Source: an uncultured Coriobacteriaceae bacterium
GTDB lineage: Bacteria; Actinomycetota; Coriobacteriia; Coriobacteriales; Atopobiaceae
Assembly: GCA_902795065.1 (NCBI GenBank)
Contig: CADBJR010000021.1
Location: 1-51,661 of the forward strand
Direction of reading: 5' to 3'
DNA length: 51,661 nt
A model generated the notes under the pieces. The model searched no databases. It was given only the letters and a program-made list of their open reading frames with translations, and was not told the origin of the DNA. Numbering within the stretch: the stretch's first letter is position 1; each line of letters begins with the position of its first letter. Positions 1 to 51,661 of the stretch are shown here, one piece after another. The position numbers were made by a program, and so were the translations under genes.

Positions 1-1
1 C

Positions 2-2242
2 CTCTACGAGTGGTTCATGGTGCGCGTGGGAGGCCTCACCGACCTCGCCACCCTCAAGAAGCCGCCGCTCGACTCGCGCTCCGGCCTCACGCCCGACGGC
101 CAGCTCGACGCCATCTTCGCCGAGCTCCCCGCCATGATCGCCCGCCACGAGGAGGCCTACGACCTGGTGGGCGGCCGGCTCGCCGAGAAGGGCCTCGTGC
201 ACGTGCGCCGCGACCAGCTCACCGATGCAGACCTCGCAGCAGTCGCCAAATACTTCGACCGCAACATCATGCCCATCCTCTCGCCCATGGTGGTCGATCC
301 GCGCCATCCGTTCCCCAACCTGCGCGACGGGCACCTCTACGTGGCGTGTGGCCTGGGCGCGACCGACGAGCAGGGCCTGATCGGCGTGGTCGAGGTCCCC
401 TCGTCGCTCAACCGCGTGGTGCAGCTGCCCTCCGACGCCAAGCACTACCGCTACACGCTCGTCGAAGACGTGATCGTCTCGTGCCTGAGCAGCTGCTTCG
501 GCGAGTACGTGCCCAAGAAGCCGGCGGTGATCCGCGTCACCCGCAGCGCCGACATCGACCCCGACGGCGAGGGCGTGGCGGAGGAGGCCGACTACCGCTC
601 GCACATGAAGAAGGTGCTCAAGATGCGCCAGCGCCTCCAGCCCATCCGCCTGGAGGTGCAGGGTGAGCTGGGCAAGAAGACGCTCTCCGTCATCACCGCG
701 CAGCTGGCCCTTGAGCCGCGCCGCGTGTTCCAGATGCAGATGCCGCTCGGCCTGGGCTACGTCTACGGCCTCGAGGACAAGATCCCGGCGTCGGTGCACT
801 CGGAGCTCACGTTCCAGCCCTTCAAGCCCCAGAACACGCCGATGGTCGACCTCGCCAAGCCCATGCGTGCCCAGATCGAGGACCATGACGTGCTGCTCGT
901 CTACCCGTACGAGTCGATGACGCCGCTGCTGCGCCTGGTGCGCGAGGCGTCTGCCGACGAGGCCTGCATCTCGATCAAGATCACCCTCTACCGCGTGGCC
1001 AAGAGCTCGCACCTGTGCGAGAGCCTCATCCAGGCCGCCGAGGAGGGCAAGGACGTCACCGTGCTCATGGAGCTGCGCGCCCGCTTCGACGAGGAGAACA
1101 ACATCGCGTGGGCCGAGCGCCTGCAGGAGGCGGGCTGCACCGTCATCTACGGCGCCGAGGGCTTCAAGTGCCACTCCAAGATCTGCCAGATCACCTATCA
1201 CGACGCCAACGGCGTGAGCCGCATCACGTGCCTGGGTACCGGCAACTTCAACGAGAAGACCGCGCGCCTCTACTCCGACTTCATGCTCATGACCGCCCAT
1301 CCCGGCATCGCGGCCGACGGCAACGTGTTCTTCCGCAACCTCTCGCTCGGCAACCTCAAGGGCAGCTACGACTACCTCGGCGTGGCACCGTACGGCCTCA
1401 AGCCGCTCGTGATGGGCGGCCTCGACCGCGAGATCGAGCGCGCCCGCGCCGGCCTTCCCGCGCAGGTCTTCATGAAGATGAACTCGCTCACCGACCGCGA
1501 CGTGATCGACAAGATCGCCGAGGCGTGCGAGGCGGGCGTGCGCGTGGTCATGATCATCCGCGGCATCTGCTGCATCCGCGCCAATGTCCCCGACAGGACC
1601 GACGGCCTCATCGTGCGCCAGATCGTGGGCCGCTTCCTCGAGCACGCCCGCATCTACGCGTTCGGCACGGAGGCCGATACCGTGTACCTCTCGTCGGCCG
1701 ACATGATGACGCGCAACACCGAGCACCGCGTCGAGATCGCCTATCCGGTGCTCGATCCCACGTGCCGCTCCATGGTGATGCAGTACGTCAACCTGCAGCT
1801 TGCCGACAACGTCAAGGCCCGCCAGCTCACGAGCGACGGCGCATGGGTTCCCATCGAGGCTCCCGAGGGGGAGGCGCCGTTCAACAGCCAGGAGATCCTG
1901 CTCGCCTACGCGTACCGGCGCTCCCGCTTCGGTGCCGCCGCCGACGAGATCACCGCACCCATCTCCGGCGCGATCAGCCCGATTCCCGCCGAGACGTACG
2001 AGGCGCTGCTCGCGCTGCCGCCCATCGGGTCGTATGACGCGGATCCCGAGGTGACCGGGGCGATGCGTCCGATTCCCGAGCCGGTTGCCGTCGTCGAGGA
2101 TGCGCCGGCACCCGAGCCCGCCTCCGAGCCGGAACCGGTCGACGAGCCTGCTCCCGAACCCGTGCGCAAGAGCCGCATCGCGGCAGCGTTCGAGCTCTTC
2201 GGCAAGGGATTCCGCACGCTCTTCTCCGGCAGCGACGAGTAG
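2..2242 (+). CDS. ppk1: Polyphosphate kinase 1 (5' end outside window)
   Basis: Transfers the gamma-phosphate of ATP reversibly onto polyphosphate. The reading frame is open from the first bases (LYEWFMVRVGGL), which corresponds to the end of the family's N-terminal domain, so only a short N-terminal part is missing. The catalytic histidine, autophosphorylated in the family, lies in FKCHSKICQ (codon 1172-1174), and the second conserved histidine in FLEHARIY (codon 1643-1645), followed by SSADMMTRNTEHRVEI. After the kinase core there is an unusual tail: a Pro/Glu/Ala-rich stretch (about 2050-2165) and a final helix-like segment rich in Phe, Lys and Arg. The tail is not part of the conserved fold and its role is unknown. 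The gene converges on a polyphosphate-using glucokinase and shares a terminator with it. Confidence 0.96.
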   Translation, partial: LYEWFMVRVGGLTDLATLKKPPLDSRSGLTPDGQLDAIFAELPAMIARHEEAYDLVGGRLAEKGLVHVRRDQLTDADLAAVAKYFDRNIMPILSPMVVDPRHPFPNLRDGHLYVACGLGATDEQGLIGVVEVPSSLNRVVQLPSDAKHYRYTLVEDVIVSCLSSCFGEYVPKKPAVIRVTRSADIDPDGEGVAEEADYRSHMKKVLKMRQRLQPIRLEVQGELGKKTLSVITAQLALEPRRVFQMQMPLGLGYVYGLEDKIPASVHSELTFQPFKPQNTPMVDLAKPMRAQIEDHDVLLVYPYESMTPLLRLVREASADEACISIKITLYRVAKSSHLCESLIQAAEEGKDVTVLMELRARFDEENNIAWAERLQEAGCTVIYGAEGFKCHSKICQITYHDANGVSRITCLGTGNFNEKTARLYSDFMLMTAHPGIAADGNVFFRNLSLGNLKGSYDYLGVAPYGLKPLVMGGLDREIERARAGLPAQVFMKMNSLTDRDVIDKIAEACEAGVRVVMIIRGICCIRANVPDRTDGLIVRQIVGRFLEHARIYAFGTEADTVYLSSADMMTRNTEHRVEIAYPVLDPTCRSMVMQYVNLQLADNVKARQLTSDGAWVPIEAPEGEAPFNSQEILLAYAYRRSRFGAAADEITAPISGAISPIPAETYEALLALPPIGSYDADPEVTGAMRPIPEPVAVVEDAPAPEPASEPEPVDEPAPEPVRKSRIAAAFELFGKGFRTLFSGSDE

Positions 2243-2248
2243 CTTTCG

Positions 2249-2315
2249 CAACGAGGGGGGGTACCCCCCAAGATGCACTGAACAACGAGGGGGGTACCCC
2301 CCAAGATGCACTGAA
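2249..2315. repeat. Tandem pair of 34/33-bp units with GGGGGGTACCCCCC core
   Basis: Two consecutive copies (2249-2282 and 2283-2315) of one unit lie directly after the ppk1 stop. Each contains a GGGGGG-TA-CCCCCC palindrome followed by AAGATGCACTGAA. The copies differ only by one extra G in the first G run. They precede the terminator hairpin at 2323. Function unknown. Confidence 0.85.
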
Positions 2316-2322
2316 CAGAATA

Positions 2323-2348
2323 AAGGGCCGCCCTGGGAGGCGGCCCTT
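2323..2348. terminator. Bidirectional terminator between ppk1 and ppgK
   Basis: Perfect 10-bp stem AAGGGCCGCC / GGCGGCCCTT with a 6-nt loop, sitting between two convergent genes. The terminal A and T bases serve as the U-tract on either strand. Confidence 0.85.
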
Positions 2349-2373
2349 CGCGTGTGCGTTGTTTCCGCGCGAT

Positions 2374-3132
2374 CTACTGCATGGCGGCGAACTGCGCAGC
2401 GCCCACGATGCCCGCGGTGTTGAGCAGCGCGGCGGGGATGATGGGGGTGTCGATCTCGATATAGGGGAAGAACTTCTCGTGCTTCTTGCTCACGCCGCCG
2501 CCCACGACGAACACGTCGGGGGAGAGGTAGAACTCGAGCAGCTTGTAGTACTTGGTGAGGCGCTTGCCCCACTTCTTCCAGTTGAGCTCCTCCTTGGTGC
2601 GGATGGAGTCCGCGGCGTACTTCTCGGCGTCGCCCTTGCCGTCGATGATGATGTGGCCGAGCTCGGAGTTGGGGACCAGCGTGCCGTTGTTGATGAGCGC
2701 GGTGCCGATGCCGGTGCCCAGCGTGGTGGCGATCACGAGGCCGTCGACGCCCTTGGCTGCACCGAAGACGGCCTCGGCGAGACCTGCGGCATCTGCGTCG
2801 TTGAGCACGTGGACCTTGCGTCCGCAGCGCTCGCCGAACAGCTCCTCGATGTTGACGCCCACCCAGGACTGGTCGAGGTTCGACATGTAGCCGAGGGGCT
2901 TTCCGGGCTTCACGGGCGCGGGGAAGGCGATGCCGATGGGCGTGCCATCCTCGACCTCGAAGCTGTCGAGGATCTCCTTGACCGTGTCGGCCACGGCCTC
3001 GGGGGTTGCCGGCTGCGGGGTGGGGATGCGCAGGCGCTCGGCGGCGAAGGTGCCGGTGGTGAGGTCGACGGGGGCGCCCTTGATACCGGAGCCTCCGATA
3101 TCGATGCCGAATGCCTGGGCGGTTTCGATCAT
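2374..3132 (-). CDS. ppgK: Polyphosphate glucokinase (ROK family)
   Basis: Phosphorylates glucose to glucose-6-phosphate using polyphosphate (and usually ATP). At 252 aa it has the short length of PpgK rather than the roughly 300 aa of ordinary ROK glucokinases, and it lacks the ROK zinc motif. Visible motifs are the phosphate-1 loop DIGGSG (residues 11-16), LND (110-112), LGTGIGTAL (138-146) and ELGH (157-160). The ATG at 3132 is preceded by AAAGGAA (3138-3144). It is convergent with ppk1, so the enzymes that make and spend polyphosphate are neighbours, though on opposite strands with separate promoters. Confidence 0.92.
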
Positions 3133-3239
3133 GGCTGTTCCTTTCGTGGTGTTAGAGAAAAGGGTAGCGGTTTTCCCGTCGCGCGGTCAGATTGTTCTTC
3201 AAGCGCAAACAATGGCTCGACGGATGACGCCGTAAACGA

Positions 3240-3270
3240 AACCGCGCCCGATACGGAGCCGGGCGCGGTT
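3240..3270 (-). terminator. Terminator of the degV-family gene
   Basis: 11-bp perfect stem AACCGCGCCCG / CGGGCGCGGTT with a 9-nt loop, followed on the minus strand by TCGTTT. It lies about 45 bp after the degV stop and upstream of ppgK. Confidence 0.8.
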
Positions 3271-3314
3271 GGATTCGCTTCGGGTTCGGATTCCTCCGAG
3301 GATCTATCAGTCGC

Positions 3315-4217
3315 TTACAGCTCGACCTTGGGCTCGCGGGGCTTGCCCCAGAAGTTGAGCACGACGCCGCCCGGCCCCAGATGGCAGCCGATGGTGGCGC
3401 CGACGGGCGAGATGATGACCTCGCCGCCCTTGATCTTGTGGAACTTCGAAAGCACCATATCGGCGACCGCCTTGGCGTCGGACAGGTTCTCGGTGTGGGT
3501 GACCACCACGCGCTCGTCGTACGCGTAACCGTCCTTGGCGAGCTCCTCCATCTTCTCGACCTGGCGCTTGAAGGCCTTGCGCTTGGTGCGGATCTTCTCC
3601 TTGACGGCCAGCGTGCCGTCGGCCTCGACGCACATGAGCGGGCAGATGTTGAGCAGGCCGCCCAGGAAGCCCGCGGCCTTGGAGATGCGGCCGCCGTGGA
3701 TGAGGAAGGTGAGGTCGGTCTGGATGAACCAGGTGTGGATCTCGAGCTTGTGCGCCTCGGTCCAGACTGCGAGGTCCTCGAGGCTCATGCCCTCGTCGCG
3801 CAGGTCTGCGAGCTTGTCCATGAGCAGGCCGTAGCCGCCGGATGCGTTGACGGATTCGATGACGATGATCTTGCGCTCGGGGAACTCGAGGGCGAGCTGG
3901 TCGCGCGCGGTGCAGGCGGACTGGTAGGTGCCCGAGATGCCGAGGGCCAGGCACGGATGCAGGATGTCCTTGCCGCTCTCGAGGATGGGACGCCACGACT
4001 CCATGTACTCGCCCACGCTCACCTGGCTCGTCTTGACGTCGGCGCCCGCGAGCATCTTGGCGTAGAGGTCGGCCGGCGCGTTGGTCTGGCCGAAATCGTC
4101 CTTGCACGGAAGGTCGTTGAGGTAATAGTTGAAGTACACATAGTGGATGTTGCGGCTCTCAAGGTATTCCTTCGTGAGGTCGCAGGTCGAGCAGCAGCTC
4201 AGAACGTAATCAGCCAT
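3315..4217 (-). CDS. DegV family protein (fatty-acid binding, FakB-like)
   Basis: DegV/FakB proteins bind a fatty acid and present it to the kinase FakA, feeding exogenous fatty acids into phospholipid synthesis. The 300-aa length is normal for the family. Seen here are the N-terminal CSTCDLT (equivalent of the DST motif), KTSQVS (the TSQPS motif), HGGRISK and a C-terminal IGCHLGPGGV (equivalent of GTHxGPGA). The usual Asp of the first motif is replaced by Cys, and Cys residues are frequent near the N-terminus. No fakA is in the window. It is transcribed alone, divergent from the MurD-like gene. Confidence 0.9.
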   Translation of the reverse strand: MADYVLSCCSTCDLTKEYLESRNIHYVYFNYYLNDLPCKDDFGQTNAPADLYAKMLAGADVKTSQVSVGEYMESWRPILESGKDILHPCLALGISGTYQSACTARDQLALEFPERKIIVIESVNASGGYGLLMDKLADLRDEGMSLEDLAVWTEAHKLEIHTWFIQTDLTFLIHGGRISKAAGFLGGLLNICPLMCVEADGTLAVKEKIRTKRKAFKRQVEKMEELAKDGYAYDERVVVTHTENLSDAKAVADMVLSKFHKIKGGEVIISPVGATIGCHLGPGGVVLNFWGKPREPKVEL

Positions 4218-4241
4218 ATGATGCGCCCTTCTTTTGCCTAT

Positions 4242-4296
4242 ATAGCATCTTCTAGGATACCCGACCGCGCTGCGTTGCTGGGAAAACAGATGCTAT
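4242..4296. repeat. 9-bp inverted repeat in the divergent degV/murD-like promoter region
   Basis: ATAGCATCT (4242-4250) and AGATGCTAT (4288-4296) are perfect inverted copies separated by 37 bp. The left arm abuts a TATATAGG stretch that could be the degV -10 box on the minus strand. This could be a paired operator; no regulator is identifiable. Confidence 0.45.
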
Positions 4297-4336
4297 CTGC
4301 ACAAGGGCCGGGCCTCCAGCCCATGCAACGGGCTCA

Positions 4337-4345
4337 TGATATGAT
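4337..4345 (+). promoter_or_regulatory. Candidate extended -10 promoter of the MurD-like gene
   Basis: TGATATGAT reads as an extended -10 (TG, one base, TATGAT) located 45 bp before the chosen start codon. No good -35 box is visible, which fits an extended -10 promoter. Confidence 0.4.
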
Positions 4346-4389
4346 AGGGAACGGCACATCATGGGGGTCCCTTGGGAGGGATGGCGTCA

Positions 4390-5625
4390 ATGAACACGGG
4401 TGAGGCCCGGCAGGAAAGAACCGAGATCGTGGATGCGCTCGATGGCAAGCGGATCCTCATCTGGGGATACGGGCTCGAGGGGAAGTCCACCGAGACGTTC
4501 ATCAAGCAGCACTGCTCCGTCGAGGCGCTCGATGTCTTCCAGGGGAAGCAGGACGGGATCTGCGAGGACGGCTACGACGTCATCGTGAAGAGCCCGGGCA
4601 TCGTCGAGGACTGGTGGAACGGGAAGTACACCTCCGCGACGGAGCTCTTCCTCGGGCAGTTCGGCGTCCAGACGATCGGCATCACGGGAACCAAGGGCAA
4701 GAGCACCACCTCATCGCTGCTCTACCACGTGCTCTCCCGCTGCCAGGCACGTCCGGTGATCCTCGTGGGCAACATCGGTATTCCCTGCCTCGATGCCTAC
4801 GATGGGATCGGCGACGATACGATCGTCGTGTTCGAGCTCTCGTGCCACCAGCTCGACCATCTGAAGGTCTCGCCGCACGTGGCGGTGTTCCTGAATCTGT
4901 ACGAGGAGCATCTCGACCATTACGGGACGCTCGAGCGCTACTTCGAGGCGAAGGCCAACATCGCGGCGCACCAATGCGCCGGCGATCTCTTTCTCGTCGG
5001 CGAGCAGGTTCCGCCCATCGGGACCGCCGCCCAGGTCCGCGTGCTCACGCAGCAGGCCGAGGATGGCTGGGAGCCCTTCTCGATGAAGCTCGAGGGGGCG
5101 CACAACCAGTTCAACGCGCGCGTGGTCTACGAGATCGCGACCACGCTCTACGGTTGCTCCGACGCTGCGGTGCGCGCGGCGCTCGCAGAGTTCTCGGGGC
5201 TGCCGCACCGCCTGCAGCTCGTGGGGAGCGTCGATGGGGTCGACTACTACGATGATTCGATCTCCACCATCCCCGAGGCGACGATCGCCGCGATGCGCAG
5301 CATTCCCAACGCCCATACCGTCCTCGTCGGCGGGATGGACCGCGGCATCGATTACGACAAGCTGGTCGAGTTCGTGAGGGCCAACCAGGGCTATCGCTAC
5401 ATCTTCATGTACGCGACGGGGAAGAGGATCTTCGACGAGGTTGCGGACCTGCCCTGCTGCAGCTACGTCGACGATCTCGCCGCCGCCGTGGCGCTCGCGA
5501 AGGAGGCAACGCCTGCAGGCGGCGCCTGCCTGCTCTCGCCCGCAGCGGCATCGTACGGCTACTTCAAGAACTTCGAGGAGCGCGGCGATGTGTTCCGCGC
5601 GCTCGTCCTCGACGGGCAGAGCTGA
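4390..5625 (+). CDS. MurD-like Mur ligase family protein
   Basis: Mur ligases join an amino acid to a UDP-muramoyl acceptor using ATP through an acyl-phosphate. Visible parts: N-terminal Rossmann-like GYGLEGKST (26-34), P-loop GITGTKGKST (97-106), central ELSCHQLDH (149-157), EEHLDHYG (172-179), then HNQFNA and a C-terminal ligase domain. It is closest to MurD in layout, but the P-loop has K where MurD usually has N, and ELSCHQ replaces ELSSFQ. The start at 4390 is chosen because GGGAGGG (4374-4380) is 9 nt upstream; ATG 4381 is too close. It ends 9 bp before a CapA-like gene with which it must be co-transcribed. It could be the cell's MurD or a specialised paralogue; the context favours a paralogue. 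Confidence 0.82.
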   Translation: MNTGEARQERTEIVDALDGKRILIWGYGLEGKSTETFIKQHCSVEALDVFQGKQDGICEDGYDVIVKSPGIVEDWWNGKYTSATELFLGQFGVQTIGITGTKGKSTTSSLLYHVLSRCQARPVILVGNIGIPCLDAYDGIGDDTIVVFELSCHQLDHLKVSPHVAVFLNLYEEHLDHYGTLERYFEAKANIAAHQCAGDLFLVGEQVPPIGTAAQVRVLTQQAEDGWEPFSMKLEGAHNQFNARVVYEIATTLYGCSDAAVRAALAEFSGLPHRLQLVGSVDGVDYYDDSISTIPEATIAAMRSIPNAHTVLVGGMDRGIDYDKLVEFVRANQGYRYIFMYATGKRIFDEVADLPCCSYVDDLAAAVALAKEATPAGGACLLSPAAASYGYFKNFEERGDVFRALVLDGQS

Positions 5626-5634
5626 GGGGATCTC

Positions 5635-6798
5635 GTGAAGGCCGCATCGACACTCACCTTTACCGGCGACATCGGATTCGACCGCTACATGGCCCGCAAA
5701 TGGGAGGATGAGCAGCTCATCGCCCCCGAGGTGCTTGCATTCCTGCACGCGTCCGACCATGTGGTCGCCAACGTCGAGGGCCCGCTGGTCGACCCGAACG
5801 CTCCGCGCATGCATGCGGCCGAGGAACGGCTGATGCACACGATCGATCCCGCCGCCGTTTGCGTGCTCAGGAAGATGCATGCCGACATCTGGAACCTCGT
5901 CAACAACCACATCATGGATGCCGGCGAGTTCGGCCTGATCAAGACATTGGAGTCCGCCGAGCGGGAAGGCGTCCGGACGCTCGGCGTCGGCCGCGACCTT
6001 GCCGCAGCCCGCACCCCCGTCATCCTGGACGAGGCGGGCGGCATCGGCCTTATGGGTGTGGGCTATCGGCGTGGGTGCAAGCCGGCTGCGGAGGACCATG
6101 GCGGCTGCCTGCTCTGGAACGAGATGGATATCATCCGCGAGGAGATCGAGGCCATCAAGGCGTCATGCAGGTGGTGCGTGGTCGTCGCGCACGGCGGCGA
6201 GGAGTTCACCGCGCTCCCGTCCCCCTACACCCGCGACCGCTACCTCGCCTACCTCGACATGGGTGCCGACGCGGTGGTCAGCCATCACCCGCACGTCCCG
6301 ATGAACTACGAGCGCGTGGGCGACAAGATCATCTTCTACTCGCTGGGCAACTTCATCTTCGACACCGATTACCAGCGCGCGCAGTTCCATACCGACGAGG
6401 GCGTCGTGCTCAAGCTCCGCTTCACCGAGGAGGAGCTGGGCTTCGAGGCGATGGGCATCCGCATCGACCGCGAGCAGGAGCGCATCATGGCCGCCCCGCT
6501 CCCGACGATCTTCACGGACGTCCCCGAGAAGGACTACCTCAAGCTCGAGCCGCTCGCAGCCAAGATGTTCCTCGCGGCGACCAAGCGCCAGCAGCTGTTC
6601 CTGTATCCCGAGCAGTTCGCGGATGCGACGGAGGAGCAGTGGCGCGACCACTTCCTCGCGGAGCGCCGCAGCGGGCGCGTCCCCGGAGAGGGCCTCGACT
6701 TCCAGATCATCTACCCGCTTGCCGCGGAGGCCGAGGCGGGGGCTTGGAAGGAGAGCCCGCTGGAGGACGTGAAGCGCTACATCCTCAAGCAGATGTAA
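5635..6798 (+). CDS. CapA/PgsA-like metallophosphatase-fold protein
   Basis: CapA-domain proteins are linked to poly-gamma-glutamate synthesis and export and belong to the calcineurin-like fold. The metal-site motifs are all visible: GD (11-12), NVEGPL, NNHIMD, AHGGEEF and SHHPHV, then YSLGNFIFD. Unlike most CapA/PgsA proteins there is no N-terminal membrane anchor or signal peptide, so it looks cytosolic. The start is GTG 5635 behind GAGGGGAT, 9 bp after the MurD-like stop. In capsule operons CapB is itself a Mur-like ligase, so a Mur ligase plus CapA pair may act on a glutamyl polymer or peptide; this is inference. Confidence 0.85.
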   Translation: MKAASTLTFTGDIGFDRYMARKWEDEQLIAPEVLAFLHASDHVVANVEGPLVDPNAPRMHAAEERLMHTIDPAAVCVLRKMHADIWNLVNNHIMDAGEFGLIKTLESAEREGVRTLGVGRDLAAARTPVILDEAGGIGLMGVGYRRGCKPAAEDHGGCLLWNEMDIIREEIEAIKASCRWCVVVAHGGEEFTALPSPYTRDRYLAYLDMGADAVVSHHPHVPMNYERVGDKIIFYSLGNFIFDTDYQRAQFHTDEGVVLKLRFTEEELGFEAMGIRIDREQERIMAAPLPTIFTDVPEKDYLKLEPLAAKMFLAATKRQQLFLYPEQFADATEEQWRDHFLAERRSGRVPGEGLDFQIIYPLAAEAEAGAWKESPLEDVKRYILKQM

Positions 6799-6802
6799 GG
6801 AA

Positions 6803-6824
6803 ACGCCCCTCCGAAGAGGGGCGT
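6803..6824. terminator. Terminator of the MurD-like/CapA-like operon
   Basis: Perfect 9-bp stem ACGCCCCTC / GAGGGGCGT with a CGAA tetraloop and CGTTCT after it, directly behind the CapA-like stop. It may also serve the convergent zinc-ribbon gene. Confidence 0.85.
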
Positions 6825-6855
6825 CGTTCTCCGTGTGGGACCTGTCTTCCGGTCC

Positions 6856-7815
6856 TTAGAAGTGCAGCCTCGTGAAGGAGGCGGACAGGCTCTTGAGGCA
6901 GTCCTCGATGTAGGTGTCCGCACCGTGCTCGATGGCGTAGATCCTTGAGTTGACCTCGGAGAGCTTCGCCTCATAGGGCCTCATGCGCTCCTTGACCTCG
7001 CCCTTCTCGGAGAAGTTGAAGAAGCCCTTGCTCTTCTTCTCCTCCTTGAGGACGGCAAGCTCGGCCTCGAGCTGCGCCTTCTCCTCCTGGAGCACGGCGA
7101 TCTGCTCGCCGTCGAGGGGGTGCGCCGCCTTGTACTCCTCGATGAGGAACTGGCGGTGGTACCTGGCCTTGGTGCTCCAGGAATCCTTCTCGCCGGGAAC
7201 GCTCAGCTCCCTCGAGTTCGTGAAGAGCGGGGTGGAGGTGCGGTACGAGCCGTCCTCCCGCTTCTCATGCACCTTGGCATGCCTCATGGCGTCGACGATC
7301 TCCTCGCAGTTCTCGAAGATGAGGATGTCGGCGACGTGGTCGTCGGGGTCGATCATGGCGGCGTTGTTGAGCGCGGCGAGGCAGGCCTTGGCCTTCTCGG
7401 TGACCGGGCGCAGCGCGTTCTCGGTGGGGTGCGGGAGCTTCTCGTACTCGGCGATGAGCTGCTGGAAGCCCTGGCAGATGTAGTTGTTGATGGCGCGGCT
7501 GCCCATCGCGATGCTGACCTTGGCGGGGTCGAAGGATCCGCTGGGGCTGGGCTCGAACTCCTCGATGAGGGGTTTCGGGGCGGCAGGCTGGGGCTCGGCA
7601 GGCTGGGCGGTACCCGGCATGGTGATGATGATGGGCTGGACGGGGGTCGGCTGGACGTACGTCGTCGCAGGGGCAGGAGCGGGGGCGGCAGCGCCGGTGA
7701 GCATCGCGCGGGCCTCCTCGACGGTGTACTTGGTGCCGCAGCCCTGGCACACGAAGTAGCCGCCGTCCTTGACGAATTCGGTCGATCCGCAGAGTTCGCA
7801 GGTGAGCTGAGCCAT
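6856..7815 (-). CDS. Zinc-ribbon protein with Pro/Ala linker and coiled coil, function unknown
   Basis: The first 35 residues form a TFIIB-type zinc ribbon with C6-x2-C9 and C23-x2-C26. A Pro/Ala-rich linker follows (about 40-90), then a mostly helical region, a Glu/Lys/Leu-rich coiled coil (about 240-280) and a helical end. There is no signal peptide or membrane segment. The start ATG 7815 follows GAAAGGAGG, and TACAAT (7846-7851, minus strand) could be its -10 box. Similar zinc-ribbon plus helix proteins occur in gut Gram-positives with no known role. A nucleic-acid or protein-scaffold role is plausible but not shown. Confidence 0.72.
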   Translation of the reverse strand: MAQLTCELCGSTEFVKDGGYFVCQGCGTKYTVEEARAMLTGAAAPAPAPATTYVQPTPVQPIIITMPGTAQPAEPQPAAPKPLIEEFEPSPSGSFDPAKVSIAMGSRAINNYICQGFQQLIAEYEKLPHPTENALRPVTEKAKACLAALNNAAMIDPDDHVADILIFENCEEIVDAMRHAKVHEKREDGSYRTSTPLFTNSRELSVPGEKDSWSTKARYHRQFLIEEYKAAHPLDGEQIAVLQEEKAQLEAELAVLKEEKKSKGFFNFSEKGEVKERMRPYEAKLSEVNSRIYAIEHGADTYIEDCLKSLSASFTRLHF

Positions 7816-7941
7816 TTCGGCCTCCTTTCAGACATACTTATTTGAATTGTACCGTGCCCCGCCATGCTTCTCCGCGCCCATCGGCTAACGGACGACGAAG
7901 GGCGTTCCGGCAGTCGATCCCTTTGATTGGACCCGTGTCCA

Positions 7942-8760
7942 TCAAGACAGGCGCATGGCCTCGTGGTCTCGACGGTTGCGCAGGTTCACGACGGTGCCCT
8001 GCATGCCATGGGGGACATAGGAGAGGCCGTGCAGGTCGTCGGGCAGGTAGTCGACGAGCGAGAGCGACGCCGTCTGCACGGGTGTCCCCTCGAGCGGACC
8101 TGCATGGGCGATCAGGGCGTGCACCTGCGCACCCTGCGCGACGAGGCGCTCCTCGTATTCGCTCTTCGGCGTGTCGGGGAAGTCGGCGCGATAGTCGTCG
8201 CCGACGTAGTCGGGGACATACCCTGCGAGCTCGAACTGCGTGAGCGCGAACGCGAAGAGCGGCTCGTGGTCGGTCTTGAAGGTGATCTGCGCCCCATCTG
8301 CGAGCAGGCTGCGGTACTCGAGGAGCCGCTCGAGGGCCACGAGGCGTTTGGAAGCCTCCTTCTTGCGCGGATAGGGTGTGGGGAAGTTGATGGTGATGCC
8401 CGCCAGCTCGCCGGGGGCGAAGAAGCGCACGAGGTCGTCGCCGAGGCCGGGGATGACGAGGGCGTTGCCGAGATTCCCCTCGATGATGTGCTGGGCGGAA
8501 TATACGATGCAGACTGGCTCGCCATCCAGCCCGATGAACAGCACGTCGGGCTCTGCGGCGGCTGATGCGGTGAGGAATGCACCCTTGCCGCAGCCCACGT
8601 CGAGGCGCACCTCGCGGAAGGGCTTGCTGCCGATGGGCGTGCAGGCATCGGCCCAGCGTCCGGCGAGACGCGCGGGCTCGAGCTCGATGGCGTCGGCGTA
8701 GCGCTCGAGGCGCTCCTCGAGCACGAAGTTCCTGGGAAGGCGTGCGTGCAGGCCGTGCAT
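7942..8760 (-). CDS. trmB: tRNA (guanine-N7)-methyltransferase
   Basis: Methylates G46 in the variable loop of tRNAs using S-adenosylmethionine. SAM motif I is DVGCGKG (54-60), the family signature is NFPTPYPRKK (125-134, usually NFPDPWPKKRH), then FKTDHEPLFAF and YEERLVAQG, matching the substrate-binding end of TrmB. At 272 aa it is longer than usual (about 220) because of an extra C-terminal tail of roughly 55 residues. The acidic residue after motif I (IGLDGE) is shifted relative to the usual IGIE. It is the last gene of the dlt-type run, 12 bp after the carrier protein; the only upstream SD-like site (GAGGAG) is about 13 nt away, so translational coupling is likely. Confidence 0.85.
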   Translation of the reverse strand: MHGLHARLPRNFVLEERLERYADAIELEPARLAGRWADACTPIGSKPFREVRLDVGCGKGAFLTASAAAEPDVLFIGLDGEPVCIVYSAQHIIEGNLGNALVIPGLGDDLVRFFAPGELAGITINFPTPYPRKKEASKRLVALERLLEYRSLLADGAQITFKTDHEPLFAFALTQFELAGYVPDYVGDDYRADFPDTPKSEYEERLVAQGAQVHALIAHAGPLEGTPVQTASLSLVDYLPDDLHGLSYVPHGMQGTVVNLRNRRDHEAMRLS

Positions 8761-8772
8761 GCCGCTCGGAAG

Positions 8773-9015
8773 CTACTCCTCGTCGAGCAGGCGCTCGACC
8801 ATGGCGTACAGCGCCGCCGCGGAGTTGAAGTTCTCGGGCACGATCTCCGCTGCGGGGATGGAGATGTCGAACTCCTCGTTGAGGGCGGAGATGGTCGAGA
8901 GGATGTCGAAGCTGTCGAGCACATGGTCGTCGATGAGGGTGGTGCAGTTCTCGAAATCGACGTCTTCCTTGATATCCTGCAGCAGCTCAATGAATTCCTC
9001 GAGGGTCATGTCCAT
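8773..9015 (-). CDS. dltC: Acyl carrier protein, DltC-like (D-alanyl carrier)
   Basis: 80-aa acidic carrier protein. The phosphopantetheine attachment serine is Ser35 in VLDSFDIL; the Phe after Ser resembles DltC-type carriers (DSF/DSL) rather than fatty-acid ACP (DSLD). In D-alanylation the ligase DltA loads D-Ala on this arm and MBOAT/DltD-type proteins pass it outside. It lies 11 bp after the ligase and 12 bp before trmB. Confidence 0.85.
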   Translation of the reverse strand: MDMTLEEFIELLQDIKEDVDFENCTTLIDDHVLDSFDILSTISALNEEFDISIPAAEIVPENFNSAAALYAMVERLLDEE

Positions 9016-9026
9016 GCTCGTCTCCT

Positions 9027-10535
9027 CTATTTCAGGTTCGCCAGCGCGTTCCTATCTATCTTACCGTTCTTCGTGAGCGGCATGGCGTCGATCTGCCTGA
9101 TGGCGTTGGGCACCATGAAGGAGGGGAGCAGCGCGTGCAGGCTCTCGGCAAGCGCGTCCTTCTCGATCGAGCCCACGTAGAAGAGGCGCAGCTTCTTGCG
9201 GCGGCTGTCGTAGAGGCAGCAGGTCCGCTCGACCCCGTCGACGCCCATGGCCGCAGCCTCGATATCGCCGAGCTCGATGCGGTGGCCCATGTGCTTGATC
9301 TGGTGGTCCTTGCGCGACACGTACACGAGGTTGCCGTCCTCGTCGAGGCGGCCGAGGTCGCCGGTGCGGTAGATGGGCTCCAGCCAGCGCCTGTTGAGCG
9401 GGTTCTGGCAGAAGGAGGCCGCCGTGCGCTCCGCATCGCCCAGGTATCCCAGGCCGAGCGCGGTGCCGGAGACGCAGATCTCGCCCTGCTCGCCCGGTTC
9501 GGTCACGAGCGCGCCGTCCTCGTCGAGCAGGAAGACCCGCTCGTTGGCGAAGGGTTTGCCCATGGGGATGACCTCGTCGTTGGCGTATTCGCGGTCGATC
9601 ACGTAGTACGTGCAGTTGCAGGTGATCTCGGTGGGGCCGTAGAGGTTCACGTAGGTGGCGTCCGGCAGCCATTTCTGCCAGATGCGCAGCTGCTTGGGCG
9701 GCATGACCTCGCCCGAGAACATGACCTTCGAGACCTTCTCGGGGAGCCGGTAGCCGAAGCCGTTCATGATCGAGACGAAGCACATGGCGGAGACGGCCCA
9801 GATGAGGGTCGTGGCCCCGCGGTCGCAGAGGTAGTCCATGAGCTTCGTGGGCGTGGAGAAGTACTCGCGTGGGATGATGTGCATGCTCGCGCGGGCGCAG
9901 AGCATCGAGTAGATGTCCTTCACCGAGACGTCGAAGTCGAAGGGCGCCTGGTTGGCGATCACGTCGTCCGCGCCGATGCCGAGCGTGGAGCAGAACACGG
10001 GGATGAAGTCGATGACGGAGCGGTGGCTCACGAGCACGCCCTTGGGGGTTCCGGTCGACCCGCTCGTGAAGTTGCAGTAGAGGGGGTCGGTGTCGATGGC
10101 GGAAGCGCGAGCCGCGGCGAGCGCTCCATCATCGACGGGGCAGGCGGCGAGGTCCTCGAGCATGAGCGCCTCGTAGCCGGTGTCCGCGAGCATCTCGGCT
10201 GCCGTCTCGGCGTGCGCCGCGTCGGTGATGACGGCGGCGGGGGAGAGGGCTGCGAGGATGGCCTCGACGCGCACCTTGGGCTGGCGCGTGTCGATGAGCG
10301 AGTAGAACCCGCCCGCATAGGCCGTGCCGAGCATCGCCGCGAGGATGTCGGCGGACTTCTCTGCGTAGAGCGCGACGGCTTCGCCCGCATGCACGCGCCC
10401 GGAGAGGGCGGAACCGATCGCGCGGGCTTTCGCCTCGAGCTCCGCGAACGTGAGGCGGGACGATTCGTCTGCCACGGCGAGCTTGCCGGGGCATGCCTGC
10501 GCGGCGGTCTCAAGCCATTCGAGCACGTTTCTCAT
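9027..10535 (-). CDS. dltA: AMP-forming D-alanine--carrier protein ligase, DltA-like
   Basis: Activates an amino acid (D-Ala in the family) as adenylate and loads it onto the carrier protein. 502 aa is the usual DltA length. Visible are the phosphate loop TSGSTGTPKG (157-166), NLYGPTEITCNCTYYVID, YRTGDLGRLDEDG, RKDHQIKHMGHRIELGDIE and the C-terminal catalytic lysine in LTKNGKIDRNAL. The frame is open further upstream, but the start at 10535 follows an AGGAG site and comes 17 bp after the previous stop. Substrate assignment rests on resemblance and on the MBOAT/ACP neighbours. Confidence 0.88.
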   Translation of the reverse strand: MRNVLEWLETAAQACPGKLAVADESSRLTFAELEAKARAIGSALSGRVHAGEAVALYAEKSADILAAMLGTAYAGGFYSLIDTRQPKVRVEAILAALSPAAVITDAAHAETAAEMLADTGYEALMLEDLAACPVDDGALAAARASAIDTDPLYCNFTSGSTGTPKGVLVSHRSVIDFIPVFCSTLGIGADDVIANQAPFDFDVSVKDIYSMLCARASMHIIPREYFSTPTKLMDYLCDRGATTLIWAVSAMCFVSIMNGFGYRLPEKVSKVMFSGEVMPPKQLRIWQKWLPDATYVNLYGPTEITCNCTYYVIDREYANDEVIPMGKPFANERVFLLDEDGALVTEPGEQGEICVSGTALGLGYLGDAERTAASFCQNPLNRRWLEPIYRTGDLGRLDEDGNLVYVSRKDHQIKHMGHRIELGDIEAAAMGVDGVERTCCLYDSRRKKLRLFYVGSIEKDALAESLHALLPSFMVPNAIRQIDAMPLTKNGKIDRNALANLK

Positions 10536-10552
10536 GGTGTCTCCTAAGCCTC

Positions 10553-11914
10553 CTAATAGAGGACGGTGTGTTGGTAGCTGCGGTCGGCCTCCGATGCGGA
10601 ATCGGCCATGCGGGCATCCACGCGCACGGTGATTGTGCCATGGCCTGCACAGGGAAGGTCGAGGACGTTCTGCTCGCTCCAATCCTGCACCAGCTGCGCG
10701 GGCCCATCGTCGGCGATCACGCTGAAGCGGTAGCGGACCTGCGCGGGATCTCCCGTGTACGCCGTAGCCTCCACATGGACCATGCCGTCGGAGGCCGAGC
10801 TCTCGAAGTTCACGATCGAGATGGCCGTGACGCTGGCGAGGTACTCCTCCCACGATCCGTAGCTGTAGAAGTCGGCCGCGATATCATCGCCCGCCTCGGC
10901 GCGGGCGATGAGCGTGCCGAGCGACTTGGAGAAGCGTTCCGCACCGACGGGATTGAAGTGCTCCGGATCGCCGAAGTCATCGTCGAGCGGGGCGTAGATG
11001 TCTGCATGGATGAGGTTGAAGTCGAGGTAGGTGCCGCCCCCAGCCTCCACCATCTCCTGCAGCGCGGACATGTTGGCGGGATAGACCTCCCCGTATCCGA
11101 GCACCTCGAAGCTCGGGCGCGGCGTCACGACCACGTAGAGCTCGACGCCCCGCTCCGCGCAGAGCGAGAGGATCGCCTGGAGCGCGGCGAGGTTCTCCTC
11201 GTCGGGCTCCGACACGTCCCAGCGGTTGGCCGAGACCTGCGAGGGATCGGTCCAGTTGTAGGGCAGGTGGGTGTCGTAGTTGCAGTAGCCGCGTCCGAAC
11301 GCGATCATGCCCGGATCGTTGGCCGCGGCGGCCTCCTCCAGCGTGAGCGTGCGGCGCGCCTGGATGTTGGCGAGCACCGCGGAGGGGGAGAGCGACACAT
11401 GGTTGTAGGCCCAGGGGAAGAAGCTCCCGAGCGATGCCGCCCCACCGAAGAAGCTGGGGTTCAAGGGTATCGCGAGGGTTCCGGCGATCTGGTCGGCGAG
11501 GTCGCATCCTGCGAGCTCGGCCTGCTTGAAGGTGATGTAGGTGTTGATCCAGGGCTTCTCGGGGAGCGTCTCGATGCCCAGGCCGAGGATGACGCGGGTG
11601 ACGCCGTGGTCGTCGATGGCGTGCTCGATGGCGTCGTAGCTGCAGCTGAGCGACTGCGCGGGCGTCGCGAAGTTGAAGCTCTCCGAGCCGAGCGTCGAAT
11701 CGATCGCCGCGGGGTCGAAGGAGCGGTGCGCATAGGAGGAGCCGAGGCAGAGCGTGTCGATCTCGCCCTGCTCGAGCGCGCGGTACTGGCTCCAGATGAG
11801 CTCGGTGATGGTGCCGTAAGGCTCGAGCGCGAGCGAGAGGCCGAGGTTGGCGAGGCCGGCGACCACGATGAGCGCGAGGGCGATGAGGGCGGAGCGCAGC
11901 TTAGAAGTTGGCAT
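10553..11914 (-). CDS. SGNH-type protein in DltD position, with C-terminal extension
   Basis: N-terminal membrane anchor (about 8-30) followed by an SGNH-hydrolase-like domain: GSS with candidate nucleophile Ser60 (LCLGSSYAH) and the Asp-x-x-His pair DPEH (316-319) followed by FNPVGAERF. This arrangement fits the extracellular acyl-transfer partner of an MBOAT protein (DltD, AlgJ/AlgX, PatB types). The residues around the serine and the extra beta-rich domain after about residue 345 differ from classical DltD. The ATG at 11914 is inside the end of the MBOAT gene (14-bp overlap) behind GGAGG, so the two are translationally coupled. It probably handles the D-alanyl or another acyl group outside the membrane. 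Confidence 0.75.
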   Translation of the reverse strand: MPTSKLRSALIALALIVVAGLANLGLSLALEPYGTITELIWSQYRALEQGEIDTLCLGSSYAHRSFDPAAIDSTLGSESFNFATPAQSLSCSYDAIEHAIDDHGVTRVILGLGIETLPEKPWINTYITFKQAELAGCDLADQIAGTLAIPLNPSFFGGAASLGSFFPWAYNHVSLSPSAVLANIQARRTLTLEEAAAANDPGMIAFGRGYCNYDTHLPYNWTDPSQVSANRWDVSEPDEENLAALQAILSLCAERGVELYVVVTPRPSFEVLGYGEVYPANMSALQEMVEAGGGTYLDFNLIHADIYAPLDDDFGDPEHFNPVGAERFSKSLGTLIARAEAGDDIAADFYSYGSWEEYLASVTAISIVNFESSASDGMVHVEATAYTGDPAQVRYRFSVIADDGPAQLVQDWSEQNVLDLPCAGHGTITVRVDARMADSASEADRSYQHTVLY

Positions 11915-13475
11915 ACATGAACCCTCCTCCCACCTCGGAGACATGGTTCAGGGAGCTCACCACGAAGAAGCCGAGCACCAGGTAGACGGCGAAACGCACG
12001 AGCACGGGAAGCGCGAGGAAGCGCTCGCGCACGTCGACGCCCTTCTCGTAGAGGTAGTCGATCACGAGGATGACCGCGATGCACAGGAGCGCGCGACCGG
12101 GGATGAGGCCCTTGGTGAAACCCGAGGCGAGGAGCATCTCGTCCCAGGGCACGGGCATGAAGTTGGTGACGGTGTTGCGCAGGCAGATGAGCGCGTCGCC
12201 CACCCGGGGCATGCAGTCGAAGTAGCGGCCGATGGTCACGACGATGAAGGTCCGGACGATGGCGACGATATGCCAGGGCGTTCCCTCGCGGTTCACGTGG
12301 AACCGCTCTGCCATGCGGTCGAAGAGCGGCTTGAAGAGGTCGGCCAGCGCCACGATGACGCCGTTGTAGAGGCCCCACACGAGGTAGTGGGCCTGAGCGC
12401 CGTGCCAGAGGCCCACGAGCAGGAACACGATGACGTTGGCGATGCAGGCGCCTGCCGTGCGGCCGATGTGCTTGCCGAAGCGCGCGCCCGCCTTCTTGCC
12501 GAGCTCCTGGAAGGGCTTGGTGAGCGCGAGCGGGTAGAACACGTAATCGCGCATCCATGCGCCGAGCGAGATGTGCCAGCGCGTCCAGAAATCGGCGAGC
12601 GAGACCGAGAAGTACGGCTGCCTGAAGTTGGGGCCCATCTCGATGCCGAAGAGCTCCGAGACGCCCTCGACCATGTCGATGCCGCCCGAGAAGTCGCCGT
12701 AGAGCTGCGCGTTGTAGGCGAGCAGGCCCACCACGACGAGCGCGCCGGGGATGGAATCGTCGACGTGGCCGAAGATGTCGCCGACGGTCTTCTGGAGCAT
12801 GACGGCGACGGCGAACTTCTTGAAAAGGCCGAGGGCGATGCGCACGAGGCCGCGGCGCATGCCGTGCACATCGGGCGCATGGGGCGCTGTGAGCTGCGGT
12901 GCGAGCGCGCGGTGCTTGTTGATCGGGCCCTGGATGAGCTGGGGGAAGTACGCGGTGAAGAGCAGGTGCTTGGCGAGGTTGCGCTCCGCCGGCTCCTTGC
13001 CGTTGTAGACGTCGATCACGTAGCCCGTGACCTGGAAGGTGAAGAACGAGATGCCCAGCGGCAGCACGAGGCCGAGGTGGCCGGCATCCGGCATGAGGTA
13101 GCCGAGGATGGTCTCCCAGTACTTGAGGTAGCCGAGCACGCCAAGGCAGATGGCGAGCGCGCCGATGAGCACGAGGCGCTTGCGCACGGTGAAGCGCGCC
13201 TTGATCGCCTTCTTCTCCGCGCGGTCGGAGACGGCCTTGCGCGCCGCCTTGGACTGGCCCTCGAGCTTCTCGAGCCAGACCGCGGCGGCCCAGGAGACCG
13301 TCGCCGCGCCAATCACGTAGACGAGGCTCTGCCAGCCTCCGGCGATGGCGTAGAAGGCGAGGCTTGCGGCGAGCAGCGCCGTCCACTGGATGCCGGGCTT
13401 CACGCGCCCGAGCACCATGTAGATGCACCATGCTGCCGCGAGGAAGATCAGGAACTGGGCGGAGAAGAGCTCCAA
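11901..13475 (-). CDS. dltB: MBOAT acyltransferase, DltB-like
   Basis: Multi-pass membrane O-acyltransferase of 524 aa that passes an acyl group from carrier protein to an extracellular acceptor. The family signatures are visible: RWHISLGAWMRDYVFYPL (299 on), and the invariant histidine in GLWHGAQAHYLVWG (His358). It is longer than Bacillus DltB (about 400 aa) because of a charged loop around residues 68-100 and an extended C-terminal part. The start is TTG 13475 with GAGGAG about 8 nt upstream inside the end of the pyrophosphatase gene (5-bp gap). Order pyrophosphatase-MBOAT-SGNH-ligase-carrier-TrmB is on one strand without terminators. Confidence 0.88.
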   Translation of the reverse strand: MELFSAQFLIFLAAAWCIYMVLGRVKPGIQWTALLAASLAFYAIAGGWQSLVYVIGAATVSWAAAVWLEKLEGQSKAARKAVSDRAEKKAIKARFTVRKRLVLIGALAICLGVLGYLKYWETILGYLMPDAGHLGLVLPLGISFFTFQVTGYVIDVYNGKEPAERNLAKHLLFTAYFPQLIQGPINKHRALAPQLTAPHAPDVHGMRRGLVRIALGLFKKFAVAVMLQKTVGDIFGHVDDSIPGALVVVGLLAYNAQLYGDFSGGIDMVEGVSELFGIEMGPNFRQPYFSVSLADFWTRWHISLGAWMRDYVFYPLALTKPFQELGKKAGARFGKHIGRTAGACIANVIVFLLVGLWHGAQAHYLVWGLYNGVIVALADLFKPLFDRMAERFHVNREGTPWHIVAIVRTFIVVTIGRYFDCMPRVGDALICLRNTVTNFMPVPWDEMLLASGFTKGLIPGRALLCIAVILVIDYLYEKGVDVRERFLALPVLVRFAVYLVLGFFVVSSLNHVSEVGGGFMYANF

Positions 13476-13479
13476 CGCG

Positions 13480-15153
13480 CTACTCCTCGCGCTCTTTGAT
13501 GAGTCCCTGGATAGTGGCCATGAGCGGCGGAACGACCTGCTTCTTGCGGCTCACGACGCCGGGCAGGACCGCCTTGCCGGCCTCCGCCGCGACGCCGAAG
13601 GCACGTTCGACGATCTCCTCGCCGTCGGTGCCGAAGATGAGCACGTCGGACGTCTTGGTCTTGATGTCGGTGAACAGGTAGAAGAGCAGCGGCAGCTTCT
13701 CCTTCTCCGCAGCCGTCTCGAGGTACGGGCCGAGGAGGTCCTCCGCGGCCAGGCGGCTCTTCTCGGTGAGGTAGGAGCCCTGGCCCACGCCGAAGCGCAC
13801 GGGGCCGCGGCTGAACACCTTGAAATCCTGGTTGAAGACGTCCTCGGCGGAGCGGCCGGTGAGGTCGGCGCCCGCCTCGAACATCTCGTCGGCGTAGGAG
13901 TCGATGTCGATGCCCGCCATCACCGCGAGCGCGATGCCGGCGCGCACGTCCTTCTGCGTGCAGGTGGGGGAGCGGAACGCCAGCGTGTCGGAGAGGATGG
14001 CGGAGAGCATGAGGCCCGCGATGTTGGCGGGGATCTCGACGTTCTGCTCGTCGAACAGGTCGAAGAGGATGGTGCACGTGCAGCCCACGGGCATGTTGCG
14101 GAACATGACGGGACCGGAGGTCTCGACCGCGCCGATGCGGTGGTGGTCGATGATCTCGACGACCTCGGCCTCCTCGATGCCCTCGACGGCCTGGCTGCGC
14201 TCGTTGTGGTCGACGAGGATGACATGCTTCTTGCTGGGCTCGAGCAGGTTGATCGAGGTGACCGATCCCATGTAGTGGCCCGCATCGTCGAGCACCGGGT
14301 AGAAGCGGTGGCGCGTCTTGGCCATGGTCTTCTGCGCGTCCTCGACGGAGGTGTTGCGCGAGAACGCGATGATCTTATCGGCGGGAAGCATGTGTGCGCG
14401 CACGGGTGCCGACATGCACACGAGCTGCGCGGCCGCATAGGTGTCGTACGGGGTGGCGATGATGGAGCAGCCCTTCTCCTGCGCGAGCGCGACGATCTCG
14501 TCGGAGGGACGCACGTCGCAGCAGATGATGAGGCACTTCGCCCCGTGCTCGATGGCGTAGCGCTGGGTGGCCTCGAGGTTGGTGACGAGGATGATGTCTC
14601 CCTCCTCGAGCTTGGTCCCGAGTGCCTCGGGCGTGGTGCCCACGAGGATCTTGCCCCCGTCGATGATGCCCTCGGGATCGCCGCAGACCATGGTGGCGGA
14701 CAGCGTGTCGAGGACGTTGATGTAGCTGGTGCGCGAATCGCCGAGGATGGCCGTGTCGAAGATGTCCATGTTGGCGGAGGCGATGTCCTTGATGGCGATG
14801 AGCCCGAGCAGGTTGCTCTGCTCGTCGGTGATGTAGAGCGTGTCCATCTTGAGCTCGCGCATGAGCGTCCAGGCGGCGTAGAGGCTCGTCTCCTTGCCGA
14901 TGCCCACGGTGTACTGGATGTCGGCGTCCTTGAGCTGCGGCGTCACCGAGGTGATGAGGCGCGGCTCCTCGAAGCCGAAATGCTTGAGCACGAACGCCGT
15001 CTCGCGGTTGAGGTTTCCCGCCCTGCGCGCCTGGTAGGTGATGCCATCGCCCTTCTGGTTCTTGAGGTAGGCGTATGAGATGGCTGCGCAGATGCTGTCG
15101 GTATCGGGATGCTGGTGTCCGATGACGTTGATCTTGCGGATGGCGGAAGGCAT
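13480..15153 (-). CDS. ppaC: Manganese-dependent (family II) inorganic pyrophosphatase with CBS/DRTGG insert
   Basis: Hydrolyses pyrophosphate. DHH-type domain with HQHPDTDS (13-20) and the DHH motif in IIDHHRIGAVET; C-terminal DHHA2-type domain with RKKQVVPPL. Between about residues 65 and 310 the regulatory insert typical of the long class-II enzymes is present: a CBS pair split by a DRTGG-like domain, usually controlled by adenine nucleotides. 557 aa matches that class. The ATG at 15153 follows CGAGGAG. As the likely first gene of the D-alanylation-type run it would remove the pyrophosphate released by the adenylating ligase, although a housekeeping role is equally natural. Confidence 0.92.
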   Translation of the reverse strand: MPSAIRKINVIGHQHPDTDSICAAISYAYLKNQKGDGITYQARRAGNLNRETAFVLKHFGFEEPRLITSVTPQLKDADIQYTVGIGKETSLYAAWTLMRELKMDTLYITDEQSNLLGLIAIKDIASANMDIFDTAILGDSRTSYINVLDTLSATMVCGDPEGIIDGGKILVGTTPEALGTKLEEGDIILVTNLEATQRYAIEHGAKCLIICCDVRPSDEIVALAQEKGCSIIATPYDTYAAAQLVCMSAPVRAHMLPADKIIAFSRNTSVEDAQKTMAKTRHRFYPVLDDAGHYMGSVTSINLLEPSKKHVILVDHNERSQAVEGIEEAEVVEIIDHHRIGAVETSGPVMFRNMPVGCTCTILFDLFDEQNVEIPANIAGLMLSAILSDTLAFRSPTCTQKDVRAGIALAVMAGIDIDSYADEMFEAGADLTGRSAEDVFNQDFKVFSRGPVRFGVGQGSYLTEKSRLAAEDLLGPYLETAAEKEKLPLLFYLFTDIKTKTSDVLIFGTDGEEIVERAFGVAAEAGKAVLPGVVSRKKQVVPPLMATIQGLIKEREE

Positions 15154-15241
15154 GGCGGCTCCTCGGAACGGGGATGGTCATCTTTTCATTATCGCGCAAA
15201 TCGTTCCCGATGGGCGCCTGCATATGCTGTCTACCGAACCC

Positions 15242-15835
15242 CTACAGCTCGGTGATGACCCGGTCGGCGAGACCCCATGCGACGGCCTCCTCCGCATCGA
15301 ACCAGGCGTCGCGCGCGGTCGCCTCGAGCACCTCGTCCAGGGAGTGGCCGGTGTGCTTGGCGATGACCTGTGCGGTCACCTCGCGCGTGCGCATGATCCT
15401 GTCGGCGACGCTGCGCAGCTCCAGCGCCGATCCCCCCACGCCGCTCGGGATGAGGGGGTCATGGATCATGACCGTGGAGTGGGGGAGCATCTCGCGCTCG
15501 TCGCCGGAGAGGAACAGGAGCGCGGCCATGCTCGCTGCCGTTCCCAGGCACACGGTGCGGATCGGGCAGCTCACGGCCTGCATGACGTCGTAGAGCGCCA
15601 GCCCGCTCGACACCTCTCCGCCAGGGCTGTTGATGAAGATGGCGATTCCGGCGTGCGGGTCCTGTTTCTCGAGGCAGCGGATCTGGAGGATGAGGGCGTT
15701 CACGAGCTCGCGGTCGATGTTGCCCACGCACACGAGCTCGCGGTCGGCGAACATGTCGTCCACGATGCTGCGGCGCGTCTCGCCGCAGGCCGTCTCGCGG
15801 TAGATGGAGGGGAGGTCGATGGGGGACTCGAGCAT
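15242..15835 (-). CDS. ClpP-like serine protease, accessory paralogue
   Basis: Clp protease proteolytic subunit of 197 aa with a complete catalytic triad: Ser102 (GTAASMAALL), His125 (VMIHDP) and Asp176 (ATARDAWFD). The core NSPGGEVSSGLALYDVMQ is canonical, but GTAASMAALLFLSG replaces the housekeeping GQAASMGAFLL-type segment, and no ATPase partner is nearby. The start at 15835 follows AAGGAG. It lies 32 bp after the coupling-ATPase remnant in the same direction, which suggests it came with a mobile element; ClpP-like genes are known as cargo of such elements. It is 88 bp upstream of ppaC. Confidence 0.85.
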   Translation of the reverse strand: MLESPIDLPSIYRETACGETRRSIVDDMFADRELVCVGNIDRELVNALILQIRCLEKQDPHAGIAIFINSPGGEVSSGLALYDVMQAVSCPIRTVCLGTAASMAALLFLSGDEREMLPHSTVMIHDPLIPSGVGGSALELRSVADRIMRTREVTAQVIAKHTGHSLDEVLEATARDAWFDAEEAVAWGLADRVITEL

Positions 15836-15867
15836 GATGGCTCCTTCCAGAAGGACATGGCTGACGT

Positions 15868-16994
15868 TCAGAGACACGACGCCTGCGTGCAGGCATCGAG
15901 CATTTCGCGGTAGCGGGGGTTGCTGGCAAGGTCGTACTTGGCGGCCTCGCGCCCGCCCTGGCCGCGCACGAAGACCCAGCAGCGGTCGATCGGCGTGCGC
16001 AGCAGCGTCGTCGGCGCCTTGTCGGCGTAGACCGAGAAGTACGAGGCCGTCTCGTAGTCCTGCGCCGCGAGCAGCAGCTGGGCGTCGCAGTTGCCGATGA
16101 CCGAGTACGCGCCGTTGTCGCCGTAGAGGCCCTTGAGCTGCGTGAGGCTCTGGCAGATCACGGTGATCCACACCTCGCGGGACCGCGAGACCGAGAGCAC
16201 CGCGTCGATATCCTCGATGCCCAGGTTGCAGAAGTCGTCGAGCATGATGCGCACGGGCCGGGGGAGGCGCCTTCCCGGGGATTCGAGCGCATAGTCGAAC
16301 AGGGCTCTGATCGTCTGCGTGACGAACAGACCCGCGATCGGGGAGAGCGTGCGGTCGAGGTCGTCGACGACCACGAACAGCGCCGTCTTCCCACGGGCGA
16401 GGGAGCGCACGTCGACCTGGTCGGGCTGTGCGAAGAGGTCGAGGACGTCGTCCTGGAGGAACGGCATGATATGCCCGATCATGACCCCGATGGTCGAGGC
16501 GAGCATCTTCTCCGCGGAGGAGTTCATCATGACGCGACGGTGCATCGCGAGCGCCATCGAGTCCGGTGCGATGGCATCGAGCTGCGCGAAGAGCGTCTTC
16601 ACCTCCTCGCGCTGCACCCGCTCGGCGAGCGTGAGAGCGGCGGCGAGGTTGCGCTCCGATGCGGGGAGCTGCTCGAGGGCGAAGGCGATGCAGGCGGCGA
16701 GCATGTTGGCGGCCGACTGGTCCCAGTAGGGGTCCTGCGAGAACTGGACGGGGCAGATCGCGTTCGTGCTGTAGAGGTCGCCCTTCACGTCGACGATGAG
16801 GAAGGAGGAGCCCATCTCGAGGACGTTCGGCATGAGGTGGCCGCGGGTCTTGCCGAGCCCGGGGTTCCGATCACGAAGGTGTTCGCGTTGAGTCCCGTCT
16901 CCCACTGGTCGGTGGGAAGCGAGATGCCCTCGGCGAGGATGGTGGTGCTCCGGTAGGGCGTGCGGTCGTCTGCGCTGCCGGTGCTGCGGATCAT
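15868..16994 (-). pseudogene. VirD4/TraG-like conjugative coupling ATPase, frameshifted in Walker A
   Basis: Type IV coupling proteins pump DNA into a conjugation channel. The frame from ATG 16994 (RBS GGAAGGAG) reaches FVIGTPGS and then shifts; in the next frame the sequence continues GKTRGHLMPNVLEMGSSFLIVDVKGDLY, so one base is missing near 16853 exactly inside the Walker A loop. Downstream are DPYWDQSAANML, the Walker B region MLDDFCNLGIEDID and SRSREVWITVICQSLTQL, all TraG/VirD4 features. Between KGDLY and DPYWD about 60 residues usual in the family seem to be missing. No N-terminal membrane helices are present. The ATG overlaps the previous stop (ATGA). A sequencing error cannot be excluded for the single-base shift. 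Confidence 0.8.
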
Positions 16995-17861
16995 CGGGAG
17001 GCTCCTTCCGGGGAAAGGTCGAGCAAGGTGGGGGTGCGGGCCGGGGTCGGTTCGGACCGTCCTGCCAGCGCGAGGGGTGTGAGGACGTTGTAGGTGAACC
17101 GCCGTATGCGCCGTGCGCGAGTCACGCCCTGCTTCATGTCGAACCCGTAGTCGAGGCAGGTTGCGAACAGCCAGCTGTTCTCCACGGAGGCGGTGTATGC
17201 CGCGCGCGTCGACCCCATGCGCCGCGCTGCCTGGATGTAGCGCTCGATGGGCATTCAGGAGCATGCGCGACGTTGCCGTGGGAGGCAGCCCCACCTTGCG
17301 TGCTATCCTGTCGTAATCGTGGGCGGGCACCGCCTCGCTGCCCTCGCATGCGCCGAGCGACCGGTAGACGGTGACCAGGGGGATGCTCTCGAGGAAGCGC
17401 TCGCCGATGCGCTCGTAGGGGGATGCGAACGTGTGCAGGCGCTCGTCGAGATCGTCCAAGGCCTTGACGCGCGCGCTGCCCCGCGATTCCTCAAAGGCTG
17501 CATGCCAGACCTTCATGACGTTTCCCTTGAGCCTCGTCGCTGCGGCGCTGTCGGGGATGCTTTCGGAGTCCCCGCCCGCGATGCGCTCGAGCTGCTCGTC
17601 CGAGTAGCAGACGTTCAGCGGAAGCGCCGCGAAGGATCGGATGACCGCTTCGACGTAGGCGGGATCGCCGAACTCGTGGCGGGCGAGGATGAGGCGCTCG
17701 TCGAGGACGGGGGTGCGCAGCGGGGCGCAGTCATCGAGCATGAAGCCGGCGAGGCGATGGGCCTCGTCGGCGGAGAGGGCGAGCTCGCTGCGGGCGATGC
17801 CGGCGAGCTGCTCGTCGAGGACGGGGGTGCGGGAAGAGGCATATGCGGGGAGGGTGGACAT
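16991..17861 (-). pseudogene. Unknown protein upstream of the coupling ATPase, frameshifted
   Basis: I do not recognise this family. It starts at ATG 17861 (AAAGGAGC-type RBS) and reads about 204 codons in one frame. A +1 shift in a GGG run at about 17249-17252 then leads to the second part in another frame (IERYIQAARRMGSTRAAYTASVENSWLFATC to a stop at 16991), which overlaps the start of the coupling ATPase. The product would be about 289 aa, soluble, helical and acidic at the start, basic at the end. Residues 12-20 and 50-58 share the motif RTPVLDE, encoded by an identical 22-bp direct repeat. Position before a VirD4-like gene suggests an element-encoded accessory or DNA-binding protein; this is only inference. 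Confidence 0.6.
17696..17831. repeat. 22-bp direct repeat inside the unknown gene
   Basis: Identical 22-bp copies at 17696-17717 and 17810-17831 are 114 bp apart (38 codons) and in frame. Each encodes RTPVLDE plus flanking residues, so this is an internal protein repeat rather than an attachment site. Confidence 0.7.
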
Positions 17862-17892
17862 AGGGCTCCTTTCGACGGTCGGCGGCGGCTCG

Positions 17893-17915
17893 CGGCATGG
17901 TTGATGACCATGCCG
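17893..17915. promoter_or_regulatory. Candidate operator: 9-bp inverted repeat
   Basis: CGGCATGGT / ACCATGCCG with a 5-bp spacer lies about 32 bp before the unknown gene of the mobile-element remnant. The dyad could be a repressor site or a 5'-UTR hairpin. The remaining gap to 18080 shows no further gene. Confidence 0.45.
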
Positions 17916-18080
17916 TCGAATCCACCAGTTCAGTTGTCGTTGGAGCCGGGGTTAGAAGATCGTTCCCTTCCCGAGGATACGCAGCGGCGTCCATCGCCGC
18001 GTGCTTACAGCGTTATACCCGACCCGATGGGGTCTATACACGGAATTCTGAAAAAGTTGCAGTGGCCTTCGGAGGATGCC

Positions 18081-19079
18081 CTAGTTCGTGCGGTCGTGGT
18101 TGACCGGCGCCATGAAGAGCCGTGCCAGCTCGTCGGGATCGCGGGTCTGGGCGAGCGCCCACATGGTCTTGGCGACGAGCGCCTCGGTGGTCATGTCGCC
18201 GCCGCGCAGGATGCCCGGGTGCTCCGCATAGGCGCGGCCGACCTCGTAGATGCCCAGGTCGAGGCCCTCCTCGGGCACCTGGGTCGTGATGACCACGGTG
18301 CGCCCCGAATCAATCCAGTCGAAGATGGCGTGCTCGTAGGAGGCGCCCTCGCGCTCGGGGATGCCGCCGATGCCGAACGTCTCGAGGATGACGGCGTCGT
18401 AGGCGGGCTTCAGCGTCTCGAAGATCGCAGGCGAGAGGCCCGGCGTGAGCTTGAGCACGCAGACGCGCTCGTCGAGCGCATCGAAGAAGGCGGGTTCGGA
18501 CGTGCGTGCCATGGGCAGCCCCACGCCGCGGATGATGCGGTCGCCGCGCAGCATGGCGAGGTCGGGGAAGTTGATGCTCGTGAAGGCGTTCGCGCTCATG
18601 GTGCGCTGCTTGTGGGCGTGCGTCCCGCAGATCGCCTTGCCGCCGAAGACCACCGACACGTCGCTGCTCGCGTCGTCGAGGGCGTAGACCAGGCTCTGGT
18701 ACAGGTTCAGCTTCGCATCGGTGAAGGGGTTCGCCATGGGCTGCTGCGATCCCGTGAGCACGATGGGCTTGGCGCTTCCCTGCACGAGGTAGGAGAGCGC
18801 GGCTGCCGTGTAGGCCATGGTGTCGGTGCCGTGCAGGATGACGAAGCCGTCGTAGGAGGCGTAGCCCTCGCGGATGATGCTGGCCATCTCGAGCCAATCG
18901 GAGGGCATCATGTTGGTGGAGTCGATGTTCATGGGTTGGACGAAGTCGAGCTCGCAGAGGCCGTCGATGAGCGGGACCTGCTCGGCGAGCTCCCGTCCGG
19001 TGAGGGTGGGGGACAGGCCGCGTCCATCGGCCGTGGAGGCGATGGTGCCGCCGGTCGCGATGATGAGGATGCGCTTCAT
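18081..19079 (-). CDS. ansA: L-asparaginase, type I (cytoplasmic)
   Basis: Hydrolyses L-asparagine to aspartate and ammonia. First catalytic threonine Thr12 is in IIATGGTIAST, and the second motif HGTDTMAYTA (83-92) supplies Thr85-Asp86. LTGSQQPM and LETFGIGGIP are further family signatures. 332 aa without a signal peptide indicates the cytoplasmic type. The ATG at 19079 follows AGGAGG and lies 10 bp after the GH25 lysozyme stop, so both are one operon. Why a wall hydrolase and asparaginase are linked is not obvious; Asn or Asp from peptidoglycan cross-bridges is one speculation. Confidence 0.95.
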   Translation of the reverse strand: MKRILIIATGGTIASTADGRGLSPTLTGRELAEQVPLIDGLCELDFVQPMNIDSTNMMPSDWLEMASIIREGYASYDGFVILHGTDTMAYTAAALSYLVQGSAKPIVLTGSQQPMANPFTDAKLNLYQSLVYALDDASSDVSVVFGGKAICGTHAHKQRTMSANAFTSINFPDLAMLRGDRIIRGVGLPMARTSEPAFFDALDERVCVLKLTPGLSPAIFETLKPAYDAVILETFGIGGIPEREGASYEHAIFDWIDSGRTVVITTQVPEEGLDLGIYEVGRAYAEHPGILRGGDMTTEALVAKTMWALAQTRDPDELARLFMAPVNHDRTN

Positions 19080-19089
19080 GACCTGCCTC

Positions 19090-19905
19090 CTACTCGAGGA
19101 CGTTCGCCAGCTCGAGGTTCATGTCCACGGTGGTGTCGATGCCCGCCACCGAGCCCTGGCCTGTATATTGCCACATGACGAGCTCGAGCGGGACCGACGG
19201 CGCCTCGTCGTACTCGGCGAACCAGCAGCCCTCCCGCCCGAACGAATGGATGTCGAGCCGCGTGAGCTCATAGGAGTTCCCGTAGATGACGGCATGGTAT
19301 CCCGCGGCCTCGACCGTATCGCAGAACGTGCGCGCGGCCGCCGTGAGCTCCTCCCGGCTGATGTTGTCGGCGCGTCCGGACCAGTCGCCCGTGACCTCGT
19401 GGTCGAAGGCGATGGCCAGCTCGAGCGGCCGTCCATCGAGCAGGTCGAGCACGAGCTGCGCCTCCTCGCGGGCCTCCTCGGCGTTCACCGCCTGGGAGTA
19501 GACGTAGAGGCCCGTGTCGAGCCCCGCCTCCCGTGCGCCGGTGTAGTTCTGCTCGAAGAGCTCGTCGGCGAAGAGCCCGCCCTCGGTCGACCCGCGCCAT
19601 GCGGCGCGCACGTAGCAGAACGAGATGCCGTCGTCGGCGACCGCCTGCCAATCGATATCGCCCTGGTGCTCGGAGACGTCGATGCCCGTGCGCGAGCGGA
19701 CGGTCCCGTCGACGACGTAGGCCACGCGGCCGTAGCCGTCCCAGACGAGGTGGTCCCAGTCGTAGGGGCTCTGGGCGATGCTGTCGGATATGGTGACGGG
19801 GGAGCTGCCGGAGCCGCCGCCGCGCCCCGAGCACGCGGCGAGCGCGAGCAGCAACGCGAGCACGAGGATCGCGCGGCCGCCTACCGTCTGCCGTGTACGC
19901 TCCAT
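19090..19905 (-). CDS. GH25-family muramidase, lipoprotein
   Basis: Lysozyme-type N-acetylmuramidase predicted to be anchored outside the membrane. The N-terminus is a lipoprotein signal: hydrophobic stretch 12-23 and lipobox LAAC with Cys25, then a Gly/Ser-rich spacer. The GH25 barrel runs from GIDVSEHQGDIDW (Asp75) through YVRAAWRG, GLYVYSQAVNAEEA and AFDHEVTGDW to VMWQYTGQG. The acidic pair normally read as D-x-E is here FDHE. 271 aa is normal for a GH25 domain plus anchor. It is divergent from the acetyltransferase at 19977; TATAGT (19941-19946, minus strand) could be its -10 box. Confidence 0.9.
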   Translation of the reverse strand: MERTRQTVGGRAILVLALLLALAACSGRGGGSGSSPVTISDSIAQSPYDWDHLVWDGYGRVAYVVDGTVRSRTGIDVSEHQGDIDWQAVADDGISFCYVRAAWRGSTEGGLFADELFEQNYTGAREAGLDTGLYVYSQAVNAEEAREEAQLVLDLLDGRPLELAIAFDHEVTGDWSGRADNISREELTAAARTFCDTVEAAGYHAVIYGNSYELTRLDIHSFGREGCWFAEYDEAPSVPLELVMWQYTGQGSVAGIDTTVDMNLELANVLE

Positions 19906-19976
19906 CCGCGTCCTTTCTGCTCCGTCCCAACCAGCGATACACTATACGACAGTTGCATGGAAGTCTTTTGGAGGCG

Positions 19977-20417
19977 ATGTCCGTGGTGCACCTCATGACG
20001 CACGACGACCTTCCCGCCGTCGTCGAGATGGCCTCGCTGCTCTGGCCGTCCGACGAGCCTGAAGCCCTCGAGCGCGAGCTCATCTCCGTGCTCGACGAGG
20101 ACGAGGCGACCATCCTCGTCGCGACCGACGGCGACCGCCTCGTGGGGTTCGCGCTCTGCCGACTGCGCCACGATTACGTCGAGGGCACCACGGGATCGCC
20201 CGTCGGGTACCTCGAGGGCATCTACGTCCACGAGGGCGACCGTCGCCGCCACTTCGCGAGCGAGATGATCGGCGCCTTCGAGAAGTGGGCGCGCAGGATG
20301 GGCTGCCGCGAGGTCGCCTCCGACTGCGAGATCGGCAACGTCGAGAGCGAGGCGCTCCACCTGGCCTGCGACTTCGACGAGGCCAACCGCATCATCTGCT
20401 TCGTCAAGAGGATCTAG
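19977..20417 (+). CDS. AAC(6')-like GNAT N-acetyltransferase
   Basis: GCN5-type acetyltransferase of 146 aa. The sequence follows the chromosomal aminoglycoside 6'-acetyltransferases of the AAC(6')-Ic kind: LWP near residue 18, RHDYVEGTTGSPVGYLEGIYV, EKWARRMGCREVASDCEIGN, ESEALHLACDFDEANRIICFVK. The acetyl-CoA loop, normally R-R-x-G-x-A/G, reads DRRRHFAS here, so both loop glycines are lost; activity may be altered. The start is uncertain: ATG 19977 is only 2 nt from GGAGG (19970-19974), while GTG 19983 has better spacing. It is 6 bp upstream of the GH2 gene and likely co-transcribed. The true substrate may not be an antibiotic. Confidence 0.8.
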   Translation: MSVVHLMTHDDLPAVVEMASLLWPSDEPEALERELISVLDEDEATILVATDGDRLVGFALCRLRHDYVEGTTGSPVGYLEGIYVHEGDRRRHFASEMIGAFEKWARRMGCREVASDCEIGNVESEALHLACDFDEANRIICFVKRI

Positions 20418-20423
20418 GTAGCC

Positions 20424-22229
20424 ATGCTGTTCTTCAGACGTGTGATAAAGAGCGGGCTCCACAAGCCCTACACCGGCGAGCTCACGCAGCTCACGACGAG
20501 GTGGGGCGAGCAACTCGACCCCGAGTCCGTCCTTCCCGAGCATCCCGATCCGATGATGGCCCGCTTGAAGTGGACCTCGCTCAACGGCGTCTGGGATTAC
20601 GCTTTCGTGCGGGTCGACGATCCGTCGACCGCGTGGCGCGACGACCTCGGCGCCATCGAGCACGATGGCACGATCATCGTGCCCTTCTCGCCCGAGGCGC
20701 AGCTCTCGGGTGTGGGCAAGCGGCCGCCCGAGGACGCGCTGCTCGTCGAGGAGCGGACCTTCTTCCAGCCCTCCATCGGCGAGGGCAACCGCGCCATCCT
20801 CCATTTCGAGGCCGTGGACTGGTCATGCTCGGTGTGGGTGAACGGCGTGCGCGTCACCGAGCACATCGGCGGCTACCTGCCGTTCTCGTGCGACATCACC
20901 GACCAGCTCCATCCGGGCTTCAACACCCTGCGCGTGCAGGTCTACGACCCCAGCGAGAAGGGCGGGCAGCTGCGCGGCAAGCAGCGCATCGACCGCGGGA
21001 CCATGTGGTACACCGCGCAGTCGGGCATCTGGCAGAGCGTGTGGCTCGAGATCGTGCCCAAGATCCGCATCCTCTCGCTGTCCGTCGAACCCGACGCCGA
21101 TGCGGCGCGCGTCACCGTGCGCGCCGAGGTGAACGGGAGGAACAGGCCGCTCGCCGTGGTGGTGAACGAAAACGGGGCCGCAGTGGGCGCGGGGTCGGGA
21201 AGCCCCGACGGTGTGGTGGTCGAGCTCGGCTCCGTGCACCGGTGGTCGCCCGACGATCCCCACCTCTACCAGCTGATCGTGAGCTACGGAGACGACCGCG
21301 TGCGGAGCTACTGCGCCTTCCGCACGGTGTCGGTCGAGCCCGACGCCTCGGGGCGCCTCAGGTTCTGCCTCAACCACGAGCCCTTCTTCGCGAAGGGGAT
21401 CCTCAACCAGGGCTATTGGCCCGACGGCCTCATGACGGCCCCCTCCGACGATGCCCTCGTCTTCGATATCGAGACCTGCAAGCGCCTCGGCTTCAACATG
21501 ATGCGCATGCACATCAAGCTCGAGCGCGCCCGCTTCTACTACCACTGCGACCGCCTCGGCATGCTCGTCTGGCAGGACATGATCAGCGGCGGCGGCGAGC
21601 TCTCCGCCTGGCAGACGCAGCAGAAGCCCACGCTCTTCCCCGGGTCGTGGACGGCGCTCGACGACAGCACGCCCGACGCATGGGAGAAGCTCGCTTCCGC
21701 CGACGGGGCATATCGCACGGAGTGGACGGAGACCGCCCGCGCCGTCATCGAGCGCCTCTCGTCCCATCCCTGCATCGCCGCGTGGGTGCTGTTCAACGAG
21801 AGCTGGGGGCAGTTCTGCGCTGCCGACGCCACGCGCATGGCGCGCGCGACCGATCCCACGCGCCCGATCCTCTCGGTGAGCGGCTGGTACGACCAGGGCA
21901 CGGGCGACATCAAGGGCGTGCACAACTACTTCAGGCCGCAGAAGGTCTGGCGCGACGACGCGGTCGAGCCGCGCGCGTTCATGATCAGCGAGTTCGGCGG
22001 CCTCACCTGGCACATCCCCGAGCATGCCGCCTGCCCCGAATCCTACGGATACGCGACCTTCCCCTCGATCGAGGTGTGGCGCGACGAGCTGCGGACGCTG
22101 CTCGCCTCGGTCGACGCGCTCGAGGCCGAGGGGCTCAGCGGATACGTGTACACGCAGGTCTCGGACGTCGAGGAGGAGACCAACGGCCTCATGACCTACG
22201 ATCGGAGCGTGGTGAAGCTCGATGGCTGA
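20424..22229 (+). CDS. Glycoside hydrolase family 2 protein
   Basis: Family 2 enzymes are retaining beta-galactosidases, beta-glucuronidases or beta-mannosidases. A sugar-binding jelly-roll domain (about 50-220, with WVNG and GGYLPF) and an Ig-like domain (about 220-310) precede the TIM barrel (about 320-600). The acid/base is Glu459 in LFNESWGQ and the nucleophile Glu523 in MISEFGG. At 601 aa it lacks the extra C-terminal domains of LacZ, and it has no signal peptide, so it acts on small imported substrates. Specificity cannot be read from the sequence. Its stop overlaps the start of the deacetylase gene by 8 bp. Confidence 0.92.
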   Translation: MLFFRRVIKSGLHKPYTGELTQLTTRWGEQLDPESVLPEHPDPMMARLKWTSLNGVWDYAFVRVDDPSTAWRDDLGAIEHDGTIIVPFSPEAQLSGVGKRPPEDALLVEERTFFQPSIGEGNRAILHFEAVDWSCSVWVNGVRVTEHIGGYLPFSCDITDQLHPGFNTLRVQVYDPSEKGGQLRGKQRIDRGTMWYTAQSGIWQSVWLEIVPKIRILSLSVEPDADAARVTVRAEVNGRNRPLAVVVNENGAAVGAGSGSPDGVVVELGSVHRWSPDDPHLYQLIVSYGDDRVRSYCAFRTVSVEPDASGRLRFCLNHEPFFAKGILNQGYWPDGLMTAPSDDALVFDIETCKRLGFNMMRMHIKLERARFYYHCDRLGMLVWQDMISGGGELSAWQTQQKPTLFPGSWTALDDSTPDAWEKLASADGAYRTEWTETARAVIERLSSHPCIAAWVLFNESWGQFCAADATRMARATDPTRPILSVSGWYDQGTGDIKGVHNYFRPQKVWRDDAVEPRAFMISEFGGLTWHIPEHAACPESYGYATFPSIEVWRDELRTLLASVDALEAEGLSGYVYTQVSDVEEETNGLMTYDRSVVKLDG

Positions 22230-23333
22230 GCGAAGGAGGCCGACGCGGAGGGCGGATGAACGTCGTCCCCGCACGACCGCGATTCCCCATTCCAGCGTTT
22301 CCGGAGCGTGGAAGGGCGAGCCTCCACGGCTCGACCGCAGCATCATCGTCCTGGCGACGATGTGCACCGGAAGGGCCGGCCCACGACCGACTCGGTCGTC
22401 GTCACCGACGCCGAAGCCGGTGCCGATGCCGAGCTCGCACCCGACGGCCGCATCACCATGACGCTCTGCGGCGATCACGAGACGATCGTCCGCACGGGCG
22501 AGGAGTACGTGGAGCCGGGCTGCCTCGCGCGCGATACAGAGGAGGGGAGCCTCTCCGACCGCGTGCAGGTTTCGGGCGAGGTGGACACCTCGACGCCGGG
22601 AACCTACACGGTTACCTACTCCGTCGTTAACGACGCGGGCATGTCCGCCCGTGCCGAGCGGACGGTCCTCGTGACCGACGACGTCGACGCGGGCTGGGAT
22701 GAGGACGGCATCTCGGTCATGATGTACCACTACGTCTACGATCCCGCGAACCCGCCCGACTACCTCGACGCCAACTACGTCTCGACCGACGAGCTCTCCG
22801 AGCAGCTCGCCTGGCTCGTCGAGCGGGGTTTCTACTTCCCGTCGTGGGCGGAGCTGCGCGCCTACGTCGACGGGACGCACTCGCTGCCCGACAAGAGCGT
22901 CATCCTCACCTTCGACGACGGCGAGTACGGCTTCCTCAACCTGGGCATCCCGCTGCTCGAGCAGTACGGGGTTCCCGCGACCTCGTTCATCGAATGCAGC
23001 CGCGGCGATATCGAGGAGGTGCTCAGGGACTACGCGAGCCCCTACGTGTGCTTCCCCATCGGCCACGGCGGTGCGATCTACGACCTGTCGGAGGACGAGC
23101 TCGTCGACGACCTCTCGCATGCCGTCGACATCCTGGGCTCGCGCGGTGCCTTCGCCTACCCGTACGGCGACGTGAGCGACGTCTCGGCGGCTGCGATCGA
23201 GCGTGTGGGCATCTACTGCTCGTTCACCACCGAGTACGACCGCGTCTACCCGGGCGACGATCCCACCGCTCTGCCGCGCGTCCGCGTCTCGGGCGACAAC
23301 GGGATCGACGTGTACACGGGCTCCGTCTGGTAA
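22222..23333 (+). pseudogene. Ig-like plus NodB polysaccharide deacetylase, frameshifted near the N-terminus
   Basis: The reading frame starting at ATG 22222 (inside the GH2 stop) gives a basic N-terminus and a short hydrophobic run, RSIIVLATM. The frame is then lost at about 22365-22395; the remainder continues in another frame from TTDSVVVTD to the stop. The body has an Ig-like domain of the DUF5011 kind (about 22455-22670) and a NodB deacetylase domain with VMMYHYV, ILTFDDGEYG and AYPYGD. The membrane segment is too short for an export signal, so a deletion of more than one base is likely. If intact it would be a membrane-anchored, secreted deacetylase of peptidoglycan or another glycan. 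Confidence 0.78.
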
Positions 23334-23356
23334 CGGGTGCACGTGGCGCAGAATCG

Positions 23357-23536
23357 GCCCGTTTTCAGCACAGAGGGCACTTATTCCGAGGTTATCGGGT
23401 GTCGGATCGCCATCGACGCCATACGAGTGTGATTGCTCGACCCGCTGACCTGCGGTTTTGAAAACCCTCTATGCGCCCGATGAACGGATGGTATTGAAAA
23501 ACCTCGGAATACGTGCCCTCTGTGCTGAAAACGGGC
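23357..23536. repeat. 180-bp palindromic element with 37-bp terminal inverted repeats (MITE-like)
   Basis: Left arm 23357-23393 and right arm 23500-23536 are inverted copies with one mismatch. Nested inside are ATCGGG (23394-23399) / CCCGAT (23476-23481) and the 13-bp palindrome GGTTTTGAAAACC (23454-23466). No credible gene lies inside. It fills most of the gap between the deacetylase and ettA. It could be a miniature non-autonomous element or a long RNA hairpin that ends the upstream transcript. No target-site duplication is obvious. Confidence 0.85.
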
Positions 23537-23609
23537 ATGGTTCGTGCCACGAGGCCCGATGCCAGCATCCTCTACAATCGAAGGGAACCGCCCAGCGAAA
23601 GGAGTCCCC

Positions 23610-25289
<1,680 letters not shown>

Positions 25290-25316
25290 GACGTTCGCGC
25301 AACCTTTCGAGAAGGA

Positions 25317-25343
25317 GAAGCCCCCGCCTCAAGCGGGGGCTTC
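25317..25343 (+). terminator. Terminator of ettA
   Basis: 11-bp perfect stem GAAGCCCCCGC / GCGGGGGCTTC, loop CTCAA, 28 bp after the ettA stop. Confidence 0.88.
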
Positions 25344-25364
25344 TTAACGTGCGATGGTGTCGGA

Positions 25365-25438
25365 GAACCGATTATCCTCGTAGTCCTGCAAAGCTGCGTT
25401 GGCTACGAGAGGTGCTCTCTTATCCGAGCTGCCGGTTC
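25365..25438. repeat. Nested inverted repeats before the ferredoxin stop
   Basis: GAACCG (25365-25370) pairs with CGGTTC (25433-25438), and inside it CTCGTAG (25377-25383) pairs with CTACGAG (25403-25409). Read on the minus strand this is the 3' region of the first ferredoxin transcript. It could be a 3'-UTR structure or a weak terminator; there is no clear U-tract. Confidence 0.4.
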
Positions 25439-25441
25439 GGT

Positions 25442-25630
25442 CTAGTCGTCGGCGATGTCGGTGATGGCGCCGTTGGGGCAGCTCTCCATGCAGGCTCCGC
25501 AGCCGATGCAGGAATCGGCGTCGGCGACGGCGCACACGCCGTCGTCATTGAGCTCGAGGATCTCCATCGGGCACTCGTCGACGCACACGCCGCAGCCGAT
25601 GCAATCGTCGGTGTTGATAACGGGATGCAT
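25442..25630 (-). CDS. 2[4Fe-4S] ferredoxin
   Basis: 62-aa bacterial ferredoxin with two cluster motifs: CIGCGVCVDECP and CIGCGACMESCP. Acidic, soluble electron carrier for anaerobic redox enzymes. The start ATG 25630 follows AAAGGAG. It is a close paralogue of the ferredoxin at 25803, sharing the first ten or more residues (MHPVINTDDC) and the C-terminal pattern. Confidence 0.93.
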   Translation of the reverse strand: MHPVINTDDCIGCGVCVDECPMEILELNDDGVCAVADADSCIGCGACMESCPNGAITDIADD

Positions 25631-25752
25631 AGCATCTCCTTTCGTCGGGATTCCAACACGGCATCACCGTAGCACGATAGACCGCATCATGGTGTGCCGA
25701 TGATCACCTCTTCGCCGAGCGTCCGAAACCCCGTTTAAACGCGCGAAAACAA

Positions 25753-25775
25753 ATCCCCCGCACGCGGCGGGGGAT
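25753..25775 (-). terminator. Terminator of the second ferredoxin gene
   Basis: 9-bp stem ATCCCCCGC / GCGGGGGAT with a 5-nt loop; on the minus strand it is followed by TTGTTTTCGCG. It separates the two ferredoxin genes into independent transcripts. Confidence 0.8.
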
Positions 25776-25802
25776 AAGCGCTCGGGCGATCTCGCTTCGG
25801 AA

Positions 25803-25985
25803 CTAGTCCTCGGCGATCTCGGTGATGGCCTCGACCGGGCAGGCGCCCAGGCAGGCCTCGCAGCCGACGCAGGAGTCGGCGTCGACGACGGTGGCGACGT
25901 CCTCGACCTCGATGACACCCATCGGGCAGGCATCAGCGCATGCGCCGCAGCCGATGCAATCGTCGGTGTTGATAACAGGATGCAT
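25803..25985 (-). CDS. 2[4Fe-4S] ferredoxin, paralogue
   Basis: 60-aa ferredoxin with CIGCGACADACP and CVGCEACLGACP. It differs from the 25442 copy mainly in the loop between clusters and around the second cluster (CEAC, CPVEAI). Start ATG 25985 follows AGAGGAGAGG. It has its own terminator at 25753, so the two copies are tandem duplicates with separate control. Confidence 0.93.
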   Translation of the reverse strand: MHPVINTDDCIGCGACADACPMGVIEVEDVATVVDADSCVGCEACLGACPVEAITEIAED

Positions 25986-26079
25986 GGACCTCTCCTCTCA
26001 TGCGGTTTCCCCTTGCATATAAGAAGATACCACGACGCGATACAATTCAAGTCGAAAGTTGCAAACGGAGGGAACCCAA

Positions 26080-26445
26080 ATGGCTAATTCTCTTATGTTC
26101 ATCGAGTATCCTGCGTGCTCGACCTGCAGGAAGGCGAAGAAATGGCTGGACTCTGCGGGAATCGCATACACCGACCGCCATATCGTCGACGAGGCGCCCA
26201 CGGCAGACGAGCTCCGTTCATGGATTCCCGCGAGCGGCCTGCCCTTCAGGCGCTTCTTCAACACGAGCGGGAAGCTCTACCGCGAACTCGATGTTAAGGC
26301 GAGGCTCGATGCGGGTATGAATGAGGAGGAGGCCGTCGAGCTGCTTGCCGGCAACGGCATGCTCGTCAAACGGCCGCTCCTCATCGGCGAGGGCTTCGTG
26401 CTCGTCGGGTTCCGCGAGGACGCGTGGGCGGAGAAGCTCCACTGA
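26080..26445 (+). CDS. ArsC/Spx-family thioredoxin-fold protein
   Basis: 121-aa protein of the ArsC/YffB/Spx group. The redox or catalytic motif CSTC follows the first strand (MFIEYPACSTCRKAKKWL), then FFNTSGKLYRELD, MLVKRPLLI and FVLVGF. Genuine arsenate reductase and the regulator Spx share this fold; with no arsenic genes nearby the function is open. RBS CGGAGGGAA (26067-26073) is 6 nt before ATG 26080, and TACAAT (26041-26046) is a plausible -10 box. It is followed closely by the PTS IIC-like gene. Confidence 0.85.
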   Translation: MANSLMFIEYPACSTCRKAKKWLDSAGIAYTDRHIVDEAPTADELRSWIPASGLPFRRFFNTSGKLYRELDVKARLDAGMNEEEAVELLAGNGMLVKRPLLIGEGFVLVGFREDAWAEKLH

Positions 26446-26461
26446 CCCCTAGGAGGCATCC

Positions 26462-27514
26462 ATGGCAGAAACGGCAGAGCAGCAGGGCTTCCTTGCCCGC
26501 AAGGGCATCGAGATCAGCTTCCAGCGCTACTGCATCGGTGCGCTCGGCGCGATGGCGCAAGGCCTGTTCGCATCGCTGCTCATCGGCACCATCTTCGGCA
26601 CCCTCGGCGACCTCACGGGCATCGCCGCGCTCTCCGAGATCGGCGGATTCGCCAAGGCCGTCGCGGGACCCGCGATGGCCATCGCCATCGGATACGCGCT
26701 CCAGGCACCTCCGCTCGTGCTGTTCTCGCTCGCCGCGGTGGGGCAGGCTGCCAACGCCGCCGGCGGTGCGGGCGGACCGCTCGCCGTGCTCGTGGTCGCC
26801 ATCGTGGCCGCCGAGCTCGGCAAGGCCGTCTCGAAGGAGACCAAGGTCGATATCCTCGTGACCCCCGGCGTCACCGTGGGCGTGGGCTGCGCGCTCGCCA
26901 TGCTCGTCGCTCCGTGGATCGGCGCGCTCGCCTCCTCGCTCGGCAACCTCATCATGTGGGCGACCGAGCTGCAGCCCTTCTTCATGGGCATTATCGTCTC
27001 GGTCGTCATCGGCATCGCGCTCACGCTGCCGATCTCCTCGGCAGCCATCTGCGCCGCCCTCTCGCTCACCGGCCTCGCCGGCGGTGCCGCGCTTGCGGGC
27101 TGCTGCGCGCAGATGGTGGGCTTCGCCGTGGCGAGCTTCCGCGAGAACGGCGTCGGCGGGCTCGTGTCGCAGGGCATCGGCACCTCGATGCTGCAGATGG
27201 GCAACATCATGAAGAAGCCGGCCGTGTGGGTGCCCGCCATCGTGGCGTCTGCCATCACCGGTCCTGTTGCGACCTGCATCTTCCACCTCGAGCAGAACGG
27301 CGCCGCCATCGCGAGCGGCATGGGGACGAGCGGGCTCGTGGGGCCGATCGGCCTCTACACGGGCTGGATCGCCGACGGCATCGCGCCCGGTCCCTTCCAG
27401 TGGGTGGGCATGCTGCTCGTCTGCATCGTGCTGCCCGCCGCCATCGCCTGGGCCGTCTCCGAGATCATGCGCAAAGCCGGCATCATCGCCGACGGCGACA
27501 TGGCGCTTGAGTAG
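26462..27514 (+). CDS. PTS IIC-like membrane protein (EIIC_2 type)
   Basis: 350-aa integral membrane protein rich in Gly and Ala with about ten hydrophobic segments. It resembles the second EIIC family (PfoR-like) rather than the classical glucose or lactose IIC permeases: GYALQAPPLVLFSLAAVGQAAN, TPGVTVGVGCALAMLVAPWIG, LPISSAAICAALSLTGLAGGAAL, GTSMLQMGNI. No IIA, IIB or HPr gene accompanies it, as is usual for this group, so sugar and coupling are unknown. RBS AGGAGG before ATG 26462. A 47-aa basic protein follows 12 bp downstream. Confidence 0.85.
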   Translation: MAETAEQQGFLARKGIEISFQRYCIGALGAMAQGLFASLLIGTIFGTLGDLTGIAALSEIGGFAKAVAGPAMAIAIGYALQAPPLVLFSLAAVGQAANAAGGAGGPLAVLVVAIVAAELGKAVSKETKVDILVTPGVTVGVGCALAMLVAPWIGALASSLGNLIMWATELQPFFMGIIVSVVIGIALTLPISSAAICAALSLTGLAGGAALAGCCAQMVGFAVASFRENGVGGLVSQGIGTSMLQMGNIMKKPAVWVPAIVASAITGPVATCIFHLEQNGAAIASGMGTSGLVGPIGLYTGWIADGIAPGPFQWVGMLLVCIVLPAAIAWAVSEIMRKAGIIADGDMALE

Positions 27515-27526
27515 GGGAGCAGAACG

Positions 27527-27670
27527 ATGATCCCCCTGCAGCGCAACGCCCTGTTCAGGCGCCTCAAAGAGAAGCTCGCTGCCAAGCGTGAGCAGGAGCA
27601 GCGCACGGAGGGCAAGGTCGCGGCCCAGGATAAACGCGTCCGCAAGATCGGTCCCAGGCTCTCGCATTAG
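27527..27670 (+). CDS. 47-aa basic small protein, unknown
   Basis: A short frame with GGGGAG 7 nt before its ATG, starting 12 bp after the PTS IIC-like stop and ending 9 bp before a strong terminator. The product is very basic and helical (RRLKEKLAAKREQEQR in the first half, KRVRKIG near the end), with no membrane segment. Codon use matches its neighbours (C/G third positions). I know no family for it; a role linked to the membrane protein or to RNA or ribosomes would be guesswork. Confidence 0.6.
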   Translation: MIPLQRNALFRRLKEKLAAKREQEQRTEGKVAAQDKRVRKIGPRLSH

Positions 27671-27679
27671 GACATGATG

Positions 27680-27715
27680 ACGGCTCCGAAGCGCTTCCCC
27701 GCGTTTCGGAGCCGT
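27680..27715 (+). terminator. Terminator after the PTS IIC-like/small-protein operon
   Basis: 15-bp stem ACGGCTCCGAAGCGC / GCGTTTCGGAGCCGT (one G-U pair), 6-nt loop, then TCGTTTTCG. Confidence 0.9.
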
Positions 27716-27744
27716 TCGTTTTCGGGATAACGGAGGAGGCAGCA

Positions 27745-28509
27745 ATGGCACTACGCGATGCAGTGTACGGTGCGGCGGTGGGCGACGCTCTGGGAGTCCC
27801 GTACGAGTTCAAGGCCCGTGGAAGCTTCGAATGCACGGGCATGGTCGGCTTCACGGGATTCCACTTCCAGCCCACGGGCACATGGTCCGACGACACGGCG
27901 CTTCTGCTCGCCACCAGCGCGAGCATCAAGGCGAAGGGCGGACGCGTGGACGTTGCCGACATACGCCTCAACTTCGAGGACTGGTACTATGACGGCGAAT
28001 TCGCCATCGACAAGAACGTATTCGACGTGGGTAACTCTACTGCAGGAGCCATCACCGAGGGCATCGGCCGGTCGGGCGTCAATTCCAACGGCAACGGCTC
28101 GCTCATGCGCATCGCTCCGCTCGCCTACACCGATGCGTCCGACGACGTCATCCGCGAGGTCTCGGCCATCACCCACGCGCATGAGATCTCCTGCGAGGCC
28201 TGCGTGCAGTTCGTGCACATCCTGCGCAACCCCGCGCTCGCGCAGGAGGTCGAGCTGCCGTCGAGCATCGATCAGGTGAAGTCGAGCGGGTTCGTGAAGC
28301 ACACCTTCGAAGCCGCGATCTGGTGCTTCACCCATACATCGAATTACCGCGACTGCGTGCTCATGGCCGTGAACATGGGAGACGATACCGACACCACCGC
28401 CTGCGTGGCGGGCGCGCTTGCGGGCGAGGTCTACGGCTACGACGCCATCCCCGCGGAGTGGCTCGAAGTGCTCCGCGGCAAGGACATCATCGAGCGCTGC
28501 CTGTTCTAG
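27745..28509 (+). CDS. ADP-ribosylglycohydrolase family protein (DraG/ARH type)
   Basis: Enzymes of this family remove ADP-ribose from proteins or small molecules using two Mg ions. The metal motifs are present: GAAVGDALGVPYEF near the N-terminus, WSDDT (47-51), NGNGSLMRIAPL in the middle and GDDTDTTAC toward the end. 254 aa is on the short side. GGAGGAGG lies 5 nt before ATG 27745. No ADP-ribosyltransferase partner or toxin is nearby, so it is probably a stand-alone de-ADP-ribosylating or ADP-ribose-metabolising enzyme. Confidence 0.92.
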   Translation: MALRDAVYGAAVGDALGVPYEFKARGSFECTGMVGFTGFHFQPTGTWSDDTALLLATSASIKAKGGRVDVADIRLNFEDWYYDGEFAIDKNVFDVGNSTAGAITEGIGRSGVNSNGNGSLMRIAPLAYTDASDDVIREVSAITHAHEISCEACVQFVHILRNPALAQEVELPSSIDQVKSSGFVKHTFEAAIWCFTHTSNYRDCVLMAVNMGDDTDTTACVAGALAGEVYGYDAIPAEWLEVLRGKDIIERCLF

Positions 28510-28532
28510 CTGCGCATCTGCAGCGCGGCAAC

Positions 28533-29018
28533 CTACCAGACAAACGGGATGAGCCGCTTGGTTCGGCTCTTGTAGGCGAGGTATGCTTCGCCGAAGTCCG
28601 CCTCCAGGCGCCTCTCCTCGGCGCGGACCTGCACTGACATGATTGCTGCGTATGCGACGAGTACGAGCGCCGCTTTGACGGAGGCCAGCAGGATGACAAA
28701 GCCGAGGTAGTAGAGGAGCACGCCGAGAAGCATGGGGTTGCGGCAGATGGCGTAGGGGCCGTCGGTCATGAGCTGGCTCGTGCGCGGTGCCACCTCATGG
28801 TTGAACGCGTCCATGGGGTTGCCCTTGCCCACGCGCCGCATGTGCACGATCGACCAGATGCTGAGGCAAAGGCCTGCGATTGCGAGAATTGCGAAGGCGA
28901 TCACGCGCAGTGCGCTGGGACGGATGCCATCGGAGACCGCCCACATGATGGCGGGGACCACCACAACGAAGAGCGCGAAACCGAGCAGGTATCCTGCGGT
29001 TTCCCTGAATGCCTTCAT
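28533..29018 (-). CDS. Isoprenylcysteine methyltransferase-like membrane protein
   Basis: 161-aa membrane protein with about four hydrophobic helices and the C-terminal signature of ICMT/phospholipid-methyltransferase proteins: GPYAICRNPMLLGVLLYYLGF and RAEERRLEADFGEAYLAYKSRTKRLIP. In bacteria these are SAM-dependent methyltransferases of mostly unknown substrate. The start ATG 29018 is chosen for AAAGGGG 8 nt upstream. It is convergent with the ADP-ribosylglycohydrolase gene (23-bp gap). Confidence 0.85.
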   Translation of the reverse strand: MKAFRETAGYLLGFALFVVVVPAIMWAVSDGIRPSALRVIAFAILAIAGLCLSIWSIVHMRRVGKGNPMDAFNHEVAPRTSQLMTDGPYAICRNPMLLGVLLYYLGFVILLASVKAALVLVAYAAIMSVQVRAEERRLEADFGEAYLAYKSRTKRLIPFVW

Positions 29019-29066
29019 CGGGCGCCCCTTTCGCACGGTAGCGTGTTCTCTCGGCATTGTAGTGCA

Positions 29067-29100
29067 CTGACCGTGCTCCGACTGTGCCACAATAGCCGTA
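29067..29100 (+). promoter_or_regulatory. Candidate leaderless promoter of the HAD phosphatase gene
   Basis: CTGACC (29067-29072) and CACAAT (29088-29093) are spaced 15 bp, with ATG 29100 seven bases after the -10 box. No Shine-Dalgarno sequence precedes the ATG, so the mRNA may start at the initiation codon. Confidence 0.35.
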
Positions 29101-29903
29101 TGGATACTATCGCGAACAGCTGGGCCACGCCCGCACCCATCAAGGCCGCCTTCTTCGACATCGACGGCACGCTCGCGCATCTCGGCCTGCTCGACCTGCT
29201 TCCCTCGTCGGTGCAGGCGCTCGAGGAGCTCCGCGCGCGCGGCGTGAAGTGCTTCGTCGCGAGCGGCCGTTGCCCGCTCGACTTGGGCGGTTTCCCTCTG
29301 GACCTGTTCGACGGAACGTCGTTCTTCAACGGCCAGCGCTGCACGGTGGGGGAGACGGTCGTCCGCGACCTGCATTTCTCTCCGGAAAGCCTTGAAGCCC
29401 TGTACGCGTTCGCCCGCACAACCGAGCGAACCTTGCTCATCCAGGGAACGGAGCGCGTCTTCTCGGTGCACCGTTCCCCGAGCTTCTACTACGTGTTCGC
29501 TCCAGCGGAAGAGCGGTTCCCCCTGTGCGACCCCAGCGCCATCTTCGAAGGCAACATCTACCAGGCGTCTGTGGAGTGCATGCCGGAAGAGGAGGCCGCC
29601 CTCGCCGTGCAGCTGCCCGGATGCGATCTCGCCCGCTGGGCCCCGACGTTCGCCGACATCATCCCCATAGGCGGAGGCAAGGGGTCGGGTGCGCGTGCCA
29701 TGCTCGATTACCTCGGCATCTCAACAGACGAAGCCGTCGCATTCGGCGATAGCGAGAATGACATCGCGCTGTTCAAGGCGTGCGGAACGAGCGTTGCCGT
29801 GGGCGCAGCAACCGAGGCAGCGAAAGCCGCCGCCACCTATGTCACGGACGACATCGATGACGGCGGCCTGTACCGTGCCTGCGTGCGGCTGGGCCTGCTC
29901 TAG
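29100..29903 (+). CDS. HAD-superfamily hydrolase, Cof type
   Basis: 267-aa phosphatase of the Cof/YbiV subgroup. Motif I is FFDIDGTLA (nucleophile Asp20), motif II is VASGR, the substrate loop GGGKGSGA supplies the lysine, and motif IV is FGDSENDIALF. The large cap between residues about 85 and 185 is of the C2B kind. Substrates are usually sugar phosphates or cofactor precursors; this cannot be assigned. Its stop codon overlaps that of the convergent M16 protease within the four bases CTAG (29900-29903). Confidence 0.88.
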   Translation: MDTIANSWATPAPIKAAFFDIDGTLAHLGLLDLLPSSVQALEELRARGVKCFVASGRCPLDLGGFPLDLFDGTSFFNGQRCTVGETVVRDLHFSPESLEALYAFARTTERTLLIQGTERVFSVHRSPSFYYVFAPAEERFPLCDPSAIFEGNIYQASVECMPEEEAALAVQLPGCDLARWAPTFADIIPIGGGKGSGARAMLDYLGISTDEAVAFGDSENDIALFKACGTSVAVGAATEAAKAAATYVTDDIDDGGLYRACVRLGLL

Positions 29904-32842
29904 TCCCCTGCAGCTCCCATCAGCTCGATGACCTCGAAATCGATCCCGCTCGCCTGGATGGCGTCGCGCGATCCGAACACGCAGATGCCGCGGGTGGGTG
30001 CGACGTCGGCGAGGGGCTCGGCGAGGGCGCGGACATCGGCCGCGGTGGTCGCGATGATCTGCTCGCGCGTCTCGTTGAGCCATTCGGGCGATCGTCCGCG
30101 GAACCAGTTGCCGTCCTGCCTGCGTGCAAGCGCGCGCGGCTTCACGGGCGCGTCGTGGTTGGCGACGGAGGAGACGATGTAGCCCTCGAGCTCGCTCTGG
30201 CTGGGATCCCATGCGGCGAGCCAAGCGGGCGCCGCCTCGTAGCGGGCGATCGTGGGATCCACGCCGGGGTCGCGGAACGACCAGAACTGCATGCTGCCGT
30301 TGGGGTTGTGGCGGAAGCCGGTCCCGTATGCGCCGCCCTTCACGCGCACCTCGTTCCAGAGGTAGTCGAAGGAGAGGGCCCGCGTTGCGACGGTCCAGGC
30401 TCCGCGGCTTCCGGCATCGCGCGGCGACGTGGGGCCCGTCTCGCAGACGAACGCCACGTTGCTGGGCATGACGAAGGCCTCGAAGGCGGAGACGGGATCG
30501 GGGATCTCGAGCACGTTTTCGGAGACGCCCCCCTCGGGAAGGCCGAGCGTGCCCGCAAGCTCCTGGAACCGCGCGCGCATCTCGGGAGATCCCGCGAACG
30601 AGATCGTCACGTTGCCGGCGCGGAAGATGCGACCGCACAGCTCGGAGAGCTTGGCGCAGAGCGCGTCCTTGCGCTCATCCCAGTTCGCGAGCAGGTCCTT
30701 GAGGAAGAGGTATGCGGAGACGCCGTTGATCTTGTCGACCGCGACCATGCCGCGCGCGACGTAGGTGAGCGCGCGGGTGAGCGCGGCGGTGTGCCCGGAG
30801 TTGAGATAGGTCTGCTCCTGGGCGATGCGGCGCTGCTGAAGGATGGCGCGGATGCGCTCCGTGTCGCCGAAAAGCGTGGTGCCCCACACCTCGCGCGGCA
30901 GCTCGGCGAGCATGGCGATCTTCTCGGAGAGCGCGCTGGCCGAAACCACGAAGAGCGGCCGGACGGCGTTCGGGTTGCCATCCTCGGCGTAGACCTCGGT
31001 GAAGAAGTTGAGCATGCCGAGGTTCTCCTCGATGACGGTGTCGAGCTCGGATGCGCTGTGCGCGGCGGTGTCGAGCTTGCCGAGCAGGCTGGCGAGCAGG
31101 CTGACGTAGGGCAGCTCGTCGAAGGTGACGCCGTCCAGGTCGAAGTAGTGGTAGGCATAGGCGATGCCGTGGGTGTCGACGTCGTGCACGAGGTAGGGGA
31201 GGCCAGCCTGCTCGAACGCGATGGGCGTCTCAACCGCCGGCTCGCCGATGTCGGCCACGCCAAGGCGCGGGAGCTTGGCGATATCCTCGGGCGCGTCCTC
31301 GCGCTCCTGCTCCGCGCGCAGGGCCGCGACCTCGTCGATCACATGCGCGAGGTCGTCCTCCGTCATGCCCTCCTTGATGCGTGCGAGCTCGGCCGCCTCC
31401 TCGGCGGCATCGCCTTCCGCGACGGGCACGAGGTCCACGAGGGCGGAATGGCCGTTCTCGGTGATCATCGAGCGCAGGAGCTCCTCGAAGTAGCCCTTGT
31501 CCAACCCCTCCTTCATGTGGGCGATCTCCTGCTCGTAGTGCAGGTACGACACGGGGTCGTCATCGTCGTAGAGCCAGCTCGAGAGGGACGTGATGGCATA
31601 GGCGACGCCGTCTGCGATGCCCCACTCGCCCTCGCGGAGCGTGAACTCCGCCTGGGCAAGCGCGGCGCGGAGCTTGTCTGCGGGGATGCCGTTCTCGATG
31701 AGTTCGGCGCAGGAGTCCTCGATCAGCTTGCGGAACTCCTCCGCCACACCTTCGCGCGCGCCCTTCAGGGTGAACATGACCTGCGGCTGGTACAGCGAGT
31801 CGATCAGAGCGGACGAGAAATCCTCACCCAGCCCGGCATCGAGCACGCGACGCTTGAGCGGCGCCTCATTGGAACCGCAGAGGGCGTCGAGCAGGATGTC
31901 CGCGGCGAGCATGCGCTCGCGCTGGGCGGAGGTTCCGATGACGTAGGCCAGCGCAACGCTGGCGTTCTCGGGCGCGGTGGCCATCTCGATCGTGCGCAGG
32001 GGCGTCGTGACGGGCGCCTGCAGCTCCAGCGGGTTGGGCTCTCCGCTTGTGCGCTGATTCACCGTGGCGAAGCGGCTGGCGATGAAGGCGAGCTCGCGGT
32101 CGATGTCGAGGTCGCCGTAGAGGATGGTGTAGCTGTTGGCGAGGTTGTAGTGGCGCGCGTGGTTGTCGAGGAACTGCTCGTAGGTGAGCGTGGGGATGGC
32201 GCGCGGTGCGCCGCCCGACTCGAAGCGGTAGGCGGTGTCGGGGTAGAGCTCGCGGCCGACAGCCTGGAACAGCACGTCGTCGGGGTCGGACATGGCGCCC
32301 TTCATCTCGTTGAGGACCACGCCGTTGTAGGTGAGCGGGGCCTCGGGCGACTCGAGCTCGAAGTGCCAGCCTTCCTGCTCGAAGATGCGCGGGCGGGCGT
32401 AGATGGCGGGATGCAGCACGGCGTCGAGGTAGACGTCCATGAGGTTCTCGAGGTCGGTGACGTTGGTGGATGCCACGGGATAGAGGGTCTTGTCGGGGAA
32501 CGTCATGGCGTTGAGGAACGTCTGCATGGAGGTCTTGAGCAGCGTGACGAACGGCTCCTTCACGGGGAAGCGCTCGGACCCGCAGAGCACGGAGTGCTCG
32601 AGGATGTGGAAGACGCCCGTGTCGTCCGCGGGGGGTGTCTTGAAGCCGATGGCGAAGGCGCGGTTGGCATCGTCGCAGGCGATCCAGAGCATGCGCGCCC
32701 CGCTGGGCATGTGGCGCATGCGGTATGCGCAGCCCGAGAGCTCGGGGAGTTGATAGACCTCCACGACTTCGAACTCGCTGTGGACGCTTCCGACCGCGAG
32801 GTCGGCGCGGGGCTCGGAGAACGATCTCGTTTCCTCAGACAT
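29900..32842 (-). CDS. M16C-family zinc metalloprotease (presequence-protease type)
   Basis: Large 980-aa insulinase-superfamily peptidase. The inverted zinc motif HILEH (79-83) with downstream Glu179 (NGVVLNEMKGAM) forms the active site. The arrangement of two large halves joined by a helical linker (near residues 460-540, Glu-rich) is that of PreP/CymBA-type enzymes that degrade peptides in a closed chamber. There is no signal peptide, so it is cytosolic. ATG 32842 follows GGAGGT. It stands alone, and its 3' end touches the HAD gene. Confidence 0.93.
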   Translation of the reverse strand: MSEETRSFSEPRADLAVGSVHSEFEVVEVYQLPELSGCAYRMRHMPSGARMLWIACDDANRAFAIGFKTPPADDTGVFHILEHSVLCGSERFPVKEPFVTLLKTSMQTFLNAMTFPDKTLYPVASTNVTDLENLMDVYLDAVLHPAIYARPRIFEQEGWHFELESPEAPLTYNGVVLNEMKGAMSDPDDVLFQAVGRELYPDTAYRFESGGAPRAIPTLTYEQFLDNHARHYNLANSYTILYGDLDIDRELAFIASRFATVNQRTSGEPNPLELQAPVTTPLRTIEMATAPENASVALAYVIGTSAQRERMLAADILLDALCGSNEAPLKRRVLDAGLGEDFSSALIDSLYQPQVMFTLKGAREGVAEEFRKLIEDSCAELIENGIPADKLRAALAQAEFTLREGEWGIADGVAYAITSLSSWLYDDDDPVSYLHYEQEIAHMKEGLDKGYFEELLRSMITENGHSALVDLVPVAEGDAAEEAAELARIKEGMTEDDLAHVIDEVAALRAEQEREDAPEDIAKLPRLGVADIGEPAVETPIAFEQAGLPYLVHDVDTHGIAYAYHYFDLDGVTFDELPYVSLLASLLGKLDTAAHSASELDTVIEENLGMLNFFTEVYAEDGNPNAVRPLFVVSASALSEKIAMLAELPREVWGTTLFGDTERIRAILQQRRIAQEQTYLNSGHTAALTRALTYVARGMVAVDKINGVSAYLFLKDLLANWDERKDALCAKLSELCGRIFRAGNVTISFAGSPEMRARFQELAGTLGLPEGGVSENVLEIPDPVSAFEAFVMPSNVAFVCETGPTSPRDAGSRGAWTVATRALSFDYLWNEVRVKGGAYGTGFRHNPNGSMQFWSFRDPGVDPTIARYEAAPAWLAAWDPSQSELEGYIVSSVANHDAPVKPRALARRQDGNWFRGRSPEWLNETREQIIATTAADVRALAEPLADVAPTRGICVFGSRDAIQASGIDFEVIELMGAAGD

Positions 32843-32933
32843 GGGCACCTCCGTTGATTGCACACCTGTTTAACTGTAGCAGACGGGGCCGTCGAACGTG
32901 CTATGCTCGAACGGCTGTCGCCCGAGACCTCGC

Positions 32934-32993
32934 AAAAGGAACCGTCCCAAAAGCGCGGAAAACCGCGAAAAAGGAACCGTCCCCAAAGCGCGG
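32934..32993. repeat. Direct repeat pair with AAAAGGAACCGTCCC core and central hairpin
   Basis: Copies at 32934-32958 and 32968-32993 share AAAAGGAACCGTCCC followed by an A run and GCGCGG. Between and overlapping them, CGCGG-AAAA-CCGCG forms a hairpin. They sit in the divergent gap between the M16C protease and the EamA transporter. The reverse complement has the core GGGACGGTTCC, resembling the repeat at 46786. Confidence 0.75.
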
Positions 32994-33029
32994 TCCGCAA
33001 CAGGTGGATTCGGAGAGAGGAGGTGTCCG

Positions 33030-33929
33030 ATGGAAGACCGTTCGCGCGTGAGGCGCGGCATAGCCATGGCCATCGTCGGCGCGATGCTCTGGGGCGTCAA
33101 CGGCACGGTCGCGGGATTCCTCATGGACGCCTACGCCATCGACCCGCTCTGGCTCGCCTGCGTTCGCGAGCTGCTGGGCTGCTGGCTCTTCCTCATCCCG
33201 GCTTGGGTCCTCGACCGCGATGCCCTGCGCGATGCGGTCTCATCCCCGCGCAACCTCCTCTGGATCTACGGCGTGGGACTGGCGGCCATCCTGTTCTCGC
33301 AGATCTCCTACCTGCAGGCCATCTTCTGGACCAACCCCGCCACGGCGACGGTCATCCAGAGCCTGGGCATCCTGCTCGTGCTCGTCTACACGTGCGTCTC
33401 CAAGCGGCGCCTTCCCCTCAAGCGCGAGGCCGTGGGCATCGCATGCGCGCTCGTAGGCACCTACCTCATCGCAACCGGCGGCAGGCCGGGCCAGCTCGCG
33501 CTGCCGGTCTCGGGAGCCGTGTGGGGCGTCCTGCTCGCCGCATCCTCAGCCTGCCTCGCGATCTTGCCCCGCAAGGCCATGGAACGCTTCGGCAACTTCG
33601 CGGTGAACGGCCTCGCCTTCCTCACCTCGGGTATCACCCTCGCCCTCTTCGTGCGTCCCTGGGAGACCATGCCCGCGCTCGATATGAGGGGCATCCTGCT
33701 GCTCGCCTTCGTCATCGTGCCCGGAACCTTCGGCGCCTACGGCCTCTTCCTGCAGGGCGCCAAGGATGCGGGGGCGATGCGCGCCGCGCTGCTCAACACT
33801 GCCGAGCCGGTCACGGCGACGATCGCCACCGTGCTCTGGCTCAAGACGTCGTTCTCCGTCGCCGAGCTCGTGGGCTTCTCGCTCGTCCTCGCGATGGTCT
33901 TCCTCACGGCGGGGGAAGAGCGGGACTGA
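33030..33929 (+). CDS. EamA/DMT-family transporter
   Basis: 299-aa drug/metabolite-transporter protein with ten predicted helices in two repeated EamA halves (about 8-140 and 155-295). AMLWGVNGTVAGFL opens the first half, and GAKDAGAMRAALLNTAEPVTATIATVLWL is the typical end of the second. Substrates in the family range from amino acids to nucleotides and sugars. ATG 33030 follows GAGAGGAGG. It converges on the Na/Pi transporter with a 10-bp gap and no visible terminator. Confidence 0.9.
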   Translation: MEDRSRVRRGIAMAIVGAMLWGVNGTVAGFLMDAYAIDPLWLACVRELLGCWLFLIPAWVLDRDALRDAVSSPRNLLWIYGVGLAAILFSQISYLQAIFWTNPATATVIQSLGILLVLVYTCVSKRRLPLKREAVGIACALVGTYLIATGGRPGQLALPVSGAVWGVLLAASSACLAILPRKAMERFGNFAVNGLAFLTSGITLALFVRPWETMPALDMRGILLLAFVIVPGTFGAYGLFLQGAKDAGAMRAALLNTAEPVTATIATVLWLKTSFSVAELVGFSLVLAMVFLTAGEERD

Positions 33930-33939
33930 TCCGAAGGGC

Positions 33940-35616
33940 CTATGCGAGCGTTCGGACGGTCTTCGCCACATTGACGAAGTGGTCGGCGACCCTCTCCGCG
34001 TCGGTCGAGAGCGAGAGGAACCGCGTGCTCTCCTCCGCCTTGCTGGAACCATCCGCAAGCCTGCGGATGTAGCTCTGCGCCATCTGCTCTGCCAAGGCGT
34101 TCACCTGCTCCTCGAGGGCGTACACCTGCTCGAGCTCGGAGTGCTCGCCATACAGGTACGCCTCGACGGTGTGCTGCGAGATCTCGTGGATGAGCGCTCC
34201 GATGCGCTCGATCTCCTCAATCTCCACGGGGGAGAAGCACTGGCCGATCCCATCGAGCGCCTCTGCGTATTCGACGATGTTCTTCGCATAATCGCCCACG
34301 CGCTCGAAGTCGGAGACCGAATGGATCGCCTTCGAGAGGTAGGTGTGGTCGGCCTCGCTGAGCTTGCCCTTCAGCAGCTTGGCGATGAATACCACGATGG
34401 CCCTGTTGAGGAAGTCGAGCTCGCCCTCGCGCTCGTAGAACAGCCGGCGCCCGCTGAAATCCATGCTCGTCGCCATGGAAAGCGATGCATCGAAGTTCTC
34501 GGTCGCGATCACCGCCATGTTCGCGATCTCGCTGCGGACCTGCGCGACGGCGATGGCGGGCGTCGCCAGCATGTTCTCATCGATGAAGTGCGTGCGGTAC
34601 GCCATCGCATCCGCCTGGTCGCTGTCGGGGATGATGCGGCAGACGAGCGCCACGACGGCCTCGGTGAACGGAAGCACCACGATGACGGCAACCACGTTGA
34701 AGACGGTATGGAACACCGCGAGCTGCGTCTGCGGCATTCCGGGGAACGCATCGTAGAAGATGGAGCCGAGCGAGACCGCCCCTGCCGTGAACAAGCGGAT
34801 GGCCAGGCCGATGAGCACGAACAGGACGACGCCGCCGATGTTGAAGAGCAGATGGATCGCCGCCGTCCGCTTGGCGTTGGTCCCGCTCGTGATGCTCGCG
34901 ATGATGGAGACGACGCATGAGCCGATGTTGGAGCCCATCGTGAGGAAGATGCCCTGATCGAGCGTGATGAGGCCGGCGACCAGCATCGTGATGGCGACCG
35001 ACGTCATGACCGACGAGCTCTGGATGATGGCGGTGAGGATGGCGCCGGTGAGGATGAGCAGGGCACCGTTCTCGATGGAGGCGAGGAAGGTCCTCACGCC
35101 CTCGAGCTGCGCGAATCCCTCCATGGAGCTGCTCATCTTCGAGAGGCCGACGAACAGCATGCCGAAGCCCGTCACGATGCCGCCGACCGTGCGCAGCGTG
35201 TCGCCCTTGGCCTTCTGGGCGAGCAGGGCGCCGAGGCACGTGAAGGCAGAGAAGATCACCGTCGTCGACAGGGCGTCCGCGCCGATCAGGCCGAGCGCCA
35301 CGATGTGCGCCGTGATGGTCGTGCCGATATTGGCGCCGAAGACGATCGTGGCCGCCTGCACGAGCGTCATGATGCCGGCGTTCACGAAGCCGATCACCAT
35401 GACGGTGGTCGCGCCGGAGCTCTGGATGGCGGCGGTGCCCAGCGCGCCGATGCCGACGCCGAGCAGCTTGCTGCGGGACGCGCTCGCGAACAGTGCGCGC
35501 AGCTTGTCGCTGCCGATCGATTCGAGGTTCTCGCTCATCATCTTGCAGGCGATGAGGAAGGTGCCGATGCCGGCGAGCAGGGACAACGCCGATGCGGCAG
35601 GGGAGAAGACGTCCAT
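33940..35616 (-). CDS. Na/Pi cotransporter (NptA/YjbB type) with PhoU domain
   Basis: 558-aa protein. Residues 1 to about 315 hold the duplicated Na/Pi-II transporter core, with the QSS signatures at 65-67 (AAIQSSGATT) and 199-202 (AIIQSSSVMT) and FGANIGTT / MGSNIGS. Residues about 340-550 are a PhoU-like helical domain with ISDFERVGDYAKN-type motifs (here SVSDFERVGDYAKNIV and STDAERVADHFVN). Related bacterial proteins move phosphate, and E. coli YjbB exports it. The ATG at 35616 follows AGGAGG. It is preceded by a Mn2+ riboswitch-like leader, unusual for this family, which suggests a link between manganese and phosphate flux. Confidence 0.92.
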   Translation of the reverse strand: MDVFSPAASALSLLAGIGTFLIACKMMSENLESIGSDKLRALFASASRSKLLGVGIGALGTAAIQSSGATTVMVIGFVNAGIMTLVQAATIVFGANIGTTITAHIVALGLIGADALSTTVIFSAFTCLGALLAQKAKGDTLRTVGGIVTGFGMLFVGLSKMSSSMEGFAQLEGVRTFLASIENGALLILTGAILTAIIQSSSVMTSVAITMLVAGLITLDQGIFLTMGSNIGSCVVSIIASITSGTNAKRTAAIHLLFNIGGVVLFVLIGLAIRLFTAGAVSLGSIFYDAFPGMPQTQLAVFHTVFNVVAVIVVLPFTEAVVALVCRIIPDSDQADAMAYRTHFIDENMLATPAIAVAQVRSEIANMAVIATENFDASLSMATSMDFSGRRLFYEREGELDFLNRAIVVFIAKLLKGKLSEADHTYLSKAIHSVSDFERVGDYAKNIVEYAEALDGIGQCFSPVEIEEIERIGALIHEISQHTVEAYLYGEHSELEQVYALEEQVNALAEQMAQSYIRRLADGSSKAEESTRFLSLSTDAERVADHFVNVAKTVRTLA

Positions 35617-35732
35617 CTCTGGCCTCCTGATCAGGTGTCTATGTGGTTATGGGAAAGGGGCGCTACGCGGGTAGCGCGGCAGGGGATGCGGGGGACTTGC
35701 GGGGCTGCTGCTCCTTCCAGTCGGTTTGCAGC

Positions 35733-35778
35733 AAAAAACGAGGCTTCTGCTGCAGGCTGTCGTGCGGCAAAAGTCTCG
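35733..35778 (-). terminator. Riboswitch-controlled terminator
   Basis: CGAGACTTTTGC (35767-35778) pairs with GCAGAAGCCTCG (35739-35750) over 12 positions with one A-C mismatch and one G-U pair, followed by six T (35733-35738). The 5' arm overlaps the aptamer's closing stem, so the two structures exclude each other. Confidence 0.82.
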
Positions 35779-35865
35779 CTTCTTAGAACATGCCCCGGGG
35801 ATCGGACGATCCCGTACTGACGATGGCATGCTACATACTCACGTATGCAAGCTACTCCCTTTTCG
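35733..35865 (-). promoter_or_regulatory. yybP-ykoY (Mn2+) riboswitch with terminator platform
   Basis: On the minus strand, 35865 to 35768 carries all hallmarks of the yybP-ykoY aptamer: AAAAGGGAGUAGC at the 5' side, a GCAUAC-GUGA-GUAUGU hairpin, a GCAUGCC/GGCAUGU stem enclosing CGUCA, ACG, a GGAUC-GUCC-GAUCC hairpin and CCGG, and at the 3' side GCGAGACUUUU. The closing stem pairs AAAAG with CUUUU; the common form is AAAGG with CCUUU, so this is a compensated change. The 3' strand is reused as the 5' arm of a terminator (35733-35778), so ligand binding should favour read-through. The gene controlled is the Na/Pi-PhoU transporter, 117 nt further on. Confidence 0.88.
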
Positions 35866-35892
35866 AGTAACAAGCTTACAGGAAAAGGGTCG

Positions 35893-35919
35893 GAAAAATT
35901 GACTTGAAAGTCAGTTTTC
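35893..35919 (-). terminator. Terminator of the coiled-coil hydrolase gene
   Basis: On the minus strand, an A-rich segment, stem TGACTT / AAGTCA and ATTTTTC follow the hydrolase stop by about 20 bp. The small loop makes the stem open by one or two pairs. It insulates the hydrolase from the riboswitch leader. Confidence 0.6.
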
Positions 35920-35939
35920 GGTAAGCGGCGAGGAGCGGC

Positions 35940-37049
35940 CTAGAGCTGATCGCTGGGCCAGACCTGGAGCATGTAGTATGCCGTGAGCGAATACCATGCG
36001 TCGCCGGGCGGGCAGTAGCGTGCCGCCGCGGCGTAGGTGAGCGTGTAACCGTAGCCGTTGGCAAGGCCCGCGACATGCGCGCGGATGCTGCTGTCCCAGT
36101 CGGAGCCGAGATAGGCGAACCAGCCCCAGGCGTTGTAGGGCTCGAAGCAGTAGTAGCCCTTGGAGCTCTCGACGGCGGCGATGGCGGGCGACCAGCGCGG
36201 GTCGACGCCGTAATCCCATGCAGCCTCCGCGAAGGCGTAGCCGTAGCCAGAGAGCGGGGATCCGGCGAGGTAGTTGTCGATACGGCCGCTCCACACCTGG
36301 ACGAAGTAGTCGCGGGTGATGACGGAGGGGTCGGTGCTGACGGTTCCGGAATCTCCGCCGCCGGTTGCGCCGATATCCTCGCTGGGCGGGATCTCGATCG
36401 TCGCGGTGTTGCCGCTCGCGGTGGTGAACTCCTCGCCTGCATGCGCCTGCGCCTCGGCAAGTGCGTGCTCGCGCTCGAGGCGCTCCGCCTCCTGCTGGGC
36501 GAGGATGGCGGCCTGCAGGGCCTCGCGCGCCTCGATGGCCTCGTCGAGCGCCTGCTGCGCGGCGGCCTTCTCGGATTCGGCGAGCGCCAGATCCTCGGCG
36601 AGCTTCTGCCGCGTCGCCGTGAGCTCGGCGTCCAGGTCGATGAGGGCCTGGAGCTCGGCGTTGTTGCGCGTCTGGATGATGTCGAGGTACTGGATGGTGG
36701 CCAGCATGTCGTAGAAGTTCTCGGCCGAGAGGACCATCTCGATCAGGCCGGGGGCGTCGAGGGAGATGCGGTACTGCCAGCGGATCGAATCGCTCGTGCG
36801 CTGGCGCTGGTTGGGAAGCATGGCCTCGAGCTCGGCGATGCGGGCCTCGTTGGCCTCGATCTCGGCCTGGAGCTCCTCGATGTGCCTCACGCAGGTGTCA
36901 TACTCGTCGGAGCAGCGCACGACTTCGGCCTGAAGCTCCGCCATCGTCGCAGCATGGGCCGTCGCCGGGAAGGCGATCGACACAGCGAGCAATGCGGCTG
37001 AGAGCAGACAGGCTGCGAGCGCGCGTATATGTGGCTGGCGTTTCGCCAA
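35940..37049 (-). CDS. Secreted coiled-coil protein with lysozyme-like domain
   Basis: 369 aa from a TTG at 37049, chosen because GGAGGACGGAG lies just upstream and it starts a classic signal peptide (KRQPHIRALAACLLSAALL, cleavage near AHA 31-33); the frame is open to 37085. Residues about 36-220 form a long coiled coil like the N-terminal part of CwlO/PcsB wall hydrolases. After a Ser/Thr/Gly linker, the C-terminal 130 residues (YGVDPRWSPAIAAVESSKG, NAWGWFAYLGSDWDSSIRAHVAGL) resemble lysozyme-like or glucosaminidase-like domains; the Glu in AVESS is the candidate catalytic residue. Likely a peptidoglycan hydrolase held inactive by its coiled coil. Confidence 0.82.
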   Translation of the reverse strand: MAKRQPHIRALAACLLSAALLAVSIAFPATAHAATMAELQAEVVRCSDEYDTCVRHIEELQAEIEANEARIAELEAMLPNQRQRTSDSIRWQYRISLDAPGLIEMVLSAENFYDMLATIQYLDIIQTRNNAELQALIDLDAELTATRQKLAEDLALAESEKAAAQQALDEAIEAREALQAAILAQQEAERLEREHALAEAQAHAGEEFTTASGNTATIEIPPSEDIGATGGGDSGTVSTDPSVITRDYFVQVWSGRIDNYLAGSPLSGYGYAFAEAAWDYGVDPRWSPAIAAVESSKGYYCFEPYNAWGWFAYLGSDWDSSIRAHVAGLANGYGYTLTYAAAARYCPPGDAWYSLTAYYMLQVWPSDQL

Positions 37050-37221
37050 ACTCCGTCCTCCATACGTCGTGCGGCAGGCAATCACCTAGAATACCGCAGT
37101 TTCGCCCGTATCACGGTTCTTCCACGTTTAGAGGACATTGAGGGAGCATAGGGCGTGTAGGGAGTTATAAGAGTATCATGAAATGGCATTCGTGTGGGAA
37201 AAAGTTCGGCGGGAGGTCTCC

Positions 37222-38136
37222 GTGGACATCATCGAACTGTTGAAAGCCGCCCTTTTCGGCCTGATCGAGGGAATCACCGAGTGGCTGCCCATCTCGTCGA
37301 CGGGCCACATGCTGCTCCTCGAGGAGTTCGTCACGCTGGACGTCTCGCCCGAGTTCTGGAAGATGTTCCTCGTGGTCATCCAGCTGGGCGCCATCCTCGC
37401 GGTGGTCGTGCTCTACTTCGGGAGGCTGAACCCCTTCTCCCGCTCCAAGACCGCCGAGGAGCGTCGCGGCACCTGGTCGCTCTGGGGCAAGATCATCGTC
37501 GCCTGCATCCCTGCGGCCGCCGTGGGCATCCCGCTCGACGACTGGATGGACGAGCACCTCTCCGGCCCCGTCGTCATCGCCGCCGCCCTCATCTTCTACG
37601 GCATCATCTTCATCATCCTCGAGAACCGCAGGAACGCCCGCGCTGCCGCCTCGCCGCGTGTGGGCCGCCACTTCGCCGGGGATGTCCTGATGGACGCGGA
37701 CGCCCTCGCCACCACGACCTCGCTCGAGAACCTCTCGTGGAAGACCGCCATCGGCATCGGCCTCTTCCAGGTGCTCTCGCTCGTTCCCGGCACGTCGCGC
37801 TCCGGATCCACGATCATCGGCGGTCTCGCCCTCGGCTGCGCGCGCCCCGTCGCGGCGGAGTTCACGTTCTTCCTCGCGATCCCCGTCATGTTCGGTGCCT
37901 CGCTCCTGCGCCTGCTCAAGTACTTCATCGGCGGGGGAGGCTTCATCGCGAGCGAGTTCGCGATCCTCGGCGTGGGCTGCGTCGTCGCCTTCGTGGTCTC
38001 GCTCATCTCCATCAGGTTCCTCGTGGGCTTCGTCCGCAAGCACGACTTCAAGCCGTTCGGCGTCTACCGCATCATCCTCGGCATCGTGGTGCTGGGGTAC
38101 TTCGTCGGCATGCCGTTCGTGCAGTCGCTCATCTGA
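37222..38136 (+). CDS. uppP: Undecaprenyl-diphosphatase
   Basis: Recycles undecaprenyl pyrophosphate to the monophosphate carrier lipid for peptidoglycan and other wall polymers; also known as BacA and linked to bacitracin resistance. Both signatures are present: [17 protein letters not shown] near residues 16-32 and [13 protein letters not shown] in the second half. 304 aa with about eight helices; the loop between them (near 145-170) is longer and more basic than usual. GTG 37222 is preferred because GGGAGG is 6 nt upstream; an ATG in the same frame at 37183 has no RBS. TATAAG at 37166 may be its -10 box. Confidence 0.94.
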
Positions 38137-38248
38137 TCCGGCACACTACCTGCGGTCCCGCATCCTGCGTGTTTGTTTCCCATGCATGACATGATGGGCG
38201 GTCTCCTTGTGCATATCCGAGCTGCAAGCTAGGATATTATTCAGGAGA

Positions 38249-38263
38249 GGGACCGCCGGTCCC
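38249..38263. promoter_or_regulatory. 15-bp palindrome upstream of the ABC transporter promoter
   Basis: GGGACCG-C-CGGTCCC is a perfect dyad with one central base, 39 bp before the -35 box. The loop is too small for RNA, so a dimeric regulator binding site is more likely. The rest of the 229-bp gap after uppP shows only the promoter at 38301. Confidence 0.5.
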
Positions 38264-38300
38264 GAGTATTGACGGCACGTTTCAACTGGTTGCTTAACCG

Positions 38301-38328
38301 TTTGGACGCATTCTGTAGACGGTACAAT
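38301..38328 (+). promoter_or_regulatory. Promoter of the amino-acid ABC transporter operon
   Basis: TTGGAC (38302-38307; or TTTGGA from 38301) and TACAAT (38323-38328) with a 15-16 bp spacer, about 38 bp before the ATG of the binding protein, which has a GGAAGGAAGGAA ribosome site. Confidence 0.65.
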
Positions 38329-38365
38329 CCACGTGTCCCTTATCTTTGGAAGGAAGGAACGTACG

Positions 38366-39337
38366 ATGAACAACATGAACATCAGCAGGCGCTCGCTCCT
38401 CGCGCTCGGCCTCAACGGCGCTGCCGTGCTCGCCCTCGCCGGTTGCGGCGGTGGCGGCGAGGCCCCCGCTCCCGCGCCCGCTCCCGACGGCGGCGAGGCT
38501 GCGTCCGACACCGCCCTCGACGCCGAGGCCTTCGACGCGTGCGTCGCCTCCGGCCCCGTCGCCCCCTCCTCCGACATCATGGCCAGCGAGTGGGCGAGCA
38601 AGGTCCACGCAGCCGGCAAGCTGCGCGTGGGCGGCGTCGAGACCTCGACGCTCTTCTCGCAGCTCAACGAGGTCGACGGCCATCACCGCGGCTTCGACGC
38701 GGGCCTCTGGCAGCTGCTCGCCTTCTACATCCTGGGCGACCCCTCCGCGTACGAGCTCACCCTCGTCCAGTCCTCCACCCGCGAGTCGGTCCTGCAGAAC
38801 GACACGGTCGACGCCGTGTTCGCGACCTACACCATCACCGACAAGCGCAAGGAGCTCATCTCCTTCGCCGGCCCCTACTACGTGGGCCATCAGGGCATCC
38901 TCGTCAAGGCCGACAACACCGACATCAACGATGTCGCCGACCTCGCCGGCAAGATCGTGGGCGTCCAGGAGGGCTCCAACGGCCGCGCCGTCCTCGAGGA
39001 GTACGCTCCCGACGCGGGCGAGGTCCAGGAGCTCGGCACCGATGAGGAGCTGCGCCGCGCCCTCGAGCAGGGCCGCATCGACGCCTACGTCGTCGACGCC
39101 ACCCTCCACATGGGCAGCATCATCGAGAACCCCGGCAAGTACCGCCTCGCCGCCGAGTTCGGCCCCGAGGATCCCCTGGGCATCGGCCTGCCGCTCAACT
39201 CCGACGGCGTCGCGTTCGTGAACAACTTCCTCGCCGAGATCGAGAGCACGGGCAAGTGGACCGAGCTCTACAACATCTGCCTCGGCAAGCGCATCGGCCA
39301 GGACCAGGCTCCCGAGCCTCCTGCGATTCAGGCATAA
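38366..39337 (+). CDS. ABC transporter substrate-binding lipoprotein (polar amino acid type)
   Basis: 323-aa family-3 solute-binding protein. The signal combines a twin arginine (NISRRSLLAL, Arg8-Arg9) with a lipobox LAGC (Cys27), so it may be a Tat-exported lipoprotein. A Gly/Ala/Pro-rich spacer follows to about residue 65, then the bilobed domain: KLRVGGVETSTLFSQ, HHRGFDAGLWQLLAFY, FATYTITDKRKELISFAGPYYVGHQGILVK and GKIVGVQEGSNG. These are the glutamate/glutamine-type motifs. It is the first gene of the ABC operon and is followed by a hairpin that probably gives it higher mRNA abundance than the permeases. Confidence 0.93.
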   Translation: MNNMNISRRSLLALGLNGAAVLALAGCGGGGEAPAPAPAPDGGEAASDTALDAEAFDACVASGPVAPSSDIMASEWASKVHAAGKLRVGGVETSTLFSQLNEVDGHHRGFDAGLWQLLAFYILGDPSAYELTLVQSSTRESVLQNDTVDAVFATYTITDKRKELISFAGPYYVGHQGILVKADNTDINDVADLAGKIVGVQEGSNGRAVLEEYAPDAGEVQELGTDEELRRALEQGRIDAYVVDATLHMGSIIENPGKYRLAAEFGPEDPLGIGLPLNSDGVAFVNNFLAEIESTGKWTELYNICLGKRIGQDQAPEPPAIQA

Positions 39338-39390
39338 TCGGGGATAACCGAACGGGAGCCGCGCAAGCGGCGACTCTACAGCAACGAGTC

Positions 39391-39418
39391 CGGGCTCCGC
39401 ACGTCGGTGCGGGGCCCG
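39391..39418 (+). other. Intercistronic hairpin after the binding-protein gene
   Basis: CGGGCTCCGCAC / GTGCGGGGCCCG, 12-bp stem with one mismatch and a GTCG tetraloop, no U-tract. Such hairpins after binding-protein genes usually stabilise the upstream message or reduce read-through. Confidence 0.65.
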
Positions 39419-39438
39419 CTCTGGTTAAGGAGGTGCAT

Positions 39439-40098
39439 ATGGGGGTTGCAGAGGTGTTCACCGAGTTCGGCGACATCTACCTCCAGTCGGTCATCTCGAC
39501 CTGGCTCATGACCGCGGTCTGCTTCGCGGGCGGCCTCACGCTCGGCATCATCATCACGGTGCTGCGCGTGTCGCCTATCAAGCCGCTGCGCACCGTGGGC
39601 GATGTCTACGTGCAGCTCTTCCGCAACATCCCCACCGTGTCGCTTTTGGTGATCTTCGTGTACGCCCTGCCGTATCTCGGCGCCACACTCCCGTACCGCA
39701 CCTGCCTTCTGGCCTGCGTCATCCTGATCGTCTCGGCGTTCGCGTCCGAGAACTTCATGAGCGGCATCAACGCCATCGGCGTCGGCCAGATCGAGGCGGC
39801 GCGCTCCGTGGGCCTCTCGTTCACGCAGATCATCCGCCTCGTGGTCATCCCGCAGTCGCTGCGCACCACGGTGCTCCCCATGACGAACCTCCTCATCGCG
39901 ACGCTGCTCACCACCGCCATGGGCTCGCAGGTGCCGCTCACGCCCCCCGAGCTCACCGGCATGGTGAACTACGTCAACTCCCGTTCGGTGGCGGGCATCT
40001 CGGCGTTCGTGGTCTCCGCGATCTGCTACGCCGGCACGTCGGTCGTCCTCGGGTTCCTCGGGAACCGCCTCGATAAGAAGGTGAGGATCCTCCGATGA
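39439..40098 (+). CDS. Amino-acid ABC transporter permease 1
   Basis: 219-aa inner-membrane subunit of the HisM/GlnP family, with about five helices. The ATPase-contact loop is seen as GQIEAARSVGLSFTQIIRLVVIPQSLRTTVLP (EAA motif). YVQLFRNIPTVSLLVIFVYALP is the typical N-terminal signature. ATG 39439 follows AAGGAGGT. Its last bases overlap the ATG of the second permease (ATGA), so the two are coupled and likely form a heterodimer. Confidence 0.93.
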   Translation: MGVAEVFTEFGDIYLQSVISTWLMTAVCFAGGLTLGIIITVLRVSPIKPLRTVGDVYVQLFRNIPTVSLLVIFVYALPYLGATLPYRTCLLACVILIVSAFASENFMSGINAIGVGQIEAARSVGLSFTQIIRLVVIPQSLRTTVLPMTNLLIATLLTTAMGSQVPLTPPELTGMVNYVNSRSVAGISAFVVSAICYAGTSVVLGFLGNRLDKKVRILR

Positions 40099-40937
40099 GC
40101 GCAGCGGTTTCCATGAGGGACGCCCTCTACGAGGCGCCCGGTCCCAAGACGCGCAGGCGCGTGGCCATCGGCACAGCGATCTCGCTCGTAGCCCTGGCAG
40201 CGCTCGTCGCCTTCGTCATCAGGCAGTTCTACATCAACGACCAGCTCAATCCCCGCTATTGGAGCTTCTTCGCCCGCTGGACCACGTGGCGGTTCCTCCT
40301 CAGGGGCTTCCTCGGCACGATCCGGGTCGCGCTCGTCGCGGGCATCCTCGCCATGGGGCTCGGCCTTCTGCTCATGCTCGGGCGCATCAGCTCCAGCAAG
40401 GTGCTCTCGGGCATCTGCCACGTGATCACCGACCTGTTCCGCAGCCTTCCCAGCCTGCTCCTGATCTACTTCTTCTTCCTGGTCATCCCCAAGTACGGCC
40501 TCAAGATGCCGTCGTTCTGGATGATCACGATCCCGGTGGCGCTCGCAGCGTCGGGCGTCCTCGCCGAGGTCTTCCGCGCCGGCGTCAACGCCGTGCCCAA
40601 GGGACAGACCGAGGCGGCCATGTCGCTCGGCATGACGCACGGCAAGATCACCCGCAAGATCGTGCTGCCGCAGGCGCTGCGCATCGTCATCCCCAGCCTC
40701 GTCTCGCAGCTCGTCGTCGTGGTGAAGGACACCACGGTGGCGTACGTGGTGAGCTACCCCGACCTCATGCAGAACGCGCGCGTGCTCATCTCCAACTACG
40801 ATGCGCTCGTCTCGATGTACTTCGTCGTCGCGCTCATCTACATCGCCATCAACTACGCCACCAACCGGTTCTCGATCTACCTCGCGCACCGATCCGGTGC
40901 GAAGATCATCTCGCGCACCGAAGAGAACCCCGTATAA
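40095..40937 (+). CDS. Amino-acid ABC transporter permease 2
   Basis: 280-aa second permease. The EAA loop GQTEAAMSLGMTHGKITRKIVLPQALRIVIPSL and the signature DLFRSLPSLLLIYFFFLVIP are present. It has an additional N-terminal helix (about 24-43) and a cytosolic tail rich in Lys and Arg before it, making it longer than permease 1. It overlaps permease 1 by 4 bp and is followed after 12 bp by the ATPase. Confidence 0.93.
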   Translation: MSAAVSMRDALYEAPGPKTRRRVAIGTAISLVALAALVAFVIRQFYINDQLNPRYWSFFARWTTWRFLLRGFLGTIRVALVAGILAMGLGLLLMLGRISSSKVLSGICHVITDLFRSLPSLLLIYFFFLVIPKYGLKMPSFWMITIPVALAASGVLAEVFRAGVNAVPKGQTEAAMSLGMTHGKITRKIVLPQALRIVIPSLVSQLVVVVKDTTVAYVVSYPDLMQNARVLISNYDALVSMYFVVALIYIAINYATNRFSIYLAHRSGAKIISRTEENPV

Positions 40938-40949
40938 GGAGGAGCACCC

Positions 40950-41702
<753 letters not shown>

Positions 41703-41711
41703 GCGGGTGCC

Positions 41712-42224
41712 ATGGCCTCCATCCTCTTCGTCTGCCACGGCAACGTGTGCCGCTCGACCATGGCGCAGTTCGTCTTCGACCACCTCGTGCGCGAGCGCGG
41801 GGTGCAGGAGCGCTTCTCGGCGGATTCCGCGGCCACGAGCCGCGAGGAGATCGGTAAGGACGTGCATCGAGGCACGCGGAGCAAGCTCGCCGCGATGGGC
41901 ATCGCCTGCGGGCACCACCGCGCCCGCCAGATGACGCGCGCCGACTACGACGCCTTCGACCTTATCATCGGCATGGATGCCGAGAACCTCGACGGCATGT
42001 ACCGCATCCTCATGGGCGAGAGCGGCTACGGCTGGAGCTGGAGGCCGGTGAGCGCAGCGGAGGCTGCTGCCGCGGATCCGGAGGGCAAGGTTCACCTGCT
42101 GCTCGATTGGTCGAAGCGCCCGCGCGACATCGCCGATCCCTGGTACACGGGCGATTTCGACGAGACCTTCGACGACGTGCTCGAGGGCTGCACCTCGCTG
42201 CTCGACCATCTGCTGGACGGCTGA
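41712..42224 (+). CDS. Low-molecular-weight protein tyrosine phosphatase
   Basis: 170-aa LMW-PTP. The catalytic loop C-x5-R-S is CHGNVCRS (Cys8, Arg14), and the general acid is in DPWYTGDFDETFDDV near residue 141. Such enzymes dephosphorylate tyrosine or arginine residues, often in control of polysaccharide export or stress. It is the last gene of the ABC transporter operon, 9 bp after the ATPase, with no Tyr or Arg kinase nearby; whether it regulates the transporter is unknown. Confidence 0.93.
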   Translation: MASILFVCHGNVCRSTMAQFVFDHLVRERGVQERFSADSAATSREEIGKDVHRGTRSKLAAMGIACGHHRARQMTRADYDAFDLIIGMDAENLDGMYRILMGESGYGWSWRPVSAAEAAAADPEGKVHLLLDWSKRPRDIADPWYTGDFDETFDDVLEGCTSLLDHLLDG

Positions 42225-42262
42225 GCTGTCCGCATCCTTCTTGATCTACACTGGGAACCGTG

Positions 42263-42280
42263 AGGGGCCGCGCGGCCCTT
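42263..42280. other. GC-rich hairpin between the phosphatase and FAD-oxidoreductase genes
   Basis: AGGGGCCG-CG-CGGCCCTT near-palindrome lies 39 bp after the phosphatase stop. It could end the ABC operon, although no T run follows. The next gene has its own strong RBS (GGAGGGGG). Confidence 0.4.
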
Positions 42281-42305
42281 CCTCATCCGTTCGGAGGGGG
42301 CACCC

Positions 42306-43676
42306 ATGGATTACGACGTGATCATCATCGGCGCGGGACCGGGAGGCATCTTCGCCGCCTACGAGCTCGCCAAGCAGCGCCCGGGCATCCGCGTCGCGGT
42401 GTTCGAGTCCGGCCATGCCCTCGAGCGCCGTCGCTGCCCCATCGCGGAGGGCAAGGTCGCCTCCTGCATCGGCTGCAAACCCTGCTCGATCATGAGCGGC
42501 TTCGGCGGCGCAGGCGCGTTCTCGGACGGCAAGTACAACATCACCAACGATTTCGGCGGCACGCTCTACGAGTACGTGGGCAAGGAGAAGGCCCTCGAGC
42601 TCATGCGCTACGTCGATAGGATCAACTGCGAGCACGGCGGCGAGGGGACGAGGCTCTACACCACCGCCGGCACCTCGTTCAAGAAGATCTGCATGCAGAA
42701 CAAGCTGCAGCTGCTCGACGCCGAGGTGCGCCATCTGGGCACCGACATCAACTACGTGGTGCTCCAGAACCTCTACGACGAGCTGAAGGATGCCGTGTCC
42801 TTCTTCTTCGACGAGCGCATCGAGTCCGTGGAGCGCATCGAGGGCGGCTACCGCGTGAACGGCCGGTTCGGATCCGCCACGGCGCCCGCCTGCGTGGTCT
42901 CGGTCGGCAGGAGCGGCAGCTCCTGGATGGAGGACGTGTGCCACGAGCTCGATATCCCCACGCGCTCGAACCGCGTCGACCTCGGCGTGCGCGTGGAGCT
43001 TCCGAGCGTGATCTTCGACGACATCACCGACGAGCTCTACGAGGGAAAGATCGTCTACCGCACCGAGAAGTTCGAGGACAACGTGCGCACGTTCTGCATG
43101 AACCCGCACGGCATCGTCGTCGCCGAGAACACCAACGGCATCGTCACGGTGAACGGCCACAGCTTCGAGGACGAGGGCAAGAAGACCGACAACACCAACT
43201 TCGCGCTGCTCGTCTCGAAGCACTTCTCGATCCCGTTCGAGGACAGCAACGGCTATGGCGAGAGCATCGCCAGGCTCTCCAACATGCTGGGCGGCGGCGT
43301 CATCGTGCAGCGGTTCGGCGATCTCGAGCGCGGGCGCCGCAGCACGAAGTCGCGTATCGAGGAGGGCGTCGTGAGGCCGACGCTCGCCGCAACGCCGGGC
43401 GACCTGTCGCTGGTGCTGCCCAAGCGCATCCTCGACGGCATTATCGAGATGATCTATGCGCTCGACAAGATCGCTCCCGGAACTGCCAACGACGACACCC
43501 TGCTCTACGGTGTCGAGGTGAAGTTCTACAACATGGAGGTCGAGCTCGACGGAAACCTCGAGACGTGCTACAAGGGGCTCTTCGTGATCGGCGACGGCTC
43601 GGGCGTCACGCACTCGCTCAGCCATGCGTCGGCGAGCGGCGTGCACGTGGCGCGTGTGATCGCCGCGCGCGCATAG
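42306..43676 (+). CDS. FAD-dependent oxidoreductase, uncharacterised
   Basis: 456-aa flavoprotein. The dinucleotide fold GAGPGGIFAAYELAK (9 on) binds FAD, and the C-terminal GLFVIGDGSGVTHSLSHASASG closes the site. A cysteine cluster C44, C54, C57, C60 (RRRCPIAEGKVASCIGCKPC) follows the first strand, then SGFGGAGAFSDGKYN, a signature of a group of bacterial oxidoreductases without an assigned substrate. The CxxCxxC pattern could hold an Fe-S cluster or act in thiol chemistry. No redox partner is adjacent. It is transcribed alone before pcrA. Confidence 0.85.
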   Translation: MDYDVIIIGAGPGGIFAAYELAKQRPGIRVAVFESGHALERRRCPIAEGKVASCIGCKPCSIMSGFGGAGAFSDGKYNITNDFGGTLYEYVGKEKALELMRYVDRINCEHGGEGTRLYTTAGTSFKKICMQNKLQLLDAEVRHLGTDINYVVLQNLYDELKDAVSFFFDERIESVERIEGGYRVNGRFGSATAPACVVSVGRSGSSWMEDVCHELDIPTRSNRVDLGVRVELPSVIFDDITDELYEGKIVYRTEKFEDNVRTFCMNPHGIVVAENTNGIVTVNGHSFEDEGKKTDNTNFALLVSKHFSIPFEDSNGYGESIARLSNMLGGGVIVQRFGDLERGRRSTKSRIEEGVVRPTLAATPGDLSLVLPKRILDGIIEMIYALDKIAPGTANDDTLLYGVEVKFYNMEVELDGNLETCYKGLFVIGDGSGVTHSLSHASASGVHVARVIAARA

Positions 43677-43780
43677 CGCCCTCGACGATCTCTGGCGTTT
43701 TCCCAGTCTTATGCGTTGATGGGCAATTTGTCCGCGTGCGCCGCTACACTTCTTAAGGGTACCGACGAGGAGGAGGGTGC

Positions 43781-46087
43781 ATGCCCGGGATCAATCTGGA
43801 TACGCTCAACCCGCAGCAGCGCGAGGCGGTGCTCGCCACCGAGGGGCCGCTGCTCGTGCTCGCCGGCGCGGGTTCGGGCAAGACGCGCGTGCTCACGCAC
43901 CGCATCGCCCACATCATCCAGGATCTCGGCGTGAGCCCCTACCGCATCCTCGCCATCACCTTCACCAACAAGGCCGCCGCCGAGATGCGCGACCGCCTCG
44001 AGGCCCTGCTGGGCCACAGCGTGCGCGGCATGTGGGTCTGCACGTTCCACGCCATGTGCGTGCGCATGCTGCGCGCCGACGGCGACCTTATCGGCTACCG
44101 CCCCAACTTCTCGATCTACGACGATGACGATTCGAAGCGCCTCGTCCGCACCATCATGGACGACCTCGAGATCGACCAGAAGCACTTCCCGCCCAACATG
44201 ATCCGCTCGCTCATCTCCGATGCGAAGAACCGGCTCGTGGACGTCGACGAGTTCGAGGCGCATGCCCAGGCACCCCATCTGCGCAAGGCGGCACAGGTCT
44301 ACCGCGAGCTCGAGAAGCGCCTCGCCCGCGCCAACGCGCTCGACTTCGACGACCTGCTCGTCAAGTGCTTCGAGCTGCTCTCCACGCATCCCGAGGTGCT
44401 CGAGCGCTACCAGGAGCGCTTCCGCTACATCAGCGTCGACGAGTACCAGGACACTAACCACGTGCAGTACCGCATCTGCGAGCTGTTGGCGCGCGCCCAC
44501 CGCAACCTCATGGTGGTGGGCGATGACGACCAGTCCATCTACTCCTGGCGCGGAGCCGACATCACCAACATCCTGAGCTTCGAGAAGGACTACCCGGAGG
44601 CCAAGGTCGTGAGCCTCGAGCAGAACTACCGCTCCACGGGCCACATCCTCGAGGCCGCCAACGCCGTGGTCGCCCACAACGCCGCGCGCAAGGACAAGCA
44701 TCTGTTCACCGACCGCGGCGAGGGGGAGAAAATCAGGGTCTACCAGGCGTCCGACGAGCGCGATGAGGGCCGCTGGATCGCCGCGGAGATCGAGAAGCTG
44801 CACGATGCGGGCACGAGCTACAACGATGTGGCCGTGTTCTACCGCACCAACGCGCAGTCGCGCATCCTCGAGGACATGCTCATGCGCGCAGGAGTGCCCT
44901 ACAAGATCGTGGGCGGCACGCGCTTCTTCGACCGCGCGGAGATCCGCGACGTCATGGCCTACCTCAAGGTCATCGTGAACCCGTCCGACGACGTGGCCTG
45001 CCAGCGCATCATCAACACGCCGCGCCGCGGCGTCGGCCAGACCTCCATCGACAAGATCCGCGGCTATGCGGCGCGCGAGGGGCTCTCCTTCTTCGAGGCC
45101 TGCGAGGCGTGCATCGCCGAGGAGAAGCTGCTCACGCCGAAGGTCCGCGCCGCCCTCTCCGAGTTCTGCCAGATCATCGAGCACGGCCGCCACATCGAAG
45201 GCGAGCTCGCGCACGTGGTCGAGGCCATCGTCGAGAAGGCGGGCCTCATCACGGCCCTGCAGTCGGAGATGAGCATCGAGGCCGAGGGTCGCGTCGAGAA
45301 CATCCACGAATTCTTCTCGGTCGCCGCGGAGTTCGACGCGACGCACGATCTCGAGGCGGATCCCGACGGGGAAGCCTCTGAGCTGCCCGCCGTCGCCGCC
45401 GAGAAGCTCCCCGCCTTCCTCGAGTGGCTCGCGCTTCGCTCCGACCTCGACTCGCTCGAGGGATCGACCACCGCGGCCACGCTCATGACGGTCCACTCCG
45501 CCAAGGGCCTCGAGTATCCCGTCGTCTTCGTCGCGGGCCTCGAGGAGGGGCTCTTCCCGCACCGCGGCACCGGTGACGGACCCGCCAACTCCGAGGAGGA
45601 GCGCCGTCTCGCCTACGTCGCCATCACGCGCGCCGAGAAGCGCCTCTACCTCACGCACGCGGGCGTGCGCCACGTGTTCGGAACCGTCCAGGCCAACCCG
45701 CGCAGCCGCTTCATCGAGGAGATCCCGCGCGAGCACCTCGTATTCGAGGGCGTCGGCTCGTTCGGGTTCTCGGGCACAGGCTGGGATAAGCGCGGCGATC
45801 GCCACGGGACCTTCGGTTCCGGCCGCGGGTCGGACATGTACGGCGGCCGCGTGTTCGGCTCGCAGACGCGCTCGAGCGGCGGCATCAAGGCGCCCGAGCC
45901 CATCAAGGCGGACGCTGCGAAGGCCGCAGAGGTCTTCGCGCCGGGTGACCAGGTCTCTCACAAGACCTTCGGTCCGGGTGTCGTGACCGCCGTCGACGGA
46001 GATGCCATCGAGGTGCATTTCACCCGCACGGGGAAGACCAAGAAGCTGCTCAAGGGATTCGCTCCCATCGTCAAGATCAAGGGGTAG
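43781..46087 (+). CDS. pcrA: ATP-dependent DNA helicase PcrA/UvrD
   Basis: Superfamily 1A 3'-5' helicase for repair and plasmid replication. Motif I GAGSGKT (29-35), Ia ITFTNKAAAEM, II VDEYQDTN, III DDQSIYSWRGADI, IV YRSTGHI, V TVHSAKGLEYP and VI VAITRAEKRLYL are all visible. 768 aa is within the range. The C-terminal tail (about 690-768) is Gly/Arg-rich and ends with the basic beta domain (GDQVSHKTFGPGVV) that in PcrA contacts RNA polymerase. ATG 43781 follows GAGGAGGG. mtnN starts 2 bp after its stop. Confidence 0.95.
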   Translation: MPGINLDTLNPQQREAVLATEGPLLVLAGAGSGKTRVLTHRIAHIIQDLGVSPYRILAITFTNKAAAEMRDRLEALLGHSVRGMWVCTFHAMCVRMLRADGDLIGYRPNFSIYDDDDSKRLVRTIMDDLEIDQKHFPPNMIRSLISDAKNRLVDVDEFEAHAQAPHLRKAAQVYRELEKRLARANALDFDDLLVKCFELLSTHPEVLERYQERFRYISVDEYQDTNHVQYRICELLARAHRNLMVVGDDDQSIYSWRGADITNILSFEKDYPEAKVVSLEQNYRSTGHILEAANAVVAHNAARKDKHLFTDRGEGEKIRVYQASDERDEGRWIAAEIEKLHDAGTSYNDVAVFYRTNAQSRILEDMLMRAGVPYKIVGGTRFFDRAEIRDVMAYLKVIVNPSDDVACQRIINTPRRGVGQTSIDKIRGYAAREGLSFFEACEACIAEEKLLTPKVRAALSEFCQIIEHGRHIEGELAHVVEAIVEKAGLITALQSEMSIEAEGRVENIHEFFSVAAEFDATHDLEADPDGEASELPAVAAEKLPAFLEWLALRSDLDSLEGSTTAATLMTVHSAKGLEYPVVFVAGLEEGLFPHRGTGDGPANSEEERRLAYVAITRAEKRLYLTHAGVRHVFGTVQANPRSRFIEEIPREHLVFEGVGSFGFSGTGWDKRGDRHGTFGSGRGSDMYGGRVFGSQTRSSGGIKAPEPIKADAAKAAEVFAPGDQVSHKTFGPGVVTAVDGDAIEVHFTRTGKTKKLLKGFAPIVKIKG

Positions 46088-46089
46088 CC

Positions 46090-46791
46090 ATGAGGATCGC
46101 AATCATCGGCGCGATGGTGTCGGAGGTCGAGCTGCTGCGCGAGCGTATCGAGGGCCGCACGACGAGCGACCACGCGGGCAAGGAGTTCTACACGGGCACG
46201 CTCGGGGGAGCGGACGTGGTGCTCACGGCCTGCGGTGTGGGCAAGGTCGCCGCCGCGTCGCGGACCCAGGCCATGATCGACGTCTTCTCGCCCGACCGCA
46301 TCATCTTCACGGGCATCGCCGGCGCGCTCGATCCGCGCATAGAGATCGGCGACATCGTCGTCTCGACCGACTGCGTCCAGTCCGATGTCAATGTGGGGGT
46401 CTTCGACTATCCCCTGGGGCTGGTCCCGGGGTTCGGCAAGGTGGGCTTCGACGCCGACCCCGCGATGCGCAGGCTCGCAGTGGAGGCGATCCATGCCGCC
46501 GCTCCGTCGACCAAGGTGTTCGAGGGGCGTGTGGCAACCTGCGACCAGTTCGTGAACGGCGTGGATCAGAGGGACTTCATCGTCCGCGAGTTCGGGGCGC
46601 TCTGCTGCGAGATGGAGGGAGCGGCCGTGGCGCAGGTCGCCGTGCAGTGCGGCATCCCCTTCGTCGTCATCCGCGCCATCTCGGACAAGGCGAACGACGA
46701 TTCCGCGGTCGACTATCCCGCATTCGAGGTCATCGCATCCCATCAGGGCGCCGACGTGGTCTGCGAGATGTGCCGGAGGCTCGCGTCCTGA
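46090..46791 (+). CDS. mtnN: 5'-methylthioadenosine/S-adenosylhomocysteine nucleosidase
   Basis: Cleaves MTA and SAH to adenine and the thioribose; part of methyl-cycle recycling and of autoinducer-2 precursor formation. 233 aa is normal. Glu12 (GAMVSEVELL) is the water-activating residue, GVGKVAAA and FTGIAGALDP bind ribose and base, EMEGAAVAQVA holds the ribose-contacting Glu, and RAISDKAND carries the catalytic Asp. It is coupled to pcrA. Its stop lies inside the 31-bp tandem repeat that fills the gap to lpdA. Confidence 0.94.
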   Translation: MRIAIIGAMVSEVELLRERIEGRTTSDHAGKEFYTGTLGGADVVLTACGVGKVAAASRTQAMIDVFSPDRIIFTGIAGALDPRIEIGDIVVSTDCVQSDVNVGVFDYPLGLVPGFGKVGFDADPAMRRLAVEAIHAAAPSTKVFEGRVATCDQFVNGVDQRDFIVREFGALCCEMEGAAVAQVAVQCGIPFVVIRAISDKANDDSAVDYPAFEVIASHQGADVVCEMCRRLAS

Positions 46792-46847
46792 CAAAGGGAC
46801 AGGTTATTTGACAGGATCCTGACAAAGGGACAGGTTATTTGACAGGA
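46786..46847. repeat. Perfect tandem duplication of a 31-bp unit
   Basis: Copies 46786-46816 and 46817-46847 are identical. The unit contains TGACAAAGGGACAGGTTATT followed by TGACAGGA. The first copy includes the mtnN stop codon and the second ends one base before the lpdA stop, so the repeat is exactly the gap between the convergent genes. Confidence 0.92.
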
Positions 46848-48158
46848 TCAGATAGCGCGAGCGGCCTCGCCGACCATCTCCGAGATCGTGGGATGAGGAT
46901 GGATGGTCGCCGCCAGCTGCTCGGCCGTCGCACCGAGGCGGATGGCCAGGGCGAGCTCGGCGATCATGTCGGTCGCACGCGGGCACACCAGCTGCGCGCC
47001 GAGCAGCACGTGCGTCTGCGCATCGCAGACGAGCTTGGCATAACCGCTCTCAGATCCCTCGATGAGGCACTTGCCGTTGGCGCCCGTGAGCGCCTTGCCG
47101 CAGACGACCTCGCGTCCCGCCGCCTTCGCCTCGTCCTCGGTCATGCCCACGGTCGCGACCTCGGGGGAGAGGTACACGCAGGAGGGGATGACCGATTCGT
47201 CGACGGGAGGCTCGGCACCGGCGATCGATGCGATGACGTTACGCGCCTGCGCCTCCGCCACATGGGCGAGCTGCACGTTGCGGGCGCGTGCGTCTCCGAT
47301 GACCCAGAGATGCCCGATGTCCGTACGGCCCGCCTCGTCGGCGACGATCGCACCGCGTTCCATCTCGGGTGCCGTCCCCTCGGCGAAGAGCCCCGCCGTG
47401 TTGGCGCGCCTGCCCGTGGCGATGAGCACGCCCTCTGCGCAGACCTCGCAGGCAGCACCCTTCTTGTTCGTGTAGGCGATGGTCATCGAGCCCGGCTCGC
47501 CCGAGATGCCGGTCACCTTGGCAGAGGCCTCGATCGCGATGCCGCGCTTCTTGGCGTGCATGGCAACACGTTGCGCAATCTCGTGGTCGAGCGGCGGAAG
47601 GATGCGCTCCATCGCCTCGAGCACGTGCACTTGGGAGCCTTCGAGCGCGAAGAAGAGCGCGAGCTCCATGCCGATGACGCCTCCACCCACGATGATGATC
47701 GAGCGGGGCAGGGGGGAGTCGTCCTCCAGAAGGTCGTTGCTCGTGTAGACACCCGGGAGGTCCGCCCCGGGGATGGGCGGGACGCTCGGGGCGGAGCCCG
47801 TGGCGACGACGATGTCGCGTGCCTCGAACGCCTCGCCGTTGCAGGCGATCGCTCCGGGTCCCGTGATCTGGGCGAACCCGTTCACGACGGTCACCTTGCG
47901 CGCTTTCATGAGCTTCTCGACGCCGGCACGCAGCGCCGTCACCGTGGCATCCCGCTTCCCGATCATGGCCTGCGCGTCGGTCACGCCGGCCTCCGCCTCG
48001 TGGAGCAGGGCCTTCGTGGGGATGCAGCCGCGGTTGAGGCAGGTACCGCCCAGTTTTCCAGCCTCGAAGAGGACCGTAGAGAGTCCGCGTCCCGCCGCCT
48101 CGGCTGCGGCCGTATAGCCCCCGGGTCCTCCGCCGATGATCGCAACGTCGAATGCCAT
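46848..48158 (-). CDS. lpdA: Dihydrolipoyl dehydrogenase (glycine cleavage L protein)
   Basis: Flavoprotein that reoxidises dihydrolipoyl groups with NAD. FAD-binding GGGPGGYTAA (9-18), redox disulfide GGTCLNRGC (Cys40/Cys45), NAD-binding IIVGGGVIGMELALFF, second FAD motif DIGHLWVIGDA and the C-terminal catalytic histidine in HPHPTISEM are visible. 436 aa is a little short. The frame is open far upstream, but ATG 48158 follows AAGGAAGGA. It is the last gene of the gcvPA-gcvPB-lplA-lpdA run, 14 bp after lplA, so it most likely serves glycine cleavage. Confidence 0.94.
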   Translation of the reverse strand: MAFDVAIIGGGPGGYTAAAEAAGRGLSTVLFEAGKLGGTCLNRGCIPTKALLHEAEAGVTDAQAMIGKRDATVTALRAGVEKLMKARKVTVVNGFAQITGPGAIACNGEAFEARDIVVATGSAPSVPPIPGADLPGVYTSNDLLEDDSPLPRSIIIVGGGVIGMELALFFALEGSQVHVLEAMERILPPLDHEIAQRVAMHAKKRGIAIEASAKVTGISGEPGSMTIAYTNKKGAACEVCAEGVLIATGRRANTAGLFAEGTAPEMERGAIVADEAGRTDIGHLWVIGDARARNVQLAHVAEAQARNVIASIAGAEPPVDESVIPSCVYLSPEVATVGMTEDEAKAAGREVVCGKALTGANGKCLIEGSESGYAKLVCDAQTHVLLGAQLVCPRATDMIAELALAIRLGATAEQLAATIHPHPTISEMVGEAARAI

Positions 48159-48172
48159 GGCAAGATCCTTCC

Positions 48173-49147
48173 TTACACGATGAGCGCGGCGATGTCGCGC
48201 GCCATGTCGGGGTTCGTGCAGAGCGGTCCGATGCGCTCCTCCAACGCCGCCCGCTCTGCAGGGCAGCCGACCAGCGCATCCGGGATCGCTGCGACGGCAT
48301 CCGCCTCGAGGCTGTCGGAGAAGAGCGAGACTGCGGAGATGGCGCCGTCTGCGATCGACCAGTCGATGCGGACGGTACCCCAGTCGAAGCGTCCCTGGCG
48401 CGTATGGTCGAGCGTGCGCTCCTCGCGCAGGAGCCACTCCCGCGAGCGGTGGCGCGCGATCTTCTCGGCGAGCGCCGCACGGTCGATGCGATCCTCGGGG
48501 AAGGGCTCCACCAGCAGCCCGAACACCGAGGTGAAGGCGCCGATGAGCTCCTCCTTGAGGTTGTCGATCTCGATGTCCGGCGCTGCGTCGATGAGGTTCA
48601 TCACGCGCGAGCGCACCGACGAGACGCCCTTTGCGCCCAGCTTGAGCGGCGATGCCGTGAGGTAGCGCGCGAGCTGCTCGGGATCGACGCACACCATCAG
48701 CGTGCCATGGTGGTAGCTCTTGTCGCCGTGGTGGTAGTAGGCATGCCCCGAGAACTTGCGCCCGCCGATCGTGAGGTCGTTGCGGCCCGTGCGCTCGGCG
48801 ACGATGCCGAACGGCTTGAGCGCGCGCACGAGCACGTCGGTCTGCGCGTCGAGGTCCCACTCGTCGGAGGGGAGGATGAACGTGAAATTGAGGTTGCCGA
48901 GGTCGTGGTAGACGGCCCCGCCGCCCGAGAGGCGCCGTGCGAGCTTCCCGCCGTCGGCTTCTAGTGCGGCCACATCGCACTCATCGTAGGCGTTCTGGTT
49001 GCGCCCGATGACCACGGTGCGGTCGTTCTGCCAGAGATAGAGGATGACCTGCCCGGGGCGCACGGCCTCGAGCAGGCACTCCTCGAGGGCCAGGTTGACG
49101 TGGGGGTCGACCTGGCCCGATTCGTAGAGATAGCAGTGCGCGATCAT
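48173..49147 (-). CDS. lplA: Lipoate--protein ligase A
   Basis: Activates free lipoate with ATP and attaches it to lipoyl domains, here presumably GcvH. RRLSGGGAVYHD (71-82) is the lipoyl-AMP motif and the catalytic lysine is in RKFSGHAYY (near 130). The C-terminal accessory domain (about 235-324) is present, so this is the complete two-domain form. Its ATG overlaps the gcvPB stop by 4 bp. Presence in the operon suggests that the organism salvages lipoate. Confidence 0.94.
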   Translation of the reverse strand: MIAHCYLYESGQVDPHVNLALEECLLEAVRPGQVILYLWQNDRTVVIGRNQNAYDECDVAALEADGGKLARRLSGGGAVYHDLGNLNFTFILPSDEWDLDAQTDVLVRALKPFGIVAERTGRNDLTIGGRKFSGHAYYHHGDKSYHHGTLMVCVDPEQLARYLTASPLKLGAKGVSSVRSRVMNLIDAAPDIEIDNLKEELIGAFTSVFGLLVEPFPEDRIDRAALAEKIARHRSREWLLREERTLDHTRQGRFDWGTVRIDWSIADGAISAVSLFSDSLEADAVAAIPDALVGCPAERAALEERIGPLCTNPDMARDIAALIV

Positions 49148-50586
49148 GCCTCGTCCGTAAAGACGTAGCGCAGGCGCGGGTTGCGCGCGGCTCCGACCTC
49201 GTCGGGACGGCCGATGGCGCAGGCGAGGGGGGCGTCGTGGAGCTTCGCGGCGTCCTCGTGAGCCTCGGTGCGGATCGCCTCCATCATGTCGACGAAGGCG
49301 TCGAGCTCATCCTTGGGCTCGGTCTCGGTGGGCTCCACCATGAGCGCCTCGTGGACGATGAGCGGGAAGTACATGGTGGGCGGATGGATGCCGAAGTCGA
49401 GCATGCGCTTGGCCACGTCCATCGCCGAGACGCCGCATTCCGCCTTGAGCGGGGCGACATCGATGACGAACTCGTGCATGCACGATTCGCCGTAGGGCAC
49501 CGACCACGTGTCGCAGAGGCGCTTCAGCAGGTAGTTGGCGTTGAGGACCGCATGCGCCGACGCGTCGGCGAGGCCCTCGGCACCGAGCATGACCATGTAG
49601 GTGAGCGCGCGCACGACCACGAGGAAGTTGCCGTAGAAGCTGCGCACGCGGCCGACGCTCTGCTCGGGCGAGAAGAGCTCGTAGCCGTCCGCACCCTCGC
49701 GCACGAGCGGACCGGGCAGGTAGGGTGCGAGGAAGGCCTTGCAGCCCACGGGGCCCGAGCCGGGACCGCCGCCGCCGTGCGGGGTCGAGAAGGTCTTGTG
49801 GAGGTTCACGTGCACGCAGTCGAAGCCCATGTCTCCCGGGCGCACATGGCCCATGACGGCGTTCAGGTTGGCGCCGTCGTAGTAGCACAGGCCGCCCGCC
49901 TCGTGGATGATGCGGCAGATCTCGAGGATGTTGGGGTCGAAGAGGCCGAGCGTGTTGGGGTTGGTGAGCATGAGGCCCGCGGTGTCGGGACCGACGGCCG
50001 CGCGCAGCGCGTCGAGGTCGACGCCGCCGTCGGCGTTGCTCGGAACCGAGACCACCGTGAAGCCCGCCATGACCGCGCTCGCGGGATTGGTGCCGTGGGC
50101 GGAGTCGGGGACGATGATCTTGGTGCGCGCGGTATCCCCGCGGTGCAGGTGGTAGGCGCGGATGAGCAGAAGGCCCGTGTACTCGCCATGCGCACCGGCA
50201 GCGGGCTGGAGCGTGACCGCATCCATGCCGCAGATCTCGGCCAGCAGGTCGGCGGTCTCGGCGAGCACTGCGAGGGCGCCCTGGACCGTGGAGGCGGGCT
50301 GGAGCGGGTGGATGTCGGTGAACCCGGGCAGCGATGCCGTGCCCTCGTTCACGCGCGGGTTGTACTTCATGGTGCAGGAGCCCAGCGGATAGAAGCCGTC
50401 GTTCACGCCGTGGGTCTGCTTGGCGAGCTCGGTGTAGTGGCGGCCGAGCTCGATCTCGGAGATCTCGGGCAGGTGCGGGCGCGCGGTACGGCGGAGCGCC
50501 TCGGGAAGGGCGGGCGCGGAGACGTCGGGCTCGGGCATGAGGGTGTGCCTATGGCCGGGCGTGCTTCTCTCGAACAGGAGCTTCAT
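49144..50586 (-). CDS. gcvPB: Glycine dehydrogenase (decarboxylating) subunit 2
   Basis: PLP-binding subunit of the split P protein, which decarboxylates glycine and passes the aminomethyl group to lipoyl-GcvH. The cofactor lysine is Lys264 in HVNLHKTFSTPHGGGGPGSGPVG. Other signatures are PLGSCTMKYNPRVNE (67-81) and SAHGTNPASA. 480 aa is normal. It starts 3 bp after the gcvPA stop and overlaps lplA, giving tight translational coupling. Confidence 0.96.
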   Translation of the reverse strand: MKLLFERSTPGHRHTLMPEPDVSAPALPEALRRTARPHLPEISEIELGRHYTELAKQTHGVNDGFYPLGSCTMKYNPRVNEGTASLPGFTDIHPLQPASTVQGALAVLAETADLLAEICGMDAVTLQPAAGAHGEYTGLLLIRAYHLHRGDTARTKIIVPDSAHGTNPASAVMAGFTVVSVPSNADGGVDLDALRAAVGPDTAGLMLTNPNTLGLFDPNILEICRIIHEAGGLCYYDGANLNAVMGHVRPGDMGFDCVHVNLHKTFSTPHGGGGPGSGPVGCKAFLAPYLPGPLVREGADGYELFSPEQSVGRVRSFYGNFLVVVRALTYMVMLGAEGLADASAHAVLNANYLLKRLCDTWSVPYGESCMHEFVIDVAPLKAECGVSAMDVAKRMLDFGIHPPTMYFPLIVHEALMVEPTETEPKDELDAFVDMMEAIRTEAHEDAAKLHDAPLACAIGRPDEVGAARNPRLRYVFTDEA

Positions 50587-50589
50587 GGC

Positions 50590-51660
50590 TTAGAGCACCT
50601 CCTTCAGCGTGGCGATGGCCGCATCGATCTGGGTCTTGGAGTTGAGCTCGGTGGCGCACCAGAGCATGCCGCCCTCGATGGGCAGTCCGGAGAGGAGGCC
50701 CTGCGCGGCGAGCGCGCGCTCGACCTCGGCGGCGTCGACGGGGCAGGAGGTCGCGAACTCGTGGAAGAAGGGCTTGCCGGAGAGCGGTGTGAACCCCAGC
50801 TCGGCGAGGCGGTCGGCCAGGTAGTGGGCGTGGGCGTAGCAGAGCTGCGCCGTGCGCTCGAGGCCCTCATCGCCGAGGGCGGCGAGGTAGACCGATGCGG
50901 TCATGGCGCAGAGCGCCTCGTTGGAGCAGATGTTGGAGGATGCCTTCTCGCGGCGGATGTGCTGCTCGCGTGCCTGCAGCGTGAGGACGAACGCACGGCG
51001 GCCCTGGGCGTCCGCGGTCTCGCCGACGATGCGGCCGGGGAGCTTGCGCATCATGTCCTTGGTCGCGCACATGATGCCCAGATACGGGCCGCCGAAGCCC
51101 AGCGGCAGGCCAAGGGGCTGGCCCTCGGCGACGGCCACGTCGGCGCCGTACTCGCCCGGGGTCTTGAGCAGCCCGAGCGAGATGGGATTGAAGCCCATCA
51201 CGAGCTTGGCGCCCGCCGCGTGCGCGGTCTCGACCAGGACGTCGACGTCCTCGATCACACCGTAGTAGTTGGGGCTCTGCACGTAGACGGCGGCGACCGT
51301 CTCATCGAGCGCTGCTTCGAGAGCGGCGGGGTCGGTCGCGAGTCCGTCGCCTGCGGGGACGACGGTGACCGGGACGTTGCGGCTCGCGCAGTAGGTCCTC
51401 ACGGTCTCGATGACCATGGGGTTCGCGGTGCCCGCGACCACGACCGAGCCGCGTTTTCGGGCGAGGCACATGAGCAGGCCCTCGGCCGCGGCCGTCGCGC
51501 CGTCGTAGACGCTCGCGTTGGAGACGTCCATGCCCGTGAGCTCGCACATCTGCGTCTGGTACTCGAAGATCGACTGGAGCACGCCCTGGCTGATCTCCGC
51601 CTGGTAGGGCGTGTAGGCCGTGAGGAACTCCTCCTTGGAGGTGACGGTCTTCACGATGGC
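50590..51660 (-). CDS. gcvPA: Glycine dehydrogenase (decarboxylating) subunit 1 (5' end outside window)
   Basis: Partner of GcvPB in the split P protein. The frame runs to the window edge without a start; AYTPYQAEISQG, which in complete proteins lies at about residue 90, is near the visible N-terminus, so roughly 80 residues are missing. LQSIFEYQTQMCELTGMDVSNASVYDGATAAAEG and LPLGFGGPYLGIMC are family hallmarks. GcvT and GcvH are expected upstream (beyond 51661) on the same strand. Confidence 0.95.
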   Translation of the reverse strand, partial: AIVKTVTSKEEFLTAYTPYQAEISQGVLQSIFEYQTQMCELTGMDVSNASVYDGATAAAEGLLMCLARKRGSVVVAGTANPMVIETVRTYCASRNVPVTVVPAGDGLATDPAALEAALDETVAAVYVQSPNYYGVIEDVDVLVETAHAAGAKLVMGFNPISLGLLKTPGEYGADVAVAEGQPLGLPLGFGGPYLGIMCATKDMMRKLPGRIVGETADAQGRRAFVLTLQAREQHIRREKASSNICSNEALCAMTASVYLAALGDEGLERTAQLCYAHAHYLADRLAELGFTPLSGKPFFHEFATSCPVDAAEVERALAAQGLLSGLPIEGGMLWCATELNSKTQIDAAIATLKEVL

Positions 51661-51661
51661 C

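Follow-up and report, generated by a model that had tools for sequence, protein, structure and literature searches.

The leader of a gene for a Na/Pi cotransporter-PhoU fusion protein, on the minus strand of the 51,661-nucleotide stretch of DNA analyzed here (the window), contains a yybP-ykoY-type aptamer which lacks helix P4 and is followed by an intrinsic terminator sharing a strand with its closing stem. We consider it quite probable that this RNA is a P4-less ON switch by which Mn2+ induces a dedicated paralogue of the Na/Pi-PhoU kind, the product of which would probably lower cytosolic phosphate or Mn-phosphate. The safest statement, taken from sequence, is that a Na/Pi-PhoU gene stands under a predicted ON switch of the Mn2+ type. 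The relevant features of the locus are as follows.

33940 to 35616, minus strand: gene for the Na/Pi cotransporter-PhoU fusion protein, 558 aa (PF02690, Na_Pi_cotrans, 148 bits; PF01895, PhoU, 77 bits)
35623 to 35628, minus strand: Shine-Dalgarno sequence AGGAGG, by direct reading
35733 to 35779, minus strand: intrinsic terminator (expression platform), with a stem at 35779-35739 (dG -16.7 kcal/mol) followed by UUUUUU at 35738-35733
35769 to 35863, minus strand: P4-less yybP-ykoY-type aptamer with P1, L1, P2, P3 and L3 and a three-way junction, from models R2 and R1 and covariation over 101 relatives
35780 to 35787, minus strand: 8-nt junction UCUAAGAA at the site of P4 in canonical members, from sequence and alignment
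35788 to 35831, minus strand: helix P3 with internal loop L3; both-side changes in 9 of 10 outer and 6 of 6 inner pairs
35814 to 35820, minus strand: L3 loop UCAGUAC, with an A at 35818
35853 to 35858, minus strand: L1 loop GGAGUA, within GGGAGUAGC

The leader lies between the start codon at 35616 and a gene ending at 35940, with the aptamer (35863-35769) situated 153 nt upstream of the Na/Pi-PhoU gene. The four blocks by which the first-pass annotation had recognized the aptamer all occur, correctly ordered, on the minus strand, namely GGGAGUAGC (35859-35851), CGUCA (35822-35818), CCGG (35798-35795) and GCGAGAC (35779-35773), and belong to foldable P1, P2 and P3 helices with covarying pairs. 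P1 is formed by AAAAG/CUUUU and P2 by UGCAUAC/GUAUGUA, while P3 comprises an outer arm, GCAUGCC-A-UCG paired with CGGGGCAUGU around a one-base bulge, and an inner arm, GGGAUC/GAUCCC. As had been proposed, the closing stem displays a compensated change, with AAAAG/CUUUU in the window as opposed to GAAGG/CCUUC in exporter leaders. P3 is followed by UCUAAGAA and then by GCGAGAC, and since P4 is absent the window RNA is a three-way-junction form; the L. lactis aptamer has four helices, P1-P4 (PMC9190785). On account of the 8-nt junction in place of P4, and of the existence of P4-less forms before exporter genes, we name it a P4-less variant rather than a standard member, which corrects the earlier reading, where the absence of P4 went unmentioned. 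The missing helix also implies that docking of the legs would differ from that in the solved structures. A mechanically called 80-aa ORF across the leader (35631-35873) was considered and rejected.

The UCA at 35820-35818 belongs to L3 and places a putative Mn-sensing adenosine immediately after UC. In the solved aptamers, Mn2+ is contacted by A41 (L. lactis) or A48 (X. oryzae), the L. lactis loop reading UCA(41)AUUC with contact through N7 (PMC6754395). The A at 35818 is the equivalent of these residues. L1 of the window aptamer carries the equivalent of the A-minor adenosine A10, the role of which has been described in the solved Mn2+ aptamer (PMC6754395).

Downstream of the aptamer core, GCGAGACUUUU, the 3' strand of P1, doubles as the 5' strand of the terminator stem, in agreement with the earlier proposal that a terminator reuses this strand. 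P1-overlapping terminators with a U-run were found in 10 of the 12 Na/Pi leaders tested, the exceptions being L253, with a hairpin devoid of a clear U-run, and L252, without a clear terminator. A scan for consensus promoters and terminators returned nothing; it demands an uninterrupted short-loop stem, and the terminator hairpin has internal mismatches. An ON logic through a terminator sharing P1 is that of the known class (PMC6754395, PMC9190785). Under such a mechanism, when Mn2+ is scarce the 3' half of P1 would pair downstream to form the terminator and keep the Na/Pi-PhoU gene off, while Mn2+ bound between L1 and L3 would hold P1 together, block the terminator and allow transcription. In Mn2+ excess, the paralogue would most likely export phosphate, alone or complexed with Mn, from the cytosol and so reduce the Mn-phosphate load.

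The domain scores listed above confirm the first-pass identification of the regulated gene. Further, the protein scores over the NF037997 cut-off, possesses two Na_Pi_cotrans repeats with intact QSSG (65) and QSSS (199) motifs, retains the ERVGD/ERVAD motifs of PhoU, and has its closest solved relatives in SLC34 (PDB). In the host genome, R1 matches a single place, which is the window. A second Na/Pi-PhoU paralogue (G000:C14:78455-80107; 53% identity) is aptamer-free; additionally, genome G002 has the aptamer-free paralogue only and G001 has neither Na/Pi-PhoU paralogue. This second copy and the pattern in G001 and G002 are the reasons why the aptamer-bearing gene looks like a specialized Na/Pi-PhoU paralogue. 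The host also has an MntP gene and a Na/Ca exchanger; a P4-less leader was looked for upstream of this MntP gene and none was found. The host genome thus shows no sign of its classical exporter being controlled by Mn, a point against the proposed Mn2+ switch.

These protein affinities bear on the direction of transport. A Mn2+ ON switch might conceivably drive phosphate import, with Mn2+ being stored or sequestered as Mn-phosphate or polyphosphate, as would fit a member of the Na/Pi symporter family (NF037997) whose animal relatives, SLC34, import phosphate. We regard this as somewhat unlikely, given that the bacterial Na/Pi relative YjbB exports phosphate in vivo, as described for Salmonella (PMC11389368), and that the other genes under the P4-less leader are mostly efflux or Na-gradient genes. 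By analogy with YjbB, export is the likelier direction for the window transporter.

The pairing of this aptamer type with Na/Pi-PhoU genes, for which the first-pass annotation had suggested a survey, occurs at 13 loci in three lineages, Coriobacteriales, Lachnospiraceae and Oscillospiraceae. Four divergent Na/Pi-PhoU subfamilies, with 32-40% identity between them, stand under the aptamer, indicating that this target is recurrent. Conservation of the leader within the genus, also expected earlier, held in two of the four other genomes (G003 and G004, 85-90% identity) and not in the remaining two. A DNA similarity search across the family found the leader within the genus only, and a phage collection gave no match to it. 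A protein search recovered Na/Pi-PhoU genes at 50-58% identity from many gut bacteria outside the genus, among which four Bacillota loci, L010, L022, L023 and L031, bear the aptamer; the idea of the leader as a local oddity was dropped upon finding these. A motif search detected no aptamer with the Bacteroidales Na/Pi-PhoU relatives. Surveys with R1 of 250 genomes from the Oscillospiraceae family and 250 from the Lachnospiraceae family yielded aptamer-bearing Na/Pi-PhoU genes at L222, L224, L227, L234, L242 and L279. These six compare with a chance expectation of 0.08 Na/Pi-PhoU genes downstream of 56 leaders, a figure which assumes three such genes per 2200-gene genome and treats the leaders as independent, which they are not; the separate subfamilies counted alone still exceed it. 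In the protein tree, the branch of L254 is very long and its placement unsure. In the Lachnospiraceae locus L031, the aptamer is situated between the promoter and the ribosome site, and the close relative L046 has similar sites without the aptamer-terminator cassette, so that the RNA resembles a self-contained cassette open to gain or loss. No report of Na/Pi-PhoU as a target of a Mn riboswitch was found in the literature searched, which did not cover the gene lists of two primary papers. Two points are new to our knowledge: that the P4-less form makes up a subclass which is common yet poorly annotated, and that Na/Pi-PhoU genes have been captured repeatedly.

Three surveys place most P4-less leaders before genes for P-type ATPases, Na/Ca exchangers and the OAD beta subunit, and few before MntP, CitMHS/ArsB-like and SPFH genes, the target classes having been assigned by regular expression so that the counts are lower bounds. 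In Clostridia and Coriobacteriia the form is found before P-type ATPases, MneA-like Na/Ca exchangers and MntP. An unexpected target is OAD_beta, the beta subunit of the Na+-pumping oxaloacetate decarboxylase, which accounts for at least 25 of 147 P4-less loci (including L131, L133, L134, L144-L148, L158, L161, L165, L170 and L179); it was not found as a target of a Mn-type aptamer in the literature searched. Other downstream genes encode CitMHS/ArsB-like carriers (L180, L233, L235, L238, L248, L277), SPFH/band-7 proteins (L120, L151, L171, L257, L280) and a Kup-like potassium transporter (L175). Within the same order as the host, the Coriobacteriia locus L111 has a divergent aptamer before a TerC-like gene, scoring 31 bits with R2 and 35 with R1.

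Such contexts raise the question of whether the yybP-ykoY fold might here be tuned to another divalent ion, such as Ca2+ or Mg2+, with the Na/Pi gene answering that ion, for instance through metal-phosphate precipitation. Sherlock and Breaker expect yybP variants for other divalents where gene contexts are odd (PMC7266159), and both the P4-less leaders before Na-linked genes with no known role in Mn export (OAD beta, CitMHS/ArsB-like, SPFH) and the missing P4 would be consistent with this proposal. It nevertheless appears unlikely, as the Mn-discriminating A and the C preceding it are present in 101 of 101 P4-less relatives and the L1/L3 core is identical in leaders of MntP, P-type ATPases and MneA-like exchangers, while in the solved class selectivity is relaxed by A48U or A41U (PMC6754395). 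Hence, the intact discriminator adenosine, as a sequence feature, speaks for Mn2+ as the probable ligand.

The first-pass annotation had proposed a covariance-model search with the Rfam yybP-ykoY model, and here its expectation failed: neither a gathering-threshold scan nor an E-value scan up to E 10 of the window gave a match to RF00080. The best Rfam match in the window is SSRC10 (RF02617), at 18.8 bits, under the SSRC10 gathering score. We attribute the RF00080 result to the sensitivity of that model, since it also misses sister leaders of P-type ATPases, Na/Ca exchangers and MntP. Clear yybP-ykoY leaders stand before P-type ATPases in other Coriobacteriia orders (L084-L106), and P4-less ones there include L097, before a P-type ATPase, and L112, before a Na/Ca-exchanger-like gene; among sister leaders, RF00080 gives 19.1 for L100 and 13.5 for L112 and leaves L084 unlisted. 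Two models were used for the P4-less form: R2, made from Coriobacteriia leaders of non-Na/Pi genes, mostly exporters, with P4 replaced by N, and R1, a mixed P4-less model which includes the window sequence. R2 matches the window at 35863-35769 with 71.7 bits and E 9.3e-17, the runner-up place in the window scoring 16.9 bits, and also matches a further six Na/Pi leaders, with E values between 1e-9 and 1e-16. As R2 contains no Na/Pi leaders, it points to yybP-ykoY membership independently both of the motif match and of the presence of the window in training. R1 scores the window aptamer at 91.9 bits. Further, in 391 clostridial genomes at E 1e-4, R1 matches 106 and RF00080 25, and none of the 391 reaches the RF00080 cut-off. 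The two models coincide at five or more places, providing a direct tie between the P4-less and RF00080 families. As an observation in its own right, RF00080 badly under-reports in Clostridia and Coriobacteriia.

The same fold is upheld by 101 P4-less relatives gathered with R1. In their alignment, which is fitted to R1 and thus leans towards the structure, 93.3% of cells are paired and 28 of 30 pairs show changes on both sides; the covariation value is 0.695 as against 0.196 for shuffled alignments (0 of 500), with slid versions at or below 0.126. An initial manual count over ten sequences already gives the same covariation picture; the early alignments were made by hand, with N for gaps and shortened loops, because MAFFT alone misplaced the P3 bulge. 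The L1 columns are near-invariant. Chance resemblance to an aptamer was therefore rejected: an ordinary terminator or attenuator, which would accord with the RF00080 non-match and with a minimum free energy fold of the whole window leader in the terminated form, is extremely improbable when set against the R2 match and the covarying, invariant core of 101 sequences, as well as the recurrence of the pairing in another phylum. Together, the independent models, the covariation, the invariant adenosine and the 13-locus recurrence lend support to the earlier assignment to the yybP-ykoY Mn2+-type class, to its predicted ON logic and to Na/Pi-PhoU as the target.

Should Mn2+ be what the switch responds to, Mn homeostasis in bacteria would come to include phosphate transport. 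The RNA leader has been acquired by four distinct Na/Pi-PhoU subfamilies, and in the host a regulated paralogue stands alongside an unregulated one; this pairing of switch and transporter in a gut Actinobacterium, recurring in unrelated gut bacteria, suggests a link between Mn stress and phosphate handling. As Rfam misses the common P4-less form, annotation of the Mn regulon in gut bacteria is probably incomplete. It is possible, though we put it forward tentatively, that a widespread P4-less Mn2+ subclass, nearly unseen by Rfam, couples Na+-linked transport to an excess of Mn2+, and that Na/Pi-PhoU genes have been recruited time and again to Mn stress, their products exporting phosphate or Mn-phosphate and so providing a new route of Mn detoxification.

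Comparisons with known systems place these observations in context. YjbB combines Na/Pi and PhoU regions in the same architecture as the window protein. Phosphate export has been reported for this Na/Pi co-transporter (PMC11389368), and no report of a Mn riboswitch for yjbB was found in the literature searched. The Na+-I riboswitch (DUF1646 motif) likewise controls Na-linked transporters, including oxaloacetate decarboxylase (PMC9337991); identity of the window RNA with it was rejected on account of its two-stem fold, its different consensus and the lack of an Rfam match to it in the window. The yybP-ykoY class itself (RF00080; L. lactis yoaB, X. oryzae, E. coli mntP) shares with the window L1 GGGAGUAGC, the invariant A of L3, P1.1/P1.2, P2, P3, GCGAGAC and a transcriptional ON platform acting through P1.1, whereas the window RNA lacks P4, falls below RF00080 reporting and has Na/Pi-PhoU rather than a Mn exporter as its target. 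Finally, the consensus of SSRC10 (Streptococcus sRNA 10) displays the same core of GGGAGUAGC, CGUCA, CCGG and GCGAGAC, again lacking P4 and including a terminator; its Rfam entry is that of an sRNA gene rather than of a riboswitch. Its match in the window covers 35735-35860, and it is the best Rfam match of an OAD_beta leader too (L144:1500-1615, 40.9 bits). Judging from this shared core, it may be that SSRC10 is in fact a riboswitch and its classification as an sRNA mistaken.
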